Assembly (NCBI RefSeq): GCF_036226465.1
Contig: NZ_CP108476.1
Coordinates: forward strand, 5,890,001-5,954,000
DNA length: 64,000 nt
DNA from: Kitasatospora sp. NBC_01250
GTDB lineage: Bacteria > Actinomycetota > Actinomycetes > Streptomycetales > Streptomycetaceae
Direction of reading: 5' to 3'
Part shown: in pieces, positions 1 to 64,000 of the stretch
Position numbering within the stretch: position 1 is the first letter of the stretch
Layout: each line of letters begins with the position of its first letter
Notes under the pieces: generated by a model
Seen by the model: only the letters and a program-made list of their open reading frames with translations
Databases searched by the model: none
What the model was told of the DNA's origin: nothing
Position numbers and translations under genes: made by a program

Positions 1-967
<967 letters not shown>

Positions 968-984
968 CCAGCCGGTCGGTGAGT

Positions 985-1028
985 GGTGGGGGCGGGCCCG
1001 ATCGGAAGCCGACGGGCCCGTCCCCACC
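985..1028 (+). terminator. Terminator of the ilv operon
   Basis: A 16-bp stem (985-1000 with 1013-1028, one G-U pair) and a 12-nt loop lie 18 nt after the ilvC stop. There is no U-tract, as is usual for GC-rich actinomycete terminators. Confidence 0.8.
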
Positions 1029-1080
1029 GTTGCTCCGGCGCCCGGCGTGGGCCCGCTGCGCCGCTGTACACGGCGTCGGT

Positions 1081-1107
1081 CCCGTGCGGGTGATTTCGCC
1101 GCACGGG
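1081..1107. promoter_or_regulatory. Palindrome upstream of serA, operator or hairpin candidate
   Basis: CCCGTGCGG (1081-1089) is repeated inverted as CCGCACGGG (1099-1107) with a 9-bp AT-richer centre. It lies 175 bp before serA, and a TAGACT hexamer (1133-1138) resembling a -10 box follows 25 bp later. Read as a possible operator for serA; a second terminator stem is the alternative. No binding protein can be named. Confidence 0.4.
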
Positions 1108-1281
1108 CACAGGCAAAGCCCTTGCCCGCCGATAGACTTCCGAGTGCGCGTCAGGCCCACAGCGTCGTGCGTCTACCTACGCGGCATGCCACCATCCCCA
1201 CGCCCGCCGGAGCGCTGCGCCGGCCACGCCACCCACGTGACCGTGGAGCGGGGGAGTACCGGACAGTAAGGACCAACTGTC

Positions 1282-2898
1282 GTGAGCACTGTGACATCCA
1301 AGGCCGTGACCTCTCAGAGCGCCGTCGTACTGATCGCCGAAGAGCTGTCGCCCGCCACCGTCGACGCCCTGGGGCCGGACTTCGAGATCCGCCACTGCGA
1401 CGGAGCCGACCGCACCGAACTGCTGACCGCCATCGCGGACGTGGACGCCATCCTGATCCGCTCGGCCACCCGGATCGACGCCGAGGCGCTGGCCGTGGCG
1501 AAGAAGCTGAAGGTGGTCGCCCGGGCCGGTGTCGGCCTGGACAACGTCGACGTCGCCGCCGCCACCAAGGCCGGCGTGATGGTCGTCAACGCGCCGACCT
1601 CCAACATCGTCACCGCCGCCGAACTCGCCTGCGGGCTGCTGATCTCGGTGGCCCGCAACATCGCGCCCGCCAACTCCGCGCTCAAGGCCGGTGAGTGGAA
1701 GCGCAACAAGTACACCGGCGTCGAGCTGTCCGAGAAGACCCTCGGCGTGGTGGGCCTGGGCCGGATCGGCGTGCTGGTCGCCCAGCGGATGTCCGCCTTC
1801 GGCATGAAGATCGTCGCCTACGACCCCTACATCCAGGCCGCCCGCGCGGCCCAGATGGGCGTCAAGCTGCTCTCGCTGGACGAGCTGCTGGAGGTCTCCG
1901 ACTTCATCACCGTCCACTTGCCCAAGACCCCCGAGACGATCGGCCTGATCGGCGACGACGCGCTGCACAAGGTCAAGCCGAGCGTGCGGATCGTCAATGC
2001 CGCCCGCGGCGGCATCGTCGACGAGGCCGCGCTCGCCGCCGCCCTCAAGGAGGGCCGGGTGGCCGGCGCCGGCCTCGACGTCTACGCCAAGGAGCCGTGC
2101 ACCGACTCCCCGCTCTTCACCTTCGACAACGTGGTGGCCACCCCGCACCTGGGCGCCTCCACCGACGAGGCGCAGGAGAAGGCCGGCATCGCCGTCGCCA
2201 AGTCGGTGCGCCTGGCGCTGGCCGGCGAGCTGGTCCCGGACGCGGTCAACGTCCAGGGCGGCGTGATCGCCGAGGACGTGCGCCCCGGCCTGCCGCTGGC
2301 CGAGAAGCTCGGCCGGATCTTCACCGCGCTGGCCGGCGAGGTGGCGGTGCGGCTCGACGTCGAGGTGCGCGGCGAGATCACCCAGCACGACGTCAAGGTG
2401 CTCGAACTCTCCGCGCTCAAGGGCGTCTTCGAGGATGTCGTGGCCGAGACGGTGTCCTACGTCAACGCCCCGCTGTTCGCCCAGGAGCGCGGCGTCGAGG
2501 TACGCCTGACCACGAGCAGCGAGAGCGTCGAGCACCGCAACGTGATCACTGTGCGCGGCACCCTGGCCGACGGCGCCGAGATCGCCATCTCCGGCACGCT
2601 GTCCGGCCCCAAGCAGCAGCAGAAGATCGTCGGCGTGGACGCCTTCGAGGTGGACGTGGCGCTCACCGACCACATGGCCTTCTTCAAGTACGAGGACCGC
2701 CCCGGCGTGGTCGGCACCCTGGGCCGGATCCTCGGCGACGCGGGCATCAACATCGCCGGCATGCAGGTGGCCCGGGACGGCGAGACCAAGGACGCGCTGG
2801 CCTCGATCACCGTCGACTCCCAGATCCCGCAGGAGGTGCTGGCCGAGATCGCCAGCGAGGTGGGCGCCAAGTTCGCCCGCGGGGTCGACCTGGGCTGA
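1282..2898 (+). CDS. serA: D-3-phosphoglycerate dehydrogenase
   Basis: Oxidises 3-phosphoglycerate to 3-phosphohydroxypyruvate with NAD+, the first step of serine synthesis. The 538 residues match the long, type I actinobacterial form. Domains: substrate-binding and Rossmann parts (about 1-310) with GLGRIG near residue 155 and the catalytic His in TPHLGASTDEAQ; an intervening ASB domain (about 320-450); and a C-terminal ACT domain (about 460-535, YEDRPGVVGTLGRILGDAGI), which senses serine in relatives. The GTG start has an AAGGA ribosome site 9-13 nt upstream. It is monocistronic between two strong terminators, with a palindrome and a -10-like hexamer in its promoter region. Confidence 0.97.
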   Translation: MSTVTSKAVTSQSAVVLIAEELSPATVDALGPDFEIRHCDGADRTELLTAIADVDAILIRSATRIDAEALAVAKKLKVVARAGVGLDNVDVAAATKAGVMVVNAPTSNIVTAAELACGLLISVARNIAPANSALKAGEWKRNKYTGVELSEKTLGVVGLGRIGVLVAQRMSAFGMKIVAYDPYIQAARAAQMGVKLLSLDELLEVSDFITVHLPKTPETIGLIGDDALHKVKPSVRIVNAARGGIVDEAALAAALKEGRVAGAGLDVYAKEPCTDSPLFTFDNVVATPHLGASTDEAQEKAGIAVAKSVRLALAGELVPDAVNVQGGVIAEDVRPGLPLAEKLGRIFTALAGEVAVRLDVEVRGEITQHDVKVLELSALKGVFEDVVAETVSYVNAPLFAQERGVEVRLTTSSESVEHRNVITVRGTLADGAEIAISGTLSGPKQQQKIVGVDAFEVDVALTDHMAFFKYEDRPGVVGTLGRILGDAGINIAGMQVARDGETKDALASITVDSQIPQEVLAEIASEVGAKFARGVDLG

Positions 2899-2925
2899 TC
2901 CGGCCGGCCGACGCGCCGTCAGTTC

Positions 2926-2960
2926 GCCGACCCCGGACCGCCGAGCGGTCCGGGGTCGGC
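2926..2960 (+). terminator. Terminator after serA
   Basis: A perfect 14-bp stem (2926-2939 with 2947-2960) and 7-nt loop lie 27 nt after the serA stop, followed by GTGCGTTTTC. Confidence 0.85.
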
Positions 2961-3018
2961 GTGCGTTTTCGGCCAGGTCAGGCCCGGTTGGGCCCGCCCG
3001 GGTGAGAGTCGTCTCAGA

Positions 3019-3036
3019 TAGTAGGAAATCCAACTA
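3019..3036. promoter_or_regulatory. Operator-like imperfect palindrome
   Basis: TAGTAGGA-AA-TCCAACTA is an 18-bp palindrome with one mismatched pair. It sits in an unusually AT-rich block (about 3008-3055) of an otherwise GC-rich gap between serA and the 74-codon gene at 3233. The symmetry and location suggest a repressor or activator site; I cannot name the regulator. The rest of the gap 2961-3232 holds nothing else I can assign. Confidence 0.4.
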
Positions 3037-3232
3037 GTCGTGCAGACAGCAGCCTGGGCTCGGCGTACCGTGAAATGACCATCCGGTTCCCCCGCCAGGG
3101 CCCCACCAAGCCGCCCGGCGCGCGCGGGCCGGGTGCGCCGTACGCAGCGCGGCGGGCGATCCCCGCCAGGCGTATACCCCCCTCCTCCCGCTTCCGGCGC
3201 CGCACGGCGTCTTCTGGACCAAGGAGCCCGGT

Positions 3233-3457
3233 ATGCCCTCCACCGCAGAGCAGGTCAGCCACCGTCACACCGCCGCCCCCCTCGGCATCGCCGCCCGGAA
3301 CGCCGCTGTCCTGGGCGCCCCGGGACAGCCGCGCCGCCGCCGGCGCCGTCTCGACCCGCACGCCCCGGCCGGCTTCGGCCAGAGTGCCGGGCAGGCCGCC
3401 GCCGCGCTGCAGCGGGCGCTCGACCGCCGCGACAACGGCGGCGCCACCGGGCACTGA
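3233..3457 (+). CDS. Small basic hypothetical protein, 74 aa
   Basis: I do not recognise a family. Coding potential is good: an AAGGAG ribosome site 7 nt before the ATG and consistent G/C in third positions throughout. The protein has a neutral N-terminus, then an Arg block (PRRRRRRLDPH, about residues 33-43) and a helical Ala/Gln-rich end (QSAGQAAAALQRALDRRDNG). No signal peptide or membrane segment is seen. The Arg patch would suit nucleic-acid or acidic-partner binding, which is inference only. It lies alone downstream of an AT-rich promoter region with a palindrome and upstream of the subtilase gene. Minus-strand frames over this region look like shadows. Confidence 0.55.
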   Translation: MPSTAEQVSHRHTAAPLGIAARNAAVLGAPGQPRRRRRRLDPHAPAGFGQSAGQAAAALQRALDRRDNGGATGH

Positions 3458-3556
3458 CCACGCGGCCCCGGCCGTTGCAGGGACCGCGCGTTGGGCCATT
3501 CGCCTGACGTGGCGTCAGTATCCGGGACGGGGTCGCGGGCGGCCCGAGATCCTGAG

Positions 3557-7120
<3,564 letters not shown>

Positions 7121-9717
7121 GCCCAGCGGGCCCCGGTGGCGCCGCCGCCCGCTCGCGGCGGCGCCACCAGGACCCCACCGTCACCAGCAGCCACCCGCCC
7201 ACCGCCGCGGCCGAGACCCACAGCCCCGGCGCCAGCCCCGGCTGCTCGAAGGTGCAGCCGATCCGGCTCGCGCCCGGGCCCAGCGGGACGGCGAGCAGTC
7301 CCTGCACCGACCCCGCGGGTGCCGACGGTCCGCCGTCCACCCCGCACCGCCACCCCGGCACCGCGGGCACCGCGAGCACCGCGCTGCCGGTGCTGCCCGG
7401 CGGCAGCTCGGCGCTGACGGTGTGCCCGCCGGCCCGCACCGACCGGGCCCCGCCCGCGCGCAGCCCCTGCACCGCCTGCGCCAGCGCCGCCGGATCCAGG
7501 CAGCCGAACGGGCTGGCCGGTACCTGGGTGGCCAGCTCGACGTGCACCGTCACCCGGACCACGCCGTCCGCCGGCACCGGACCGAGCGGCAGGATCGGCA
7601 GCGCCGTCGCGTTCTGCTCCCCGCGCACCGTCAGCACACCGCCCGGCCAGCTCAACCGGCCGTTCAGATAAGGCGCGTAGAGGTAGGCCAGGCGTCCGGG
7701 CGCGCAGCCGGCAGTGAGTTCGGTACCGGCTTCGCCCGCCGGCGTGGTGGGCAGCGACCAGCCGCTGCGGCCGTGGTCGGTCGGGGCCGGCCCGGCGCCC
7801 GGCACCAGCACCGGGACCTGGTAGACCGCCGCGCCGAGCAGCGCCTGCTGGCGCGCCCAGACCGGGGCGCCGCTCGGCGGGGTCGGCGCCCCGGGCGGGC
7901 GCACGGTGACCAGCGGCGCCGCGGGTGACCGGCGCACCGTCGGGCCGGGCTGGAGCGAGCTGCCCACCGCGAGCAGCGCCTGCCCGACCGGATCGGCGGC
8001 GCTGAGCGTCTGGCGCCCCTGCAGCAGCCAGCCGGCGCCCAGCGAGTGCAGCGCCTGCGCGGTGGCCAGCGGCAGGTAGTCGCTGCGGTAGCCGCCGCCC
8101 TGGCCGCCCAGCAGCATCGGATCGTTGCCGGTGAGTGCCGTCGGCCCGGGGTCGGCGCGGGCGGCCGGCCAGTCCTCGGCCGACCGGAGCAACCGCCGTG
8201 CCGCCGCGGCCTGTTCGGCCGCCGGCTCGGGTGCCGGCAGCACGGCCTGGACCGGCACGGGCAGTGCGGCGGTGGTCGCCGCCGTCGGATCGTCCGGCTC
8301 GCGGTCACGCGGCCCCAGCGCCGCGTAGGCCGCCGCGCCCGACCCCAGGAGGACGGCGCAACCCAGCACCGTCGCCGCGGCGCGCCGCCGGCCGGCCCCG
8401 GTGGAGGCCAGCGCCCACAGCGCCCCCACCAGCACCGGGACCCCGGCCCCCAGCAGCACCCAGGTGAGCGGGGTCGACCCGCGGGCCCCGGCCAGTGCGG
8501 CCGGCCCGGCGAGCAGCGCCGCCCCGCAGCCGAGCGCGAGCGGGCCGGGCCGGTGCGCCAGGCCGACCCAGGCCGCCATGGTCAGCAGCCCGGCCAGCAC
8601 GAAGGTCGACCGGTACGGATCGCCCTGCGGCGCGGTCGCCACGTGCCACAGCAACTGGCTCGGCCGCCAGACGAACGCGATCGCGACCAGCGCCAGCGCC
8701 AGCGGCCAAACCAGACGCTCGCGCACCGGCACCGCGCGGTTGAACGGCAGCGCGGCCACCAGCAGCAGGACCGGCACACCGGTGAAGACCTCGGGCAGCC
8801 CGCTCCCGGCGGGAGTGCCGGGCAGCAGCCGGGCCAGGTAGTCGGTGAGCCCCGGCGTGCCAGGGTGCGGCACGGCGGCGGGCACCGCGGTCCGCCCGGC
8901 CTCGAAGGTCACCCAGAGCACCGGCGCCGCCGCCGCGACCCCGGTCGCCGTCATCGCCAGCGCCCGCCCCAGCGAGCGCAGCCGCTCACCCGCCGGGCGC
9001 CGGTCCACCAGCAGGCGCAGCACCAGGACCAGGGCGGCCCCGAGGGTGGCCGCCGCTGCGGTGTAGAAATTGCCGACCCAGGCCAGCGCGACCGCCACCG
9101 CGCCCAGCGGCCACCCGGTGCGCCGCAGGCAGCGGTCGAAGGCCAGGCCGACCAGCGGCAGCGAGACCAGTCCCCAGAGCCAGGCGGGCCGCCCGACCCC
9201 CTCCACCAGTACCCAGGCACAGAGCCCGTACCCGGTGGCGAGCAGCGCCCGCAGCCACCCCGGGCCCGGGGCCAGCCGCCCCAGGAAGACGGTCATCAGC
9301 GCGGTGCCCAGGCCGATGCTCAGCAGGGTGCCGAGGAAGACGGCCAGAGCCACCTGTTCGCGCGGGACGAGCAGGACCAGCAGCGAGAACGGGTTCAGCA
9401 GATCGGTCACCAGGTCGGGCAGGAACGGCACCCCGTAACCACTGTTCCAGTTGACCAGCAGGTCCCCGCCACCGCGCCCGTGCAGCAGGTCCCACAGGTG
9501 CGCGTGCAGCGGGACCACCTGCTCGGCCAGCACCGTCCCCGCCCGCGGCCCCGCCCCGAACGGATACCCCCGCCGCGCCGCCAGCGCCACCACGTACACC
9601 CCCACCGCGAGCACGGCGGAACCCGGCGCGGCGCGGCGGCCACTTTCGGGTGATTCCCCCTCAGGACCCGCCGGGTAGCCTGAAGTGGACCGCCAGAATC
9701 TCCGCATGGGAGCAATG

Positions 9718-10287
9718 ATGAGCGCCGAACCGTTCCCGGCCTGGCTGCGCCCGCCCGTCGGTGGCTGGACGGCGGAAGATCTGGACCGGCTCCCCGAGCT
9801 GCCTCCGCACACGGAGCTGATCGACGGGAGCCTGATCTTCGCGAGCCCGCAGACGACATTCCACAACTGGGCCATGTGGCTTCTGGAGTACGGGCTTCGG
9901 ACGTCGGTGCCGACCGAATGGGAGGTCTGGCGGGAGATGTCGGTCGTGCTCGGCAAGCGGAACCGTCCGGAGCCGGACCTCCTGGCGGCCAGGCGAGGGG
10001 CCTACGGAGGCCCCAAGCAGACCGCCTTCCAGCCCGAGGACGTCCTGCTGGCGATCGAGGTGGTGTCGGAGGAGTCCGTCGAGCGCGATCGGGACGTCAA
10101 GCCGCGCAAGTACGCCGAAGCAGGCATCCGCTACTTCTGGCGGGTCGAGAGCGACGAGGGCCGCCCGGTCGCCTACACCTACGAGATCGACCCCGCCGCC
10201 GGCGCCTACATCGGTACGGGTGTGCACCGGGAGGTGCTCAAGCTGGATCACCCGTTCCCGGTGGAGATCGAGCTGACCCGCCGCTGA
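9718..10287 (+). CDS. Uma2-family (DUF820) putative restriction-endonuclease-fold protein
   Basis: About 189 residues with the hallmarks of the Uma2/DUF820 group, expanded in Streptomyces and cyanobacteria: [20 protein letters not shown], then EPDLLAARR, then a [33 protein letters not shown] block carrying the D...E-V-x-S...K arrangement of a PD-(D/E)XK nuclease fold. The biological role is unproven in most members. The ATG at 9718 has GGGAG 5 nt upstream; in-frame ATGs at 9706 and 9715 are alternatives. It is divergent from the YfhO gene and 59 bp before leuB. No toxin or transposase partner is visible. Confidence 0.8.
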
Positions 10288-10346
10288 CCGTCCGCATTCT
10301 GGACGCCGGATGTCACTCTCCAAGACAGGGGAGTACCGTTCCCAGC

Positions 10347-11387
10347 ATGTCTCGCAGCCTTCGTCTCGCAGTGATCCCCGGTGACGGTATCGGCCAGGAA
10401 GTCGTGGCCGAGGGCCTCAAGGTGCTTGCCGCCGCCCTCCCCGGCGACGTCAAGCTGGAGACCACCGAGTACGACCTCGGCGCCCGCCGCTACCACGCCT
10501 CCGGTGAGACCCTCCCGGACGCGGTGCTGGCGGAGCTGAAGACGCACGACGCGATCCTGCTCGGTGCGATCGGCGACCCCTCCGTCCCCTCCGGGGTGCT
10601 GGAGCGCGGGCTGCTGCTCAAGCTGCGGTTCGCCTTCGACCACCACATCAACCTCCGCCCGGGCAAGCTCTTCCCCGGCGTCGCCTCGCCGCTGGCCGGC
10701 ACCCCGGCGATCGACTTCGTGGTCGTCCGCGAGGGCACCGAGGGCCCCTACGTCGGCAACGGCGGCTCGCTGCGCACCGGCACCGAGCAGGAGGTGGCCA
10801 CCGAGGTCAGCCTCAACACCGCCTTCGGCATCGAGCGCGTGGTCCGCGACGCCTACCGCCGGGCCGCCGCCCGTCCGCGCAAGAAGCTGACCCTGGTCCA
10901 CAAGAACAACGTGCTGGTGCACGCCGGCCACCTGTGGACCCGGATCTTCCAGCAGGTCGGCCAGGAGTTCCCCGAGGTCACCACCGACTACCTGCACGTG
11001 GACGCGGCGACCATCTTCTTCGTCACCCAGCCCGAGCGGTTCGACGTGATCGTCACCGACAACCTGTTCGGCGACATCCTGACCGACCTGGCCGCCGCCG
11101 TCACCGGTGGCATCGGCCTGGCCGCGAGCGGCAACATCAACCCCTCCGGGGCCTTCCCCTCGATGTTCGAGCCGGTGCACGGCTCCGCCCCGGACATCGC
11201 GGGCCAGGGCAAGGCCGACCCGACGGCCACCGTGCTGTCGGTGGCCATGCTCCTCGACCACCTCGGTTTCACCGCCGAGGCGGCCAAGGTCGAGGCGGCC
11301 GTCGCCGCCGACCTGGCCGGGCGCGGCAGCGCCGTGCGGACCACCACCGAGGTCGGCGACGCGCTCGCCGGCCGAGTATCCGGCTGA
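10347..11387 (+). CDS. leuB: 3-isopropylmalate dehydrogenase
   Basis: NAD-dependent oxidative decarboxylation of 3-isopropylmalate in leucine synthesis; cytosolic. The 346-residue length fits the actinobacterial form. Motifs: [17 protein letters not shown] at the N-terminus, the substrate-binding arginine region [21 protein letters not shown], the catalytic Tyr/Lys region, and [30 protein letters not shown] with the metal-binding aspartates, then [27 protein letters not shown] hexamer ends 7 nt before the ATG, the spacing of a leaderless promoter; a purine block lies further up. It stands apart from leuCD by 20 kb, as is usual in this group. Confidence 0.97.
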
Positions 11388-11446
11388 CGGGCCGGCTGAG
11401 AGGCGGAGCGAGGCGCCCCGGGGGCGCTACAAATCCACAGCTGTTC

Positions 11447-11488
11447 GGCACGGCCCCTTAGATGCGAGTATCAACAGTGGGCCGTGCC
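11447..11488 (+). promoter_or_regulatory. Inverted repeat between leuB and ilvE
   Basis: GGCACGGCCC (11447-11456) pairs with GGGCCGTGCC (11479-11488) around a 22-nt AT-richer loop containing TTAGATGCG, which looks like a -10 region. It could be the leuB terminator, an operator pair flanking the ilvE promoter, or both. Confidence 0.4.
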
Positions 11489-11569
11489 TTCGGCGTACCC
11501 GGGTTCCCCCGACCCGCCGCCGGGAGGCGGTCACGGCCCTGACCAACCACACGGTGAAGGACAGAAGCC

Positions 11570-12682
11570 ATGACCACGCCCACCCAGGCGCCCATCACGT
11601 TCGAGCTCAAGCCTTCCGCGCACCCGCTGCCCGCGGCGGAGCGCGAGGCCAGGCTGGCGAACCCCGGCTTCGGCCGGATCTTCACCGACCACATGGTCAC
11701 CATCCGCTGGACCGAGGGCCGCGGCTGGCACGACGCCCAGCTCACCCCGTACGCGCCGCTGGAGATGGACCCGGCGAACATGACCCTGCACTACGGGCAG
11801 GCCATCTTCGAGGGCCTCAAGGCCTACCGCCAGCCCGACGGCTCGATCGCCTCCTTCCGTCCGGAGGCGAACGCGGCCCGCTTCCAGGCCTCGGCCCGCC
11901 GCCTGGCGATGCCCGAGCTGCCCGCCGACGCCTTCGTCAAGGCCTGTGAGCTGCTCGTCCAGCAGGACCGCGACTGGGTGCCCACCGAGGCCGAGCAGAG
12001 CCTCTACCTGCGCCCGTTCATGTTCGCCGCCGAGGCGGGCCTGGGGGTCCGGCCCGCCAACGAGTACCTCTTCATCGTGATCGCCTCCCCGGCCGGCGCC
12101 TACTTCCCCGGCGGCGTGAAGCCGGTCTCGGTCTGGCTCTCCGAGGAGTACGTGCGCGCCGCGCCCGGCGGCACCGGCGCCGCCAAGTGCGCGGGCAACT
12201 ACGCCGCTTCGCTGGTCGCCCAGGCCCAGGCCGCGGCCCAGGGCTGCGACCAGGTGGTCTGGCTGGACGCCGCCGAGCACAAGTGGATCGAGGAGATGGG
12301 AGGCATGAACCTCTACTTCGTCCTCGGCGAGGGCGAGGACGCGAAGATCGTCACCCCGGCCCTGTCCGGCGCGCTGCTGCCCGGCATCACCCGTGACTCG
12401 CTGCTCACCATCGCCGCCGACCTCGGCTACGCCACCGAGGAGCGCAAGATCTCCACCGACGAGTGGAAGCAGGGCAACGCCGACGGCACCCTGACCGAGG
12501 TCTTCGCCTGCGGCACCGCCGCCGTGATCACCCCGGTCGGCTCGGTCAAGTCCGCCCGCGCCGACTGGACCGTCGGCAAGGGCGAGCCCGGCCCGGTCAC
12601 CATGCGCCTGCGCGAGACCCTGCTCGCCCTCCAGGGCGGCACCGTCAAGGACACCCACAACTGGATGCACCCGATCGCCTGA
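11570..12682 (+). CDS. ilvE: Branched-chain amino acid aminotransferase
   Basis: PLP-dependent transaminase (fold type IV) that makes leucine, isoleucine and valine from their keto acids with glutamate, and starts their breakdown. The 370-residue length fits the BCAT-II class. The PLP lysine is Lys206 in [14 protein letters not shown]; the [17 protein letters not shown] segment and the C-terminal [15 protein letters not shown] cofactor-phosphate loop are conserved. The ATG is preceded by AAGGACA. A strong hairpin follows 8 nt after the stop, so cimA downstream has its own transcription unit. Confidence 0.97.
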
Positions 12683-12690
12683 ACCACCTC

Positions 12691-12726
12691 ACCCGGGTGT
12701 TCCACGGCGCTGGGACACCCGGGTGG
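12691..12726 (+). terminator. Terminator after ilvE
   Basis: A 14-bp stem (12691-12704 with 12713-12726, one G-U pair) with an 8-nt loop, directly after the ilvE stop. Confidence 0.85.
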
Positions 12727-12836
12727 GTAGCCTCGAAGCGTTCCGCTCCGAGCCCTTCTCCTTCACCCTCGACACCGATCGCCTGTCCTGATACTCCCGT
12801 CCCGGATCGCGAGACGTCCCGACCGCCTTCCGGATC

Positions 12837-12905
12837 ATGTGCCAGACTTCCAGCGTGTCCTCGCTCGCGCTCATTATTGGCAGCAGGCGCGCCGGTCCGC
12901 AGTGA
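12837..12905 (+). CDS. Putative cimA leader peptide with two rare Ile codons
   Basis: A 22-codon frame (ATG 12837, or a 16-codon version from GTG 12855) reads ...SSLALIIGSRRAGPQ and stops at 12903-12905. Its two consecutive Ile codons are ATT ATT (12873-12878), exceptionally rare in a genome that uses ATC almost exclusively. It ends 54 nt before a U-tailed hairpin and 256 nt before cimA, an isoleucine-pathway gene. That is the architecture of ribosome-mediated attenuation: Ile-tRNA shortage would stall ribosomes at the ATT pair and change downstream folding. No strong ribosome site precedes either start, and the attenuation reading is inference. Confidence 0.55.
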   Translation: MCQTSSVSSLALIIGSRRAGPQ

Positions 12906-12959
12906 CCGTTCCGCAGTGATCCCCGCGGGACGACCACCGTGTCTCAAGACCCGCGCGCA

Positions 12960-12993
12960 GACCTCTCGCACCCGCGAGGGGTCTTTTGTTTTT
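12960..12993 (+). terminator. Attenuator terminator in the cimA leader
   Basis: A 10-bp stem (12960-12969 with 12974-12983, one G-U pair), 4-nt loop, then TTTTGTTTTT: one of only two classic U-tailed terminators in the window, and it lies upstream of a gene rather than after one. The upstream GCGGG at 12925-12929 can pair either with CCCGC at 12950-12954 or with CCCGC at 12971-12975 inside the terminator, giving mutually exclusive folds. Confidence 0.7.
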
Positions 12994-13161
12994 GCCAGGT
13001 CCGGCCCACCCCACGCCGGCCGGCCAGGACCCGACGGACCGGCTCCAGCCCACCAGGCGGGAGCGGGAGCCGGGTGGCGCGCGGGATGGTGGACAGTGGA
13101 GCCGGGGACGGAAGACCGGCAGACAAGCAGAGACATCTCCCCGAACGGAGAAACCAGGGCC

Positions 13162-14805
13162 ATGACCGACGGCAGTACGCGTCACCCCGACGACAGCTTC
13201 CACGTCTTCGACACCACCCTGCGCGACGGCGCGCAGCGCGAGGGCATCAACCTCACGGTGGCCGACAAGCTGACCATTGCACGGCACCTGGACGACTTCG
13301 GAGTCGGGTTCATCGAGGGCGGCTGGCCGGGCGCCAACCCCCGTGACACCGAGTTCTTCGCCCGGGCCGCCACCGAACTCGACCTGAAGCACGCGCAGTT
13401 GGTGGCCTTCGGGGCGACCCGCCGGGCCGGCGGCGAGGCGGCGACGGACCCGCAGCTGGCGGGGCTGCTCGACTCCGGAGCCCCGGTGATCACCCTGGTC
13501 GCCAAGGCGCACGACCGCCACGTGGAGCTGGCCCTGCGCACCACGCTGGACGAGAACCTGGCGATGATCCGGGACAGCGTCGCCCACCTGCGCGCGCGCG
13601 GGCGCCGGGTCTTCGTCGACTGCGAGCACTTCTTCGACGGCTACCGGGCCAACCGCGACTACGCCCTCGCCGTGGTGCGCACCGCGCAGGAGGCGGGCGC
13701 CGACGTCGTGGTGCTCTGCGACACCAACGGCGGGATGCTGCCCGCGGGCATCCGCGAGACCGTCGCCGAGGTGCTGGCCGCCACCGGCGCCCGGCTCGGC
13801 ATCCACGCGCAGGACGACACCGGCTGCGCGGTGGCCAACACGCTGGCCGCGGTGGACGCCGGGGCCAGCCACGTCCAGTGCACGGCCAACGGCTACGGCG
13901 AGCGGGTCGGCAACGCCAACCTGTTCCCGGTGGTCGGCGCGCTGGAGATCAAGTACGGGCGCCCGGTGCTGCCGCTCGGCAAGCTGGCCGAGATGACCCG
14001 GATCTCGCACGCCATCGCCGAGGTGGTCAACCTGACGCCCGGCACCCACCAGCCGTACGTGGGCGTCTCCGCCTTCGCGCACAAGGGTGGCCTGCACGCC
14101 TCCGCGATCAAGGTCGACCCGAACCTGTACCAGCACATCGACCCCGAGCGGGTCGGCAACACCATGCGGATGCTGGTCTCCGACATGGCCGGGCGGGCCT
14201 CGGTGGAGCTCAAGGGCCGGGAGCTGGGCTACGACCTCTCCGCCGACCGCGAGCTGGTGGGCCGGGTGGTCGCCAAGGTCAAGGAGCAGGAGAACCTCGG
14301 CTACACCTACGAGGCCGCCGACGCCTCCTTCGAGCTGCTGCTCCGCGACGAGGTGCACGGCAGCCGCGAGCGCTTCTTCACGCTGGAGTCCTGGCGCACC
14401 ATCAGCGAGCAGCGGCAGGAGGGCGGCACGGGCAACGAGGCCACGGTGAAGCTCTGGGCCAAGGGCGAGCGGATCGTGGCCACCGGCGAGGGCAACGGGC
14501 CGGTCGACGCGCTGGACAAGGCCCTGCGCACCGCGCTGGAGCGGATCTACCCGCAGCTGGCCAAGCTGGAGCTGGTGGACTACAAGGTCCGGATCCTGGA
14601 GGGCCGGCACGGCACCGGCTCGCGCACCCGGGTGCTGGTGGAGTCCGCCGACGGCAGCGCGACCTGGTCCACCGTGGGTGTCGCGGACAACGTGATCGAC
14701 GCCTCCTGGCACGCGCTGGACGACGCCTACACCTACATCCTGCTCAAGTCCGGCCTCGAACCGGAGCACCGGGAGCCGGGGCACCGGGAGACGGAGCAGG
14801 GCTGA
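13162..14805 (+). CDS. cimA: Citramalate synthase (LeuA-like)
   Basis: Condenses pyruvate with acetyl-CoA to (R)-citramalate, a threonine-independent route to 2-oxobutyrate for isoleucine. The 547 residues match the long CimA type: an HMGL-like TIM barrel (about 1-290) opening with VFDTTLRDGAQREGINL, then GTHQPYVGVSAFAHKGGLHASA, and a C-terminal LeuA dimer/regulatory domain (about 400-540, TVKLWAKGERIVATGEGNGPVDALDKAL). The metal motif normally read as HxHND is His215-Ala-Gln217-Asp-Asp here (IHAQDDTGCAVAN). The ATG has a GGAGA site upstream. A 479-bp gap with a leader peptide and attenuator precedes it, and a palindromic terminator follows. Confidence 0.9.
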   Translation: MTDGSTRHPDDSFHVFDTTLRDGAQREGINLTVADKLTIARHLDDFGVGFIEGGWPGANPRDTEFFARAATELDLKHAQLVAFGATRRAGGEAATDPQLAGLLDSGAPVITLVAKAHDRHVELALRTTLDENLAMIRDSVAHLRARGRRVFVDCEHFFDGYRANRDYALAVVRTAQEAGADVVVLCDTNGGMLPAGIRETVAEVLAATGARLGIHAQDDTGCAVANTLAAVDAGASHVQCTANGYGERVGNANLFPVVGALEIKYGRPVLPLGKLAEMTRISHAIAEVVNLTPGTHQPYVGVSAFAHKGGLHASAIKVDPNLYQHIDPERVGNTMRMLVSDMAGRASVELKGRELGYDLSADRELVGRVVAKVKEQENLGYTYEAADASFELLLRDEVHGSRERFFTLESWRTISEQRQEGGTGNEATVKLWAKGERIVATGEGNGPVDALDKALRTALERIYPQLAKLELVDYKVRILEGRHGTGSRTRVLVESADGSATWSTVGVADNVIDASWHALDDAYTYILLKSGLEPEHREPGHRETEQG

Positions 14806-14814
14806 CACGGATGC

Positions 14815-14839
14815 GGGGACCCCGGCCCACGGGGTCCCC
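14815..14839 (+). terminator. Terminator after cimA
   Basis: A perfect 9-bp stem GGGGACCCC/GGGGTCCCC (14815-14823 with 14831-14839) lies 9 nt after the cimA stop. Confidence 0.75.
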
Positions 14840-14844
14840 GACCG

Positions 14845-14877
14845 CCCCGGCGCACCGGCGGGAGCGCCGGACCGGGG
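14845..14877 (-). terminator. Terminator of the first conservon
   Basis: A two-part stem (CCCCGG 14845-14850 with 14872-14877; CCGGCG 14855-14860 with CGCCGG 14865-14870), 6 nt past the minus-strand cvnD stop. With the cimA hairpin it insulates the convergent units. Confidence 0.6.
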
Positions 14878-14881
14878 CCCA

Positions 14882-15496
14882 GGTCAGCGGAGTCTGGCGA
14901 GCAGGGCGTGTTCGACGAGGGTGATCAGGGCGCTCTTGGCGCTGTCGCGGCGGCGGGCGTCGAGGGCGATGATCGGGGTGTCGGGGCCGAGCTGGAGTGC
15001 TTCGCGGACTTCGTCGGGGGTGTGGGGCTGGTGTCCGTCGAAGCCGTTGAGGGCGACGACGAAGGGCAGTCCGCTGTTCTCGAAGTAGTCGAGGGCGGGG
15101 AAGCAGTCGGCGAGGCGGCGGGTGTCGACGAGGACGACGGCGCCGATGGCGCCGCGGACGAGGTCGTCCCACATGAACCAGAAGCGGTCCTGGCCGGGGG
15201 TGCCGAAGAGGTAGAGGATGAGGTCTTCGTCGAGGGTGATGCGGCCGAAGTCCATGGCCACCGTGGTGGTGGTTTTTCCGGAGACCTTGCTGATGTCGTC
15301 GATGCCGGCGGAGGCGCTGGTCATGACGGCTTCGGTGCGCAGCGGGTTGATCTCGGAGACGGCGCCGACGAGGGTGGTCTTGCCGACACCGAAGCCGCCC
15401 GCCACGACGATCTTCGCGGAGGTGGTGGCGCGGGTGGCGGCCGCGGGGCTAGAGCTTGCGAAGTCCACTGAGGACCCTTTCGAGCAGCGTGACGTC
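14882..15496. repeat. 615-bp near-identical block, copy 1 (cvnD and end of cvnC)
   Basis: Matches 20859-21473 in direct orientation without gaps; by eye only two mismatches in 615 bp. It covers all of cvnD, the cvnC/cvnD overlap and the last 16 codons of cvnC, then similarity drops. Confidence 0.95.
14884..15468 (-). CDS. cvnD: Conservon small GTPase, CvnD-type, first conservon
   Basis: An MglA/Ras-like GTP-binding protein of 194 residues, fourth component of a Streptomyces conservon and probable output switch at the membrane. G motifs: GGFGVGKTT (P-loop, residues 24-32), FGTPGQDRF (G3), and VVALNGFDG (G4-like, with Gly where Lys of NKxD is usual). Its start overlaps the end of cvnC by 20 nt, indicating translational coupling. 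The protein differs from the second copy at 20861 by one residue (Pro for Ala in GHQPHTPDEV). A stem-loop terminator follows the stop. Confidence 0.93.
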   Translation of the reverse strand: MDFASSSPAAATRATTSAKIVVAGGFGVGKTTLVGAVSEINPLRTEAVMTSASAGIDDISKVSGKTTTTVAMDFGRITLDEDLILYLFGTPGQDRFWFMWDDLVRGAIGAVVLVDTRRLADCFPALDYFENSGLPFVVALNGFDGHQPHTPDEVREALQLGPDTPIIALDARRRDSAKSALITLVEHALLARLR

Positions 15497-16066
15497 GGGC
15501 TGGTTGCCGGATTCGCCCCCGGCGGCGGGCTGGTGGATGGCGACCAGGCCGGCTTCGGCGAGGTCGGCCACGAGGATCCGGGCCACCCCGAGTGGCAGGG
15601 AGAGCAGCGCCGAGACCTCGGCCACCGACTTCACCTCGGTGGCGCACAGCGTGCAGATCCGCTGGTGCTCGGGCAGCAGCGTGGCCAGGCGGGCCTGGTC
15701 GACATTGGCCGAAACCAGTGCCTCCAGAGCCAGTTCGTACCGCGGTCGGGTGCGGCCCCCGGTCATCGCGAACGGTCTGATCAGCGGACCGCTGTCCGCT
15801 TCGTCGGCACCCGCCGCGTCCTGGAGCCCAGCGGCCTGCCGCTGGTCCGCGGCGGCGGGCTCTGCCTGCGGGGCAGGCCGCATCTGCTGCTGCGGGTACG
15901 GCTGGCCGTGCTGCGGGAGGGGCCGACCGTACGGGTCGCCGTACTCGCCGTACTGCGGTCGGCCGTAGCTCTGGCCTTGGCCTGCGCCGGGAGTACCGAA
16001 CGCGTCGTGGCCGGTGCCGGGGTACGGGACTCCGTACGAGCCCTGGCGATCGTCGGGCGGTGTCAC
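15449..16066 (-). CDS. cvnC: Conservon DUF742 protein, CvnC-type, first conservon
   Basis: Third conservon component, a DUF742 protein with a winged-helix-like C-terminal domain. It has 205 residues from a GTG with GGAGAGG upstream. The N-terminal 95 residues are low-complexity, rich in Tyr/Gly/Gln/Pro (YGRPQYGEYGDPYGRP). The DUF742 domain begins at LIRPFAMTGGRTRPRYELALEALV and ends with LGVARILVADLAEAGLVAIHQPA and LLERVLSGLRKL. A 342-bp spacer, unusually long, separates it from cvnB upstream. It is about 60 residues longer than the paralogue at 21426, all in the low-complexity tail. Confidence 0.9.
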   Translation of the reverse strand: MTPPDDRQGSYGVPYPGTGHDAFGTPGAGQGQSYGRPQYGEYGDPYGRPLPQHGQPYPQQQMRPAPQAEPAAADQRQAAGLQDAAGADEADSGPLIRPFAMTGGRTRPRYELALEALVSANVDQARLATLLPEHQRICTLCATEVKSVAEVSALLSLPLGVARILVADLAEAGLVAIHQPAAGGESGNQPDVTLLERVLSGLRKL

Positions 16067-16408
16067 GGTTCCTCTCCTCACAGGATGCGGCTGTTGCAAG
16101 GTGCGGGCGCGGCGTCGGCTGTGGGGCCGGTGCCGGTGGTGCGAGGTGCCGTACAAGCCCGACACCGTGCCCGTCGCCACGGGCTCGGAAAGGGGCGGCT
16201 GGATACTACAAGTACTACGACGGTGACCGCATGCCCTCACCGGGGTACGTCCGATGGCCCGTCAGTGATACCCGATGGACCGTCAGGAGCGCTACGCCGG
16301 ACCGAAAACAGCTGGTCCGAGGGGGCGTGGCCGCAGTGCCTGCTGACCGACGGACCGTCAGGGGCGTCGGTTCGGCGCAGTGCGCCGGGACGAGCCCCTG
16401 ACGGCCGG
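16067..16408. promoter_or_regulatory. cvnB-cvnC spacer with three degenerate direct repeats
   Basis: No convincing gene. It contains three copies of a motif CCGAYGGMCCGTCAGKG-like at 16251-16267, 16272-16289 and 16347-16364, and an AT-rich patch (16203-16220, TACTACAAGTACTAC) that on the minus strand offers a TAGTAT -10-like box. It may carry an internal promoter or operator for cvnC-cvnD. The second conservon has only 100 bp here and lacks the repeats. Confidence 0.4.
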
Positions 16409-16804
16409 TCAGTGCAGGAGGCTGCCCTGGAGTTCGGCTCGCAGGGCGGGGGTGAGGACGGCGCCGGCCCGGTCGACGAGCAGGGCCATCTCGTAGCCGA
16501 CGAGGCCGATGTCGGAGTCGGGGGAGGCGAGGACGGCGAGCGAGGAGCCGTCGCTGATGGCCATCAGGAAGAGGAAGCCGCGCTCCATCTCCACGACGGT
16601 CTGGTTGACGTCGCCGCCCTCGAAGATCCGGCTGGCGCCGGAGGTCAGCGAGGTGAGGCCGGAGGCGACGGCGGCGAGCTGGTCGGCGCGGTCGCGCGGG
16701 AAGCCCTCGGACATGGCGAGCAGGAGCCCGTCGGCGGAGACCACCACCGTGTGCGACACCCCGGGGGTGTTGTCCACGAAATTGGTGATCAGCCAGTTCA
16801 GGTT
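16408..16804. repeat. 397-bp near-identical block, copy 1 (cvnB)
   Basis: Matches 21951-22347 in direct orientation; by eye two mismatches. It covers nearly all of cvnB except the first six codons. Confidence 0.95.
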
Positions 16805-16822
16805 CTGTGCGGCCTGGCTCAT
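16409..16822 (-). CDS. cvnB: Conservon roadblock/LC7 protein, CvnB-type, first conservon
   Basis: A 137-residue Roadblock/LC7 protein, second conservon component, thought to bridge the sensor CvnA and the GTPase CvnD (an MglB-like role). Characteristic text: LNWLITNFVDNTPGVSHTVVVSADGLLLAMSEGFPRDRADQLAAV and YEMALLVDRAGAVLTPALRAEL. It starts at ATG 16822, 10 nt after the cvnA stop; a TTG three codons upstream has a better-spaced AGGAG and is an alternative. From about residue 15 on, the protein is identical to the second-conservon copy. Confidence 0.93.
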   Translation of the reverse strand: MSQAAQNLNWLITNFVDNTPGVSHTVVVSADGLLLAMSEGFPRDRADQLAAVASGLTSLTSGASRIFEGGDVNQTVVEMERGFLFLMAISDGSSLAVLASPDSDIGLVGYEMALLVDRAGAVLTPALRAELQGSLLH

Positions 16823-16832
16823 CTGAGTCAAC

Positions 16833-19800
16833 TCAACGCTCCTGGTGGTTCGAGCCGCCGAAGAGATCGGTGCTGTCGTTCTGGTGTCCTGCCCCGGGGT
16901 GACCGGGCTGGGACATGTCCTGGGGGTCGATCCGGAAGCTGCCGGTCTGGCCGGACTCGCTGCCCGCGTTGCGGCCCTGGGCCACACCGCGGCGCAGGTT
17001 GGTCAGGCGACCGCGCACCTCCTCGGGGCTGCGCGAGACCTGCGGTCCCTCGCTGCTGCCCGACTTGGCGTTGCCGGGGACGAGGTTCTGCTTGGGGACC
17101 CGGCGCGGCAGACCGGATCCGGTCACCCCGCCGGCAGCCGGCTCGCGCACCTGCTCGGCGCGCTGCCAGGCCCCGTCGTTCGCCGACTGCCAGGCGGTCG
17201 GGCCGGTCGGGCCCGAGGCGCCGAGGCCCGACACCTGGTGGCCGCGCGCCGCCTCGGCCTCGTCGGCCGAGGTGTCCTTGGCACCGGTGAACCAGTTCGG
17301 CTGCTCGTCCGAGTTCAGCTCGCCGATCGCGCGGGAGCCGAGCCCACCGCCCACCAGCTGCTGGCCGGGGCGGCGCTGCGGCAGACCCGAGTCGAGCGTG
17401 GGCGGCTGGGCCGCCGGCAGCGCCGGGGACTCGGCACCGTACGGGTGGCCGGCCGGGGTCTCGCCGCGGCCGGGGCCCGAGGTGCCCCGCGGCGCGAAGC
17501 CGTCGAAGCCGCGCTCGGAGACCTGCGGCAGGGCGGCGGTGTCCTGGTAGCCGTCGTCCGCCGGCTGCTGGTAGCCGTGCCGCTGGTAGCCCTCGGGCTG
17601 GTAGCCGCCGTCCTGGTAGCCGTAGGCCCCGGCGCCCTGGTCGGCGTAGTAGCCCTGCTGCTGGCCGTAGCCGCCGTAGGACTGCTCGGGGGCCTGCTGC
17701 TGGTAGCCCTGGCCGGCGTAGGGCTGCTGGTCGGCGTAGTAGCCGCCGTCCTGGTAGCCCTGCTGCTGGCCGTAGCCGTAGGACTGCTCGTGGGCCTGCT
17801 GCCCGTAGTCCTGCTGCTCCGGCTCGGGCTCGACGAACTCCGCCTCGACGTAGTCCGCCTCGGCGGCCTCCGCGTGGCCGAGCTCGGCCCGGCTGAACTC
17901 GGCGGTCGCGTAGTCGCCCTGCTGGAAGTCGTCCTGGCGGAACTCGCCCTGCTGCAGCTCGTCACGGCCGAAGCCCTGCTGCTGGAACCCGTCCGGCTGG
18001 AAGCCCTCGCCGGCGAACTCCTGCTCGCCGCCGTCGAACTCGCCGGCCTCGCCGGAGCCGGACTCCAGTGCGGCCCGGCGGCGCTGGTCCAGCCGCTGCG
18101 AGCGCTGCATCGAGTCCAGCGCCGGGCTGAAGCCGCCGGCGCCGCGCCCACCGAGGGCGAGGTTGTCGTCGAAGCCCAGCTCGGCCGCGCTGCGCGGCGC
18201 GGCGTAGCCGTCCTGGTCCCAGCCGGCGGTCGAGGGCTCCTGGTCCGCGAAGATCCGCGAGACCGTGAACTCCTCCTCCGGCTCCGGCATGGCGCGCATC
18301 TGGGTCAGCGCGGCCGGGAGCATGACCAGCGAGGTGGTGCCGGCCGACTCGCCCGAGGGACGCAGCTGGACGCGCACGTCGTGGCGGTCGGAGAGCCGGC
18401 CGACCACGAACAGGCCCATGCGGCGGGAGATCGAGGCGTCGACCGTGGGCGGCTCGGCGAGCTTCTCGTTGATCTCGGCGAAGTCCTCGGCGGTCAGGCC
18501 GATGCCCTTGTCGTGGATCTCGACCAGCACCCGGCCGTCCGGCAGCCGGGTCGCGGTGACGGTGACCCGGGTCTGCGGGCTGGAGAACGAGGTGGCGTTC
18601 TCCAGCAGCTCGGCGAGCAGGTGGACGAGGTCGGTCACGGCCGCGCCGATGACCTCGGCCTCCGGGATGCCGGACAGCTCGATGCGCTCGTACTGCTCCA
18701 CCTCGGAGGCGGCGGCGCGCAGCACGTCGACCAGCGGGACGGGGGTGTTCCAGCGACGGCCCGGCTCCTCACCGGCCAGAACCAGCAGGTTCTCACCGTT
18801 GCGGCGCATACGGGTGGCGAGGTGGTCCAGCTTGAAGAGGTTCTCCAGCTGGTCCGGGTCGGCCTCGTTGTTCTCCAGGTCGGTGATCAGCGCCAGCTGG
18901 CGCTGGATGAGGCCCTGGCTGCGGCGCGAGAGGTTGGAGAAGATCGCGTTCAGGTTGCCTCGGAGCAGCGCCTGCTCGGCGGCCAGCGAGACCGCCTGGC
19001 TGTGCACCTGGTCGAAGGCGCGGGCGACCTCGCCGATCTCGTCCCGGCCCCAGAGCGGAATCTTCTCGACGTTGGTGTCCACCCGGTCCGGGTCGGTCTT
19101 GGAGAGCTTCTCGACCAGGTCGGGCAGTCGGTGGTTGGCGATCTCCAGCGCGGCGGTGTTCAGCACGCGCATCCCGAGGATCATCGAGCGGGCGATGAAG
19201 CCGGTGAGCAGACCGGCCAGCACCAGCGAGGCCACCACGATCGAGGCGTTCAGGATGGCGTCGGTCTGGGCGCTGTCCTTGGCGGTGACCGCGTCGTTGA
19301 CGACGCTGTTCAGCAGCGAGGTCTCGGTGGACCGCAGCGGGTTGATCTCGCTCTGGGTGGCCTGCAGCCAGTTCGCCGGGGTCAGGCCGGCGGACTGTGC
19401 GCTGGCGGCGGCCTGCGCCGCGGCGGCGGCGGAGTCCGGGGTGGACATGCCGTCCGAGGCGGCCTGCTGGTAGGCCAGGCCGATGCTCATCAGGCCCGTC
19501 ACGCTGGGCAGCGTCTGGTTGTCCGGCATCCGCAGCGGCAGCTTGGCATCGGCGGTGGCCTCGGCGACCAGTGCGTCCGCGTAGACGTGGTTGTCCTGCG
19601 GGGAGGAGCCGGTCTGGAAGCTCGCCAGCGCGTTCTGCTGGATGTTGGAGGAGACCAGCAGATCCTGGATCAGCTGGATGTTCTCCCACCGGGTGGTCTT
19701 CTGGGCGCCGATCCCGACCAGCAGCATCAGCATCTGGGCGCGCTGGGTCGAGGAGTAGGCCTTGGTCTGCGAGATGTTGTAGATGGCGCGACCGCGGTTC

Positions 19801-20510
19801 ACCCCTGCGGCGCTGCCGGCGCCGACCGTACCGTCGATCGACAGCAGCGGGTTGATCATCACCGAGTAGGCGTCGATGGTGGCGCTCGCGTACAGCTCGG
19901 GCGTGTAGGCGACGCTGCGCAGGTGCGCCAGCGAGGCGGCGTCCGACTCGAACGCGTAGTCGTCCTGGGTGATTTCGGCGCTGTTGCTGATCTTGGCGAC
20001 GGCGGCGCGGTACGTGGTCATCCGCTGGTCCGTGGTGGCACGCAGCTTGGCGACGGTGCCCTCCGGGTCCTGCCCGGTGAGCAGCGGGGTCAGGCTGAGG
20101 TCGCGCTCGTTCTCCAGCGCGTCGGCCAGGTTGGTGGCGGCGCGGGCCAGCTCGGCGATCTTCTCGGCCTGGCTGGCCTTGACGTAGCTGTCGAACGAGG
20201 TGTTGACGCGCAGACCGCCGAAGACCAGCGCGATGATGACCGGTATCAGCATGATCGAGACGAGTCGGACCGGCACCCGCCAGTTGCGGAAGGCCAGGAA
20301 CTCGTACCGGCTGGTCCGCGTTGGACGTTCGTCGGTGCCGCTACCGGGCTCCAGGGGCGAACTGACCAATCGGCCCGGGGTACCGGAGCCGGGCAGGGGA
20401 CGCTCGGGCTTCGCCGCGAAGGGGGAGAACCCGGCAGAACTCTGGCCGCTGCGGTCCGTCTCGCGGGGCTCGGAGCCCTTCTGCGGCGTGACTGGCTGCT
20501 TACGCCTCAC
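16833..20510 (-). CDS. cvnA: Conservon sensor ATPase, CvnA-type, first conservon
   Basis: A membrane histidine-kinase-like sensor of about 1225 residues from a GTG with GAGAGG 10 nt upstream. Order: disordered N-terminus; TM1 (about 82-102, LVSIMLIPVIIALVFGGL); a large extracytoplasmic helical NIT-type sensing domain; TM2 (about 410-440); HAMP-like linker; and a GHKL ATPase domain (about 600-760) with LLAELLENATSFSSPQ and IHDKGIGLTAEDFAEIN. The putative phospho-acceptor His region is degenerate, as in other CvnA proteins. A long Gln/Tyr/Gly low-complexity tract (GYQDGGYYADQQ-like) follows, then a short conserved end, EEVRGRLTNLRRG. First gene of the conservon. Confidence 0.92.
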   Translation of the reverse strand: MRRKQPVTPQKGSEPRETDRSGQSSAGFSPFAAKPERPLPGSGTPGRLVSSPLEPGSGTDERPTRTSRYEFLAFRNWRVPVRLVSIMLIPVIIALVFGGLRVNTSFDSYVKASQAEKIAELARAATNLADALENERDLSLTPLLTGQDPEGTVAKLRATTDQRMTTYRAAVAKISNSAEITQDDYAFESDAASLAHLRSVAYTPELYASATIDAYSVMINPLLSIDGTVGAGSAAGVNRGRAIYNISQTKAYSSTQRAQMLMLLVGIGAQKTTRWENIQLIQDLLVSSNIQQNALASFQTGSSPQDNHVYADALVAEATADAKLPLRMPDNQTLPSVTGLMSIGLAYQQAASDGMSTPDSAAAAAQAAASAQSAGLTPANWLQATQSEINPLRSTETSLLNSVVNDAVTAKDSAQTDAILNASIVVASLVLAGLLTGFIARSMILGMRVLNTAALEIANHRLPDLVEKLSKTDPDRVDTNVEKIPLWGRDEIGEVARAFDQVHSQAVSLAAEQALLRGNLNAIFSNLSRRSQGLIQRQLALITDLENNEADPDQLENLFKLDHLATRMRRNGENLLVLAGEEPGRRWNTPVPLVDVLRAAASEVEQYERIELSGIPEAEVIGAAVTDLVHLLAELLENATSFSSPQTRVTVTATRLPDGRVLVEIHDKGIGLTAEDFAEINEKLAEPPTVDASISRRMGLFVVGRLSDRHDVRVQLRPSGESAGTTSLVMLPAALTQMRAMPEPEEEFTVSRIFADQEPSTAGWDQDGYAAPRSAAELGFDDNLALGGRGAGGFSPALDSMQRSQRLDQRRRAALESGSGEAGEFDGGEQEFAGEGFQPDGFQQQGFGRDELQQGEFRQDDFQQGDYATAEFSRAELGHAEAAEADYVEAEFVEPEPEQQDYGQQAHEQSYGYGQQQGYQDGGYYADQQPYAGQGYQQQAPEQSYGGYGQQQGYYADQGAGAYGYQDGGYQPEGYQRHGYQQPADDGYQDTAALPQVSERGFDGFAPRGTSGPGRGETPAGHPYGAESPALPAAQPPTLDSGLPQRRPGQQLVGGGLGSRAIGELNSDEQPNWFTGAKDTSADEAEAARGHQVSGLGASGPTGPTAWQSANDGAWQRAEQVREPAAGGVTGSGLPRRVPKQNLVPGNAKSGSSEGPQVSRSPEEVRGRLTNLRRGVAQGRNAGSESGQTGSFRIDPQDMSQPGHPGAGHQNDSTDLFGGSNHQER

Positions 20511-20826
20511 TCGACAACAACCTCTCGGCCGCTCGGCGGCCATGGATCAATCCAGCGGCTACCCCTGGCCGCAGCCCGCTGCTGGGTGGAACTGCTATCT
20601 GGGTCACTTCGGGGGTAGCTGGAATTTCAGCACGTGCGGGAGAACGGGACAAACAGCTCAGCTGAGTCGCGCCTCGGAGCACATATAGGACATTCGGCCA
20701 CAGGCTCCCCCAAACCCTCGGGTGCCGTAAGCCGAGCGCACCCGAACGACTACGGGTTGTCACCGAAACGTCCGAAATGCCTACCGAACCGTTATGCGAT
20801 GCACAGAACCCGTAACGCGCAGGACG
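20511..20826 (-). promoter_or_regulatory. Upstream region of the first conservon
   Basis: No supported gene. The minus strand offers an AT-rich TATATG box (forward 20682-20687) about 170 bp before cvnA, a plausible -10 for the operon, although no good -35 is seen. The left part of the gap reads as a GC-rich leader. Confidence 0.35.
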
Positions 20827-20854
20827 GATCGGGGACCCCGCGAGGTCCCCGATC
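20827..20854 (-). terminator. Terminator of the second conservon
   Basis: A perfect 11-bp stem GATCGGGGACC/GGTCCCCGATC (20827-20837 with 20844-20854) lies 6 nt past the stop of the second cvnD. Confidence 0.8.
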
Positions 20855-20858
20855 CTTC

Positions 20859-21473
20859 GGTCAGCGGAGTCTGGCGAGCAGGGCGTGTTCGACGAGGGTG
20901 ATCAGGGCGCTCTTGGCGCTGTCGCGGCGGCGGGCGTCGAGGGCGATGATCGGGGTGTCGGGGCCGAGCTGGAGTGCTTCGCGGACTTCGTCGGGGGTGT
21001 GGGCCTGGTGTCCGTCGAAGCCGTTGAGGGCGACGACGAAGGGCAGTCCGCTGTTCTCGAAGTAGTCGAGGGCGGGGAAGCAGTCGGCGAGGCGGCGGGT
21101 GTCGACGAGGACGACGGCGCCGATGGCGCCGCGGACGAGGTCGTCCCACATGAACCAGAAGCGGTCCTGGCCGGGGGTGCCGAAGAGGTAGAGGATGAGG
21201 TCTTCGTCGAGGGTGATGCGGCCGAAGTCCATGGCCACCGTGGTGGTGGTCTTTCCGGAGACCTTGCTGATGTCGTCGATGCCGGCGGAGGCGCTGGTCA
21301 TGACGGCTTCGGTGCGCAGCGGGTTGATCTCGGAGACGGCGCCGACGAGGGTGGTCTTGCCGACACCGAAGCCGCCCGCCACGACGATCTTCGCGGAGGT
21401 GGTGGCGCGGGTGGCGGCCGCGGGGCTAGAGCTTGCGAAGTCCACTGAGGACCCTTTCGAGCAGCGTGACGTC
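20859..21473. repeat. 615-bp near-identical block, copy 2 (cvnD and end of cvnC)
   Basis: Direct repeat of 14882-15496 with two mismatches by eye: one changes a Pro to Ala codon, the other is silent. A shorter identical stretch of roughly 70 bp resumes inside cvnC after a diverged segment. Confidence 0.95.
20861..21445 (-). CDS. cvnD: Conservon small GTPase, CvnD-type, second conservon
   Basis: A 194-residue Ras/MglA-like GTPase, identical to the protein at 14884 except for Ala in GHQAHTPDEV. It has the same P-loop (GGFGVGKTT) and FGTPGQDRF switch, and the same 20-nt overlap with cvnC. Because the two GTPases are effectively the same protein, signals from the two diverged CvnA sensors could converge on one GTPase pool (inference). 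Followed by a perfect 11-bp hairpin. Confidence 0.93.
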   Translation of the reverse strand: MDFASSSPAAATRATTSAKIVVAGGFGVGKTTLVGAVSEINPLRTEAVMTSASAGIDDISKVSGKTTTTVAMDFGRITLDEDLILYLFGTPGQDRFWFMWDDLVRGAIGAVVLVDTRRLADCFPALDYFENSGLPFVVALNGFDGHQAHTPDEVREALQLGPDTPIIALDARRRDSAKSALITLVEHALLARLR

Positions 21474-21851
21474 CGGCGTGCCGCCCGACTCGCCGGCGGC
21501 GGCGGGCTGGTGGATGGCGACCAGGCCGGCTTCGGCGAGGTCGGCCACGAGGATCCGGGCCACCCCGAGCGGCACCTGGGCCAGGGCCGAGATCTCGGCC
21601 ACCGACTTGACCTCCTGGCACAGCTGGACGATCCGCTGGTGCTCGGGCAGCAGGCCGGTGGTGCGGGCCGCGTTGCCGGTGGTGGAGATCAGGGCCTCGA
21701 TGGCCAGCTGGTAACGCGGCCGGGTACGGCCACCGGTCATGGCGTACGGGCGCACCAGCGGCTGCTGCTCGTAGCCGCCGTTGTTCTGGTCGCCGTAGCC
21801 GGAGCCGTACCCGTTGCCGTACGAGCCGGCCGGTGTCGGGGGCGGGGTCAT
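21426..21851 (-). CDS. cvnC: Conservon DUF742 protein, CvnC-type, second conservon
   Basis: A 141-residue DUF742 protein starting at ATG 21851 with a near-perfect AAGGAGG ribosome site. A short Gly/Tyr-rich N-terminus (SYGNGYGSGYGDQNNGGYEQQ) is followed by LVRPYAMTGGRTRPRYQLAIEALI and the ARILVADLAEAGLVAIHQPA core. The last 16 codons lie in the near-identical block shared with the first conservon, while the central domain differs clearly (QEVKSVAEISALAQVP against TEVKSVAEVSALLSLP). It probably links CvnB/CvnD to its own sensor. Confidence 0.92.
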   Translation of the reverse strand: MTPPPTPAGSYGNGYGSGYGDQNNGGYEQQPLVRPYAMTGGRTRPRYQLAIEALISTTGNAARTTGLLPEHQRIVQLCQEVKSVAEISALAQVPLGVARILVADLAEAGLVAIHQPAAAGESGGTPDVTLLERVLSGLRKL

Positions 21852-21950
21852 GCGGATCCTCCTTGCGCTGCGGCTGATTCTGCGTCAGCTGTGGGTAGGT
21901 CGCCGGGCCCGGCGGTGTGCCGGGCCCGACGGAGGGTGACGTGAGTCCCT

Positions 21951-22347
21951 GTCAGTGCAGGAGGCTGCCCTGGAGTTCGGCTCGCAGGGCGGGGGTGAGG
22001 ACGGCGCCGGCCCGGTCGACGAGCAGGGCCATCTCGTAGCCGACGAGGCCGATGTCGGAGTCGGGGGAGGCGAGGACGGCGAGCGAGGAGCCGTCGCTGA
22101 TGGCCATCAGGAAGAGGAAGCCGCGCTCCATCTCCACGACGGTCTGGTTGACGTCGCCGCCCTCGAAGATCCGGCTGGCGCCGGAGGTCAGCGAGGTGAG
22201 GCCGGAGGCGACGGCGGCGAGCTGGTCGGCGCGGTCACGCGGGAAGCCCTCGGACATGGCGAGCAGGAGCCCGTCGGCGGAGACCACCACCGTGTGCGAC
22301 ACCCCGGGGGTGTTGTCCACGAAACTGGTGATCAGCCAGTTCAGGTT
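21951..22347. repeat. 397-bp near-identical block, copy 2 (cvnB)
   Basis: Direct repeat of 16408-16804 with two mismatches by eye. Divergence resumes at the N-terminal codons of cvnB, although the ribosome-site region after them is again nearly the same. Confidence 0.95.
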
Positions 22348-22365
22348 GCTGGCAGCCTGACTCAT
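21952..22365 (-). CDS. cvnB: Conservon roadblock/LC7 protein, CvnB-type, second conservon
   Basis: A 137-residue Roadblock/LC7 protein. It differs from the first-conservon copy only near the start (MSQAASNLNWLITSF against MSQAAQNLNWLITNF). It starts at ATG 22365, 10 nt after the cvnA stop, the same spacing as in the other operon. Probable dimeric scaffold between the CvnA sensor and CvnD. Followed after 100 bp by cvnC. Confidence 0.93.
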   Translation of the reverse strand: MSQAASNLNWLITSFVDNTPGVSHTVVVSADGLLLAMSEGFPRDRADQLAAVASGLTSLTSGASRIFEGGDVNQTVVEMERGFLFLMAISDGSSLAVLASPDSDIGLVGYEMALLVDRAGAVLTPALRAELQGSLLH

Positions 22366-22375
22366 CTGACTCAAC

Positions 22376-25300
22376 TCAACGCTCCTGGTTATCCGTGCCG
22401 AAGCCGTTGCTGCCGCGACCGCCGCCGCCGAAGGCGTCCGGCGCGGCAGAACGGTAGCCGTTCTGCCAATCGTCGGCACCGGCGGGGCGCCCCAAACCGT
22501 CGAACTGCTGCCCGGGCTGGGCAATTCCCTGGCCGGCGGGGCCCTGGCCCGGCTGACCCTGGCCCTGGACCGGCACGGCCTGGGTGGACTCCGCGCCCGC
22601 CCGGCGGCCCTGCTGGATGCCGCGGCGCAGGTTGGTCAACCGGCCGCGCACCTCCTCGGGGGCCCGGGACACCTGAGGACCGGTCAGCGGAGCGGCCTCG
22701 GCGGTCCCCGCCACCAGGTTCGCCTGCGGCGTGCGCCGGGGCAGACCGGAGAGCGTGACCCCGTCCGAGGACGGCTCGCGGACCTGCTCGGCGCGGCGCC
22801 AGCGCTCGTCGTTGGCCGACGGACGCCACGGCGCCTCGCCCGGACCGCCGAACGGCTGCTGGCCGCCCTGACCCTGACCCTGCTCCGGCATCGGCCGGTG
22901 GGCCTGCTCGCCCAGGCCCTGCTGGCCCAGGCCCTGCTGCTGGTCGAAGCCGGGGGCGCTGGTGCCGGGGCGCTGCGGCTGGTAGCCGCGAGAGCGGCCC
23001 TGCTGCTGCGCCGCCTCCTCGGCCTGCTGCTGGTTGACCTGCACCGAGGCCATCCGGCTGGCGCCGCCGTTGCGGAAGCCGGAGCCGTCCCCGGCCTGCC
23101 CGGGAGCACCCTGGCCGTCACCGACGGCGGTGCCGTGCTCGGGCGAGCGGCGCGGCGGCAGGGCCATCGGCTGCTGCGGCTGCTGCGGCGCGCCCTGGTA
23201 CGGCGCGGGCGGCTGGGCCTGCTGCTGCGGAGCCTGCGGGGGCATGCCCTGGTAGCCGCCGGGCTGCTGCGGGCGCTGCTCGCCGGCCGGCCGCGGGTTG
23301 GCCACACTCGGCAGCACCGGCTCGACCAGACCCAGGCCCAGCGGGTCGCGCGGGTCGATCTCGCTGGCCTCGAAACGCGGCCGGGAGAACGGCACGGTGC
23401 TCTCCACCGGGGCCGGCGGGGGCGTGTTGCCGCCCGGGCCGGTGCCCTGCGGGGCGTGCTGGGGAGCGGGCTGCGGGCCGGGACGGCCGAGCGCCGGCTG
23501 CTGCACGGTGGGCGGACCCTGCGGGTCGCCGCCCGGCGCCTGCGGGCGCTCGGCCGGCCGGCCCGCGGGACGGCCGACCTGCGGGCCCTGCGGGCGACCC
23601 GCGGGCGGCTGCTGGCCGGTGCGCGCAGGGCGCTGTGCCTGGCCGCCGGCCGGCGGCAGGCCCTGGGTCGTCTGACCGGGCTGACGCTGCGGCAGGCCGC
23701 CGGGGCGTCCGGCGGGGCCGACATCCGTGCGGGTGTTCGGGCCGGCGGCGCGGCCGTGCTGCGGCTGCTCACCGGTCCGGGCGCCCTGCGGCGCCGCGGG
23801 GGCACCGCGGCGCGGCAGGCCGGGACCACCGGCGGGTGCTCCGGCGGCCGGTGCTCCGGCGGGCGCTGCGCCGGCCGGAGCACCGCCGGCCCGGCGGCCA
23901 CCCTGCTGCGGCGGGCTGCCGGGCCGGTTCTGGCGCAGCGACTCGCCACGCGCCCGGGTCGGCAGGCCGCTGCTCGGGCTGCTCTGGGCCGCCGGTGCGG
24001 CCGGTGCGCCCTGGGCGGTCGGCGCGGGCTGCTGGCCCTGCTGCGGAGTCTGCGGGCCCTGCGGACCCTGGCCGAGCTGCGGACGGCCGCCGGGCGCAGC
24101 GCCCGGGCCGGCACCCTGGCCGAGCGCGGGGGTCGGGTTGCCGGGCAGCGTGCGGTGCTGGCGCGGCGTCGGTGCGGCCGTGCGCGGGGCCTTGCTCGGC
24201 TGCGCGGGGCCGGGGCGCGCGCCGCGCCGGTCGGCCGAGTTGGTGACGTCGGTCGGGAGCATGACCAGCGCGGTGGTGCCACCGGAGTCGCTGGGACGCA
24301 GCTGGATCCGGATGCCGTGACGCAGCGAGAGGCGACCGACCACGAACAGGCCCATGCGGCGGGAGACCGAGACGTCCACCGTCGGCGGGTTGGCCAGTCG
24401 CTCGTTGATCTCGGCCAGGTCGTCGGGGGACAGGCCGATGCCGGTGTCGTGGATCTCGATCAGCACCCGGCCGTCCGGCAGCGCGTGGCCGGTGACCCGG
24501 ACCCTGGTCTGCGGGCTGGAGAACGAGGTGGCGTTCTCCAGCAGCTCGGCGAGCAGGTGGACGAGGTCGTTGACCACACGGCCCGCCACCTCGGCGGACG
24601 GCACGGTGGCGAGTTCGATGCGCTCGTACTGCTCCACCTCGGAGGCGGCGGCGCGCAGCACGTCGACCAGCGGCACCGGTCGGGTCCACCGGCGGCCCGG
24701 GTCCTCACCGGCGAGGACCAGCAGGTTTTCGCCGTTGCGGCGCATGCGGGTGGCCAGGTGGTCGAGCTTGAAGAGGCTGGCCAGCTGGTCGGGGTCGGCC
24801 TCGCGGCTCTCCAGCTCGGAGATCAGCGACAGCTGGCGCTGGATCAGGCCCTGGCTGCGGCGCGAGAGGTTGGTGAACATCGAGTTGATGTTGCCTCGGA
24901 GCAGCGCCTGCTCGGCGGCCAGGCGGACCGCCTCGCTGTGCACCATGTCGAACGCGTGGGCCACGTGGCCGATCTCGTCGGAGGAGTCGACGCCGACCGG
25001 TTCCACGGTCACGTCCACGTCGTGCGGGTCGGTCTCGGAGAGCGTCTTGACCAGCTCGGGCAGTCGCCGCTCGGCGACGTCCTCGGCGGCGGTCTGCAGC
25101 CTGGTCAGCGAGCGCACCATCGAGCGGGCCACCAGCGCGGCACCGATCACGGAGATCAGCAGCACCAGCGCGACCACGACGCTGTTGAGGATCACGTCGT
25201 TGTCGGCCTGCGCCTGCAGCGACTGCGCCTTGGACTTGAGCTCCTCGAGCAGTCGCTGCTCGATCGCGGTGTCGGCGTCGATCCGGACGCTGGCCTGGTC

Positions 25301-26365
25301 GTACCAGTCCTGGTAGGTGCGCGGGTCGGCCTGCTTGATGCCGTTGGTGGCGAGCACCTGGGTGGCGTACCGGTCGGCCAGCTGGATGTTGGTGTTGTTG
25401 GTCTGGCGGGCGCGCAGCTTCAGCGCGGCGACGTTGCCGTAGATCGCGTTGAAGTTGGAGACGGCGTTGTCGAACGCGGTGTTCAGACGGAAGCCGAAGC
25501 TCTGGTCCGAGGTGGACATGTCGGCGCCGCCCGGGCGGGCCAGCGCGGCGGCGATCAGCGCGCGCTGCTCGGAGCTGGTCTCCTTCTCGGTGGAGAACTG
25601 CTCCAGCGCACGGGTGGCCTTGACCAGGTCGGGGTTGGAGGAGGCGAGCGCGATGTCCTGGCTGATCGACACGAGGTCCTTGATGATCGTGTCGTAACTG
25701 GTGACCGTCGCCTCGATGTTGTCCTTCTGGCTGTAGGCCGAGGTGCGGGTGGTGGGCAGCAGCTGCATGTCCTTGCGGACCTGCAGGAGCAGCGAGTCAC
25801 CACCCGACAGGTCCATGCCGTCGAAGCTGTCGGCACGCGCGTTGTACGCCTTGGTCGCCACGTCGGTGGCCGCCCGCGCGTTGTTGACCACGTCGTACTG
25901 CTGGTTCGGGTTCGTGGTCAGCGGACCGGCGCTGACGTCGCGCTCCTGCTGCAGCGCGTCGGCCAGCGCGGTGGCCTTGACCGCCAGGTCGCTGAGGTTG
26001 GTCATCTGGGCGAGCTGCTTGGAGCTGGCCGTCGAGCTCGAGATGCGCAGGCCGCCGAGGACCAGCGCGACCACCACGGGGAGCAGCAGCAGCGCGATCA
26101 GTCGGGTGCGGATTCGCCAGTTGCGCAGCCGGAGCCGGCTGAAGCCGGTGGACCGGCGACGGTTCAGCGAGCCGCGCAGTCTGGCGCGCCCGCTCTCACG
26201 GCCCTCGCCGCCCTCGTCGAGGTGGTCGTCGGCAGCCTCCGGGGCGCCGCTGGTGAGCCGGTCGCCCGGCACGGCGTCCGGCTCCGACTGGTGGGGGGCA
26301 GCCAGGGGCTCCGCCGACTCCGCCTGGCCTGCGGCGCCGCTACCCCTTTTGAAACGTCCCTGCAC
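22376..26365 (-). CDS. cvnA: Conservon sensor ATPase, CvnA-type, second conservon
   Basis: A membrane sensor of 1329 residues from a GTG, with the same AGAGGTTG-type ribosome site as the other cvnA. Layout: acidic disordered N-terminus; TM1 near 95-115 (RLIALLLLPVVVALVLGGL); helical extracytoplasmic sensor domain; TM2 near 395-420; HAMP-like region; GHKL ATPase domain around 590-740 (LLAELLENATSFSSPQ, IHDTGIGLSPDDLAEIN). A roughly 450-residue Pro/Gln/Gly/Ala-rich tail replaces the Tyr-rich tail of its paralogue, but the end again reads GLPRRTPQANLVAG...EEVRGRLTNLRRG. The sensor domains are clearly diverged, suggesting different ligands. Confidence 0.92.
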   Translation of the reverse strand: MQGRFKRGSGAAGQAESAEPLAAPHQSEPDAVPGDRLTSGAPEAADDHLDEGGEGRESGRARLRGSLNRRRSTGFSRLRLRNWRIRTRLIALLLLPVVVALVLGGLRISSSTASSKQLAQMTNLSDLAVKATALADALQQERDVSAGPLTTNPNQQYDVVNNARAATDVATKAYNARADSFDGMDLSGGDSLLLQVRKDMQLLPTTRTSAYSQKDNIEATVTSYDTIIKDLVSISQDIALASSNPDLVKATRALEQFSTEKETSSEQRALIAAALARPGGADMSTSDQSFGFRLNTAFDNAVSNFNAIYGNVAALKLRARQTNNTNIQLADRYATQVLATNGIKQADPRTYQDWYDQASVRIDADTAIEQRLLEELKSKAQSLQAQADNDVILNSVVVALVLLISVIGAALVARSMVRSLTRLQTAAEDVAERRLPELVKTLSETDPHDVDVTVEPVGVDSSDEIGHVAHAFDMVHSEAVRLAAEQALLRGNINSMFTNLSRRSQGLIQRQLSLISELESREADPDQLASLFKLDHLATRMRRNGENLLVLAGEDPGRRWTRPVPLVDVLRAAASEVEQYERIELATVPSAEVAGRVVNDLVHLLAELLENATSFSSPQTRVRVTGHALPDGRVLIEIHDTGIGLSPDDLAEINERLANPPTVDVSVSRRMGLFVVGRLSLRHGIRIQLRPSDSGGTTALVMLPTDVTNSADRRGARPGPAQPSKAPRTAAPTPRQHRTLPGNPTPALGQGAGPGAAPGGRPQLGQGPQGPQTPQQGQQPAPTAQGAPAAPAAQSSPSSGLPTRARGESLRQNRPGSPPQQGGRRAGGAPAGAAPAGAPAAGAPAGGPGLPRRGAPAAPQGARTGEQPQHGRAAGPNTRTDVGPAGRPGGLPQRQPGQTTQGLPPAGGQAQRPARTGQQPPAGRPQGPQVGRPAGRPAERPQAPGGDPQGPPTVQQPALGRPGPQPAPQHAPQGTGPGGNTPPPAPVESTVPFSRPRFEASEIDPRDPLGLGLVEPVLPSVANPRPAGEQRPQQPGGYQGMPPQAPQQQAQPPAPYQGAPQQPQQPMALPPRRSPEHGTAVGDGQGAPGQAGDGSGFRNGGASRMASVQVNQQQAEEAAQQQGRSRGYQPQRPGTSAPGFDQQQGLGQQGLGEQAHRPMPEQGQGQGGQQPFGGPGEAPWRPSANDERWRRAEQVREPSSDGVTLSGLPRRTPQANLVAGTAEAAPLTGPQVSRAPEEVRGRLTNLRRGIQQGRRAGAESTQAVPVQGQGQPGQGPAGQGIAQPGQQFDGLGRPAGADDWQNGYRSAAPDAFGGGGRGSNGFGTDNQER

Positions 26366-26820
26366 TGGCGTCGCAACCTCTGGACCGGGCGCCCCTCCGC
26401 GTTACCGAGGACAGGGCGGTGGCGAGTTTCGATTTCGGCAGACCCGGCTGATCCGGGCATGCACACGAGCCGCCGTGGGTAGCTCCTCTGCACTGCGTTC
26501 GGCCGGTGACGGTCGGTTGGATCGCGCTTCGCGGCGCTCGCGGTGCCAAGGAGGTTTACCTCCGGCGGTTCGTGGCATTCCAGCACAGCGCGGGAACTCC
26601 AACAAGGGGCGGGGTGGCGACTGCAGGGGCGCTACCGAGTGCGTGCGCGGTCTCACAGACGGTGCGGTGCAGGTCGCGAATACGGCAGTTTTCGGACAGT
26701 TGACGGCTCATCGTCCGAAACTCGCCGCTCGGACGGCTTCCCGGTATGCCGGGTACTTCTGGATTGTCGGAATTTACTTCTTGGGTGAAATATCCAATAT
26801 GCGCGCGTTGGCCGGGAAAT
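26366..26820. promoter_or_regulatory. Long non-coding gap upstream of the second conservon
   Basis: No convincing gene on either strand. It contains a GGAGG-TTTA-CCTCC hairpin (26550-26563), an inverted repeat TTTCGGAC/GTCCGAAA (26688-26695 with 26711-26718) and an increasingly AT-rich segment toward 26830. It probably holds the minus-strand promoter(s) of the second conservon and regulatory DNA for the small gene at 26970; a small RNA is possible but unsupported. Confidence 0.4.
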
Positions 26821-26836
26821 TGTGAGCAAACTCACA
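26821..26836. promoter_or_regulatory. Perfect Crp-type palindrome TGTGA-N6-TCACA
   Basis: TGTGAGCAAACTCACA matches the classical CRP consensus exactly, with 6-bp inverted arms. It lies 133 bp before the 81-residue gene at 26970. A TACGCT -10-like hexamer at 26882-26887 would put the site about 60-65 bp upstream of transcription start, a class-I activator position. Streptomyces encode a Crp homologue with a related consensus. Binding is inferred from sequence only. Confidence 0.6.
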
Positions 26837-26969
26837 GGTCAATGTGTAGCTTTGGTCACGGCGTCTGTGGAATGAGATCCCTACGCTGGCTGCTGAGTCC
26901 CACCGGTGCCCCAGGCGACCGGTTGCAGCGGACCACCGGTACTTCCCCCGAATCGAAGGTGCAGAAGCG

Positions 26970-27215
26970 ATGTCCCAGACGCCGGCCGTGTCGGTCAGCA
27001 AGCCGCTCAGCAAGGCGGTCAGCAAGTCGACCATCGGCTCCCGCGCGACCGCCAACCCGCGCCGGACCACCCTGGCCTCGCTGGAGGACTTCAGCCAGCT
27101 GCCCGGCGCCCGCACCAGCCGCGAGCCGCTCGAGTACTCGGCCGACCTGCCGACCAGCACCGCCAACCCGCGCCGCACCATCCTGATGAAGGTGCCCGAG
27201 CAGCAGCAGGGCTGA
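26970..27215 (+). CDS. Small protein with duplicated TANPRRTxL motif, 81 aa
   Basis: I do not recognise a family. The ATG has a GAAGG-type site and codon use is typical of the genome, so it is likely real. The protein is polar, with no signal peptide or membrane segment. It carries two copies of a short motif: ATANPRRTTL (about 27-36) and STANPRRTIL (about 63-72), separated by an acidic/aromatic linker (SLEDFSQLPG, EPLEYSADLP). It ends EQQQG. A Crp-type site and an AT-rich region precede it; a strong terminator follows, so it is monocistronic. A twice-used docking motif, a modified-peptide precursor or a conservon partner are all possible but unproven. Confidence 0.7.
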   Translation: MSQTPAVSVSKPLSKAVSKSTIGSRATANPRRTTLASLEDFSQLPGARTSREPLEYSADLPTSTANPRRTILMKVPEQQQG

Positions 27216-27232
27216 GCTGCGCGCATTCCGTC

Positions 27233-27269
27233 CCGAGGGCGCCGTCACCGCTGGTGGCGGCGCCCTCGG
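27233..27269 (+). terminator. Terminator after the 81-aa gene
   Basis: A perfect 12-bp stem (27233-27244 with 27258-27269) with an additional CACC/GGTG pairing inside the loop, 17 nt after the stop. Confidence 0.85.
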
Positions 27270-27329
27270 CGATTGACCGGGCGATAGCCTGGAGCACTCG
27301 TCGATCCAGCGCTGAGAGGTTGCCCAGCC

Positions 27330-28130
27330 GTGCGAATTGCCAGGTTCTCTGTCCGAGAAGGAGGCGCTGCCGCCGGCAGTGTGTCCTTCGGTGTGGTCGA
27401 GGGGGACGCCTCCCAGCCGGAGTCGCTGACGGTGCACGCCGTGGCCGGTCACCCCTTCGGCACTCCGCAACTGACCGGTGAGAGCTATCGGATCGGCCAG
27501 GTCAGGCTGCTCACCCCGATGCTGCCCAGCAAGATCGTCGCGGTCGGCCGGAACTACGCCGCGCACGCCGCGGAGCTGGGCCACCAGGTCCCCGAGGTCC
27601 CGCTCACCTTCTTCAAGCCCTCCACGGCGGTGATCGGCCCCACCGAGTCGATCGCCTACCCGCCGTTCTCCGAGGACGTCCAGCACGAGGCCGAACTGGC
27701 CGTGGTGATCGGCCGGATGTGCCGCGAGGTGCCGCTGGACCGGGCGTCCGAGGTGATCTTCGGCTACACCTGCGCCAACGACGTGACCGCGCGTGACGTC
27801 CAGCAGCGCGAAGGGCAGTGGGCCAGGGCCAAGGGCTTCGACACCAGCTGTCCGCTCGGTCCGTGGATCGAGACCGAGCTCGACCCGGCCGATCTGGCCG
27901 TCAGCTGCACGGTCAACGGCGAACCGCGCCAGAGCGGTCGCACCTCGCAGATGATCCGCGGCGTCGCCGAACTGATCGCGCACATCTCCGAGGCGATGAC
28001 GCTGCTTCCGGGCGACGTCATCCTCACCGGTACTCCCGCGGGCGTCGGCCCGCTGCAGGTCGGCGACGAGGTCGCCGTCACCATCGAGGGCATCGGAACT
28101 CTCGCCAACAAGGTCATCTCCCGCGCTTGA
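27330..28130 (+). CDS. Fumarylacetoacetate hydrolase family protein
   Basis: A 266-residue FAH-superfamily enzyme (hydrolase, decarboxylase or isomerase acting on 2-oxo or 2-hydroxy dienoate type substrates). Key text: KIVAVGRNYAAHAAELG, PLTFFKPSTAVIGP, the metal-binding acidic pair in HEAELAVVIGR, GYTCANDVTARDVQQREGQWARAKGFDTSCPLGPW, and the C-terminal LLPGDVILTGTPAGVGPLQVGD. The substrate cannot be read from sequence. The GTG start has GAGAGG upstream. It lies 12 nt before gltX and is probably cotranscribed with it. Confidence 0.9.
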   Translation: MRIARFSVREGGAAAGSVSFGVVEGDASQPESLTVHAVAGHPFGTPQLTGESYRIGQVRLLTPMLPSKIVAVGRNYAAHAAELGHQVPEVPLTFFKPSTAVIGPTESIAYPPFSEDVQHEAELAVVIGRMCREVPLDRASEVIFGYTCANDVTARDVQQREGQWARAKGFDTSCPLGPWIETELDPADLAVSCTVNGEPRQSGRTSQMIRGVAELIAHISEAMTLLPGDVILTGTPAGVGPLQVGDEVAVTIEGIGTLANKVISRA

Positions 28131-28142
28131 AAGGCCGTACGC

Positions 28143-29654
28143 GTGGCTAACTCCACCCCGGACCTCGACCCCACCGTCCGGGTCCGCTTCTGTCCCTCCC
28201 CGACCGGCAACCCGCACGTCGGCCTGGTCCGCACCGCCCTCTTCAACTGGGCCTTCGCCCGCCACCACGGCGGCACGCTGGTCTTCCGGATCGAGGACAC
28301 CGACGCGGCCCGGGACTCCGAGGACTCCTACAACCAGCTGCTCGACGCGATGCGCTGGCTCGGTTTCGACTGGGACGAGGGCCCCGAGATCGGCGGCCCG
28401 CACGCGCCCTACCGGCAGTCCCAGCGGATGGACATCTACGCCGATGTCGCCCGCCGGCTGCACGAGGCCGGGCACGCCTACGAGTGCTTCTGCAGCACCG
28501 AGGAGCTGGACGCGCGCCGCGAGGCGGCCCGCGCGGCCGGCCTGCCCTCGGGTTACGACGGCCTGTGCCGCACGCTGACCGAGGAGCAGAAGGCGATCTA
28601 CCGGGCCGAGGGCCGGCAGCCGATCCTGCGCTTCAAGATGCCCGACGAGACCGTCGTCTTCGAGGACCTGGTCCGCGGCAGCCTCAGCTTCGAGCCCAAG
28701 GACGTGCCGGACTACGGCATCGTGCGGGCCAACGGCGCCCCGCTCTACACTCTGGTGAACCCGGTGGACGACGCCCTGATGGGCATCACCCACGTGCTGC
28801 GCGGCGAGGACCTGCTCTCCTCCACGCCCCGTCAGATCGCCCTCTACGCGGCGCTGGCGGAGATCGGCGTGGGCAACGGCGGCACCCCGCACTTCGGCCA
28901 CCTGCCGTACGTGATGGGCGAGGGCAACAAGAAGCTCTCCAAGCGCGACCCGCAGGCCAGCCTCAACCTCTACCGCGAGCGCGGGTTCCTGCCCGAGGGC
29001 CTGCTCAACTACCTGGCGCTGCTGGGCTGGTCGCTGGCCGAGGACCGGGACCGGTTCTCCATGGCGGAGCTGGTCGAGGCCTTCGACATCAGCAAGGTGA
29101 ACGCCAACCCGGCCCGCTTCGACCTGAAGAAGTGCGAGTCGATCAACGCCGACCACCTGCGGATGCTCAGCCCCGAGGACTTCGCGGCCCGGCTGGTCCC
29201 GTACCTGCAGGGCCCCGGCCTGCTGCCGGCCGAGCCGACCGCGGCCCAGCTGGAGCTGCTGGCCAAGGCCGCGCCGCTGACCCAGGAGCGGATGGTCGTG
29301 CTCTCCGAGGTGGTCGACATGCTCGGCTTCCTCTTCGTCGCCCCCGAGGCCTTCGCGGTCAACGCCGACGACGCGGCCAAGGCGCTGACCGCCGAAGCCC
29401 GCCCGGTGCTGGCCGCCAGCATCAAGGCGATCGAGGAGCTGGCGGACTTCAGCCCCGAGCCGATCCAGGCCGCGCTGCGCGAGGCGCTGGTGGAGGGGCT
29501 GGGCATCAAGCCCAAGTTCGCCTTCACGCCGCTGCGGGTGGCCGTCACGGGCCGGCGGATCTCCCCGCCGCTCTTCGAGTCGATGGAGCTGCTGGGCCGC
29601 CCGGAGACGCTGCGCCGCCTCGCGGCGGCGCTGGACGCCCTGCCGGAGGCCTGA
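28143..29654 (+). CDS. gltX: Glutamyl-tRNA synthetase
   Basis: Class I aminoacyl-tRNA synthetase that charges tRNA-Glu; in actinomycetes, which use GatCAB for glutamine, it is normally non-discriminating and also mischarges tRNA-Gln. 503 residues. Signature sequences: [13 protein letters not shown] (HIGH-type) near the N-terminus and KLSKRD (KMSKS-type) in the middle; [11 protein letters not shown] and [15 protein letters not shown] are typical of GluRS. The C-terminal helical anticodon-binding domain is complete. GTG start with a purine site. The gene is followed by a terminator and then tRNA genes for Gln and Glu. Confidence 0.97.
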
Positions 29655-29660
29655 CGTGCT

Positions 29661-29700
29661 GTCGGGCCTGGTCGGGCGAGCCGCCGTGACCAGGCCCGAC
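29661..29700 (+). terminator. Terminator after gltX
   Basis: A perfect 13-bp stem (29661-29673 with 29688-29700) and 14-nt loop, 6 nt after the gltX stop; it separates gltX from the tRNA promoter. Confidence 0.85.
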
Positions 29701-29722
29701 GCCCGGCCTGCGGTTATCGATT

Positions 29723-29751
29723 TTGGAGCGGGGCCACGCGTCGGGTAATGT
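29723..29751 (+). promoter_or_regulatory. Promoter of the tRNA Gln/Glu array
   Basis: TTGGAG (29723-29728), 17 bp, TAATGT (29746-29751), a good housekeeping-sigma promoter, about 110 bp upstream of the first tRNA in an AT-rich stretch. Confidence 0.6.
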
Positions 29752-29868
29752 TCTTTCTGCGCCGCCCGGGAGGGCAACGGCGAGGGACCAGAAGCCTCAC
29801 CGGGATCCACACCGATCGGTACCGGCGCAAGCATCGAGCAAGACCCCTGTAGGGGGGTTGAGTTCTGG

Positions 29869-29940
29869 TGGGGTATGGTGTAATTGGCAGCACGAGTGAT
29901 TCTGGTTCATTTAGTCTAGGTTCGAGTCCTGGTACCCCAG
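29869..29940 (+). tRNA. tRNA-Gln (CTG anticodon)
   Basis: A 72-nt cloverleaf: acceptor TGGGGTA/TACCCCA, anticodon loop TTCTGGT with CTG, T-arm GGTTCGAGTCC, discriminator G. The 3' CCA is not encoded. First of the array. Confidence 0.96.
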
Positions 29941-29971
29941 CGCAGTACCCGCAGTATCGTCAGTCCAGCAA

Positions 29972-30044
29972 GCCCCCGTTGTGTAGCGGCCTAGCACGCT
30001 GCCCTCTCACGGCAGTAGCGCCGGTTCGAATCCGGTCGGGGGTA
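29972..30044 (+). tRNA. tRNA-Glu (CTC anticodon), copy 1
   Basis: 73 nt; acceptor GCCCCCG with CGGGGGT (G1-U72 wobble), anticodon loop CTCTCAC giving CTC, T-arm CCGGTTCGAATCCGG, discriminator A. CCA not encoded. Confidence 0.96.
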
Positions 30045-30072
30045 CGCAATGCAGAACATATGCATAGCAGGA

Positions 30073-30145
30073 GCCCCCGTTGTGTAGCGGCCTAGCACGC
30101 TGCCCTCTCACGGCAGTAGCGCCGGTTCGAATCCGGTCGGGGGTA
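30073..30145 (+). tRNA. tRNA-Glu (CTC anticodon), copy 2
   Basis: Sequence identical to copy 1 across 73 nt. The three bases after the discriminator read CCA (30146-30148), unlike copies 1 and 3. Confidence 0.96.
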
Positions 30146-30229
30146 CCAGATCCTTCATCAGTCACCATCCGGATGAGGCCGATTCGATCGAGTCGGACCC
30201 CGGAGGCGGCGAAGCTGGATCGCCAGTTT

Positions 30230-30302
30230 GCCCCCGTTGTGTAGCGGCCTAGCACGCTGCCCTCTCACGGCAGTAGCGCCGGTTCGAATCCGGTCGGGGG
30301 TA
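30230..30302 (+). tRNA. tRNA-Glu (CTC anticodon), copy 3
   Basis: Identical 73-nt sequence to copies 1 and 2; followed by TCAGC, so no encoded CCA. A CCGATGG/CCATCGG hairpin (30315-30337) lies between it and the last tRNA, perhaps a processing signal. Confidence 0.96.
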
Positions 30303-30348
30303 CTCAGCAGTTCGGCCGATGGTCTAAAACCATCGGCTTGATTGCTGT

Positions 30349-30420
30349 TGGGATATGGTGTAATTGGCAGCACGAGTGATTCTGGTTCATTTAGTCTAGG
30401 TTCGAGTCCTGGTATCCCAG
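30349..30420 (+). tRNA. tRNA-Gln (CTG anticodon), copy 2
   Basis: 72 nt. Differs from the first tRNA-Gln by one compensatory acceptor pair (G5-C68 there, A5-U68 here: TGGGATA/TATCCCA). CCA follows the discriminator directly in the DNA. Confidence 0.96.
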
Positions 30421-30430
30421 CCACTGAATT

Positions 30431-30456
30431 CCCCCGGTGAATCCGGGGGTTTTTTG
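30431..30456 (+). terminator. Intrinsic terminator of the tRNA array
   Basis: CCCCCGG-tgaat-CCGGGGG followed by TTTTTT, a classic U-tailed terminator 10 nt after the last tRNA. Confidence 0.92.
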
Positions 30457-30526
30457 CGTTTTCGGGGCAGGCTGCTCCGGGACGGAACTCACGCCCCGGA
30501 CGGAACACCCCGGGTCCGGACGGCAG

Positions 30527-30563
30527 AAGGGGCCGCGCACCAGATCCTGGTGCGCGGCCCCTT
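30527..30563 (-). terminator. Terminator of ndgR
   Basis: A perfect 17-bp stem (30527-30543 with 30547-30563) and a 3-nt loop, about 30 nt past the minus-strand ndgR stop. Confidence 0.8.
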
Positions 30564-30592
30564 CCGGTGCCGTCCCGTGGCGCGGGGGCCGC

Positions 30593-31306
30593 TCAGCCCC
30601 GGCGCAGGGCGTCGGTGAGCCGGTTGGCGGCCTCGATGATGGCCTGCGCGTGCAGCCGCCCCGGGTGCCGGGTCAGGCGCTCGATGGGGCCGGAGACCGA
30701 GACGGCGGCCACCACGCGGTTGGAGGGCCCGCGGACCGGCGCGGAGACGGAGGCCACCCCGGGCTCCCGCTCGCCGATCGACTGGGCCCAGCCGCGGCGC
30801 CGCACGCCGCTGAGGGCGGTCGCGGTGAAGCGCGCGCCCTGCAGGCCGCGGTGCAGCCGCTCGGGCTCCTCCCAGGCGAGCAGGACCTGGGCGGCCGAGC
30901 CGGCCTTCATCGGCAGGGTGCTGCCGACCGGGACGGTGTCCCGCAGGCCGGAGAGCCGCTCGGCGGCGGCGACGCAGATCCGCATCTCGCCCTGCCGGCG
31001 GTAGAGCTGTGCGCTCTCGCCGGTGACGTCGCGCAGGTGGGTCAGGACCGGGCCCGCGGTGGCGAGCAGCCGGTCCTCGCCCGCCGCGGCGGAGAGTTCG
31101 GCAAGTCGGGGGCCGAGGATGAACCGGCCCTGCATGTCCCTGGTGACCAGGCGGTGGTGTTCGAGTGCGACGGCGAGTCGGTGGGCGGTGGGCCGCGCCA
31201 GGCCGGTGGCGGCGACCAGCCCCGCCAACGTGGCGGGGCCCGACTCCAGTGCACTGAGCACCAGAGCGGCCTTGTCGAGAACGCCGACGCCGCTAGTGTT
31301 GTCCAT
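30593..31306 (-). CDS. ndgR: IclR-family regulator NdgR/AreB
   Basis: A transcription factor of 237 residues that in streptomycetes controls leucine and other amino-acid genes and is conserved divergently from leuCD. N-terminal winged helix: [46 protein letters not shown]; the C-terminal IclR effector domain contains [19 protein letters not shown] and [31 protein letters not shown] hexamer ends 6 nt before the ATG on the minus strand, a leaderless geometry. The 150-bp divergent region with leuC holds an inverted repeat that may be its operator. The name rests on family and synteny. Confidence 0.92.
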
Positions 31307-31320
31307 ACGCCGATACTGCA

Positions 31321-31337
31321 GTCTCATTCCGCGAGAC
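31321..31337. promoter_or_regulatory. Operator candidate between ndgR and leuC
   Basis: GTCTC-N7-GAGAC (31321-31325 with 31333-31337) lies 15 bp upstream of ndgR and 120 bp upstream of leuC, where an autoregulating IclR protein would bind. The palindrome is short, so the call is tentative. Confidence 0.45.
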
Positions 31338-31456
31338 GCAAGTTCAATCTTCGGAGAAACGCGCCACCCTGGAGGAGCAGCCCGGGTGACATCCCCGGGA
31401 ACGGGCACCCCAACGACACGATCAGGCCGGCAGAGCGGCCGGCTGGAGGGAAACCG

Positions 31457-32908
<1,452 letters not shown>

Positions 32909-32914
32909 AGCGCG

Positions 32915-33511
32915 ATGGAGAAGTTCACCACCCACACCGGCCGGGCCGTTCCGCTGCGTCGCAGCAACGTCGACACCGACCAGATCATCCCCGCCCATTG
33001 GCTCAAGAAGGTCACCCGCTCGGGTTTCGAGGACGGACTCTTCGAGGCCTGGCGCAAGGACGACTCTTTCATCCTCAACCAGCCCGAGCGCAGCGGTGCG
33101 ACCGTCCTGGTGGCCGGTCCCGAGTTCGGTACCGGATCATCGCGCGAGCACGCCGTCTGGGCCTTGCAGAACTACGGCTTCCAGGCCGTGATCTCCTCCC
33201 GTTTCGCCGATATCTTCCGCGGGAACTCGCTGAAGAACGGGCTGCTCACGGTGGTGTTGCCGCAGGAGACGGTGGAGCGGCTCTGGGCGCTGACCGAGGC
33301 CGATCCGAAGGCCGAGATCACCGTTGACCTCGAGGCCCGCGAGGTGCGCGCCGAAGGCGTCACCGCCCCGTTCGAACTGGATGAGAACGCCCGCTGGCGG
33401 CTGCTCAACGGGCTGGACGACATCAGCATCACCCTGGGGAACGCTGATGACATCACCGCCTTCGAGCAGCGCCGGCCGAACTTCAAGCCGCGCACCCTGC
33501 CGGTCTCCTGA
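32915..33511 (+). CDS. leuD: 3-isopropylmalate dehydratase small subunit
   Basis: Small (swivel-domain) partner of LeuC, 198 residues. Diagnostic text: [59 protein letters not shown] and the C-terminal [13 protein letters not shown]. It follows leuC by 6 nt with a short ribosome site inside the leuC end. A strong hairpin terminator ends the operon 33 nt after the stop. Confidence 0.97.
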
Positions 33512-33544
33512 GGAGCGGCAAAGGTCGACAAACCCGCAGCACCG

Positions 33545-33582
33545 CCGATGGCCCGCCCCCTTCCCGGGGGACGGGCCATCGG
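33545..33582 (+). terminator. Terminator of leuCD
   Basis: An 11-bp perfect outer stem (33545-33555 with 33572-33582) continued by a CCCC/GGGG inner stem. Confidence 0.85.
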
Positions 33583-33702
33583 TCCGTTGCGGGGGGGAGT
33601 TAGGTCCTGACACCGCGTGAGATGTGGCAAGATACCGGCCCCGGATTTGGATGAAGACGGGGCCGACGCGTCGCAACTCCGAACGGATGGCACAATCAAG
33701 GC

Positions 33703-34050
33703 ATGCACCGGCACCACGAACCTCCGTACGCGGGCGGCGAACCCGCGTCGTCGGAGTTCGGGGACCGGGAAGCCGAGAGTCGAATTGACGATCGGCCGGA
33801 CGTCGAGACCTCAGCCGATGAGGGACCGGACGACCCGGAAGTCGCGGCGCTCTACGCGCTAGTGGCAGAGCGGTTGAAGCAGGCTCACACACGTGTGCAC
33901 GCGCTGCATGCGTCGGAGGAAGCAAAGACCGCTCTCACCCGGCAACTGTTGATCGTCACCGAGACCGCCAAGCGCGATCTCCCGGAGGCGGCACGGCGGT
34001 TGAGTCGCTTTGTGCAGGACCTCGACGAGGGGCAGCCACCCCTCGGCTGA
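33703..34050 (+). CDS. Conserved hypothetical protein, 115 aa
   Basis: No function recognised. The N-terminal half is acidic and disordered (EFGDREAESRIDDRPDVETSADEGPDDPE); the C-terminal half is helical, LYALVAERLKQAHTRVHALHASEEAKTALTRQLLIVTETAKRDLPEAARRLSRFVQDLDEG, compatible with a helical bundle or coiled coil. A CACAAT hexamer lies 6 nt before the ATG (leaderless geometry), and another promoter-like pair, CTGACA-N16-AAGATA (33607-33634), lies further up. It sits between leuD and hupS, a position I associate with a conserved Streptomyces gene. Confidence 0.75.
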   Translation: MHRHHEPPYAGGEPASSEFGDREAESRIDDRPDVETSADEGPDDPEVAALYALVAERLKQAHTRVHALHASEEAKTALTRQLLIVTETAKRDLPEAARRLSRFVQDLDEGQPPLG

Positions 34051-34104
34051 GGTCGCAGACGCGCAAATCCATTGCGACACTAGGGTGATTCGCGCGTTTG
34101 GTAA

Positions 34105-34133
34105 TTGAAAGTCCGCAAATAGATGCCTAACGT
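34105..34133 (+). promoter_or_regulatory. Promoter of hupS
   Basis: TTGAAA (34105-34110), exactly 17 bp, TAACGT (34128-34133), in a conspicuously AT-rich stretch 50 bp before the GTG start. Confidence 0.6.
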
Positions 34134-34183
34134 GCGAATTGAACGGATGGAATCATCCGGCGCCCGTTTCTGAAGGGGAAGAC

Positions 34184-34855
34184 GTGAACAAGGCTCAGCT
34201 TGTCGAAGCGGTGGCCGAGCAGCTGGGTGGTCGCAAGGCTGCCGCAGAGGCCGTCGACGCAGTGCTCGACACCATGGTGCGTGCCGTTGTGGCCGGTGAC
34301 CGTGTGTCGGTCACCGGTTTCGGCACCTTCGAAAAGGTGGAGCGCTCCGCGCGTTTCGCCCGTAACCCGCAGACCGGCGAGCGGGTCAAGGTCAAGAAGA
34401 CCTCGGTCCCGCGCTTCCGCCCGGGCCAGGGCTTCAAGGACCTGGTCAGCGGCAGCAAGAAGCTGCCGAAGGACGGTCCCTCGGTCAAGAAGGCCCCCAA
34501 GGGCTCGCTGACCCCGGGCAAGAGCGGCACCACTGCCGCGGTCAAGCGCGCTGCCACCAAGCGCGCCGCTGCCGCTGCCGAGGCCGCCCCCGTCAAGAAG
34601 ACCGCGGCGAAGAAGACCACCACCGCGAAGAAGGCGACGACTGCCGCCAAGACGGCCGCGGCGAAGAAGACCACCCCGGCGAAGAAGGCGACGACTGTCG
34701 CCAAGACGACCGTCGCCAAGACGGCCGCGGCGAAGAAGACCACCACCGCGAAGAAGGCGACGACCGCTGCCAAGACGGCCGCGGCGAAGAAGACCGCCCC
34801 GGCGAAGAAGACCGCCACCCGCAAGACCACGGCCCGCAAGACCGCCGCGAAGTAA
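34184..34855 (+). CDS. hupS: HU-family nucleoid protein with lysine-rich repeat tail (HupS-type)
   Basis: Chromosome-compacting DNA-binding protein of 223 residues. Residues 1-90 are a complete HU fold: MNKAQLVEAVAEQLGGRKAAAEAVDAVLD, VSVTGFGTFEKVERSARFARNPQTGE, and the arm FRPGQGFKDLV. The rest is a histone-H1-like tail built of Lys/Ala/Thr repeats of about 18 residues (AAAKKTTTAKKATTAAK-like). Such two-domain HUs occur in actinomycetes, where HupS helps spore nucleoid compaction and the mycobacterial HupB is the parallel. GTG start with GAAGGGGA. Monocistronic, with a strong promoter and a 19-bp terminator. Confidence 0.95.
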   Translation: MNKAQLVEAVAEQLGGRKAAAEAVDAVLDTMVRAVVAGDRVSVTGFGTFEKVERSARFARNPQTGERVKVKKTSVPRFRPGQGFKDLVSGSKKLPKDGPSVKKAPKGSLTPGKSGTTAAVKRAATKRAAAAAEAAPVKKTAAKKTTTAKKATTAAKTAAAKKTTPAKKATTVAKTTVAKTAAAKKTTTAKKATTAAKTAAAKKTAPAKKTATRKTTARKTAAK

Positions 34856-34914
34856 TCGCGTCCGGTCGGGTCCAGGAAACTGGGACTTCTGGTGGTCCGT
34901 CAGGACCGAGCAAG

Positions 34915-34958
34915 GCCGCGGCGGCCCGCCCTCTGCCATGAGGGCGGGCCGCCGCGGC
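34915..34958 (+). terminator. Terminator after hupS
   Basis: A perfect 19-bp stem (34915-34933 with 34940-34958), 6-nt loop, followed by TTTCT. Confidence 0.9.
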
Positions 34959-35018
34959 TTTCTGCGTCCGGTTTCCGTGACCGGCCGGGGGCGCCGAGCA
35001 CTGTCGGCTGAACAGCCG

Positions 35019-35249
35019 TCAGCTCTGCTCGGGTGCCTCGGGGTCGGGGAAGGTCTGCAGGGTCACGAAGACCGCCCTGCGCTGGTCGCCGCTGCCGGCC
35101 AGCCGGATCCGCACCCGCTGCCCGGGGCGCAGCAGCAGCAGCCCGCCCGCCTCGAACGCTGCCGCGTCGAACGGGATCGGGGTGCCGTCGTCGAGCAGCA
35201 CGGAGCCGGCCCGGGTGGCGGGGTCGAAGGTGTACGCGGTGGCCTGCAT
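35019..35249 (-). CDS. Small OB-fold-like (cold-shock-like) protein, 76 aa
   Basis: A short all-beta-looking protein: ATAYTFDPATRAGSVLLDDGTPIPFDAAAF then LLLLRPGQRVRIRLAGSGD and a C-terminal strand. The G-x-V-x-x-DDG-x-x-x-P-F and LRPGQRVR pattern resembles a cold-shock/OB fold but lacks the RNP aromatic motifs of CspA, so nucleic-acid binding is uncertain. It starts at ATG 35249 on the minus strand and follows cofC by 40 nt in the same direction, so cotranscription is likely. Confidence 0.7.
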   Translation of the reverse strand: MQATAYTFDPATRAGSVLLDDGTPIPFDAAAFEAGGLLLLRPGQRVRIRLAGSGDQRRAVFVTLQTFPDPEAPEQS

Positions 35250-35289
35250 ACCAGCAGCATAGAGCGGGGGAGCGCGGCCCGCCCCAGCC

Positions 35290-36045
35290 CTAGACCAGCG
35301 CCGCCGCCACCCGCCGGGTGTGCGGTCCGACCCCGAGCAGCAGCGCCTCGGCCAGGTCGGCCCCGGTGTCCACGTCCCGGCGCACCGACGGCACGTCGGG
35401 CAGCGCGAGTTCGAGCGCGCCCCCGAGCGCGTGCCGCTGCCGGGAGGCGCCACCGAAGGCCGGCTCCAACTGCCGGCCGGCCGCACAGGCCAGTAGCGTG
35501 GTGCCCTGCCCGGGGGCGTCCGCCAGGAAGGCGCGCGCCCCGGCCGGTACCGCGCCCAGCACGCGGGCCAGTTCGGCCGGCCGCAGCGCGGGCAGGTCCG
35601 CGGAGAGCGCCGCCAGGGGCGCGTCGGGCCGTAGCCGCCGCGCGTGTGCCGCGCCGTGCGCCAGTGCGGGATTGAGGCCCTCGCCCGGGTGCCCGGTGGG
35701 CTCGTCGGTGACCAGGACCGCGCCGAGGCCCGCCAGCCGCGGACCGGCCACCGGGTCCCGCGAGACCACCAGAACCTGCGCCACCGCCGGGCAGTTCAGC
35801 GCGGCCGTCACGGTGTCCAGGGCGAACGCCAGCGCGAGGTCGGCCCGGTGCGCTCCGGCGTACGGGTCGAGCCGGCTCTTGGCCAGCGCCAGCGGCTTCA
35901 GCGGCAGCACCAGGCTCCACGCGGCCGATCGTCCCGCTCGCGCGCGGGCCGGCTGCGCCGGTGCGAGCGGCGCGGGCGGGACCTGTGCGGTCCGGAGCTG
36001 CGCGGGCCGGATGGGGCGTACGGTGTGCTCGGTCATCGATGTCAT
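35290..36045 (-). CDS. cofC: Phospholactate guanylyltransferase (CofC)
   Basis: Nucleotidyltransferase that activates 2-phospholactate or phosphoenolpyruvate with GTP for coenzyme F420 synthesis. 251 residues with an N-terminal extension. Recognisable text: WSLVLPLKPLALAKSRLDPYAG at the nucleotide-binding start, ALAFALDTVTAAL, VLVVSRDP, GEGLNPALAHGAAHAR, LSADLPALRPAEL, and LLACAAGRQLEPAFGGASRQRHA near the substrate site. The ATG at 36045 or one at 36036 may start it. The F420 ligase genes are not in this window. Divergent from the plsC-like gene. Confidence 0.88.
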   Translation of the reverse strand: MTSMTEHTVRPIRPAQLRTAQVPPAPLAPAQPARARAGRSAAWSLVLPLKPLALAKSRLDPYAGAHRADLALAFALDTVTAALNCPAVAQVLVVSRDPVAGPRLAGLGAVLVTDEPTGHPGEGLNPALAHGAAHARRLRPDAPLAALSADLPALRPAELARVLGAVPAGARAFLADAPGQGTTLLACAAGRQLEPAFGGASRQRHALGGALELALPDVPSVRRDVDTGADLAEALLLGVGPHTRRVAAALV

Positions 36046-36268
36046 TCTCGCTTCGGTCCGTCAGGCTCCGCCAGAGCGCCTCCCGGCGCCGGCGTGCGAT
36101 TGGTCACTCGGTGCCGACCCGCGCCCGGCCCTGCTCGACACGGCCGGTCAGCAGGGCGAGGATGACCAGGGTTTGCCGGTCCGCTGGGCCGGGGCGCCCG
36201 GATGTGATCATGCGATGGACGACGGTCGCGGCACCCCTTGTGCCGCGCGACACGATGGAGGACCTGGG

Positions 36269-37159
36269 GTGGCCCGCCGCTCGTACGCCAGTTTCGGCAA
36301 CGCCGACTACGGAATCTGGTACCGCTTCGCCGCGGTCCTGGTGAAGCCGGTGACGACCGCTCTGGTGAAGCCCGACTGGCGTGGCTGGGAGAACCTGCCC
36401 AAGGAGGGCGGCTACCTGGCGGTGGTGAACCACAACTCGGTGATCGACCCGGTGGTCTACGCGCACTGGCAGTACAACAGCGGCCGGCCGCCGCGGATCC
36501 TGGGCAAGTCCTCCCTCTTCAAGGTGCCGTTCATCGGTTTCATGCTCCGCAAGACCGGTCAGATCCCGGTCTACCGCGACTCCACGGACGCCGCGATGGC
36601 CTTCCGTGCCGCGATCGACGCGGTCAACAGCGGCCAGGTGGTGCAGTTCTATCCGGAGGGCACCATCACCCGCGATCCGGAGCTGTGGCCGATGACCGGC
36701 AAGAGCGGGGCGGCCCGGGTGGCGCTGATGACCGGCGCGCCGGTGATCCCGGTGGCGCACTGGGGCGCGCACGAGATCGTCCCGCCGTACGGCAAGGGCC
36801 TGGGCGGGCGGTCGGCCAAGGTGAGCCTGTTCCCGCGCAAGAAGGTGGTGGTGGCGGCCGGTCCGCCGGTCGACCTGAGCCGCTACCAGGGCAAGGAGCT
36901 GACCAGTCAGGTGCTGCGCGAGGCCACCGAGGACATCATGGACGCGATCACCGAGGTGCTCGCCCAGATCCGCGGCGAGCGGCCGCCCGCCGAGCGCTTC
37001 GACCTGCGCAAGGACGCCCGCGACCGCCGCGCGGCCCGGGCCGGCGAGGCCCGCGCCCAGCACTCGGCGGCCGGGCGGAGCGCGGCCGGGCAGCAGAGCG
37101 CCGGGGCCGCCACCGACAACGAAACCCGCACCGACGAGCAGAACGGGAGCGAGCGATGA
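36269..37159 (+). CDS. 1-acyl-sn-glycerol-3-phosphate acyltransferase (PlsC family)
   Basis: Membrane-associated acyltransferase transferring an acyl chain to lysophosphatidate-type acceptors in phospholipid synthesis. 296 residues from a GTG with a GGAGG site. Catalytic HX4D motif in [12 protein letters not shown]; the substrate-binding FPEGT-type motif reads [21 protein letters not shown] and [15 protein letters not shown] fit blocks II and IV. The C-terminal 60 residues are Arg/Ala/Gln-rich and disordered. Its stop overlaps the start of gpsA (ATGA), so the two are translationally coupled: GpsA makes glycerol-3-phosphate, the backbone of the same pathway. Confidence 0.93.
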
Positions 37160-38157
37160 CCCGCTGCGCCGTCTTCGGCACCGGTTCCTGGGGCACCCCC
37201 TTCGCGATGATCCTGGCCGACGCCGGCTGTGAGGTCGCGCTCTGGGGCCGCCGCAAGGAGCTGGTCGACACCATCGCGGCCACCCGCACCAACCCCGAGT
37301 ACCTGCCCGGCATCGTGCTGCCCGAGGCGGTCGTGCCGACCACCGACGCCGCCGCCGCGCTGGCCGGGGCCGACTTCGCGGTGCTCGCCGTGCCGTCCCA
37401 GACGCTGCGCGAGAACCTGGCCGCCTGGAAGCCGCTGATCGGCCCGGACACCGTCCTGGTGAGCCTGATGAAGGGCATCGAACTGGGCACCGCCAAGCGG
37501 ATGACCGAGGTGATCCGCGAGGTCGCCGGGGTCGGTCCGGAGCGGGTCGCCGTGGTCTCCGGGCCCAACCTGGCACCGGAGATCGCCAAGCGCCAGCCGG
37601 CCGCCAGCGTGGTCGCCTGCGCCGACGAGGCGGTCGCCAAGCGGCTCCAGCAGGCCTGCCACACACCGTACTTCCGCCCGTACACCAACACCGACGTGAT
37701 CGGCTGCGAGCTGGGCGGCGCGGTGAAGAACGTGATCGGCCTGGCGGTCGGGATGGCCGACGGGATGGGCCTGGGCGACAACACCAAGGCCACCCTGATG
37801 ACCCGCGGTCTGGCCGAGATCACCCGGCTCGGCGAGCGGCTGGGCGCCGACCCGCACACCTTCGCGGGCCTGGCCGGCATGGGCGACCTGGTGGCCACCT
37901 GCTCCTCGCCGCTCTCCCGCAACCACACCTTCGGGTTCAACCTCGGCAAGGGGATGACCCTGGAACAGGTGATCGCCGCCACCAAGCAGACCGCCGAGGG
38001 CGTCAAGTCCTGCGAGTCGGTGCTCGACCTGGCCCGGCGCAACGGCGTCGACATGCCGATCGTCGCGGCCGTGGTCGAGGTGGTGCACAACGGGCGCCCC
38101 ACCCAGCAGGTGCTCAAGGACCTGATGGGACGCTCCGCGGGCCCCGAGCGCCGCTGA
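37156..38157 (+). CDS. gpsA: Glycerol-3-phosphate dehydrogenase [NAD(P)+]
   Basis: Reduces dihydroxyacetone phosphate to sn-glycerol-3-phosphate for membrane lipids. 333 residues: N-terminal Rossmann motif [43 protein letters not shown], and the catalytic-lysine helix [39 protein letters not shown], followed by [25 protein letters not shown]. The ATG overlaps the upstream acyltransferase stop by 4 nt (ATGA). Confidence 0.97.
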
Positions 38158-38197
38158 CCGGGAACCACGGAACTCGCAAGGTAGTCTCACCCTCGAT

Positions 38198-39340
38198 ATG
38201 AGCATCGAATCGACCTCCCCGAACCAGGCGGCGAAGCCGCGCGTCGCGATCGTCTTCGGCGGCCGCTCATCCGAGCACGGCGTCTCGGTGGTCACGGCCG
38301 CCAGCGTGCTCCGGGCGATCGACCGGAGCCGGTACGAGGTGCTGCCGATCGGCATCACCCAGGAGGGCCGCTGGGCGCTGGTCGCCGACGAGCCGGCCCG
38401 GATGGCTATCAGCGACGGGCGGATGCCCGACGTCGAGCAGATCGCCGAGTCCACCGAGGGCCAGCTCGCGCTGCCGGCCAGCCCCGTCTCGCGCGAGGTG
38501 GTGTGGAGCGAGCCGGGCAGCGCGCCCAAGGCGCTCGGCGAGGTCGACGTGGTGCTGCCGCTGCTGCACGGCCCGTGGGGCGAGGACGGCACGCTGCAGG
38601 GGCTGCTGGAGCTCTCCGGCGTGCCCTACGTCGGCTCCGGCGTGCTGGCCAGCTCGGTCGGCATGGACAAGGAGTACACCAAGCGGGTGCTCGAGTCCTT
38701 CGGCCTCGGCGTGGGCCCCTACACCGTGGTGCGCCCGCGCGACTGGGAGAGCGAGGCGGGCCGTGCCGCCGCCCGTGAGCGGATCGCGGCGCTGGGCCTG
38801 CCGGTCTTCGTCAAGCCCTGCCGGGCCGGTTCCAGCATCGGGATCACCAAGGTCAAGGACGCGGCCGAGCTGGACGCGGCGATCGAGGAGGCCCGCCGGC
38901 ACGACCCGAAGGTGATCGTCGAGGCGATGCTCAACGGCCGCGAGCTCGAGTGCGCGGTGCTGGAGTTCGAGGACGGTCCGCGGGCCAGCCTGCCGGCCGA
39001 GGTGCTGGTCGGCGAGGGCTTCGAGTTCTACGACTTCGAGGCCAAGTACATCGACTCCTCCGAGGTGCGGATCCCGGCCCAGCTGACCGAGCAGGAGACC
39101 GCCGCGATCCGCGCGCAGGCCGTCACCGCCTTCGACGCGCTCAGCTGCGAGGGTCTCGCCCGGGTGGACTTCTTCCTGCTCGACGACGGCCGCTGGGTGG
39201 TCAACGAGATCAACACCATGCCCGGCTTCACCCCCATCTCGGCCTTCCCCAAGATGTGGGAGGCCACCGGGGTGTCCTACCCCGAGCTGATCGACCGCCT
39301 GCTGCAGGGCGCGCTGCGCCGCTCCACCGGGCTGCGCTGA
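38198..39340 (+). CDS. ddlA: D-alanine--D-alanine ligase
   Basis: ATP-grasp ligase making the D-Ala-D-Ala dipeptide of peptidoglycan. 380 residues. Landmarks: RVAIVFGGRSSEHGVSVVTAASVL at the N-terminus, LLHGPWGEDGTLQGLLELSGVPYVGSGVLASSVGMDK, FVKPCRAGSSIGITKV (glycine-rich ATP loop), EFYDFEAKYIDSSEVRIPA with the omega-loop Tyr expected of a D-Ala- rather than D-lactate-specific enzyme, and RVDFFLLDDGRWVVNEINTMPGFT for metal binding. AAGG plus a TAGTCT -10-like box precede the ATG. Not associated with vancomycin-resistance genes here. Confidence 0.96.
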   Translation: MSIESTSPNQAAKPRVAIVFGGRSSEHGVSVVTAASVLRAIDRSRYEVLPIGITQEGRWALVADEPARMAISDGRMPDVEQIAESTEGQLALPASPVSREVVWSEPGSAPKALGEVDVVLPLLHGPWGEDGTLQGLLELSGVPYVGSGVLASSVGMDKEYTKRVLESFGLGVGPYTVVRPRDWESEAGRAAARERIAALGLPVFVKPCRAGSSIGITKVKDAAELDAAIEEARRHDPKVIVEAMLNGRELECAVLEFEDGPRASLPAEVLVGEGFEFYDFEAKYIDSSEVRIPAQLTEQETAAIRAQAVTAFDALSCEGLARVDFFLLDDGRWVVNEINTMPGFTPISAFPKMWEATGVSYPELIDRLLQGALRRSTGLR

Positions 39341-39346
39341 GCCGAA

Positions 39347-39388
39347 GAAGCCGGTGCCGCCCCCACCTGGGTGGGGGCGGCACCGGCT
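39347..39388 (+). terminator. Terminator between ddlA and the Lrp-like gene
   Basis: A perfect 19-bp stem (39347-39365 with 39370-39388) and 4-nt loop, serving ddlA and possibly the convergent gene as well. Confidence 0.9.
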
Positions 39389-39408
39389 TTGCGGTCCGGC
39401 GGGCCGGA

Positions 39409-39642
39409 CTACAGATGCACCACCGGACAGGTCAGCGTTCGGGTGATGCCGTCGACCTGCTGGATCTGCGCGACCACCAGCCTGCCCAGGTCGTCCACCG
39501 TGGTGGCCTCGGCCCGCACGATCACGTCATAGGGGCCGGTGACGTCCTCGGCCTGGATGACTCCCTCGATCTTGGAGATGGCCTCGGCCACGGCGGTGGC
39601 CTTGCCTACTTCGGTCTGGATCAGGATGTATGCCTGTACCAC
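39409..39642 (-). CDS. Lrp/AsnC-type stand-alone RAM domain protein, 77 aa
   Basis: A single ligand-binding (RAM) domain of the Lrp/AsnC family without the DNA-binding helix-turn-helix: VQAYILIQTEVGKATAVAEAISKIEGVIQAEDVTGPYDVIVRAEATTVDDLGRLVVAQIQQVDGITRTLTCPVV. Such proteins form dimers or octamers and bind amino acids; some act by mixing with full-length Lrp proteins. GTG start at 39642 with a GGGAGG site. A minus-strand TAGCGT box (forward 39763-39768) may be its promoter. Divergent from thiL. Confidence 0.9.
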   Translation of the reverse strand: MVQAYILIQTEVGKATAVAEAISKIEGVIQAEDVTGPYDVIVRAEATTVDDLGRLVVAQIQQVDGITRTLTCPVVHL

Positions 39643-39887
39643 GGAGGACCTCCCGGCGGCTCGGGGTGGTGGCGCGACGACACTGGCGGCCACGGGTAAG
39701 GGGGCGCGACCCGCGCGGAGATCGGGTGGTGGGGCGGGCGCGCCGCAAAAGACTGGATCACCACGCTACCGCGCACCGGGCCCGGGAGGGGAGACCCGGG
39801 ACCGGGCCGTGGGCGTACGCTTCGCGCGGGGCGCGCACCGCGCCCTCCCGGCTGGTCCGGGATTCGGGCTTCGGGAGAGGACGGCAC

Positions 39888-40856
39888 ATGCAGGGGACCG
39901 TGGGCGAGCTCGGCGAGTTCGGCCTCATCCGGGAGCTCACCGCCCGGCTGCCGCTCACCTCTGCGGTGGAGCTGGGCCCCGGGGATGACGCGGCCGTGGT
40001 CCAGGCACCGGACAAGCGGGTGGTCGCCACCACCGACGTGCTGATCGAGGGCCGCCACTTCCGCCGCGACTGGTCCACCGCCTACGACGTGGGCCGCAAG
40101 TCGGCCGCCCAGAACCTCGCCGACGTCGCCGCGATGGGTGCGGTGCCCACCGCGATACTGCTGGGCCTGGTGGTACCCGCCGACCTCCCGACCACCTGGG
40201 CCACCGAACTGATGGACGGTCTGCGCGACGAGTGCCAGGTGGCCGGCGCCGGGGTGGTCGGCGGCGACGTGGTGCGCGGCGAGACCATCACGCTGGCCAT
40301 CACCGCCCTCGGCGACCTGCAGGGCCGGGATCCGGTGCGCCGTTCGGGCGCCCAACCGGGTGACGTGGTGGCCGTGACCGGCTGGCTCGGCTGGTCGGCG
40401 GCCGGCCTGACCGTGCTCTCCCGCGGCTTCCGCTCGCCGCGCGCCTTCGTCGAGGCGCACCGCCGTCCCGAGCCGCCGTACCACGCGGGCCCGGCCGCCG
40501 CCGAGCTGGGCGCCACCTCGATGATCGACGTGAGCGACGGCCTGGTCGCCGACCTCGGCCATGTCGCCACGGCCAGTGGGGTGGACATCGACCTGCGCGC
40601 CGCCGACTTCGACGTGCCGGCGCAGATGGCCGACATCGGGCAGGCGGTCGGCGTGGACCCGCTGGTCTGGGTGCTCTCCGGGGGCGAGGACCACGCGATC
40701 GTGGCGACCTTCCCGCCCGGCGTCCAGCTGCCCGCCCGCTGGCGGGTGGTCGGCACCGTCACCGGCCCCGCCCGGGGCCAGGGGCGCGGCCGGGTCACCG
40801 TGGACGGCGCGCCCTGGGAGCGCACGGCGGGCTGGGACCACTTCTCGGCCGAATGA
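39888..40856 (+). CDS. thiL: Thiamine-monophosphate kinase
   Basis: Phosphorylates thiamine monophosphate to thiamine diphosphate. 322 residues, PurM/AIR-synthase-like fold. Text: LGPGDDAAVV near the N-terminus, TTDVLIEGRHFRRDWSTAYDVGRKSAAQNLADVAAMGA, GGDVVRGETITLAITALGD, MIDVSDGLVADLGHVA and LSGGEDHAIVATF. A GGGAGAGG site precedes the ATG, and TACGCT (39816-39821) may be the -10. Followed 47 nt later by pfkA; thiD, in the same pathway, is 1.1 kb further on. Confidence 0.96.
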   Translation: MQGTVGELGEFGLIRELTARLPLTSAVELGPGDDAAVVQAPDKRVVATTDVLIEGRHFRRDWSTAYDVGRKSAAQNLADVAAMGAVPTAILLGLVVPADLPTTWATELMDGLRDECQVAGAGVVGGDVVRGETITLAITALGDLQGRDPVRRSGAQPGDVVAVTGWLGWSAAGLTVLSRGFRSPRAFVEAHRRPEPPYHAGPAAAELGATSMIDVSDGLVADLGHVATASGVDIDLRAADFDVPAQMADIGQAVGVDPLVWVLSGGEDHAIVATFPPGVQLPARWRVVGTVTGPARGQGRGRVTVDGAPWERTAGWDHFSAE

Positions 40857-40903
40857 GTGTCGGCCGCCCGATCGGGCACCGGCCACCGCGTAGGCTGCCC
40901 ACC

Positions 40904-41929
40904 ATGCGTATCGGTGTGCTGACCAGCGGTGGCGACTGTCCCGGGCTCAACGCGGTGATCCGCTCGGTGGTGCACCGCGGTCTCGATGTGCACGGCGACG
41001 AGATCCTCGGCATCGAGGACGGGTTCCTCGGTCTGATCGAGGGCCGGGCCCGGGTGGTCGGCCACGACGACGTCACCGGCCTGCTCACCCTGGGCGGCAC
41101 CGTGCTCGGCTCGGCCCGGGTGCGGCGCGAGCGGATCGCCTGGGCCGTCGAGAACGCGCGCACGCTCGCCGCCAACCTCGGCATCGACGCCCTGATCGCG
41201 ATCGGCGGCGAGGGCACGCTGACCGCCGCCAAGATGTTCAGCGACGCCGGACTCCCGGTGGTCGGGGTGCCCAAGACCATCGACAACGACATCGACGCCA
41301 CCGACGTCACCTTCGGCTTCGACACCGCCGTGCACGTGGCCACCGAGGCGATCGACCGGTTGAAGACCACCGCCGAGTCGCACCAGCGGGTCATGGTGGT
41401 CGAGCTGATGGGCCGCCACACCGGCTGGATCACGTTGACCGCGGGCATGGCCGGCGGCGCGCACGGCATCCTGATCCCGGAGAAGCCCTTCGACATCGAG
41501 GCGCTGGCCCGGATGATCGAGGAGCGCTTCGCGCGCGGCAAGAAGTTCGCCATCATCGCGGTGGCCGAGGGCGCCAAGCCGATGCCCGGGACCTTCCCCT
41601 TCGACCACGGCACGGTCGACCAGTTCGGCCACCAGACCTTCGGCGGCATCGGCACCCGGCTCGCCCACGAGCTGGAGGACCTGCTCGGCAAGGAGGCCCG
41701 CCCGGTGATCCTGGGGCACACCCAGCGCGGCGGCACCCCCACCGCCCGCGACCGGGTGCTCGCCACCCGGTTCGGCTGGCACGCGGTGGAGGCCGTCCAC
41801 CAGGGCGCCTTCGGCCACTTCACCGCGCTGCGCGGCAACGACATCCGGCTGGTCCCGGTGGGCGAGGCGGTCACCCGGCTGAAGACGGTGCCCGCGGACC
41901 GCTGGGCGGAATCGGAAGCGGTGCTCTGA
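40904..41929 (+). CDS. pfkA: 6-phosphofructokinase
   Basis: Phosphorylates fructose 6-phosphate in glycolysis. 341 residues, group III type common in actinomycetes. [23 protein letters not shown] starts the N-terminal lobe; [14 protein letters not shown] (Gly-Glu-Gly where ATP-dependent bacterial enzymes commonly have Gly-Asp-Gly) bears on phosphoryl-donor choice; [22 protein letters not shown] is the catalytic loop; [18 protein letters not shown] and [15 protein letters not shown] follow. TAGGCT ends 7 nt before the ATG, with no ribosome site: a likely leaderless transcript. Confidence 0.95.
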
Positions 41930-41961
41930 GCGCCCCCGGCCCGGCCGGGTAGGTTGGGCCC

Positions 41962-42774
41962 ATGTCCGAAGAAGCACCCGTCGCGGCACCCCCGCGCGTC
42001 CTGACCATCGCCGGCTCCGACTCCGGCGGCGGTGCCGGCATCCAGGCCGACCTGAAGACCATGCTGGCGCTGGGCGTGCACGGGATGAGCGTGCTCACCG
42101 CCGTCACCGCACAGAACTCGCTCGGCGTCCAGGGCTACTGGGAGCTGCCCGCCGAGGCCGTGCGGGCGCAGTTCCGCAGCGTGGTGGACGACATCGGGGT
42201 GCAGGCCGTGAAGACCGGCATGCTGGCCTCGATCGAGCTGGTCGAGACCGTCGCCGAGCTGCTCACCGGCCTCGACGCGCCGATCGTGATCGACCCGGTG
42301 GGGGTCTCCAAGCACGGCGACGCGCTGCTCGCCGCCGAGGCGGTGGCCACGCTGCGCGAGCGGCTGCTGCCGCTGGCCACGCTGGCCACCCCCAACCTGC
42401 ACGAGGTGGCCCAGCTCACCGGCATCACGGTGCTGGAGGAGGGCGAGATGCGTCCGGCCGCCGATGCGCTGCTGGAGCTCGGCCCGCGCTGGGTGCTGGT
42501 CAAGGGCGGACACCTGAGCGGTGCGGCGGCCGACCTGCTGGCCGGCCGGGACGGCGAGGAGTACTGGTTCCGGGCCCCGCGCCACGACAACCGGCACACC
42601 CACGGCACCGGCTGCACGCTGGCCAGCGCGATCGCCGCCGAGCTGGCCAAGGGCCGCGAGCTGCCGGAGGCGGTCGGGGCGGCCAAGGAGTACATCACCG
42701 GCGCGATCCGGGCGGGCTTCGCGCTCGGCGCCGGCATCGGACCGGTGGACCACGGCTGGCGGTGGCGCGGCTGA
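41962..42774 (+). CDS. thiD: Hydroxymethylpyrimidine/phosphomethylpyrimidine kinase
   Basis: Two-step phosphorylation of hydroxymethylpyrimidine for thiamine synthesis; ribokinase-like fold. 270 residues: [86 protein letters not shown], and the anion-hole motif [19 protein letters not shown] lies 6 nt before the ATG with no ribosome site, so a leaderless promoter is likely. A 32-bp perfect palindrome terminates it. Confidence 0.96.
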
Positions 42775-42777
42775 ACG

Positions 42778-42809
42778 CGTAGGGGCCCGGCCGCGGCCGG
42801 GCCCCTACG
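42778..42809 (+). terminator. Terminator after thiD
   Basis: A 32-bp perfect palindrome (42778-42809) directly after the stop. Confidence 0.88.
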
Positions 42810-42829
42810 GGGTGATGCAGAAAAGCAGA

Positions 42830-42861
42830 CAGGCCGATCCATCCGAGGATGGATCGGCCTG
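42830..42861 (-). terminator. Terminator of rpmB
   Basis: A 15-bp stem (42830-42844 with 42847-42861) placed after the minus-strand rpmB stop, back to back with the thiD terminator. Confidence 0.8.
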
Positions 42862-42890
42862 CCCGGAGGACCGGCGCACCGGTCTGCGCG

Positions 42891-43076
42891 TCAGCGCGAG
42901 ACCTTACCGGCCTTGATGCACGAGGTGCACACGTTGAGCCGCTTCGGCGTCCGCCCGATCACAGCGCGCACCGTCTGAATGTTGGGGTTCCAACGACGGC
43001 GGGTACGGCGGTGCGAGTGGGAGATGTTGTTGCCGAAGCCCGGCCCCTTGCCGCAGACGTCGCAGTTGGCAGCCAC
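42891..43076 (-). CDS. rpmB: 50S ribosomal protein L28 (bL28), zinc-binding form
   Basis: Ribosomal protein of 61 residues: [33 protein letters not shown], then [21 protein letters not shown]. Two CxxC pairs (CDVC and CTSC) mark it as the zinc-ribbon, zinc-replete paralogue rather than the Cys-less form that Zur controls. GTG start at 43076 with GGAG upstream; the in-frame GTG two codons earlier is less likely. The minus-strand promoter region (TTCGAACGTAAATGAT) lies about 20-35 bp further up. Confidence 0.96.
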
Positions 43077-43427
43077 AGGAGTCACTCCAAGACTTCAGAT
43101 CATTTACGTTCGAAACCCCGGCTGATCCATCCTGCCCACTCACGTGGACCGGGTCGGGTCAAGGGGGGAAGCCCGGACTGTTCCAGGCAACCGGAGCAGC
43201 ATACATCGACTACTCCCGCTCCACGAAACTACCATGCGCGGGGGCTTGATCGCCGGGCCTCGTGACCAGCCCCGAAGCCCCCGCCGGGCCCGGTCCGGCC
43301 TGGCCTTTCGGCGCCGGATCCGCCCGCCCGGCCACCCCCGAGGCCGCCCGGTCCGCGGCCGGCCGCCCCGATAACCTGCCAGCAGCCCCACCGCCCGTTC
43401 CCGTCGTGTTCACCTGGAGGAGACCCG
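43077..43427. promoter_or_regulatory. Divergent promoter region rpmB / DAK-family gene
   Basis: No supported gene. Toward rpmB an AT-rich segment (43094-43118) offers a minus-strand TAAATG -10; toward the right, TAACCT (43372-43377) about 50 bp before the GTG at 43428 could serve the plus-strand gene. Arg/Gly-rich frames here look like GC shadows. Confidence 0.4.
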
Positions 43428-45071
43428 GTGCTGGAGACGCTCGACGCCCCCGCCGTCCGCACCTGGTGCCACCTCGCGCTGTCCGCCCTCGGCCAGGCCC
43501 GCGAGGAGATCGACGCGCTCAACGTCTACCCGGTCCCGGACGGGGACACCGGCACCAACCTCTTCCTCACCGTGGAGTCCGCCACCGCCGCCGTGGAGCA
43601 CTGCTTCGAGTCCGGTGCCGCCCCCGGCCTGCCGACCGCGGTCAAGGCGATGGCCAAGGGCGCGCTGCTGGGTGCGCGCGGCAACTCCGGGGTGATCCTG
43701 GCCCAGCTGCTGCGCGGGGTCGCCGAGATCCTGGCCGCACAGGGCGGAGGCCCCGTGCACCTGCGCCGGGCGCTCGCCCGCGGCGCCGAGGCGGCCTACC
43801 AGGCGGTGCTCGATCCGGTGGAGGGCACCCTGCTGACGGTCGCCGCGGCAGCCGCCGGAGCTGCCGACCAGGCGGCCGGCGGGCTCGCCGAGGTGGCCGC
43901 CGCCGCCCACCAGGGGGCCCGCGGCGCACTGCTGCGCACCCCCGAGCAGCTCGCGGTGCTGGCCCGGGCCGGGGTGGTGGACGCCGGCGGACGCGGCCTG
44001 GTGGCCGTGCTGGGCGCGCTGGCCGACGCGGTGGCGGGCCGGCAGCCGATGGGGCCGGTCGCGCTCGGCGAGGACCTGCCCGCCGGCGGGCACCACTGCG
44101 TCGAGCCCGAGCGCCTGCCCGGCCACCCCGCCTTCGAGGTGATCTACCTGCTGGACGCCCCGGACCGGGCCCTGCCCGAGCTGCGGGCCACGCTGGCCGG
44201 GCTCGGCGACTCGCTGGTGGTCGGCGGCGGCGACGGGCTGTGGAACGTCCACGTCCACGTGGACGACGCGGGTGCGGCGGTGGAGGCGGGCGTGCGGGCC
44301 GGGCGCCCGCACCAGATCCGGATCACCCACTTCGCCGAGGCCGCCGCCCGGGCCGGCGCGCGGGGCACCGCGGGCGGCGCCGGGGCCGGTGACCTCCCCG
44401 ACGGGCCGGCGGAGCGGGTCGTGCTCAGCGTCGTCACCGGGGCGGGGCTGGCCGAGCTGTGCCGTGCGGCCGGCGCGGCCGTGCTGACCGCGGCCCCGGA
44501 CGCGCCGCCCGCGAGCGCCGAACTCGCCGAGGCGGTGCGCCGCTGCGCCGCCCGGGAGGTGATCGTGCTGCTCAACGACCCCGAGCTGCGGGCCGGCGCG
44601 GGCGCGGCCGCCGACCAGCTGCGCGAGGAGGGCCTGCGGATCGCGGTGCTGCCCACCCGCTCCCCGGTGCAGGGGCTGGCCGCCCTGGCCGTGCACGAGG
44701 CGGGGCGCCGGTTCGACGAGGACGTGGTCGCCATGACCTCGGCCGCCGGTGCCACCCGCTACGCCGAACTGGCCGTGGCCGAGGGCGAGTCCTGGACCAT
44801 GGCCGGGGTCTGCCAGGCCGGCGACGTGCTCGGCCTGATCGACGGGGACGTGGCGGTGATCGGCTCCGGCATCGCGCAGACCGGCGCCGAGGTGCTCTCC
44901 CGGATGCTCGCGGCCGGCGGCGAACTGGTCACCCTGGTGCTCGGCGAGGGCGTCGACCCCGGCCTCGCCGAGCACCTGGTGGCGCACGCCCGGCGCCAGC
45001 GGCCGGAGGTCGACACGGTGGTATTCGCGGGCGGCCGGGAGAGCGCGCCGCTGCTCATCGGGGTGGAGTAG
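43428..45071 (+). CDS. DAK-phosphatase-domain protein (YloV/FakA-like)
   Basis: A 547-residue protein with an N-terminal DhaL/Dak2 ATP-binding domain: LNVYPVPDGDTGTNLFLTVESA with the metal-binding aspartates, GALLGARGNSGVILAQLLRG, and VEGTLLTV, followed by a middle domain and a C-terminal EDD/DegV-like fatty-acid-binding region. Homologues are the YloV/FakA group (fatty acid kinase ATP subunit) encoded next to recG in many Gram-positive bacteria; the recG neighbour supports orthology. The substrate is not certain in actinomycetes. GTG start with GGAGGAG. Confidence 0.88.
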   Translation: MLETLDAPAVRTWCHLALSALGQAREEIDALNVYPVPDGDTGTNLFLTVESATAAVEHCFESGAAPGLPTAVKAMAKGALLGARGNSGVILAQLLRGVAEILAAQGGGPVHLRRALARGAEAAYQAVLDPVEGTLLTVAAAAAGAADQAAGGLAEVAAAAHQGARGALLRTPEQLAVLARAGVVDAGGRGLVAVLGALADAVAGRQPMGPVALGEDLPAGGHHCVEPERLPGHPAFEVIYLLDAPDRALPELRATLAGLGDSLVVGGGDGLWNVHVHVDDAGAAVEAGVRAGRPHQIRITHFAEAAARAGARGTAGGAGAGDLPDGPAERVVLSVVTGAGLAELCRAAGAAVLTAAPDAPPASAELAEAVRRCAAREVIVLLNDPELRAGAGAAADQLREEGLRIAVLPTRSPVQGLAALAVHEAGRRFDEDVVAMTSAAGATRYAELAVAEGESWTMAGVCQAGDVLGLIDGDVAVIGSGIAQTGAEVLSRMLAAGGELVTLVLGEGVDPGLAEHLVAHARRQRPEVDTVVFAGGRESAPLLIGVE

Positions 45072-45108
45072 CACGGGCTGTCGGCTCCGTGGTGTCCAAT
45101 AGGTTCCG

Positions 45109-47316
45109 ATGGCCGCACTGGACGAACCCCTGACCAAGCTGGTCGGCGACCGCACCGCGAAGGTGCTCGCCGACAGCCTCAAGCTGCGCACGGTCGGCGA
45201 CCTGCTGCACCACTACCCGCGCCGGTATGCCGAGCGGGGCCAGCTGACCAGCCTGGACGACCTGGAGGTCGACGAGCACGTCACCGTGCTCGCCCGGATC
45301 GAGAAGGTCACCCTGATCCCGTTCCGGGGCCGCAAGGGCGACCGCCTCGAAGTGGTGGTCACCGACGGGCGCGGGCGGCTCTCGCTGGTCTTCTTCAACC
45401 AGGGCTGGCGGCAGAAGGAGCTGCGCCCGGGGCTGCAGGGGCTGTTCGCCGGCAAGGTGGGCGTCTTCAACCGGAGCCGCCAACTGGCCTCGCCCGACTA
45501 CCAGTTGCTCGACGACGACGCCGACTCGCAGGCCGCGCAGCAGTTCGCCGGGCGGATGATCCCGGTCTATCCGGCCAGTGCCCAGATGCCCAGCTGGAAG
45601 CTCTCGCTGGCGATCGAGATGGCACTGACCACCCACCTCGCCGCGGTGGGCGAGCCGCTGCCCGAGGCGCTGCGCGCCGAGCGCGGGCTGCTGCCGCTGC
45701 CCGAGGCGCTGGAGCTGATCCACCGGCCGCACGACCAGGCCGAGCTGGAGCGGGCCCGCGACCGGCTGCGCTGGGACGAGGCGTTCGTGCTCCAGGTCGC
45801 CCTCGCCCAGCGCCGGGCCGCCGCCCACGCGCTGCCGGCGGTGCCCCGACCGGTGCGCGGCGGCGGCCTGCTGGACGCCTTCGACGCCAAGCTGCCCTTC
45901 ACGCTGACGGCCGGCCAGCGACACGTCGGCGCCGAGATCTTCGCGGACCTGGCCGGCGAGCACCCGATGCACCGGCTGCTGCAGGGCGAGGTCGGCTCCG
46001 GTAAGACGCTGGTGGCGCTGCGCGCGATGCTCGCGGTGGTGGACGCCGGCGGACAGGCCGTGCTGCTCGCGCCCACCGAGGTGCTGGCCCAGCAGCACCA
46101 CCGCTCGATCGTGGCGATGATGGGGGAGCTGGCCGAGGGCGGGATGCTCGGCGGCGCCGAGAACGGCACCAAGGTGGCGCTGCTCACCGGTTCGATGGGC
46201 GTGCCCGCCCGGCGTCAGGTGCTGCTCGACATGGCCTGCGGCGACGCCGGGATCGCGATCGGCACCCACGCGCTGATCGAGGACAAGGTGCAGTTCCAGG
46301 ACCTCGGCCTGGTGGTGGTGGACGAGCAGCACCGCTTCGGCGTCGAGCAGCGCGACGCGCTGCGCGCCAAGGGCGGAGCGCCGCCGCACCTGCTGGTGAT
46401 GACCGCCACCCCGATCCCGCGCACGGTGGCGATGACGGTCTTCGGCGACCTGGAGACCTCGGTCCTGGACCAGCTTCCGGCCGGTCGCTCGCCGATCGTG
46501 AGCCACGTGGTGCCCGCGCTGGAGAAGCCCAACTTCCTGGCCCGCGCCTGGGAGCGGATCCGCGAGGAGGTCGCCAAGGGGCACCAGGCCTACGTGGTCT
46601 GCCCGCGGATCGGCGACGAGCCCGAGGAGCCGGCGGAGAAGAAGAAGCGCAAGGCCGCCGCCGAGGACCCCGAGGACCTGGGCGCGGCCACTGACGAGCG
46701 CCGGCCGCCGCTGAGCGTGGTGGAGACGGCCGAGATGCTGGCCAAGGGCCCGTTGGCCGGGCTGCGGGTGGAGATCCTGCACGGCCGGCTGGCGCCCGAG
46801 GCCAAGGACGACGTGATGCGGCGCTTCACGGCCGGACAGCTCGACGTGCTGGTCGCCACCACGGTGATCGAGGTCGGCGTCAACGTGCCCAACGCGACCG
46901 CGATGGTGATCATGGACGCGGACCGGTTCGGGGTCTCCCAGCTGCACCAGCTGCGCGGCCGGGTCGGGCGCGGCAGTGCGCCGGGGCTGTGCCTGCTGGT
47001 CAGCGAGATGCCGGCGGGCAGCGCGGCCCGGGCCCGGCTGGACGCGGTGGCCGGCACCCTGGACGGCTTCGAGCTCTCCCGGATCGACCTGGAGCAGCGC
47101 CGCGAGGGCGATGTGCTCGGCCAGGCCCAGTCCGGGGTGAAGTCCTCGCTCAAGGTGCTCTCCGTGCTCGAGGACGAGGACGTCATCGCCGAGGCCCGCA
47201 CCGAGGCCACCGCGCTGGTGGCCGCCGACCCGCAGCTCGACGCCCACCAGGACCTGCGGGCGGCGCTGGCCGGCCTGCTCGACGAGGACCGCGCCGCCTA
47301 TCTCGACAAGGGCTGA
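45109..47316 (+). CDS. recG: ATP-dependent DNA helicase RecG
   Basis: Branch-migration helicase that remodels stalled forks and recombination intermediates. 735 residues: N-terminal OB wedge domain, then superfamily-2 motors: Walker A LLQGEVGSGKTLVALRAML, motif Ia APTEVLAQQHH, Walker B VVVDEQHRFGVEQRD (DEQH), motif III LVMTATPIPRT, motif V VLVATTVIEVGVNVPNATAMVI and motif VI QLHQLRGRVGRG. A short charged insertion (EEPAEKKKRKAAAEDPEDLG, about residues 505-525) lies between helicase lobes. 37 bp after the DAK-family gene. Confidence 0.97.
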   Translation: MAALDEPLTKLVGDRTAKVLADSLKLRTVGDLLHHYPRRYAERGQLTSLDDLEVDEHVTVLARIEKVTLIPFRGRKGDRLEVVVTDGRGRLSLVFFNQGWRQKELRPGLQGLFAGKVGVFNRSRQLASPDYQLLDDDADSQAAQQFAGRMIPVYPASAQMPSWKLSLAIEMALTTHLAAVGEPLPEALRAERGLLPLPEALELIHRPHDQAELERARDRLRWDEAFVLQVALAQRRAAAHALPAVPRPVRGGGLLDAFDAKLPFTLTAGQRHVGAEIFADLAGEHPMHRLLQGEVGSGKTLVALRAMLAVVDAGGQAVLLAPTEVLAQQHHRSIVAMMGELAEGGMLGGAENGTKVALLTGSMGVPARRQVLLDMACGDAGIAIGTHALIEDKVQFQDLGLVVVDEQHRFGVEQRDALRAKGGAPPHLLVMTATPIPRTVAMTVFGDLETSVLDQLPAGRSPIVSHVVPALEKPNFLARAWERIREEVAKGHQAYVVCPRIGDEPEEPAEKKKRKAAAEDPEDLGAATDERRPPLSVVETAEMLAKGPLAGLRVEILHGRLAPEAKDDVMRRFTAGQLDVLVATTVIEVGVNVPNATAMVIMDADRFGVSQLHQLRGRVGRGSAPGLCLLVSEMPAGSAARARLDAVAGTLDGFELSRIDLEQRREGDVLGQAQSGVKSSLKVLSVLEDEDVIAEARTEATALVAADPQLDAHQDLRAALAGLLDEDRAAYLDKG

Positions 47317-47432
47317 GCTGCCCGGATGCCGCCGGCTGCGGCCCGCGGACTGTCAGTGCCCCGCGCGACAATGGAGGTGTTCAGGACGGAGCGTCAAGCT
47401 CCGCTCCTGGCGCGACACTTGGGGGTCCTGCC

Positions 47433-47942
47433 ATGGCATTCCGTCATCTCAACGAGCTCCCGCTGGGCGACAAGGTCTTCCGGATCGAACTCGCCAGCGA
47501 CGACGACCGAGAGGTCACCCTCACCCTGACCGGCTGGCGCGAGGGCGCCGCCGCCGCCCCACTGGCCAGCGGCAAGCTCCGCCTCCCGGTGGAGGACGTC
47601 GCCAGCCTGCGGATCGCGCTCAACCGCGCGCTGCGCGCCCTGGCGATCGTCGCCGACGTCTCCGAGCCCATCCCCGACCGCGACGTGCTGCGCGAGCTCT
47701 ACCCCGGCCACGGCGCCCCCTGGGTGCCGCAGCACGAGGAGGAGCTGGTCCGGCGGTTCCACGAGAGCGAGACCATCGCCCGGATAGCCGCCCGGTTCGG
47801 CCGCACCCCGGACTCCGTGCGCAGCAAGCTGCGCGAGCTGGGGCACGACCCGCGCCGCCCCGAGTACTGCCCGCCCGACGGCTGCCTGTCCTGGTCCCGC
47901 TACGCCTCGCCGGCCCTGCTCGGCGCGGCCGCACCGGAGTAG
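47433..47942 (+). CDS. Hypothetical protein with a C-terminal HTH-like segment, 169 aa
   Basis: No family recognised. An N-terminal beta-rich part (FRIELASDDDREVTLTLTGWREG, then SGKLRLPVEDVASLRIALNRALRALAIVADV) is followed by a helical segment, EELVRRFHESETIARIAARFGRTPDSVRSKLRELGHDP, that reads like a homeodomain-type helix-turn-helix (ETIARIAARFGRTPDSVRSKL). It ends with CPPDGCLSWSRY. It could be a small DNA-binding regulator. ATG start with GGGGG upstream; a GACAAT box lies nearby. It sits between recG and rsmD, with a strong terminator after it. Confidence 0.8.
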   Translation: MAFRHLNELPLGDKVFRIELASDDDREVTLTLTGWREGAAAAPLASGKLRLPVEDVASLRIALNRALRALAIVADVSEPIPDRDVLRELYPGHGAPWVPQHEEELVRRFHESETIARIAARFGRTPDSVRSKLRELGHDPRRPEYCPPDGCLSWSRYASPALLGAAAPE

Positions 47943-47972
47943 CGCCAGGGCACGTCCCCTGCTGATCCCGGT

Positions 47973-48027
47973 CCCGCCCTATGTCCGCGGGGCAGCGCGT
48001 CGTGCTGCCCCGCGGACATCGGGCGGG
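47973..48027 (+). terminator. Very long terminator hairpin
   Basis: A 16-bp perfect inner stem (47981-47996 with 48004-48019) extended by CCCGCCC/GGGCGGG (47973-47979 with 48021-48027) around one mismatch. A TATAGC -10-like box for rsmD follows at 48036-48041. Confidence 0.85.
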
Positions 48028-48076
48028 CCGGTCCATATAGCGTGGTGACCGCCAGCAAGAGAGGGAACCACGACTC

Positions 48077-48640
48077 ATGACCCGCGTCATCGCCGGAGCG
48101 GCCGGCGGCCGTCGACTGGCCGTACCGCCAGGCCGGGGCACCCGCCCGACGTCCGACAAGGCCCGCGAGGCGATGTTCTCCACCTTGGAGTCGCTGCGCG
48201 GCACCCTGGCCGGGGCCCGGATGCTCGACCTGTTCGCCGGCTCCGGCGCGGTCGGCCTGGAGGCGCTCTCCCGGGGCGCCGCGCACGTGCTGCTGGTGGA
48301 GGCGGACGCCGCGGCGGCGCGGGTGATCCGGGCCAACGTCAAGACCGTGGCGCTGCCCGGCGCCGAGGTGCGCGGCGAGCGGGCCGAGCGGGTGCTGGCC
48401 GGGCCGGCCCCGGCGCAGCCCTACGACCTGCTCTTCCTCGATCCGCCCTACGCGGTCACGGACGAGGAACTGCGCGAGATGCTGATCACACTCCGGGCTC
48501 AGGGCTGGCTCACGGACGAGGGACTCGTCACCGTGGAACGCAGCACCCGGGGCGGCGAGTTCGTCTGGCCCGGGGGCTTCGAAGCGCTGCGCTCGCGCCG
48601 GTACGGCGAGGGCACGCTCTGGTACGGCCAGGCCGTCTGA
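48077..48640 (+). CDS. rsmD: 16S rRNA (guanine(966)-N(2))-methyltransferase RsmD
   Basis: SAM-dependent methylation of G966 in 16S rRNA. 187 residues: TRVIAGAAGGRRLAVPPGRGTRPTSDKAREAMFSTL is the family N-terminus; MLDLFAGSGAVGLEALSRGA is the SAM-binding motif I, and LLFLDPPYAV the DPPY catalytic motif. It commonly precedes coaD, as here (67 bp apart). A long terminator and a TATAGC box precede it. Confidence 0.95.
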   Translation: MTRVIAGAAGGRRLAVPPGRGTRPTSDKAREAMFSTLESLRGTLAGARMLDLFAGSGAVGLEALSRGAAHVLLVEADAAAARVIRANVKTVALPGAEVRGERAERVLAGPAPAQPYDLLFLDPPYAVTDEELREMLITLRAQGWLTDEGLVTVERSTRGGEFVWPGGFEALRSRRYGEGTLWYGQAV

Positions 48641-48707
48641 CCGGGCGGTCCCCGCCGCCCACCGCTGTTGCCGACAACACCACCGCCGACAAGGGAGCCA
48701 CACCGCA

Positions 48708-49196
48708 ATGCGCCGCGCCGTCTGTCCGGGTTCCTTCGACCCGATCACCAACGGGCATCTCGACATCATCGAGCGGGCCTCCAAGCTCTACGACGTGGTC
48801 CACGTCGCGGTGGCGATCAACAAGAACAAGCAGGGCCTGTTCAGCATCGAGGAGCGGATCGCCCTCATCGAGGAGACCTGCGCGCCGTACGGCAACGTGG
48901 TGGTGGAGTCGCACCAGGGCCTGCTGGTGGACTTCTGCCGGGAACGGGACATCCCGGCCATCGTCAAGGGCCTGCGCGCGGTGAGCGACTTCGACTACGA
49001 GCTGCAGATGGCCCAGATGAACCGCGGCCTCAGCGGCGTCGAGACGCTCTTCGTACCGACCTCGCCGACCTACAGCTTCCTGTCCTCCACCCTCGTCAAG
49101 GAGGTGGCCTCCTACGGCGGTGACGTCTCGCACCTGATCCCCCCGGTGGTGCACCGCCGCCTGGTGGAGCGGATCGCCGAGCGGGCCGCCCGCTAG
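48708..49196 (+). CDS. coaD: Phosphopantetheine adenylyltransferase
   Basis: Adenylates 4'-phosphopantetheine in coenzyme A synthesis. 162 residues, hexameric nucleotidyltransferase family: AVCPGSFDPITNGHLDIIERASKLYD with the TxGH motif, GLRAVSDFDYELQMAQMNR, and the C-terminal TYSFLSSTLVKEVA (ISSTxxR-type, with Lys for Arg). AAGGGAG precedes the ATG. Confidence 0.97.
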   Translation: MRRAVCPGSFDPITNGHLDIIERASKLYDVVHVAVAINKNKQGLFSIEERIALIEETCAPYGNVVVESHQGLLVDFCRERDIPAIVKGLRAVSDFDYELQMAQMNRGLSGVETLFVPTSPTYSFLSSTLVKEVASYGGDVSHLIPPVVHRRLVERIAERAAR

Positions 49197-49317
49197 GGCC
49201 ACCGAGGGGCTGGGACCGCGGGGCGACGGGGGCGCCCAGGGGCGACGAGGGCGCCGAGGATTCTGACGTACAGTCTGTAGTCCCGCCCCGCGGTACTCAC
49301 GGAAAGACAGAAGCCCC

Positions 49318-50514
49318 GTGGACGTGCAGAAGAAAGTCGACGACATCATCGCCGTGGTCGAGAGCGCCCGTGCGATGCCGATGTCGGCCTCCTGTGTGGT
49401 GAACCGGGCCGAGCTGGTGGCCCTGCTGCAGGGGCTGCGCGAGGAACTGCCCGCCGAACTCGCCCAGGCCCAGTCCGTGATGGCCGACCACGAGCAGGTG
49501 GTGGCCGACGCGCGGGGCGAGGCGGACCGGATCATCCAGGGCGCGCACGCCGAGCGCGGCTCGCTGATCTCGGACACCGAGGTGGTCCGCCGGGCCCAGG
49601 CCGAGGCCGACCGGATCCTCGCCGAGGCCCGCGAGGAGGTCGGCCTCAAGCGCCAGGAGGCCGACGACTACGTCGACAGCAAGCTGGCCAACTTCGAGGT
49701 GGTCCTCACCAAGACGCTGGGCGCGGTCGGCCGCGGCCGCGACAAGCTGCGCGGGGCGGCCGGCCTGGAGATCGAGGACGGCGAGGAGTTCCAGTCCGCG
49801 GCGAGTCCCAGCCCGGAGGTCGACGAGTACGTCGACGCCAAGCTGGCCACCCTGCAGGCGGTGCTCGGCGGCACCCTGGAGGCGGTCGGCCGCGGCCGCG
49901 ACAAGCTGCTCGGCAAGGCCCCGATCGACGAGCTGGGCGCCTACCTGGCCGCCGCCGACCAGGCCCAGCAGCAGAAGGACCGCGCCGAGGCGGTGGCGGC
50001 GGGCTTCGCCGCCACCGACCAGGAGGAGCAGCCCTGGTACCGCGAGGAGGTCCCGGTCCAGCAGAGTTGGCCGCAGGAGCCCGCGGCCGAGCCGGCCTGG
50101 CAGGGGGCGCCCGGCGAGAGCGTCTACCAGAGCACCCCGGCCTACCCGGGCCAGGAGGGCTTCGCGGGCGGGCAGGAGTACGCCGAGCCGGCCGCGGCAG
50201 CGGCGTACGCACCGCAGCAGGGCGGCTACCAGGACGCCTACGGCGGCGGCTACGACCCGGCAACCGGCCACGGCGACCCGTACGCGGGCCAGTACTACCA
50301 GGGCCAGCAGGGCGGTGACCCGTACGCCGCCGGCTACTACCAGGAACAGCAGCCCGGCTACCCGCAGGCCCAGCCCGGCTACGAGCAGCACGGCTACTAC
50401 CAGCAGCCTGCCGCGCCGCCGGCGCCCGCCGCCGCGGCCTCGCTGGACGAGACCAGCTTCTTCGACACCAGCATGATCGACATGACCAGGCTGCGGGAGC
50501 TCGGCGGCCGGTAG
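49318..50514 (+). CDS. DivIVA-like coiled-coil protein with Gln/Tyr/Gly-rich tail
   Basis: 398 residues from a GTG start. The N-terminal 100 residues are a long charged coiled coil of the DivIVA/cell-division-initiation type (QKKVDDIIAVVESARAMPMSASCVVNRAELVALLQGLREEL, then HEQVVADARGEADRIIQ). A segment is then duplicated: residues about 116-146 (DDYVDSKLANFEVVL...GAVGRGRDKL) and 168-197 (DEYVDAKLATLQAVL...EAVGRGRDKL). The last 200 residues are low-complexity (GGYQDAYGGGYDP, YYQEQQPGYPQAQPGYEQ). Probable cytoskeletal or membrane-curvature protein; the exact role is unknown. Conserved position between coaD and the DUF177 gene. Confidence 0.85.
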   Translation: MDVQKKVDDIIAVVESARAMPMSASCVVNRAELVALLQGLREELPAELAQAQSVMADHEQVVADARGEADRIIQGAHAERGSLISDTEVVRRAQAEADRILAEAREEVGLKRQEADDYVDSKLANFEVVLTKTLGAVGRGRDKLRGAAGLEIEDGEEFQSAASPSPEVDEYVDAKLATLQAVLGGTLEAVGRGRDKLLGKAPIDELGAYLAAADQAQQQKDRAEAVAAGFAATDQEEQPWYREEVPVQQSWPQEPAAEPAWQGAPGESVYQSTPAYPGQEGFAGGQEYAEPAAAAAYAPQQGGYQDAYGGGYDPATGHGDPYAGQYYQGQQGGDPYAAGYYQEQQPGYPQAQPGYEQHGYYQQPAAPPAPAAAASLDETSFFDTSMIDMTRLRELGGR

Positions 50515-50537
50515 CCCGGTCCGCCGGGGGAGCGAAG

Positions 50538-50566
50538 TTGGGCCTGAGCGCGCTCTCGGGTACGCT
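50538..50566 (+). promoter_or_regulatory. Promoter of the DUF177-rpmF-rnc unit
   Basis: TTGGGC (50538-50543), 17 bp, TACGCT (50561-50566), 120 bp before the DUF177 start. Confidence 0.5.
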
Positions 50567-50686
50567 GACCACTCCGGCTCTCTGCTGCCGGACTGTTCGG
50601 CTGCCCGCGCGACAGCGGTGGGCCGGACCCTCAAGCCACTACTCGCGCCGCGCAGTGATGCGCCCGCCGCCAGGAAGTCAGGAACC

Positions 50687-51328
50687 GTGAACCGCCTCGA
50701 CCACCGCGACCCGCTCGTGTTCGACACGCATGAGCTCGGCCGTCGCCCCGGTTCGATGCGCACGGTCGAGCGCACTCTCCAGGCGCCCGAGGGGCTCGGC
50801 ATCGTCGATGTGATCGGCGTTCCGACCGGTAGCGAGATGGCCCTGGAGCTGCGCCTGGAGTCGGTGGTCGAGGGAGTGCTCGTCTCGGGCACCGCCGAGG
50901 CCCACGTGACCGGTGAGTGCGTGCGCTGCCTGGAGCCCGTCGAGGACGACCTCGACGTGGAGTTCCAGGAGCTGTACTACTACCCCGAGACCGACGAGCG
51001 CGGCCGCCGGGCCCCCTCCCAGGAGGAGTCGTCCGAGGAGGACGACGAAGAGACTTACCGGTTGGAGGGCGATTTCTTCGACCTCCAGCCGGTGCTGCGT
51101 GACGCGGTGGTGCTCGCACTGCCGCTGCAGCCGGTGTGCCAGGAAGACTGCCTGGGCCTGTGCTCCGAGTGCGGAGCGCGGCTCAGCGACGACCCGGACC
51201 ACCACCACGACGCCGTCGACCCCCGGTGGGCGGCTCTGCAGGGACTCTCCGCCGCCCCCGGCGACGAGGGTGACGAGAACAAGGACAGCGACACCCGTGA
51301 GGGTCTCGCCGAGAACCAGGAGAAGTAG
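50687..51328 (+). CDS. YceD family (DUF177) protein
   Basis: A 213-residue protein of the DUF177/YceD family, which is almost always encoded just before rpmF and linked to 23S rRNA or ribosome metabolism. [23 protein letters not shown] at the start; two Cys pairs, [10 protein letters not shown] and [16 protein letters not shown], are likely zinc ligands; a strongly acidic middle ([16 protein letters not shown]) and tail. Start at GTG 50687 with AGGA upstream; frames from 50618 would add 23 poorly biased codons. rpmF begins 2 nt after the stop. Confidence 0.92.
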
Positions 51329-51330
51329 CC

Positions 51331-51504
51331 GTGGCTGTTCCGAAGCGGAAGATGTCGCGCAGCAACACGCGCCACCGCCGTAGCAACTGGAAGGCCGTCG
51401 TCCCGGCCCTCGTGGCGTGCGACCGCTGCCACGAGCCCAAGCTCGGTCACATCGCGTGCCCGAGCTGTGGCACGTACAACCGTCGCCAGGTCCTCTCGGT
51501 CTGA
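51331..51504 (+). CDS. rpmF: 50S ribosomal protein L32 (bL32)
   Basis: 57 residues: [20 protein letters not shown], then [27 protein letters not shown]. The CxxC pairs (CDRC and CPSC) form the zinc ribbon, marking the zinc-containing paralogue. GTG start 2 nt after the DUF177 stop, with AGGAG inside that gene's end, so translation is coupled. rnc follows 20 nt downstream. Confidence 0.97.
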
Positions 51505-51524
51505 TCGGCGGGGTGGACGGATCG

Positions 51525-52304
51525 ATGTCGGACGCTCACGCCTCCCGCAAGTCGGGTCCTCGCAAAAGCGGGGGTGAACCGGGCGGCGGGCCGGCCTCGA
51601 CCGCATACGACGTCCTGGAAGGGCGCCTCGGGTACCAACTCGAGCGCGCCCTTCTGGTACGTGCCCTGACGCACCGGTCGTTCGCCTACGAGAACGGCGG
51701 CCTGCCCACCAACGAGCGCCTGGAGTTCCTCGGCGACTCGGTGCTGGGCCTGGTGGTGACCGACACCCTCTACCGCATCCACCCGGATGTGCCGGAGGGC
51801 ACGCTCGCCAAGCTGCGTGCCGCGGTGGTCAATTCGCGCGCACTGGCCGAGGTCGGCCGCGGTCTCGAACTGGGCACCTTCATCCGGCTCGGCAAGGGCG
51901 AGGAGGGCACCGGCGGTCGCGACAAGTCCTCGATCCTGGCGGACACCGTCGAGGCCGTGATCGGCGCCATCTACCTGGACCAGGGCCTGGAGTCGGCGAC
52001 CGAGTTCGTCCACCGGCTCTTCGACCCGCTGATCGCGGAGTCCTCGCAGCTGGGCGCCGGCCTGGACTGGAAGACCAGCCTGCAGGAGCTCACCGCCTCG
52101 GTGGGCATCGGCGTGCCGGAGTACGTGGTCGAGGAGTCCGGTCCCGACCACGAGAAGACCTTCAACGCGGCTGCCCGGGTGGCCGGCGAGGCCTTCGGCA
52201 GCGGCACCGGCCGCTCCAAGAAGGAGGCCGAGCAGAAGGCGGCCGAGAGCGCCTGGCGGGCGATCAAGGCCAAGTACAGCGACCCGGCCGCTCCCGCGGC
52301 CTGA
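51525..52304 (+). CDS. rnc: Ribonuclease III
   Basis: Double-strand-specific endoribonuclease for rRNA and mRNA processing; in streptomycetes it also affects antibiotic production (AbsB). 259 residues: catalytic domain with [21 protein letters not shown] and the metal-binding [17 protein letters not shown], then a double-stranded-RNA-binding domain (about 185-250, [33 protein letters not shown], then [13 protein letters not shown]). The N-terminal 25 residues are Gly/Lys-rich. ATG at 51525. Confidence 0.97.
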
Positions 52305-52363
52305 CCACAGCCGGCGTCACCGGTGCCGCTGTGAGCATCGCTGCCCGAAGGAGCTGACCGACC

Positions 52364-53236
52364 GTGCCCGAGCTGCCAGAGGTCGAGGTGGTTCGGCGCG
52401 GCCTGGCCCGCTGGGTCAGCGGTCGCACCGTCGCCGAGGCCCAGGTGCTGCACCCGCGTGCGGTGCGCCGGCAGCCGGCCGGCGCCGCCGATTTCGCGGC
52501 ACGCCTGGCCGGGGTCACCCTGGGCGAGGCGCAGCGGCGCGGCAAGTACCTCTGGCTGCCCTTCGCGGACGGCGGGTTCTCCCTGCTCGGGCACCTCGGC
52601 ATGAGCGGCCAACTGCTCGTCCAGGACCCGGTCACCGCGGACGAGACGCATCTGCGGATCCGGTTGCGCTTCACCGACGGCGGGCGCGAGCTGCGCTTCG
52701 TCGACCAGCGCACCTTCGGCCACCTCGCGGTCGAACCGCTGGCGCCGGTGGACGGCGATGAACTGCCCGCCTCGCTCGCGCACATCGCGCGCGATCCGCT
52801 CGATCCGCGCTTCGACGACGCCGCGTTCCTCCTCGCGCTGCGCGCCAAGCGGACCACCGTCAAGCGCGCCCTGCTCGACCAGAGCCTGATCAGCGGAGTC
52901 GGCAACATCTACGCCGACGAGGCGCTGTGGCGCTCCAAGCTGCACTACGACCGCCCCACCGACACCCTCACCCGCCCGTCGGCCGAGGCCCTGCTGGCCA
53001 ACGCCCGCGCGGTGATGACGGCGGCGCTCGCGGTCGGCGGCACCAGCTTCGACAGCCTCTACGTCAACGTGAACGGCGAGAGCGGCTACTTCTCCCGCTC
53101 GCTGGACGCCTACGGCCGCGAGGGCCAGCCCTGCTACCGCTGCGCCACGCCGATCCGGCGCGCGGCCTGGATGAACCGCTCCAGCTACTTCTGCCCGCGC
53201 TGCCAGCGCGTACCGCGCCTGCGTACCGCCGGCTGA
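52364..53236 (+). CDS. mutM: Formamidopyrimidine-DNA glycosylase (Fpg)
   Basis: Excises 8-oxoguanine and formamidopyrimidines with AP-lyase activity. 290 residues. The catalytic [13 protein letters not shown] start is complete (Pro2 nucleophile after Met removal, Glu3); the conserved Lys lies in [11 protein letters not shown]; the helix-two-turn-helix reads [20 protein letters not shown]; and the C-terminal zinc finger has CYRC and CPRC. GTG start after an AGGAG-type site. Directly downstream of rnc. Confidence 0.97.
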
Positions 53237-53259
53237 GCGGGTCCGACCGGACCGCTGCC

Positions 53260-53312
53260 TAGGCCGTGTCTCACAATTCGCGCGCCTGGCGGGAAGTGTG
53301 AGACACGGCCTA
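53260..53312. repeat. 53-bp perfect-ended inverted repeat flanked by CTAG
   Basis: TAGGCCGTGTCTCACA (53260-53275) is exactly inverted at 53297-53312 around 21 bp, and the outermost bases make CTAG at both ends (53259-53262 and 53310-53313). The right arm includes the TAG stop of the minus-strand transporter. It may simply be the bidirectional terminator of the convergent genes, but the ends look like insertion-sequence termini, so a MITE or excision remnant is possible. Confidence 0.6.
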
Positions 53313-54221
53313 GTGGTGGGCCGCCTCGTGCTCCTTGGCCTCCAGCTGGATCGCGCCCTCGCCCTCGCCGAAGTGCGCCACCGCCATCGCGCCGGCCACC
53401 GCGAGCACGAAGCCGAGCACGCCGAGCCAGGCCAGCCCCTCCCGGGTGGCGTCGCCCAGCCACAGGACGCCGACCAGGCCGGGGACCACCGTCTCGCCGA
53501 CCACCAGGGCGGCGGTGGCGCCGTTCACCGAGCCGATCTGCAGCGCCACCGTGTGCAGGTACATCCCGCCCAGGCCGCCGACCAGGATCGCGTACAGCGC
53601 CGGGTCGCTGACCAGCTGACCCACGTCGAGCGGGTTCACACCGTTCAGCACCCGGACCCCGATGCCCAGGGCGCCGAAGCCGAGACCGGAGAGCAGGCCC
53701 GCCACGATCGCCCCGTTGGTGCCCATCCGGCGCACCAGCACCGCGCCGCCGGCGATCACCACCACGGAGATCCCCAGCAGCCACCAGTGGGTGGCGATCG
53801 ACGTGGTCCCGGTGCCCTCGTGGCCGGCGGCCAGCGCGAGCAGCACGAGCGCGCCGCAGACCACGCCGATCGAGGCCCACTCCGGGCGCTTGAGCCGGAT
53901 GCCGAGCAGCTTGATGCTGCACAGCGCCGTGATCACCAGGTTGGCGCTGATCACCGTCTGGGAGAGGAAGAGCGGCAGCAGCCGGGCGGAGAGCGCGCCG
54001 AGCAGGAAGCCGACGAAGTCGAGCACGGTGCCGAGGATGAACTCCCAGGTGACCGCGGCCTTCGCGGTGGAGCTGAGGCTCGGTCCGCCGTGCTCGGTGA
54101 CCTGCGCCTGCTCGGACTCCCGCTCCTCGCGGGCCGAGCGGCGTGAGCCGACCGCCTGCAGCACCGAACCGAGGCCGTAGCAGGTGGAGGCCGCGACGGC
54201 GGTCACCAAGCCGATGATCAC
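53310..54221 (-). CDS. DMT-superfamily (EamA/NIPA-like) membrane transporter
   Basis: About 303 residues with roughly ten hydrophobic helices: VIIGLVTAVAASTCYGLGSVLQAVG at the N-terminus, FLLGALSARLLPLFLSQTVISANLVITALCSIKLLG, and C-terminal GLVGVLWLGDATREGLAWLGVLGFVLAVAGAMAV. The duplicated five-helix drug/metabolite-transporter plan and the first loop (GSRRSAREERE) fit EamA or magnesium-transporter-like NIPA proteins; the substrate is unknown. GTG at 54221 with GGAG 5 nt upstream is preferred over an ATG at 54266. Short His-rich end. Confidence 0.82.
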   Translation of the reverse strand: MIIGLVTAVAASTCYGLGSVLQAVGSRRSAREERESEQAQVTEHGGPSLSSTAKAAVTWEFILGTVLDFVGFLLGALSARLLPLFLSQTVISANLVITALCSIKLLGIRLKRPEWASIGVVCGALVLLALAAGHEGTGTTSIATHWWLLGISVVVIAGGAVLVRRMGTNGAIVAGLLSGLGFGALGIGVRVLNGVNPLDVGQLVSDPALYAILVGGLGGMYLHTVALQIGSVNGATAALVVGETVVPGLVGVLWLGDATREGLAWLGVLGFVLAVAGAMAVAHFGEGEGAIQLEAKEHEAAHH

Positions 54222-54302
54222 ATGTACTCCGATCGAGGGGCGGCAGGCGCAAGGCTTGTCGGACAAGCACAGGGGGGCGGGATGGGGTCCACTATGCCCT
54301 GC

Positions 54303-54330
54303 GGGAGGGGGTCTGGAGAAACCCCCTCCC
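54303..54330 (-). terminator. Terminator of the LCP gene
   Basis: A perfect 10-bp stem GGGAGGGGGT/ACCCCCTCCC (54303-54312 with 54321-54330), 48 nt past the minus-strand LCP stop. Confidence 0.8.
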
Positions 54331-54377
54331 GGTCGTGCGCGCTGGTCAGCCGCGTGGCCGGGGAGCCAGGGCGCGGG

Positions 54378-56024
54378 TCAGTCGACGCACGGGATGCCGC
54401 CCATCTTCACGGCACTGCCCTGCATCGGGAGTCCGGCCGCCGGATCGGCTGCCGGCGCCGAGCTGCCGGCGGCGGGAGCGGCCGGAGCCGGGGAGGCCGG
54501 TGCCGGGGAGGCCGGGGCGTCGGGCGGGGTGAAACCGGTGCCCAGGGTCAGCTGGATGTGCCCGGCCCGCACGCCGGTGCTGGGCGCGGCGGTGACGCCG
54601 TAGCGGGCGGCGACCTGTTCGGCCGCGTCCTTCTCGCCCGTGCCGTAGGTCACCGTGGTCCTGCTCTGGTGCGGTCCCTGCGCGGTGCGGCCCTCGGTGA
54701 GACCGAGCGCGGCCAGCGCCTTGGCCTCGGTGTCGGCGGCGTGCGGGACGGTGGAGGTGTTGGTCACGTCCACCGTCCCGGTCAGCTTGGCCGCCGGGTC
54801 GGGCGCCTGGCTCGGCGCGGTGCTGGGCGCGGCGGGGGCCGGGCTCGGGGCTGCGCCGCCGGCCACCGGGTTGTCGGCCGGCGCCGGGTCGTGCCCGGTG
54901 AGCTGCTGGACGATCCGCTTGATCTGCACCGGGTCGACGATGTTGACGTCCTGGCCGTTGATCTTCGAGAGCTGGGCGACCGGCAGCGTGTTCGCCTCGA
55001 CGTGGCCGCCCGACAGGTTGGGCGCCTGCTGGGCGAAGTCGAGCACGTTCCACTGGTCGTCTATCACCACGTCCTGCTTGACCACGTCGAAGAGCTTCTG
55101 CATCTTCCCCAGGTCGCCGATGACCCCGTCGGCCTTCAGCTTGGCGATCACCGAGGAGATGAAGGCCTGTTGGCGGTGGGTGCGGTCGAAGTCGCCGCCG
55201 GCCAGGTTGTGGCGCTGGCGCACGAAGGACAGGGCCTGGGAGGCGTTGAGGGTGTTGATGCCCTTGGTGAAGTCGGCCCCCGAGCCCTGGCCCGCCATGG
55301 CCGGGTCCTTGGTGGCGTTCTTCAGGCAGACCTGGACCGGGCCGACGGCCTGCGCGATGTCGTAGAAGCCCTTGAGGTTGACTTCGGCGAAGTGGTCGAT
55401 CGGGATGCCGAGGAAGGACTGCACGGTGGCCAGGGTGGCCCGGCGCCCCGCGTCGCGGCTCTGCCGCTCCATGTCCGCCTTGGAGAGTCCCCTGCTCGCG
55501 TTCTTGGCCTCGAAGGCGGCCTTGGCGATGCCGTAGGCCTCCTTGATCTTGTGCATCTTCCCGTCGGCGCTGACCGTCTGCACCCAGTCGTCGCGCGGGA
55601 TGGAGAGCGCGGTGACCTGGCCGCCGTTGGCCGGGATGTGCATCACCATCAGGGTGTTGGTGTTGTAGCCCCCGACGTCGCTGCTGGAGCCGGCGTGCAG
55701 CTCGTCCTGGACGAACTCGCCCGGCAGGTCGTTGCCGTTCATGTCCTTGCGGCTGTCCAGGCCGATCAGCAGCAGGTTGACCGAGTTGTCCAGGTGCGGC
55801 GGCGCACCCTTCCGGATCTCGCTCAGTGCGCTGGAGGTGGTCAGGCCGTTGGTCAGCGAGGTGTACGCGTACCAGGTGAAGCCGCAGGTGCCGAGCACCG
55901 CGAGGGAGGTGGCGCAGGCCATGGTGCGACCGGCGATCAGCAGCGGCGAGCGGCGCCTGGGCTTCGCCTTGGGCCTGGGCCTGCCGGTGGTCGGGCGGCG
56001 CTCGCCCCTTGGACGGTCAGCCAC
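54378..56024 (-). CDS. LytR-CpsA-Psr (LCP) family protein with LytR_C domain
   Basis: Membrane-anchored ligase that attaches wall teichoic acid or other glycopolymers to peptidoglycan. 548 residues: cytoplasmic Arg/Lys-rich start, one TM (about 35-55, ACATSLAVLGTCGFTWYAY), LCP domain (about 80-250) with LLIGLDSRKD, GGYNTNTLMVMHIP, SIPRDDWVQ and ALSFVRQRHNLAGGDFDRTHRQQAFI, a Pro/Ala linker, and a LytR_C domain (about 390-500, GTVDVTNTSTVPHAA). The usual D-T of the second motif reads N-T. The GTG start overlaps the upstream gene by 8 nt. Confidence 0.93.
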   Translation of the reverse strand: MADRPRGERRPTTGRPRPKAKPRRRSPLLIAGRTMACATSLAVLGTCGFTWYAYTSLTNGLTTSSALSEIRKGAPPHLDNSVNLLLIGLDSRKDMNGNDLPGEFVQDELHAGSSSDVGGYNTNTLMVMHIPANGGQVTALSIPRDDWVQTVSADGKMHKIKEAYGIAKAAFEAKNASRGLSKADMERQSRDAGRRATLATVQSFLGIPIDHFAEVNLKGFYDIAQAVGPVQVCLKNATKDPAMAGQGSGADFTKGINTLNASQALSFVRQRHNLAGGDFDRTHRQQAFISSVIAKLKADGVIGDLGKMQKLFDVVKQDVVIDDQWNVLDFAQQAPNLSGGHVEANTLPVAQLSKINGQDVNIVDPVQIKRIVQQLTGHDPAPADNPVAGGAAPSPAPAAPSTAPSQAPDPAAKLTGTVDVTNTSTVPHAADTEAKALAALGLTEGRTAQGPHQSRTTVTYGTGEKDAAEQVAARYGVTAAPSTGVRAGHIQLTLGTGFTPPDAPASPAPASPAPAAPAAGSSAPAADPAAGLPMQGSAVKMGGIPCVD

Positions 56025-56619
56025 GGCGACTCTCCTTCTGCCGCCCGCGCCCCTCACGCGCGGACTTCGAGCGGGCGTTCTTCTCCCGGACCAGCCGCAG
56101 CACGATCACCAGCACCGCGGCGCCGATCGCCCAGCCCATCACGGGGAAGGCGTGCACGGCCCACCTGGCCGCGCCGGTCGCCACCGACTTGGTGTCGGCG
56201 TACTTGTCCCGGTGGGCGAGCAGTTCGGCGCCGGCCGTGCAGCCGAGCACCACCGGTGCCACCCCGGTGAGCACCCACCACCAGCCGTTGCGGGTGGCCA
56301 GCCAGGCCGCGGCGGCGGTGCCGAGCACGGTGAGCACGGTGAAGACGCCGCCCGGCGCGGAGCCGAGCAGTTCGTCGGTGAAGGCACCGATCACGGGCAG
56401 GCCGAGCGCGGCCAGCGCGGTCGCTCCGGGGGTCGCCCGGCGGCTGCGGGGTGCGCCGGCGCGGGAGCGGGCGGCGGCCCGGCCCGCGGACGGCCGGTCG
56501 GGCAGCGGGGTGTCGGCACCGCGTCTGGGGGATGGCAGCTGCGCACCGCGCGCTCTGGTTCGAGAGTGCGCCTGGTCCTGTGCTTCGCCGATGGGCGAAC
56601 CCGCCCGCTGGCCTGCCAT
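56017..56619 (-). CDS. Small membrane protein coupled to the LCP gene, 200 aa
   Basis: An N-terminal disordered Arg/Pro-rich half (about 1-65) is followed by four hydrophobic segments: TALAALGLPVIGAFTDELLG, GVFTVLTVLGTAAAAWLAT, WWWVLTGVAPVVLGCTAGAELLA and VMGWAIGAAVLVIVLRLV, then a basic tail (REKNARSKSAREGRGRQKE). This fits the DUF6542-type proteins I associate with Streptomyces LCP loci, but I am not certain of the name. The stop overlaps the LCP start by 8 nt, so the two are translationally coupled and may act together in the envelope. Confidence 0.8.
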   Translation of the reverse strand: MAGQRAGSPIGEAQDQAHSRTRARGAQLPSPRRGADTPLPDRPSAGRAAARSRAGAPRSRRATPGATALAALGLPVIGAFTDELLGSAPGGVFTVLTVLGTAAAAWLATRNGWWWVLTGVAPVVLGCTAGAELLAHRDKYADTKSVATGAARWAVHAFPVMGWAIGAAVLVIVLRLVREKNARSKSAREGRGRQKESRRG

Positions 56620-56921
56620 GTCCCCTACCTCGTCCGGTCGGCCGGTGTGTCCGGCGGTCTAGCCGACGGCCGCCGGCGTGTGACAGTTGCGAAATCTAGC
56701 AAGCGTTTGGACGGCATCGGGAGCCTTGACGGTTCCGCGCTTCTGGGAACGTAACGCTCGCGTAAGAGAATAAGTTTTGATGTGACTTTGGTTCTGGCTT
56801 GGTTGACATGGTAACCAGCTTGTCGAGTCGGAGAGTTGATGGCTCGCAGGCGATTCGCGCACCCTCGCGATGCCCGGCTGGTACCCGTTGGTCCGATCTG
56901 CGGCCAGGTAGCGTCTGGACC
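56620..56921. promoter_or_regulatory. Divergent AT-rich promoter region
   Basis: No gene seen. The centre (56752-56815) is the most AT-rich stretch of this part: on the minus strand it offers -10-like boxes for the DUF6542/LCP pair; on the plus strand TTGACA occurs at 56803-56808 without a matching -10. TAGCGT (56909-56914) sits 7 nt before the next ATG, a leaderless promoter candidate. Confidence 0.45.
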
Positions 56922-58313
56922 ATGAGAATCGTTCTTCGCCGCTCCGGGGCCCTGCGCCCGGCCGCGGCCCTGGCGACGCTGCTGGGGTTGCTGCTCCTGC
57001 TGATCCCCGGCTCGGCCTTCGCCGCGGGCGGGCTCGACGATGCCGGTGCCGCCCTCAAGCACGGCAAGGTCTACGTCGACCCGGCGATGACCGGCCGGTT
57101 CAGCCAGGACCAGGCCGACGCCCTGACCAAGAAGATCAAGGACGCCGACAAGCCGATCATGGTCGCGGTCGTCCCGGCCAGTGACCAGTACCCGGCGGCG
57201 AACGTCTTTCAGGACCTGCGCACCAAGGCCGGGATCACCGGGGTCTACGCCATCTGGCGCGGCGACCAGTTCGCCGTGCGGACCGACCCCACGGCGATGA
57301 ACGCGCAGACCGCCCGCAACTACGCGCAGGCCTCGTTCGACTCCCACCACGGAGACATCAACGCGACGCTGACCGATTTCGTCACCACCGCGGGTCCCAA
57401 GGTGAAGGGTCACGCGCCCGGCGCCAAGGACTCCAGCATCAGCGCCGCCGTGATCGTGGTGCCGCTGGTGATCATCGCGCTGGTCGCCGGTGGCGGCTTC
57501 CTGCTGCTGCGCCGGGCCCGCAAGCGCAAGGAGGAGCAGCAGGCCGCCGAGCTGCGTGCGCTGCGCACCGTGGTCGACGAGGACATCACCGCCTTCGGCG
57601 AGGAACTGGACCGGCTGGACTTCAACCCCGGGGCCGCCGGTGCCGACGACGTCCAGCGCGCCGACTACACCCACGCGCTGGACGCCTACGAGCGGGCCAA
57701 GCGCAGCATGGACGAGGCCAAGCGCCCCGAGGACGTCAAGGCGGTCACCGAGGCGCTGGAGGACGGCCGGTTCTCGCTGGCCACGCTGGCCGCCCGGCGC
57801 GCGGGCCGGGCGCTGCCGGAGCGCCGCCCGCCGTGCTTCTTCGACCCGCGGCACGGGCCCTCGGTGCAGGACGCCGACTGGGCTCCGGCGGACGGTGCCG
57901 CCCGCTCGGTGCCGGTCTGCGCGGCCGACGCGCAGCGGCTGGCCACCGGGCTCGACCCGGCGATCCGCACCGTGCAGACCGACCAGGGGCCGCAGCCGTA
58001 CTGGAACGCGGGGCCGGCCTACGGCCCGTGGGCGGGCGGCTACTTCGGCGGCTACGGCTCCGGCCTGCTGCCGGGCCTGCTCGTCGGCACCATGCTCGGC
58101 TCGGTCTTCTCCGGCCCCAGCGCCTGGGCGGCAGGTCCGGGCTACGAGGGCGGCTACGACGGTGGCTTCGACGGTGGTCACGAGCGCTACGAGGGCGGCG
58201 ACGACTCCGGCGGCGACTTCAACAGCAACGACTTCGGCGGCTTCGGCGGCGGCGATTTCGGTGGTGGCGATTTCGGCGGCGGCGGGGACTTCGGGGGTGG
58301 CGGCGACTGGTGA
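56922..58313 (+). CDS. TPM-domain secreted/membrane protein
   Basis: 463 residues. Cleavable signal-like segment (RPAAALATLLGLLLLLIPGSAFAAGG), an extracytoplasmic TPM-type phosphatase-like domain (about 35-165, containing VAVVPASDQYPAANVFQDL and GVYAIWRGDQFAVRTDP), a TM (about 172-192, AAVIVVPLVIIALVAGGGFLLL), a cytoplasmic coiled coil (about 193-310), a cysteine-bearing segment (PPCFFDPRHGPSV, VPVCAADAQR), and a Gly/Asp/Phe repeat tail (FGGGDFGGGDFGGGG). The TPM fold is implicated in photosystem assembly elsewhere; its role here is unknown. No ribosome site. Confidence 0.85.
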   Translation: MRIVLRRSGALRPAAALATLLGLLLLLIPGSAFAAGGLDDAGAALKHGKVYVDPAMTGRFSQDQADALTKKIKDADKPIMVAVVPASDQYPAANVFQDLRTKAGITGVYAIWRGDQFAVRTDPTAMNAQTARNYAQASFDSHHGDINATLTDFVTTAGPKVKGHAPGAKDSSISAAVIVVPLVIIALVAGGGFLLLRRARKRKEEQQAAELRALRTVVDEDITAFGEELDRLDFNPGAAGADDVQRADYTHALDAYERAKRSMDEAKRPEDVKAVTEALEDGRFSLATLAARRAGRALPERRPPCFFDPRHGPSVQDADWAPADGAARSVPVCAADAQRLATGLDPAIRTVQTDQGPQPYWNAGPAYGPWAGGYFGGYGSGLLPGLLVGTMLGSVFSGPSAWAAGPGYEGGYDGGFDGGHERYEGGDDSGGDFNSNDFGGFGGGDFGGGDFGGGGDFGGGGDW

Positions 58314-58331
58314 GCCGCCGCCACGCCGATC

Positions 58332-58365
58332 GGCCGGGCCCGCTCCTTCGGGAGCGGGCCCGGCC
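58332..58365 (+). terminator. Terminator after the TPM gene
   Basis: A 15-bp perfect stem (58332-58346 with 58351-58365) capped by a TTCG tetraloop. Confidence 0.88.
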
Positions 58366-58373
58366 TGCTTGGT

Positions 58374-58401
58374 TTGAGAATGGAACCCCCTGTGGCAGGC
58401 T
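58374..58401 (+). promoter_or_regulatory. Promoter of the HxlR gene
   Basis: TTGAGA (58374-58379), 16 bp, CAGGCT (58396-58401), 6 nt before the GTG start: leaderless geometry with no ribosome site. Confidence 0.55.
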
Positions 58402-58407
58402 GGCGCT

Positions 58408-58956
58408 GTGAGCACCGATCCCGTCATCGCCCCCGCCGCCGGCCAGGCTGACCCGTCCGGCCGTCCGGCCGCCGCCCGGGCGGCGACCGCCAAGCCCGCC
58501 GGACGGCCCTGCTCGATCGCCGCCGCGCTGCAGATCCTGGGGGAGAAGTGGGCGCTGCTCGCCGTGCGCGAGCTGTTCTACGGCAACCACCGCTTCGACC
58601 GGATCGTGCGCAACACCGGTGCCCCGCGGGACCGGCTCACCGCCCGGCTGCGGGCGCTGGAGGAGGCCGGCGTGGTCGAGCGCCGGCTCTACCAGGAGCG
58701 CCCGGCCCGCTACGAGTACCACCTGACCCGGGCGGGCCGTGAGCTGGCCCCGGTCACCCAGGCGCTGCTCGTCTGGGGCGACCGCTGGGCCGTGACCGAG
58801 CCGCCCGTCACCCTGTGCCACACGGGCGGCGGACAGGCCGAGCACGAGCTGGATCCGGCCTGGGTCTGCCGCTGCTGCGGCGAGGAGGTCGTGCAGGGTT
58901 CCCTCACCCTCGACATCCACACCCCGGGCTGGGAGCGGTCCGGCCCGCTGGGCTGA
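58408..58956 (+). CDS. HxlR-family winged-helix transcriptional regulator
   Basis: A 182-residue MarR/HxlR-type DNA-binding protein: 35 disordered N-terminal residues, then CSIAAALQILGEKWALLAVRELFYGNHRFDRIVRNTGAPRDRLTARLRALEEAGVVERRLYQERPARYEYHLTRAGREL, the canonical HxlR winged helix including a first Cys that in some members senses oxidants or aldehydes. A C-terminal CRCC motif (AWVCRCCGEEV) and an additional Cys in VTLCHTGG are unusual and could bind metal. Target unknown; probably not the upstream TPM gene, which has its own terminator. Confidence 0.9.
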   Translation: MSTDPVIAPAAGQADPSGRPAAARAATAKPAGRPCSIAAALQILGEKWALLAVRELFYGNHRFDRIVRNTGAPRDRLTARLRALEEAGVVERRLYQERPARYEYHLTRAGRELAPVTQALLVWGDRWAVTEPPVTLCHTGGGQAEHELDPAWVCRCCGEEVVQGSLTLDIHTPGWERSGPLG

Positions 58957-58984
58957 CCCGCGCCGCGCACCATAGGCTCGGGGG

Positions 58985-59263
58985 ATGCACGAAAACGTCC
59001 GAGCCACCGCCTGGGTGCGGGGCACCGTCCAGCGCGTCGGCTTCCGCTGGTGGACCAGGGCCCGAGCGCTGGAGATCGGCCTGACCGGCTACGCGAGCAA
59101 CCTCGACGACGGCCGGGTCCAGGTGGTGGCCGAGGGCACGCACGCCGACTGCGAGCTGCTGCTGGCCCTGCTGCGGGGCCCCGGAACGCCGGGCCGGGTC
59201 ACCGGGGTGACCGAGATCTGGAGCGCGACCGGCGACGGGTACGACAGCTTTGCCATCCGCTGA
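58985..59263 (+). CDS. acyP: Acylphosphatase
   Basis: Hydrolyses acyl phosphates; 92 residues. [22 protein letters not shown] contains the phosphate-binding loop with the catalytic Arg (VQRVGFR), and [17 protein letters not shown] holds the catalytic Asn. TAGGCT lies 6 nt before the ATG, with no ribosome site: a likely leaderless transcript. It sits 3 genes upstream of smc, as in relatives. Confidence 0.95.
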
Positions 59264-59622
59264 GCGGGTGACGTGATGGTTGCCATCAGGGCCTACCCGT
59301 GGTTAACTCCGCATCGTGCAGTGATCCACCGTCCCTCCGGTGGCACGGTCCGCTGCCCGTGGCGTGAGTCGACCGCCATGCAGGTGACAGCGGGGTTGTA
59401 GCACGCGGTGATCGTGTTGACCCGTACGGTCTTTGGTGAGACGCTGGAAGCCCGCGCACGCGACCGTGATTTCGGGCAGGGTCATGCCCTGTGGCCGTAC
59501 ATCCACAGTGTCTGACCTGTGTTGCCAGCTCGGCTGCCCTGGATTCGCCAGCGCGCGCGTCACCCCTTCCCCTCGACCTGTACCGTACCGGTTCGGTCAC
59601 TCAGCGTGGAGGACCATACATC
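59264..59622. other. Gap between acyP and the small coiled-coil gene
   Basis: 359 bp without a supported gene. It contains a short perfect palindrome TGATGG-TTG-CCATCA (59274-59288) and a weak CCACCG/CGGTGG stem (59326-59343) that may end acyP. GC content is lower than in flanking genes, so a promoter for the next gene is likely but no convincing -35/-10 pair stands out. Confidence 0.4.
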
Positions 59623-59826
59623 ATGGCAAAGGCGCTTCTCGGGTACGTCGGCGGCCCCGACCCGCGAATGCTGTCCGAGATGCGGCGGCTTCAGCAGCGC
59701 GTCCAGGACCTGGAAGCCGAACTCGTTCGGATGCAGGCCGAGAACGACGCGCTGGTCGCGGTCGCTGACGAGCACTCCCTGCTCGACAGCATCGACCTGG
59801 GACAGCGGGAGCCCGCACTCACCTGA
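59623..59826 (+). CDS. Tiny conserved coiled-coil protein, 67 aa
   Basis: AKALLGYVGGPDPRMLSEMRRLQQRVQDLEAELVRMQAENDALVAVADEHSLLDSIDLGQREPALT: a short N-terminal strand and loop (GYVGGPDPR), then a clear heptad coiled coil (about 18-50, MRRLQQRVQDLEAELVRMQAENDAL) and an acidic tail. GGAGG lies about 10 nt before the ATG. No known function; I recall similar proteins at this place in Streptomyces, next to smc, which suggests a partner role, but that is inference. It is followed by a 9-bp hairpin. Confidence 0.85.
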   Translation: MAKALLGYVGGPDPRMLSEMRRLQQRVQDLEAELVRMQAENDALVAVADEHSLLDSIDLGQREPALT

Positions 59827-60148
59827 AAGCAACACCGACTCGACCGGATGGAGACCGGGCGGGTCAGCCGTACGTGGATGTGTTTCGCTCCGCGTCGGGG
59901 TCGTGCGTGATCCCGGACGGAACGCGATCATCAGGGACGCCCTCACCGGCGTCCCTTCGTCGTCTCTCCCCTTGCCTGTGGCCCCCACCTGCCGCCCCTC
60001 GCCTGCTACCGGGGCCCTGACCTTCATTTTGTCTGAGGCTGCCCACGGCCAGCCCTCCCGAAACCGCCGCGCCGGGCGGATACAGTCGGGGCGCGGGAAG
60101 CCCGTGGGACCTCTCGCGGGACACGGGAAGCGGTAGGGAGAGCAGCGC
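59827..60148. promoter_or_regulatory. Gap before smc, with terminator and probable smc promoter
   Basis: Holds the hairpin at 59933-59956, then a pyrimidine-rich stretch and GATACAGT around 60078-60085, a plausible -10 about 65 bp before the smc start. No gene seen. Confidence 0.4.
59933..59956 (+). terminator. Terminator after the coiled-coil gene
   Basis: A perfect 9-bp stem AGGGACGCC/GGCGTCCCT (59933-59941 with 59948-59956) and 6-nt loop, about 107 nt after the stop. Confidence 0.65.
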
Positions 60149-63100
60149 GTGCACCTCAAGAGTCTGACGCTGCGCGGCTTCAAGTCCTTCGCCTCGGCCA
60201 CCACGCTGCGCTTCGAGCCGGGCATCACCTGCGTGGTCGGCCCGAACGGCTCCGGCAAGTCCAACGTGGTCGACGCGCTCTCCTGGGTGATGGGCGAGCA
60301 GGGCGCCAAGTCGCTGCGCGGCGGCAAGATGGAGGACGTCATCTTCGCCGGCACCAGCGGGCGTGCCGCGCTCGGCCGCGCCGAGGTCAGCCTCACCATC
60401 GACAACACCGACGGCGCGCTGCCGATCGACTACGCCGAGGTGACCATCACCCGCACGATGTTCCGCAACGGCGGCAGCGAGTACGCGCTGAACGGCGACG
60501 CCTGCCGGCTGCTGGACATCCAGGAGTTGCTCTCCGACTCCGGGATCGGCCGCGAGATGCACGTGATCGTGGGCCAGGGCCGGCTCGACTCCGTGCTGCA
60601 GGCCGACCCGATGGGCCGCCGCGCCTTCATCGAGGAGGCCGCCGGAGTGCTCAAGCACCGCAAGCGCAAGGAGAAGGCGCTGCGGAAGCTGGACGCGATG
60701 GCGGCCAACCTCAACCGGGTGCAGGACCTGGTCGCCGAACTGCGCCGCCAGCTCGGCCCGCTCGGCCGGCAGGCCAGGATCGCCCGCCGGGCGGCCGGCA
60801 TCCAGGCCGAGCTGCGCGACGCCCGGCTGCGGCTGCTCGCCGACGACCTGCTGACGCTGCGTCAGGCCATACAGGCCGAGGTGGCCGACGAACTCGCCCT
60901 GCGGCTGCGGCAGTCCACGGTCGAGCAGGAACTGCAGCGCACCCGGCAGCGCGAGGCGGTGCTGGAGGCCCAGGTCGAGCAGCTCGGGCCGCGCCTGGAG
61001 GCCGGCCGGCAGGCCTGGTACCGGCTCTCCGCCCTGGTCGAGCGGACCCGCGGCACGATCACCCTGGCCGAGGCCAGGGTCCGGCACGCCGAGACCGAGC
61101 GGCAGGGCGAGGAGCGGCGTGGCCGCGACCCGGAGGAGCTGGCCGCGGAGGCCGCGCGGGTGCGCACCGAGGAGGCCGCGCTGACCGAGGCGCTGGAGGC
61201 GGCTGCCGATGCGCTCGCCGAGGCGGTGGAGGCCCGCGCCGGTGCCGAGCGTGCGCTCGGCACCGAGGAGCAGCGGCTCAGGGCGGCCGCCCGGGCGGTG
61301 GCCGACCGCCGCGAGGGTCTGGCCCGGCTGCAGGGCCAGGCCGCCGCGGCGGCCAGCCGGGCGGCGGGCGCACAGGCCGAGATCGACCGGCTGGCGGCCG
61401 CCAGGGACGAGGCCGCGGTGCGGGCCGAGGCTGCGCAGGCCGAGTTCGAGCTGCTCCGGGAGCAGGTGGCCGGACTGGAGACCGGCGACGAACAGCTCGC
61501 GGACACGCACGAGCAGGCGCGCGAGCAACTGGCCGGCGCCGAGCAGGCGCTGAGCGCCGCCCGGGAGGCGCAGAGCGCGGCCGAGCGGGAACGCGCCGCG
61601 CTCAACGCGCGTCATGAGGCGCTCTCGCTCGGCCTGCGCCGCAAGGACGGCACCGGCGCGCTGCTGGGCGCCGCCGAGCGCCTGGCCGGCGTGCTCGGCC
61701 CGGCGGCCGAACTGCTCACCGTGGCCCACGGCCACGAGGTGGCCGTGGCCGCGGCGCTGGGGGCGGTGGCCGACGCCGTCGCGGTGGCCGACCTCGACAC
61801 GGCCGTCGGCGCGCTGCGCCTGCTGCGCGAGGCGGACGCCGGGCGGGCGGCGCTGCTGATCGCCGGCACCCAGCCGGCCGACCTTGCGCTCACCGGCCTG
61901 GCGCGCACCGACCAGGAACCGAGCGGCCCGGAACCGGGCGGTGTGGAACTGCCCGACCTGGCGCCGTTCGGCGCCCGCTGGGCCGCCGAGCTGGTGGACG
62001 GCCCCGCCGGCCTGCTGCCCGCCGTGCGCGCGCTGCTGCACCGCACCGCCGTGGTCGCCGACCTGGCCGCCGCCCGGCGCCTGCTCGCCACCCACCCGCG
62101 GCTGACCGTCGTCACCGCCGAGGGCGATCTGCTCGCCGCCGCGCTCGCCCAGGGCGGCTCGGCAGGCCCGCCCAGCCAGCTGGAGACCCAGGCCGCCGTC
62201 GACGCGGCGGCCCGCGCGATCGAGGAGCTGACCGGGCGCTGCGCCGAGCTGGCCGAGCGGCTGGCGCAGGCCAAGGAGCACCGCAGCGAGCTGGCCGCGG
62301 CGGTCGAGCAGCTGGCCACCGACCGCCGCCGGGCCGAGAAGCAGCGGGCCGAGGTGGCCGGCTCGCTGGGCCGGCTCGGCGGGCAGGCCAGGGCCGCCGC
62401 CGGTGAGGCCGAGCGCACCACGGCGGCCGTCGAGCGGGCCGAGCAGGGCCTGGCCGCGGCGGCCGACGCCGCCGAGGAGCTGGCCGCCAGGCTCGCAGCG
62501 GCCGAGGAACTGGCGGACGAGGAGAGCGAAGAGCCCGACTCGGCCGAGCGCGACCGGCTGGCCGAGCTGGGCACCGCGGCCCGGCAGGCCGAGCTGGAGG
62601 CCCGGCTGGCGGTGCGCACCCATGAGGAACGCGTCCGCTCGCTGGCCGGTCGGGCCGAGAGCCTGGACCGCGCGGCCCGCGCCGAGCGCGAGGCGCGGGC
62701 CCGCGCCGCCGAGCGCCGCAAGCGCGCCGAGCGGCACGCCCGGGTGGCCGGTGCGGTGGCCGCCGGCGCCCGCGCGCTGCTCACCTGCCTGGAGGTCTCG
62801 CTGGGCCGGGCCGAGGCCGAGCGCACCGCCGTCGAGCAGGCCAGGGCGGAGCGCGAGACGGTGCTGCGCCAGATCCGCGAGCGCGGCCGGGAGTTGAAGG
62901 ACGAGCTGGACAAGCTGGTCGACGCCGGTCACCGCGACGAGGTGCTGCGGGCCGAGAAGCGGTTGCGGATCGAGCAGTTGGAGACCCGGGCCCTGGAGGA
63001 GTTCGGCATCGAGGGCGAGGAACTGCTGAGCGGCTACGGGCCGGACCAGCCGGTGCCGCCCCCGCTCGACGAGGCAGCGGACAAGGAACCGGACAAGGAT

Positions 63101-63940
63101 CCGGACAAGGAGCCGGCCGGGGGACCGGGCAAGGAGTCCGCGAAGGAGCCCGGCAAGCAGCCCGGCAAGGACGGGCGGCCGTCGGGCGAGAGCCGTCCCT
63201 ACGTCCGCGCCGAGCAGGAGAAGCGACTGCGCGCGGCCGAGAAGGCTTTCCAGCAGCTGGGCCGGGTCAACCCGCTGGCCCTGGAGGAGTTCGCCGCGCT
63301 GGAGGAGCGCCACCAGTTCCTCGGCGAGCAGTTGGAGGACCTCAAGAAGAGCCGGCGCGACCTGCTGGAGATCGTCCGGGACGTGGACCAGCGGGTGGAG
63401 GAGCTCTTCACCGCCGCCTACCGCGACACCGCTGCCCAGTTCGAGGGCGTGTTCGCCCGGCTGTTCCCCGGCGGTGAGGGCCGGCTGGTGCTGACCGAGC
63501 CGGACTCCATGCTCACCACCGGCGTGGAGGTGGAGGCCCGGCCGCCGGGCAAGAAGGTCAAGCGCCTGTCGCTGCTCTCCGGCGGCGAGCGCTCACTGAC
63601 GGCGGTGGCCCTGCTGGTCGCCATCTTCAAGGCCAGGCCGAGCCCGTTCTACGTGATGGACGAGGTCGAGGCGGCGCTGGACGAGACCAACCTGCGGCGG
63701 CTGATCGGGATCATGGAGGAGCTGCGGGACAGCTCCCAGCTGATCGTGATCACCCACCAGAAGCTCACCATGGAGTGTGCCGACGCGCTCTACGGCGTGA
63801 CCATGAAGGGCGACGGCATCTCCCAGGTGATCAGCCAGCGGCTGCGCGAGAAGGACCGGGAGCGGCGGCGGCCCCCGGCGCTGCCGCACCAGCAGGACGC
63901 GGCCCTCGCCGGTGGAGCCGCCCCGCGACCGGCCGACTGA
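60149..63940 (+). CDS. smc: Chromosome segregation protein SMC
   Basis: Condensin ATPase that organises and separates chromosomes with ScpA/ScpB. 1263 residues: Walker A GPNGSGKS (31-38) with VDALSWVMGEQGAKSLRGGKMEDVIFAG; long coiled-coil arms around a hinge (about 505-640, GALLGAAERLAGVLGPAAELLTVAHGHEVAVAAALGAVADAVAV); signature LLSGGERSLTAVALL (about 1141-1155) and Walker B FYVMDEVEAALDETN (about 1167-1181). An unusual low-complexity Lys/Pro/Glu/Gly insertion (about 968-1017, with repeated KEP and DKEP units) interrupts the C-terminal arm near the head. GTG start with GGGAGAG. ftsY would be expected next, outside the window. Confidence 0.97.
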   Translation: MHLKSLTLRGFKSFASATTLRFEPGITCVVGPNGSGKSNVVDALSWVMGEQGAKSLRGGKMEDVIFAGTSGRAALGRAEVSLTIDNTDGALPIDYAEVTITRTMFRNGGSEYALNGDACRLLDIQELLSDSGIGREMHVIVGQGRLDSVLQADPMGRRAFIEEAAGVLKHRKRKEKALRKLDAMAANLNRVQDLVAELRRQLGPLGRQARIARRAAGIQAELRDARLRLLADDLLTLRQAIQAEVADELALRLRQSTVEQELQRTRQREAVLEAQVEQLGPRLEAGRQAWYRLSALVERTRGTITLAEARVRHAETERQGEERRGRDPEELAAEAARVRTEEAALTEALEAAADALAEAVEARAGAERALGTEEQRLRAAARAVADRREGLARLQGQAAAAASRAAGAQAEIDRLAAARDEAAVRAEAAQAEFELLREQVAGLETGDEQLADTHEQAREQLAGAEQALSAAREAQSAAERERAALNARHEALSLGLRRKDGTGALLGAAERLAGVLGPAAELLTVAHGHEVAVAAALGAVADAVAVADLDTAVGALRLLREADAGRAALLIAGTQPADLALTGLARTDQEPSGPEPGGVELPDLAPFGARWAAELVDGPAGLLPAVRALLHRTAVVADLAAARRLLATHPRLTVVTAEGDLLAAALAQGGSAGPPSQLETQAAVDAAARAIEELTGRCAELAERLAQAKEHRSELAAAVEQLATDRRRAEKQRAEVAGSLGRLGGQARAAAGEAERTTAAVERAEQGLAAAADAAEELAARLAAAEELADEESEEPDSAERDRLAELGTAARQAELEARLAVRTHEERVRSLAGRAESLDRAARAEREARARAAERRKRAERHARVAGAVAAGARALLTCLEVSLGRAEAERTAVEQARAERETVLRQIRERGRELKDELDKLVDAGHRDEVLRAEKRLRIEQLETRALEEFGIEGEELLSGYGPDQPVPPPLDEAADKEPDKDPDKEPAGGPGKESAKEPGKQPGKDGRPSGESRPYVRAEQEKRLRAAEKAFQQLGRVNPLALEEFAALEERHQFLGEQLEDLKKSRRDLLEIVRDVDQRVEELFTAAYRDTAAQFEGVFARLFPGGEGRLVLTEPDSMLTTGVEVEARPPGKKVKRLSLLSGGERSLTAVALLVAIFKARPSPFYVMDEVEAALDETNLRRLIGIMEELRDSSQLIVITHQKLTMECADALYGVTMKGDGISQVISQRLREKDRERRRPPALPHQQDAALAGGAAPRPAD

Positions 63941-64000
63941 ACGGCCGCCGCCGGACAGGCCCGATGCCGGGGCATCCGCCCGTGGGGCGGTGCGATCACG

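Follow-up and report, generated by a model that had tools for sequence, protein, structure and literature searches.

The cimA gene in the 64,000-nt stretch of the Kitasatospora sp. NBC_01250 chromosome analyzed here (the window) is likely preceded by a cis-acting transcription attenuator that would sense charged tRNA-Ile as a 16-codon leader is translated. Sequence comparison supports the leader frame, its isoleucine codons, a stem overlapping the end of the frame (P1), an intrinsic terminator hairpin (PT), the spacing of these elements and their link to cimA (Table 1). An isoleucine leader-peptide attenuator had been proposed at this site in an earlier note on the DNA; the isoleucine-containing peptide and the terminator in front of cimA are borne out, and the mutually exclusive antiterminator is not.

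Table 1. Elements of the proposed cimA leader, with coordinates in the window
Feature	Position	Strand	Remarks
Candidate upstream element GGATCGCGAGAC	12804..12815	+	51 nt 5′ of leader start; candidate operator
Extended -10-like element TGC-CAGACT	12840..12848	+	Present in relatives 5–8 nt 5′ of leader start
Leader peptide ORF, GTG to TGA, 16 aa VSSLALIIGSRRAGPQ, probably leaderless	12855..12905	+	Frame kept in relatives
Tandem regulatory Ile codons ATT ATT	12873..12878	+	Conserved in Streptomycetaceae units
P1 stem, 5′ strand (GCGCGC C GGTC)	12887..12897	+	14 nt 3′ of first Ile codon; folds, covariation
P1 stem, 3′ strand (GACC C GCGCGC)	12948..12958	+	Directly abuts terminator; folds, covariation
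Intrinsic terminator hairpin PT, 11 pairs	12959..12984	+	Terminator search, covariation
U tract, proposed premature 3′ end	12985..12993	+	
cimA, citramalate synthase, proposed regulated gene	13162..14802	+	TIGR00977 equivalog above cut-off; Pfam HMGL-like, LeuA_dimer

Locus organization

The downstream gene, which the earlier note had assigned to the isoleucine pathway as cimA, does encode citramalate synthase, as its product scores 629.5 bits against TIGR00977 (cut-off 450). It starts 168 nt after the U tract. The gene 5′ of the leader unit (11570–12682) we take to be ilvE; ilvE lies within 1800 nt upstream in only 29 of 80 loci, and the leader stays beside cimA regardless. In the gap between terminator and cimA, the block GGATGGTGGACAGTGGAGCCGG (13084–13105) looks conserved by eye in Kitasatospora and has counterparts in Streptomyces; a second promoter, or else an RNA element, could account for it. 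A search of the whole window with Rfam covariance models at the gathering score returned five tRNAs only, with no riboswitch, T-box or ilvB-OMG, and at 12680–13165, with E values up to 1, the sole match was ar14 (17.4 bits versus 58.8). Five tandem tRNA genes are located at 29869–30420, three of them scoring identically.

Distribution of the leader and association with cimA

All 70 genomes searched in the genus contain DNA matching the leader unit. A covariance model built from 54 Streptomycetaceae sequences (R1) had a match in 149 of 150 family genomes, the sole miss being 71% complete, and in 16 of 396 genomes across the phylum, twelve of which belong to the family. The second model (R2), built after distant matches were added, had a match in 179 of 394 genomes across the class, family included, and in 72 of 138 genera. 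The RNA models contain no coding sequence of the downstream gene. For the class set, 78 loci spread over genera (L208–L285) were drawn from 110 among the matches listed outside the family, with L134–L136 in addition. The gene 3′ of these 78 loci, identified by tblastn, is cimA in 75 (the call at L271 rests on only 33 aa of a cut sequence stretch), a small ACT-like protein in two (L259 and L261, the latter with a sub-threshold Pfam ACT match) and ilvB in one (L275). At L137, which belongs to another class, the leader is followed by leuA (TIGR00973, 713.5 bits; cut-off 598.7). The leader amino acid follows the downstream gene: Ile at cimA, Val-Val (..RVVP) at the one ilvB and Leu-Leu-Leu (MSQNLLLT) at the one leuA.

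The association was also analyzed from the side of the gene. A CimA protein search found cimA in 75 of 98 class genomes, and 73 of these genes were assessable, the other two (in G575 and G628) lying at contig ends. A model-found leader adjoins 41 of the 73, eight of them by coordinates alone. When the 450 nt upstream of the other 32 were read independently of the model, the layout with its isoleucine codons was present in 15, which brings the total to 56 of the 73 assessable class cimA genes; in the remaining 17 the layout was not found within 450 nt upstream.

Second copies of the leader (MQQQLIISRGVPAPCREE and similar) occur in three Kitasatospora genomes (L154, L155 and L156). Those of L154 and L155 precede a small ACT-like protein (sub-threshold ACT match for L154), which could serve a branched-chain enzyme as regulatory subunit, and those of L155 and L156 contain a single Ile codon each. 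In four loci of one family (L292, L293, L294 and L304), no terminator leader was found upstream of cimA, and by eye another conserved GC-rich stem-like stretch precedes the gene (CGCGCGCTCCGGTC...GACCGGGCGCG in L292), possibly another form of control. A search for cimA relatives in viral contigs gave no yield.

Leader peptide and isoleucine codons

The LALII frame read in the earlier note is present, as CTC GCG CTC ATT ATT GGC at 12864–12881 encodes LALIIG. Its proposed start, ATG 12837, was rejected, as this codon overlaps the promoter region and is absent in some relatives (e.g. L004 and L017). These relatives contain TGTGCCAGACT, followed after 5–8 nt by an in-frame GTG equal to GTG 12855. 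The -10-like CAGACT is common to relatives 5–8 nt 5′ of the in-frame GTG, a spacing that was part of the search rule in the family, and 53 of 74 class leaders have NAnnnT at this distance 5′ of their start. The leader probably starts at GTG 12855, giving 16 aa, on a leaderless mRNA, and would resemble the leaderless leader peptides described for Streptomyces lividans (PMC8079986). Codon loss or gain in leaders L050 and L074 stays in frame, and the peptide outside the key codons varies freely among leaders. In some clades (L048 and L050), the frame end shifts or the frame stops early, and the downstream RNA is much the same. The start-codon rule left four of the 78 class leaders unparsed; by eye, three of these (L250, L281 and L282) contain Ile codons, and the fourth (L275) contains Val-Val. 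Among the 74 parsed leaders, the stop codon is TAG in 40, TGA in 29 and TAA in five, and the G of TAG is often the first base of P1.

The rarity of ATT that had been claimed for this genome holds in the window: among the 289 Ile codons of 29 high-GC3 ORFs that do not overlap, three are ATT, and in cimA one of 18 is. ATT is probably a slow codon that is read by wobble. In 97 distinct Streptomycetaceae units, for which entry required at least one Ile codon (109 of 110 loci passed), the first Ile codon is ATT in 96, and two Ile codons are present in 91. One further locus (L064), with an ATG start, is outside this set and has the same leader. In 79 Streptomycetaceae loci, ATT makes up 130 of 152 leader Ile codons, as against 5 of 1352 over the initial 1500 bases of the cimA match. 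The corresponding numbers for 71 class loci are 89 of 165 versus 22 of 1076 in the matched cimA stretches, and at least one ATT is present in 171 of 171 model-found leaders (97 family and 74 class), with the Ile and ATT counts of the class set biased upward because its search model includes the Ile codons. As a check on this bias we used the 15 leaders that were read upstream of cimA, 11 of them in genomes without a model match: Ile is present in all 15 and ATT in 13. The Ile codons are thus kept beyond Streptomycetaceae, and the lack of conservation that the earlier note had named as counting against its proposal is not observed. Ile is constant in cimA leaders, and Leu, Val, Met or Thr codons, which vary, are often located just before it. 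With Leu or Val codons often placed ahead of Ile, sensing may not be restricted to isoleucine.

P1 and terminator structure

A terminator search of 12500–13300 returned two sites (the mean for shuffled sequence was 0.2), a weak 5-pair hairpin on the other strand and PT, an 11-pair hairpin with the U tail that the earlier note had described. The segment 12837–12996 folds 4.3 sd more stably than dinucleotide shuffles. The 'mutually exclusive pairings' of that note did not survive comparison, as conserved alternatives to the terminator pairs amount to only ∼4 bp and P1 and PT are compatible. P1 meets PT without a linker and without sharing a base, and minimum-energy folding yields both in every one of the 97 family units and 74 class leaders, so that all 171 model-found leaders fold compatibly and no base-sharing antiterminator of the classical trp type was found among them. 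In six leaders folded in the states that leave P1 free to form, the minimum-energy folds likewise contain both P1 and PT. With P1 free, none of the 74 class leaders has a PT pairing probability below 0.991, and none of the 97 family leaders has one below 0.998; with a ribosome at the stop codon, the median for the 74 class leaders is 0.999 and the lowest value 0.419. The helices kept in 80% of 54 sequences are P1, PT, a CGGTC/GACCG hairpin at the stop codon, one-register shifts of P1 and the 4-bp options. Two other candidate pairings were rejected by eye: CCTCGC of the 5′ leader with GCGAGG of the 3′ terminator arm is not kept in L045, L048 and L085, and pairing of the 3′ strand of P1 with the 3′ terminator arm is absent in L136.

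The covariance of the leader, which the earlier note had put forward as a check, was limited among close relatives, where only 3 of 21 pairs are doubly changed, and became apparent in wider sampling. In 30 diverse sequences, six pairs of P1 and PT differ at both partners, a count that 1 of 500 shuffles reached, and in 59 sequences 15 of 21 pairs do, a count that 0 of 500 shuffles reached, with further pair types matched by 10 of 500 shuffles; both alignments were fitted to the model, which favors it. When pair partners in the 59-sequence alignment were slid by 1–3 columns, pairing fell from 96% to 34–60%. The P1 sequences themselves diverge widely, as in L257 (GCGCAGCGG/CCGCTGCGC) and L136 (GCGCGACG/CGTCGCGC).

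The spacing of the elements is narrow. The distance from the first Ile codon to P1 is 11–14 nt in 97 of 97 family units and 9–15 nt in 72 of 74 class leaders; the other two have distances of 20 and 23 nt and an extra, earlier Ile codon. None of the 97 family units has a nucleotide between P1 and PT, and in the class this linker is 0 nt in 65 of 74 and 1 nt in 9 of 74. In the 15 leaders that were read upstream of cimA, the first distance is 10–15 nt, and the linker is 0 nt in ten, 1 nt in three and 2 nt in two. Chance also produces such contact to some extent: of 2960 folds in which the upstream segment had been shuffled, 887 contained an abutting stem.

Proposed mechanism and alternative explanations

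In the mechanism that we propose, transcription would begin at or near GTG 12855, a position suggested by the promoter spacing, so that the mRNA would be leaderless. When Ile-tRNA is plentiful, the ribosome would reach TGA 12903, and its footprint would cover the 5′ strand of P1 (12887–12897); with P1 blocked, PT (12959–12984) would fold, and transcription would end near 12990. When Ile-tRNA is short, the ribosome would stall on ATT ATT (12873–12878). A ribosome extends ∼12 nt past the first base of its A-site codon, which would place its front edge at or just before 12887 and leave P1 free to form. P1, located next to PT, would then hinder completion of PT in the RNA polymerase exit channel, alone or with the ribosome at its foot, which is the least certain step of the scheme, and with PT hindered the polymerase would read through into cimA. 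By the same geometry, a ribosome at the stop codon would cover the 5′ strand of P1 and end 8–42 nt before PT. Since a ribosome with its A site at the first Ile codon would just free P1 and a ribosome at the stop codon would cover it, P1 would exist on starvation and not in plenty, and given the needs of a biosynthetic gene it would have to favor readthrough. Because it shares no base with PT, P1 would act by standing against it; it does not weaken PT by folding energy, so the exit-channel step is without thermodynamic support. That the leaders form a class-wide attenuator without a base-sharing antiterminator, in which P1 blocks PT solely by abutting it (with or without the ribosome) and a slow, rare Ile codon has been selected for tuning, is a serious possibility, if one that falls somewhat short of probable.

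A variant of this scheme, which we would put forward only tentatively, treats P1 itself as inert: the stem would loop out the intervening RNA, and a stalled ribosome beside the terminator and RNA polymerase would block termination. The distances from Ile codon to P1 (mostly 11–14 nt) and from P1 to PT (0–2 nt) are held while P1 spans 22–65 nt in the class set, as this variant would lead one to expect, and in Corynebacterium glutamicum ilvBNC loss of the leader start codon leaves expression low, not high (down 80%; cited in PMC11857589), which is an ill fit for P1 alone as sufficient. However, nothing separates such bridging from blocking by P1 alone. A classical trp-type attenuator, in which a conserved antiterminator pairs with one terminator arm and excludes the terminator, is improbable. 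GGTC at 12894–12897 could pair with GACC in the terminator arm, a 4-bp option that is kept in 52 of 54 sequences, and the adjacent antiterminator and terminator of C. glutamicum ilvBNC do overlap by three bases, the trinucleotide GCC (PMC11857589), whereas the cimA stems share none. In folds of six leaders, however, the 4-bp option is outcompeted by the 10 pairs of P1, short-form leaders such as L257 show no helix that competes with PT, and the PT pairing probabilities given above remain high throughout with P1 free.

It is most improbable that PT is an unconditional terminator between transcription units, with cimA served by a separate promoter at 12994–13161 and the peptide incidental. The 168-nt gap with its conserved-looking block would accommodate such a promoter in the window, but many class loci leave hardly any gap before cimA: a possible cimA start is at most 60 nt from the U tract in 47 of the 64 class loci in which one was found (74 examined), which leaves little room for another promoter. 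Moreover, from family to family and with differing genes upstream, the Ile codons, frame, P1 and PT accompany cimA as a single unit.

Candidate upstream element

Of 79 Streptomycetaceae loci, 65 contain the pattern G[CG]ATnnnGAGAC at 51–53 nt 5′ of the leader start. CGSATNNNGAGACG has six matches in the 9.0-Mb genome versus two for a control read backward. Two of the six, at 12803–12816 and at L158:1079–1092, lie 52 and 65 nt 5′ of the cimA and ilvB leader starts, respectively; of the other four, three are in long high-GC3 open frames and the fourth is L321. The shared element may bind a common branched-chain regulator. NdgR is an unlikely candidate for this factor, as its published motif is GTCCAC..GGAC-like (PMC4340878). 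A search of the same genome with the pattern GCATNNTGAGACG gave no matches.

Relation to known leaders

In attenuators of the Escherichia coli trp/his type, a leader peptide with tandem regulatory codons and an intrinsic terminator are combined with a stalling logic. The cimA leader shares the codons, the peptide, the terminator and this logic, and differs in that no antiterminator sharing bases with the terminator was found. It contains the short ORF with codons for the pathway product and the intrinsic terminator before the gene that are expected of attenuators in general. More specifically, it is similar to the actinobacterial ilvB/ilvL attenuators (S. lividans ilvL, the C. glutamicum ilvBNC 'ilvB-II motif' and Mycobacterium tuberculosis ilvB1) in having a branched-chain peptide at or near the 5′ end and a stem that overlaps the end of the peptide frame, with an adjoining terminator. 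The ilvB leader of the same genome (L158:1144–1262, MTTRILVLGGRVG) has the same zero-linker layout. The cimA leader differs from the ilvB type, which lies upstream of ilvB with a mix of Ile, Val and Leu codons, in that it would regulate cimA (the downstream gene in 75 of 78 class loci), and its Ile is constant while the preceding Leu/Val vary. It is closest to the actinobacterial ilvB type and lacks the base sharing of the classical type.

Among 30 ilvB loci scanned across the phylum, six have a recognizable leader, with linkers estimated by eye at 3 nt (L197), 1 nt (L199), ∼5 nt (L200) and 0 nt (L203, L204 and L207); no recognizable leader was seen in the others. Linkers of 0–2 nt at cimA versus 0 to ∼5 nt at ilvB indicate that stem and terminator adjoin tightly at cimA and less so at ilvB, which lowers the odds of a class-wide attenuator based on an abutting stem.

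No published cimA leader was found among the titles and abstracts listed in searches of open-licence papers. Table 4 of the RNA-seq reannotation of S. lividans TK24 lists eight leaders, none of them at cimA (PMC8079986), and the Corynebacterium paper on the 'ilvB-II motif' describes a similar arrangement, with no mention of cimA in the part of the text available (PMC10272879). A search for SCO5529 led to a single paper, on Lon protease, and was otherwise without yield. A 2005 survey of Actinobacteria described elements for Trp, Cys and Leu genes and T-boxes at ileS, and its available sections report no conserved structures for other amino-acid pathways (PMC1262725). The LEU element 5′ of actinobacterial leuA in that survey likewise belongs to a branched-chain gene of Actinobacteria but is a pseudoknot (PMC1262725). 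Attenuation of M. tuberculosis ilvB1 through LVVI codons was shown by alanine replacement (PMC13236596). In Streptomyces coelicolor, codon replacement in the ilvB leader was without effect on regulation (cited in PMC1262725), and mutations in branched-chain leaders gave results at odds with classical attenuation (PMC1262725).

Biological significance

With the leader described here, cimA, the threonine-independent entry to isoleucine, would join the leader-controlled genes of Actinobacteria, and one layout appears to be reused for isoleucine (cimA), valine (ilvB) and leucine (leuA). The proposed mechanism offers a simple model for the puzzling branched-chain leaders of this phylum. As the forced codon makes up ∼1% of Ile codons, the leader offers a clean experiment of nature on rare-codon sensing. 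The element would also be a candidate control point in strains whose antibiotics derive from branched-chain precursors.
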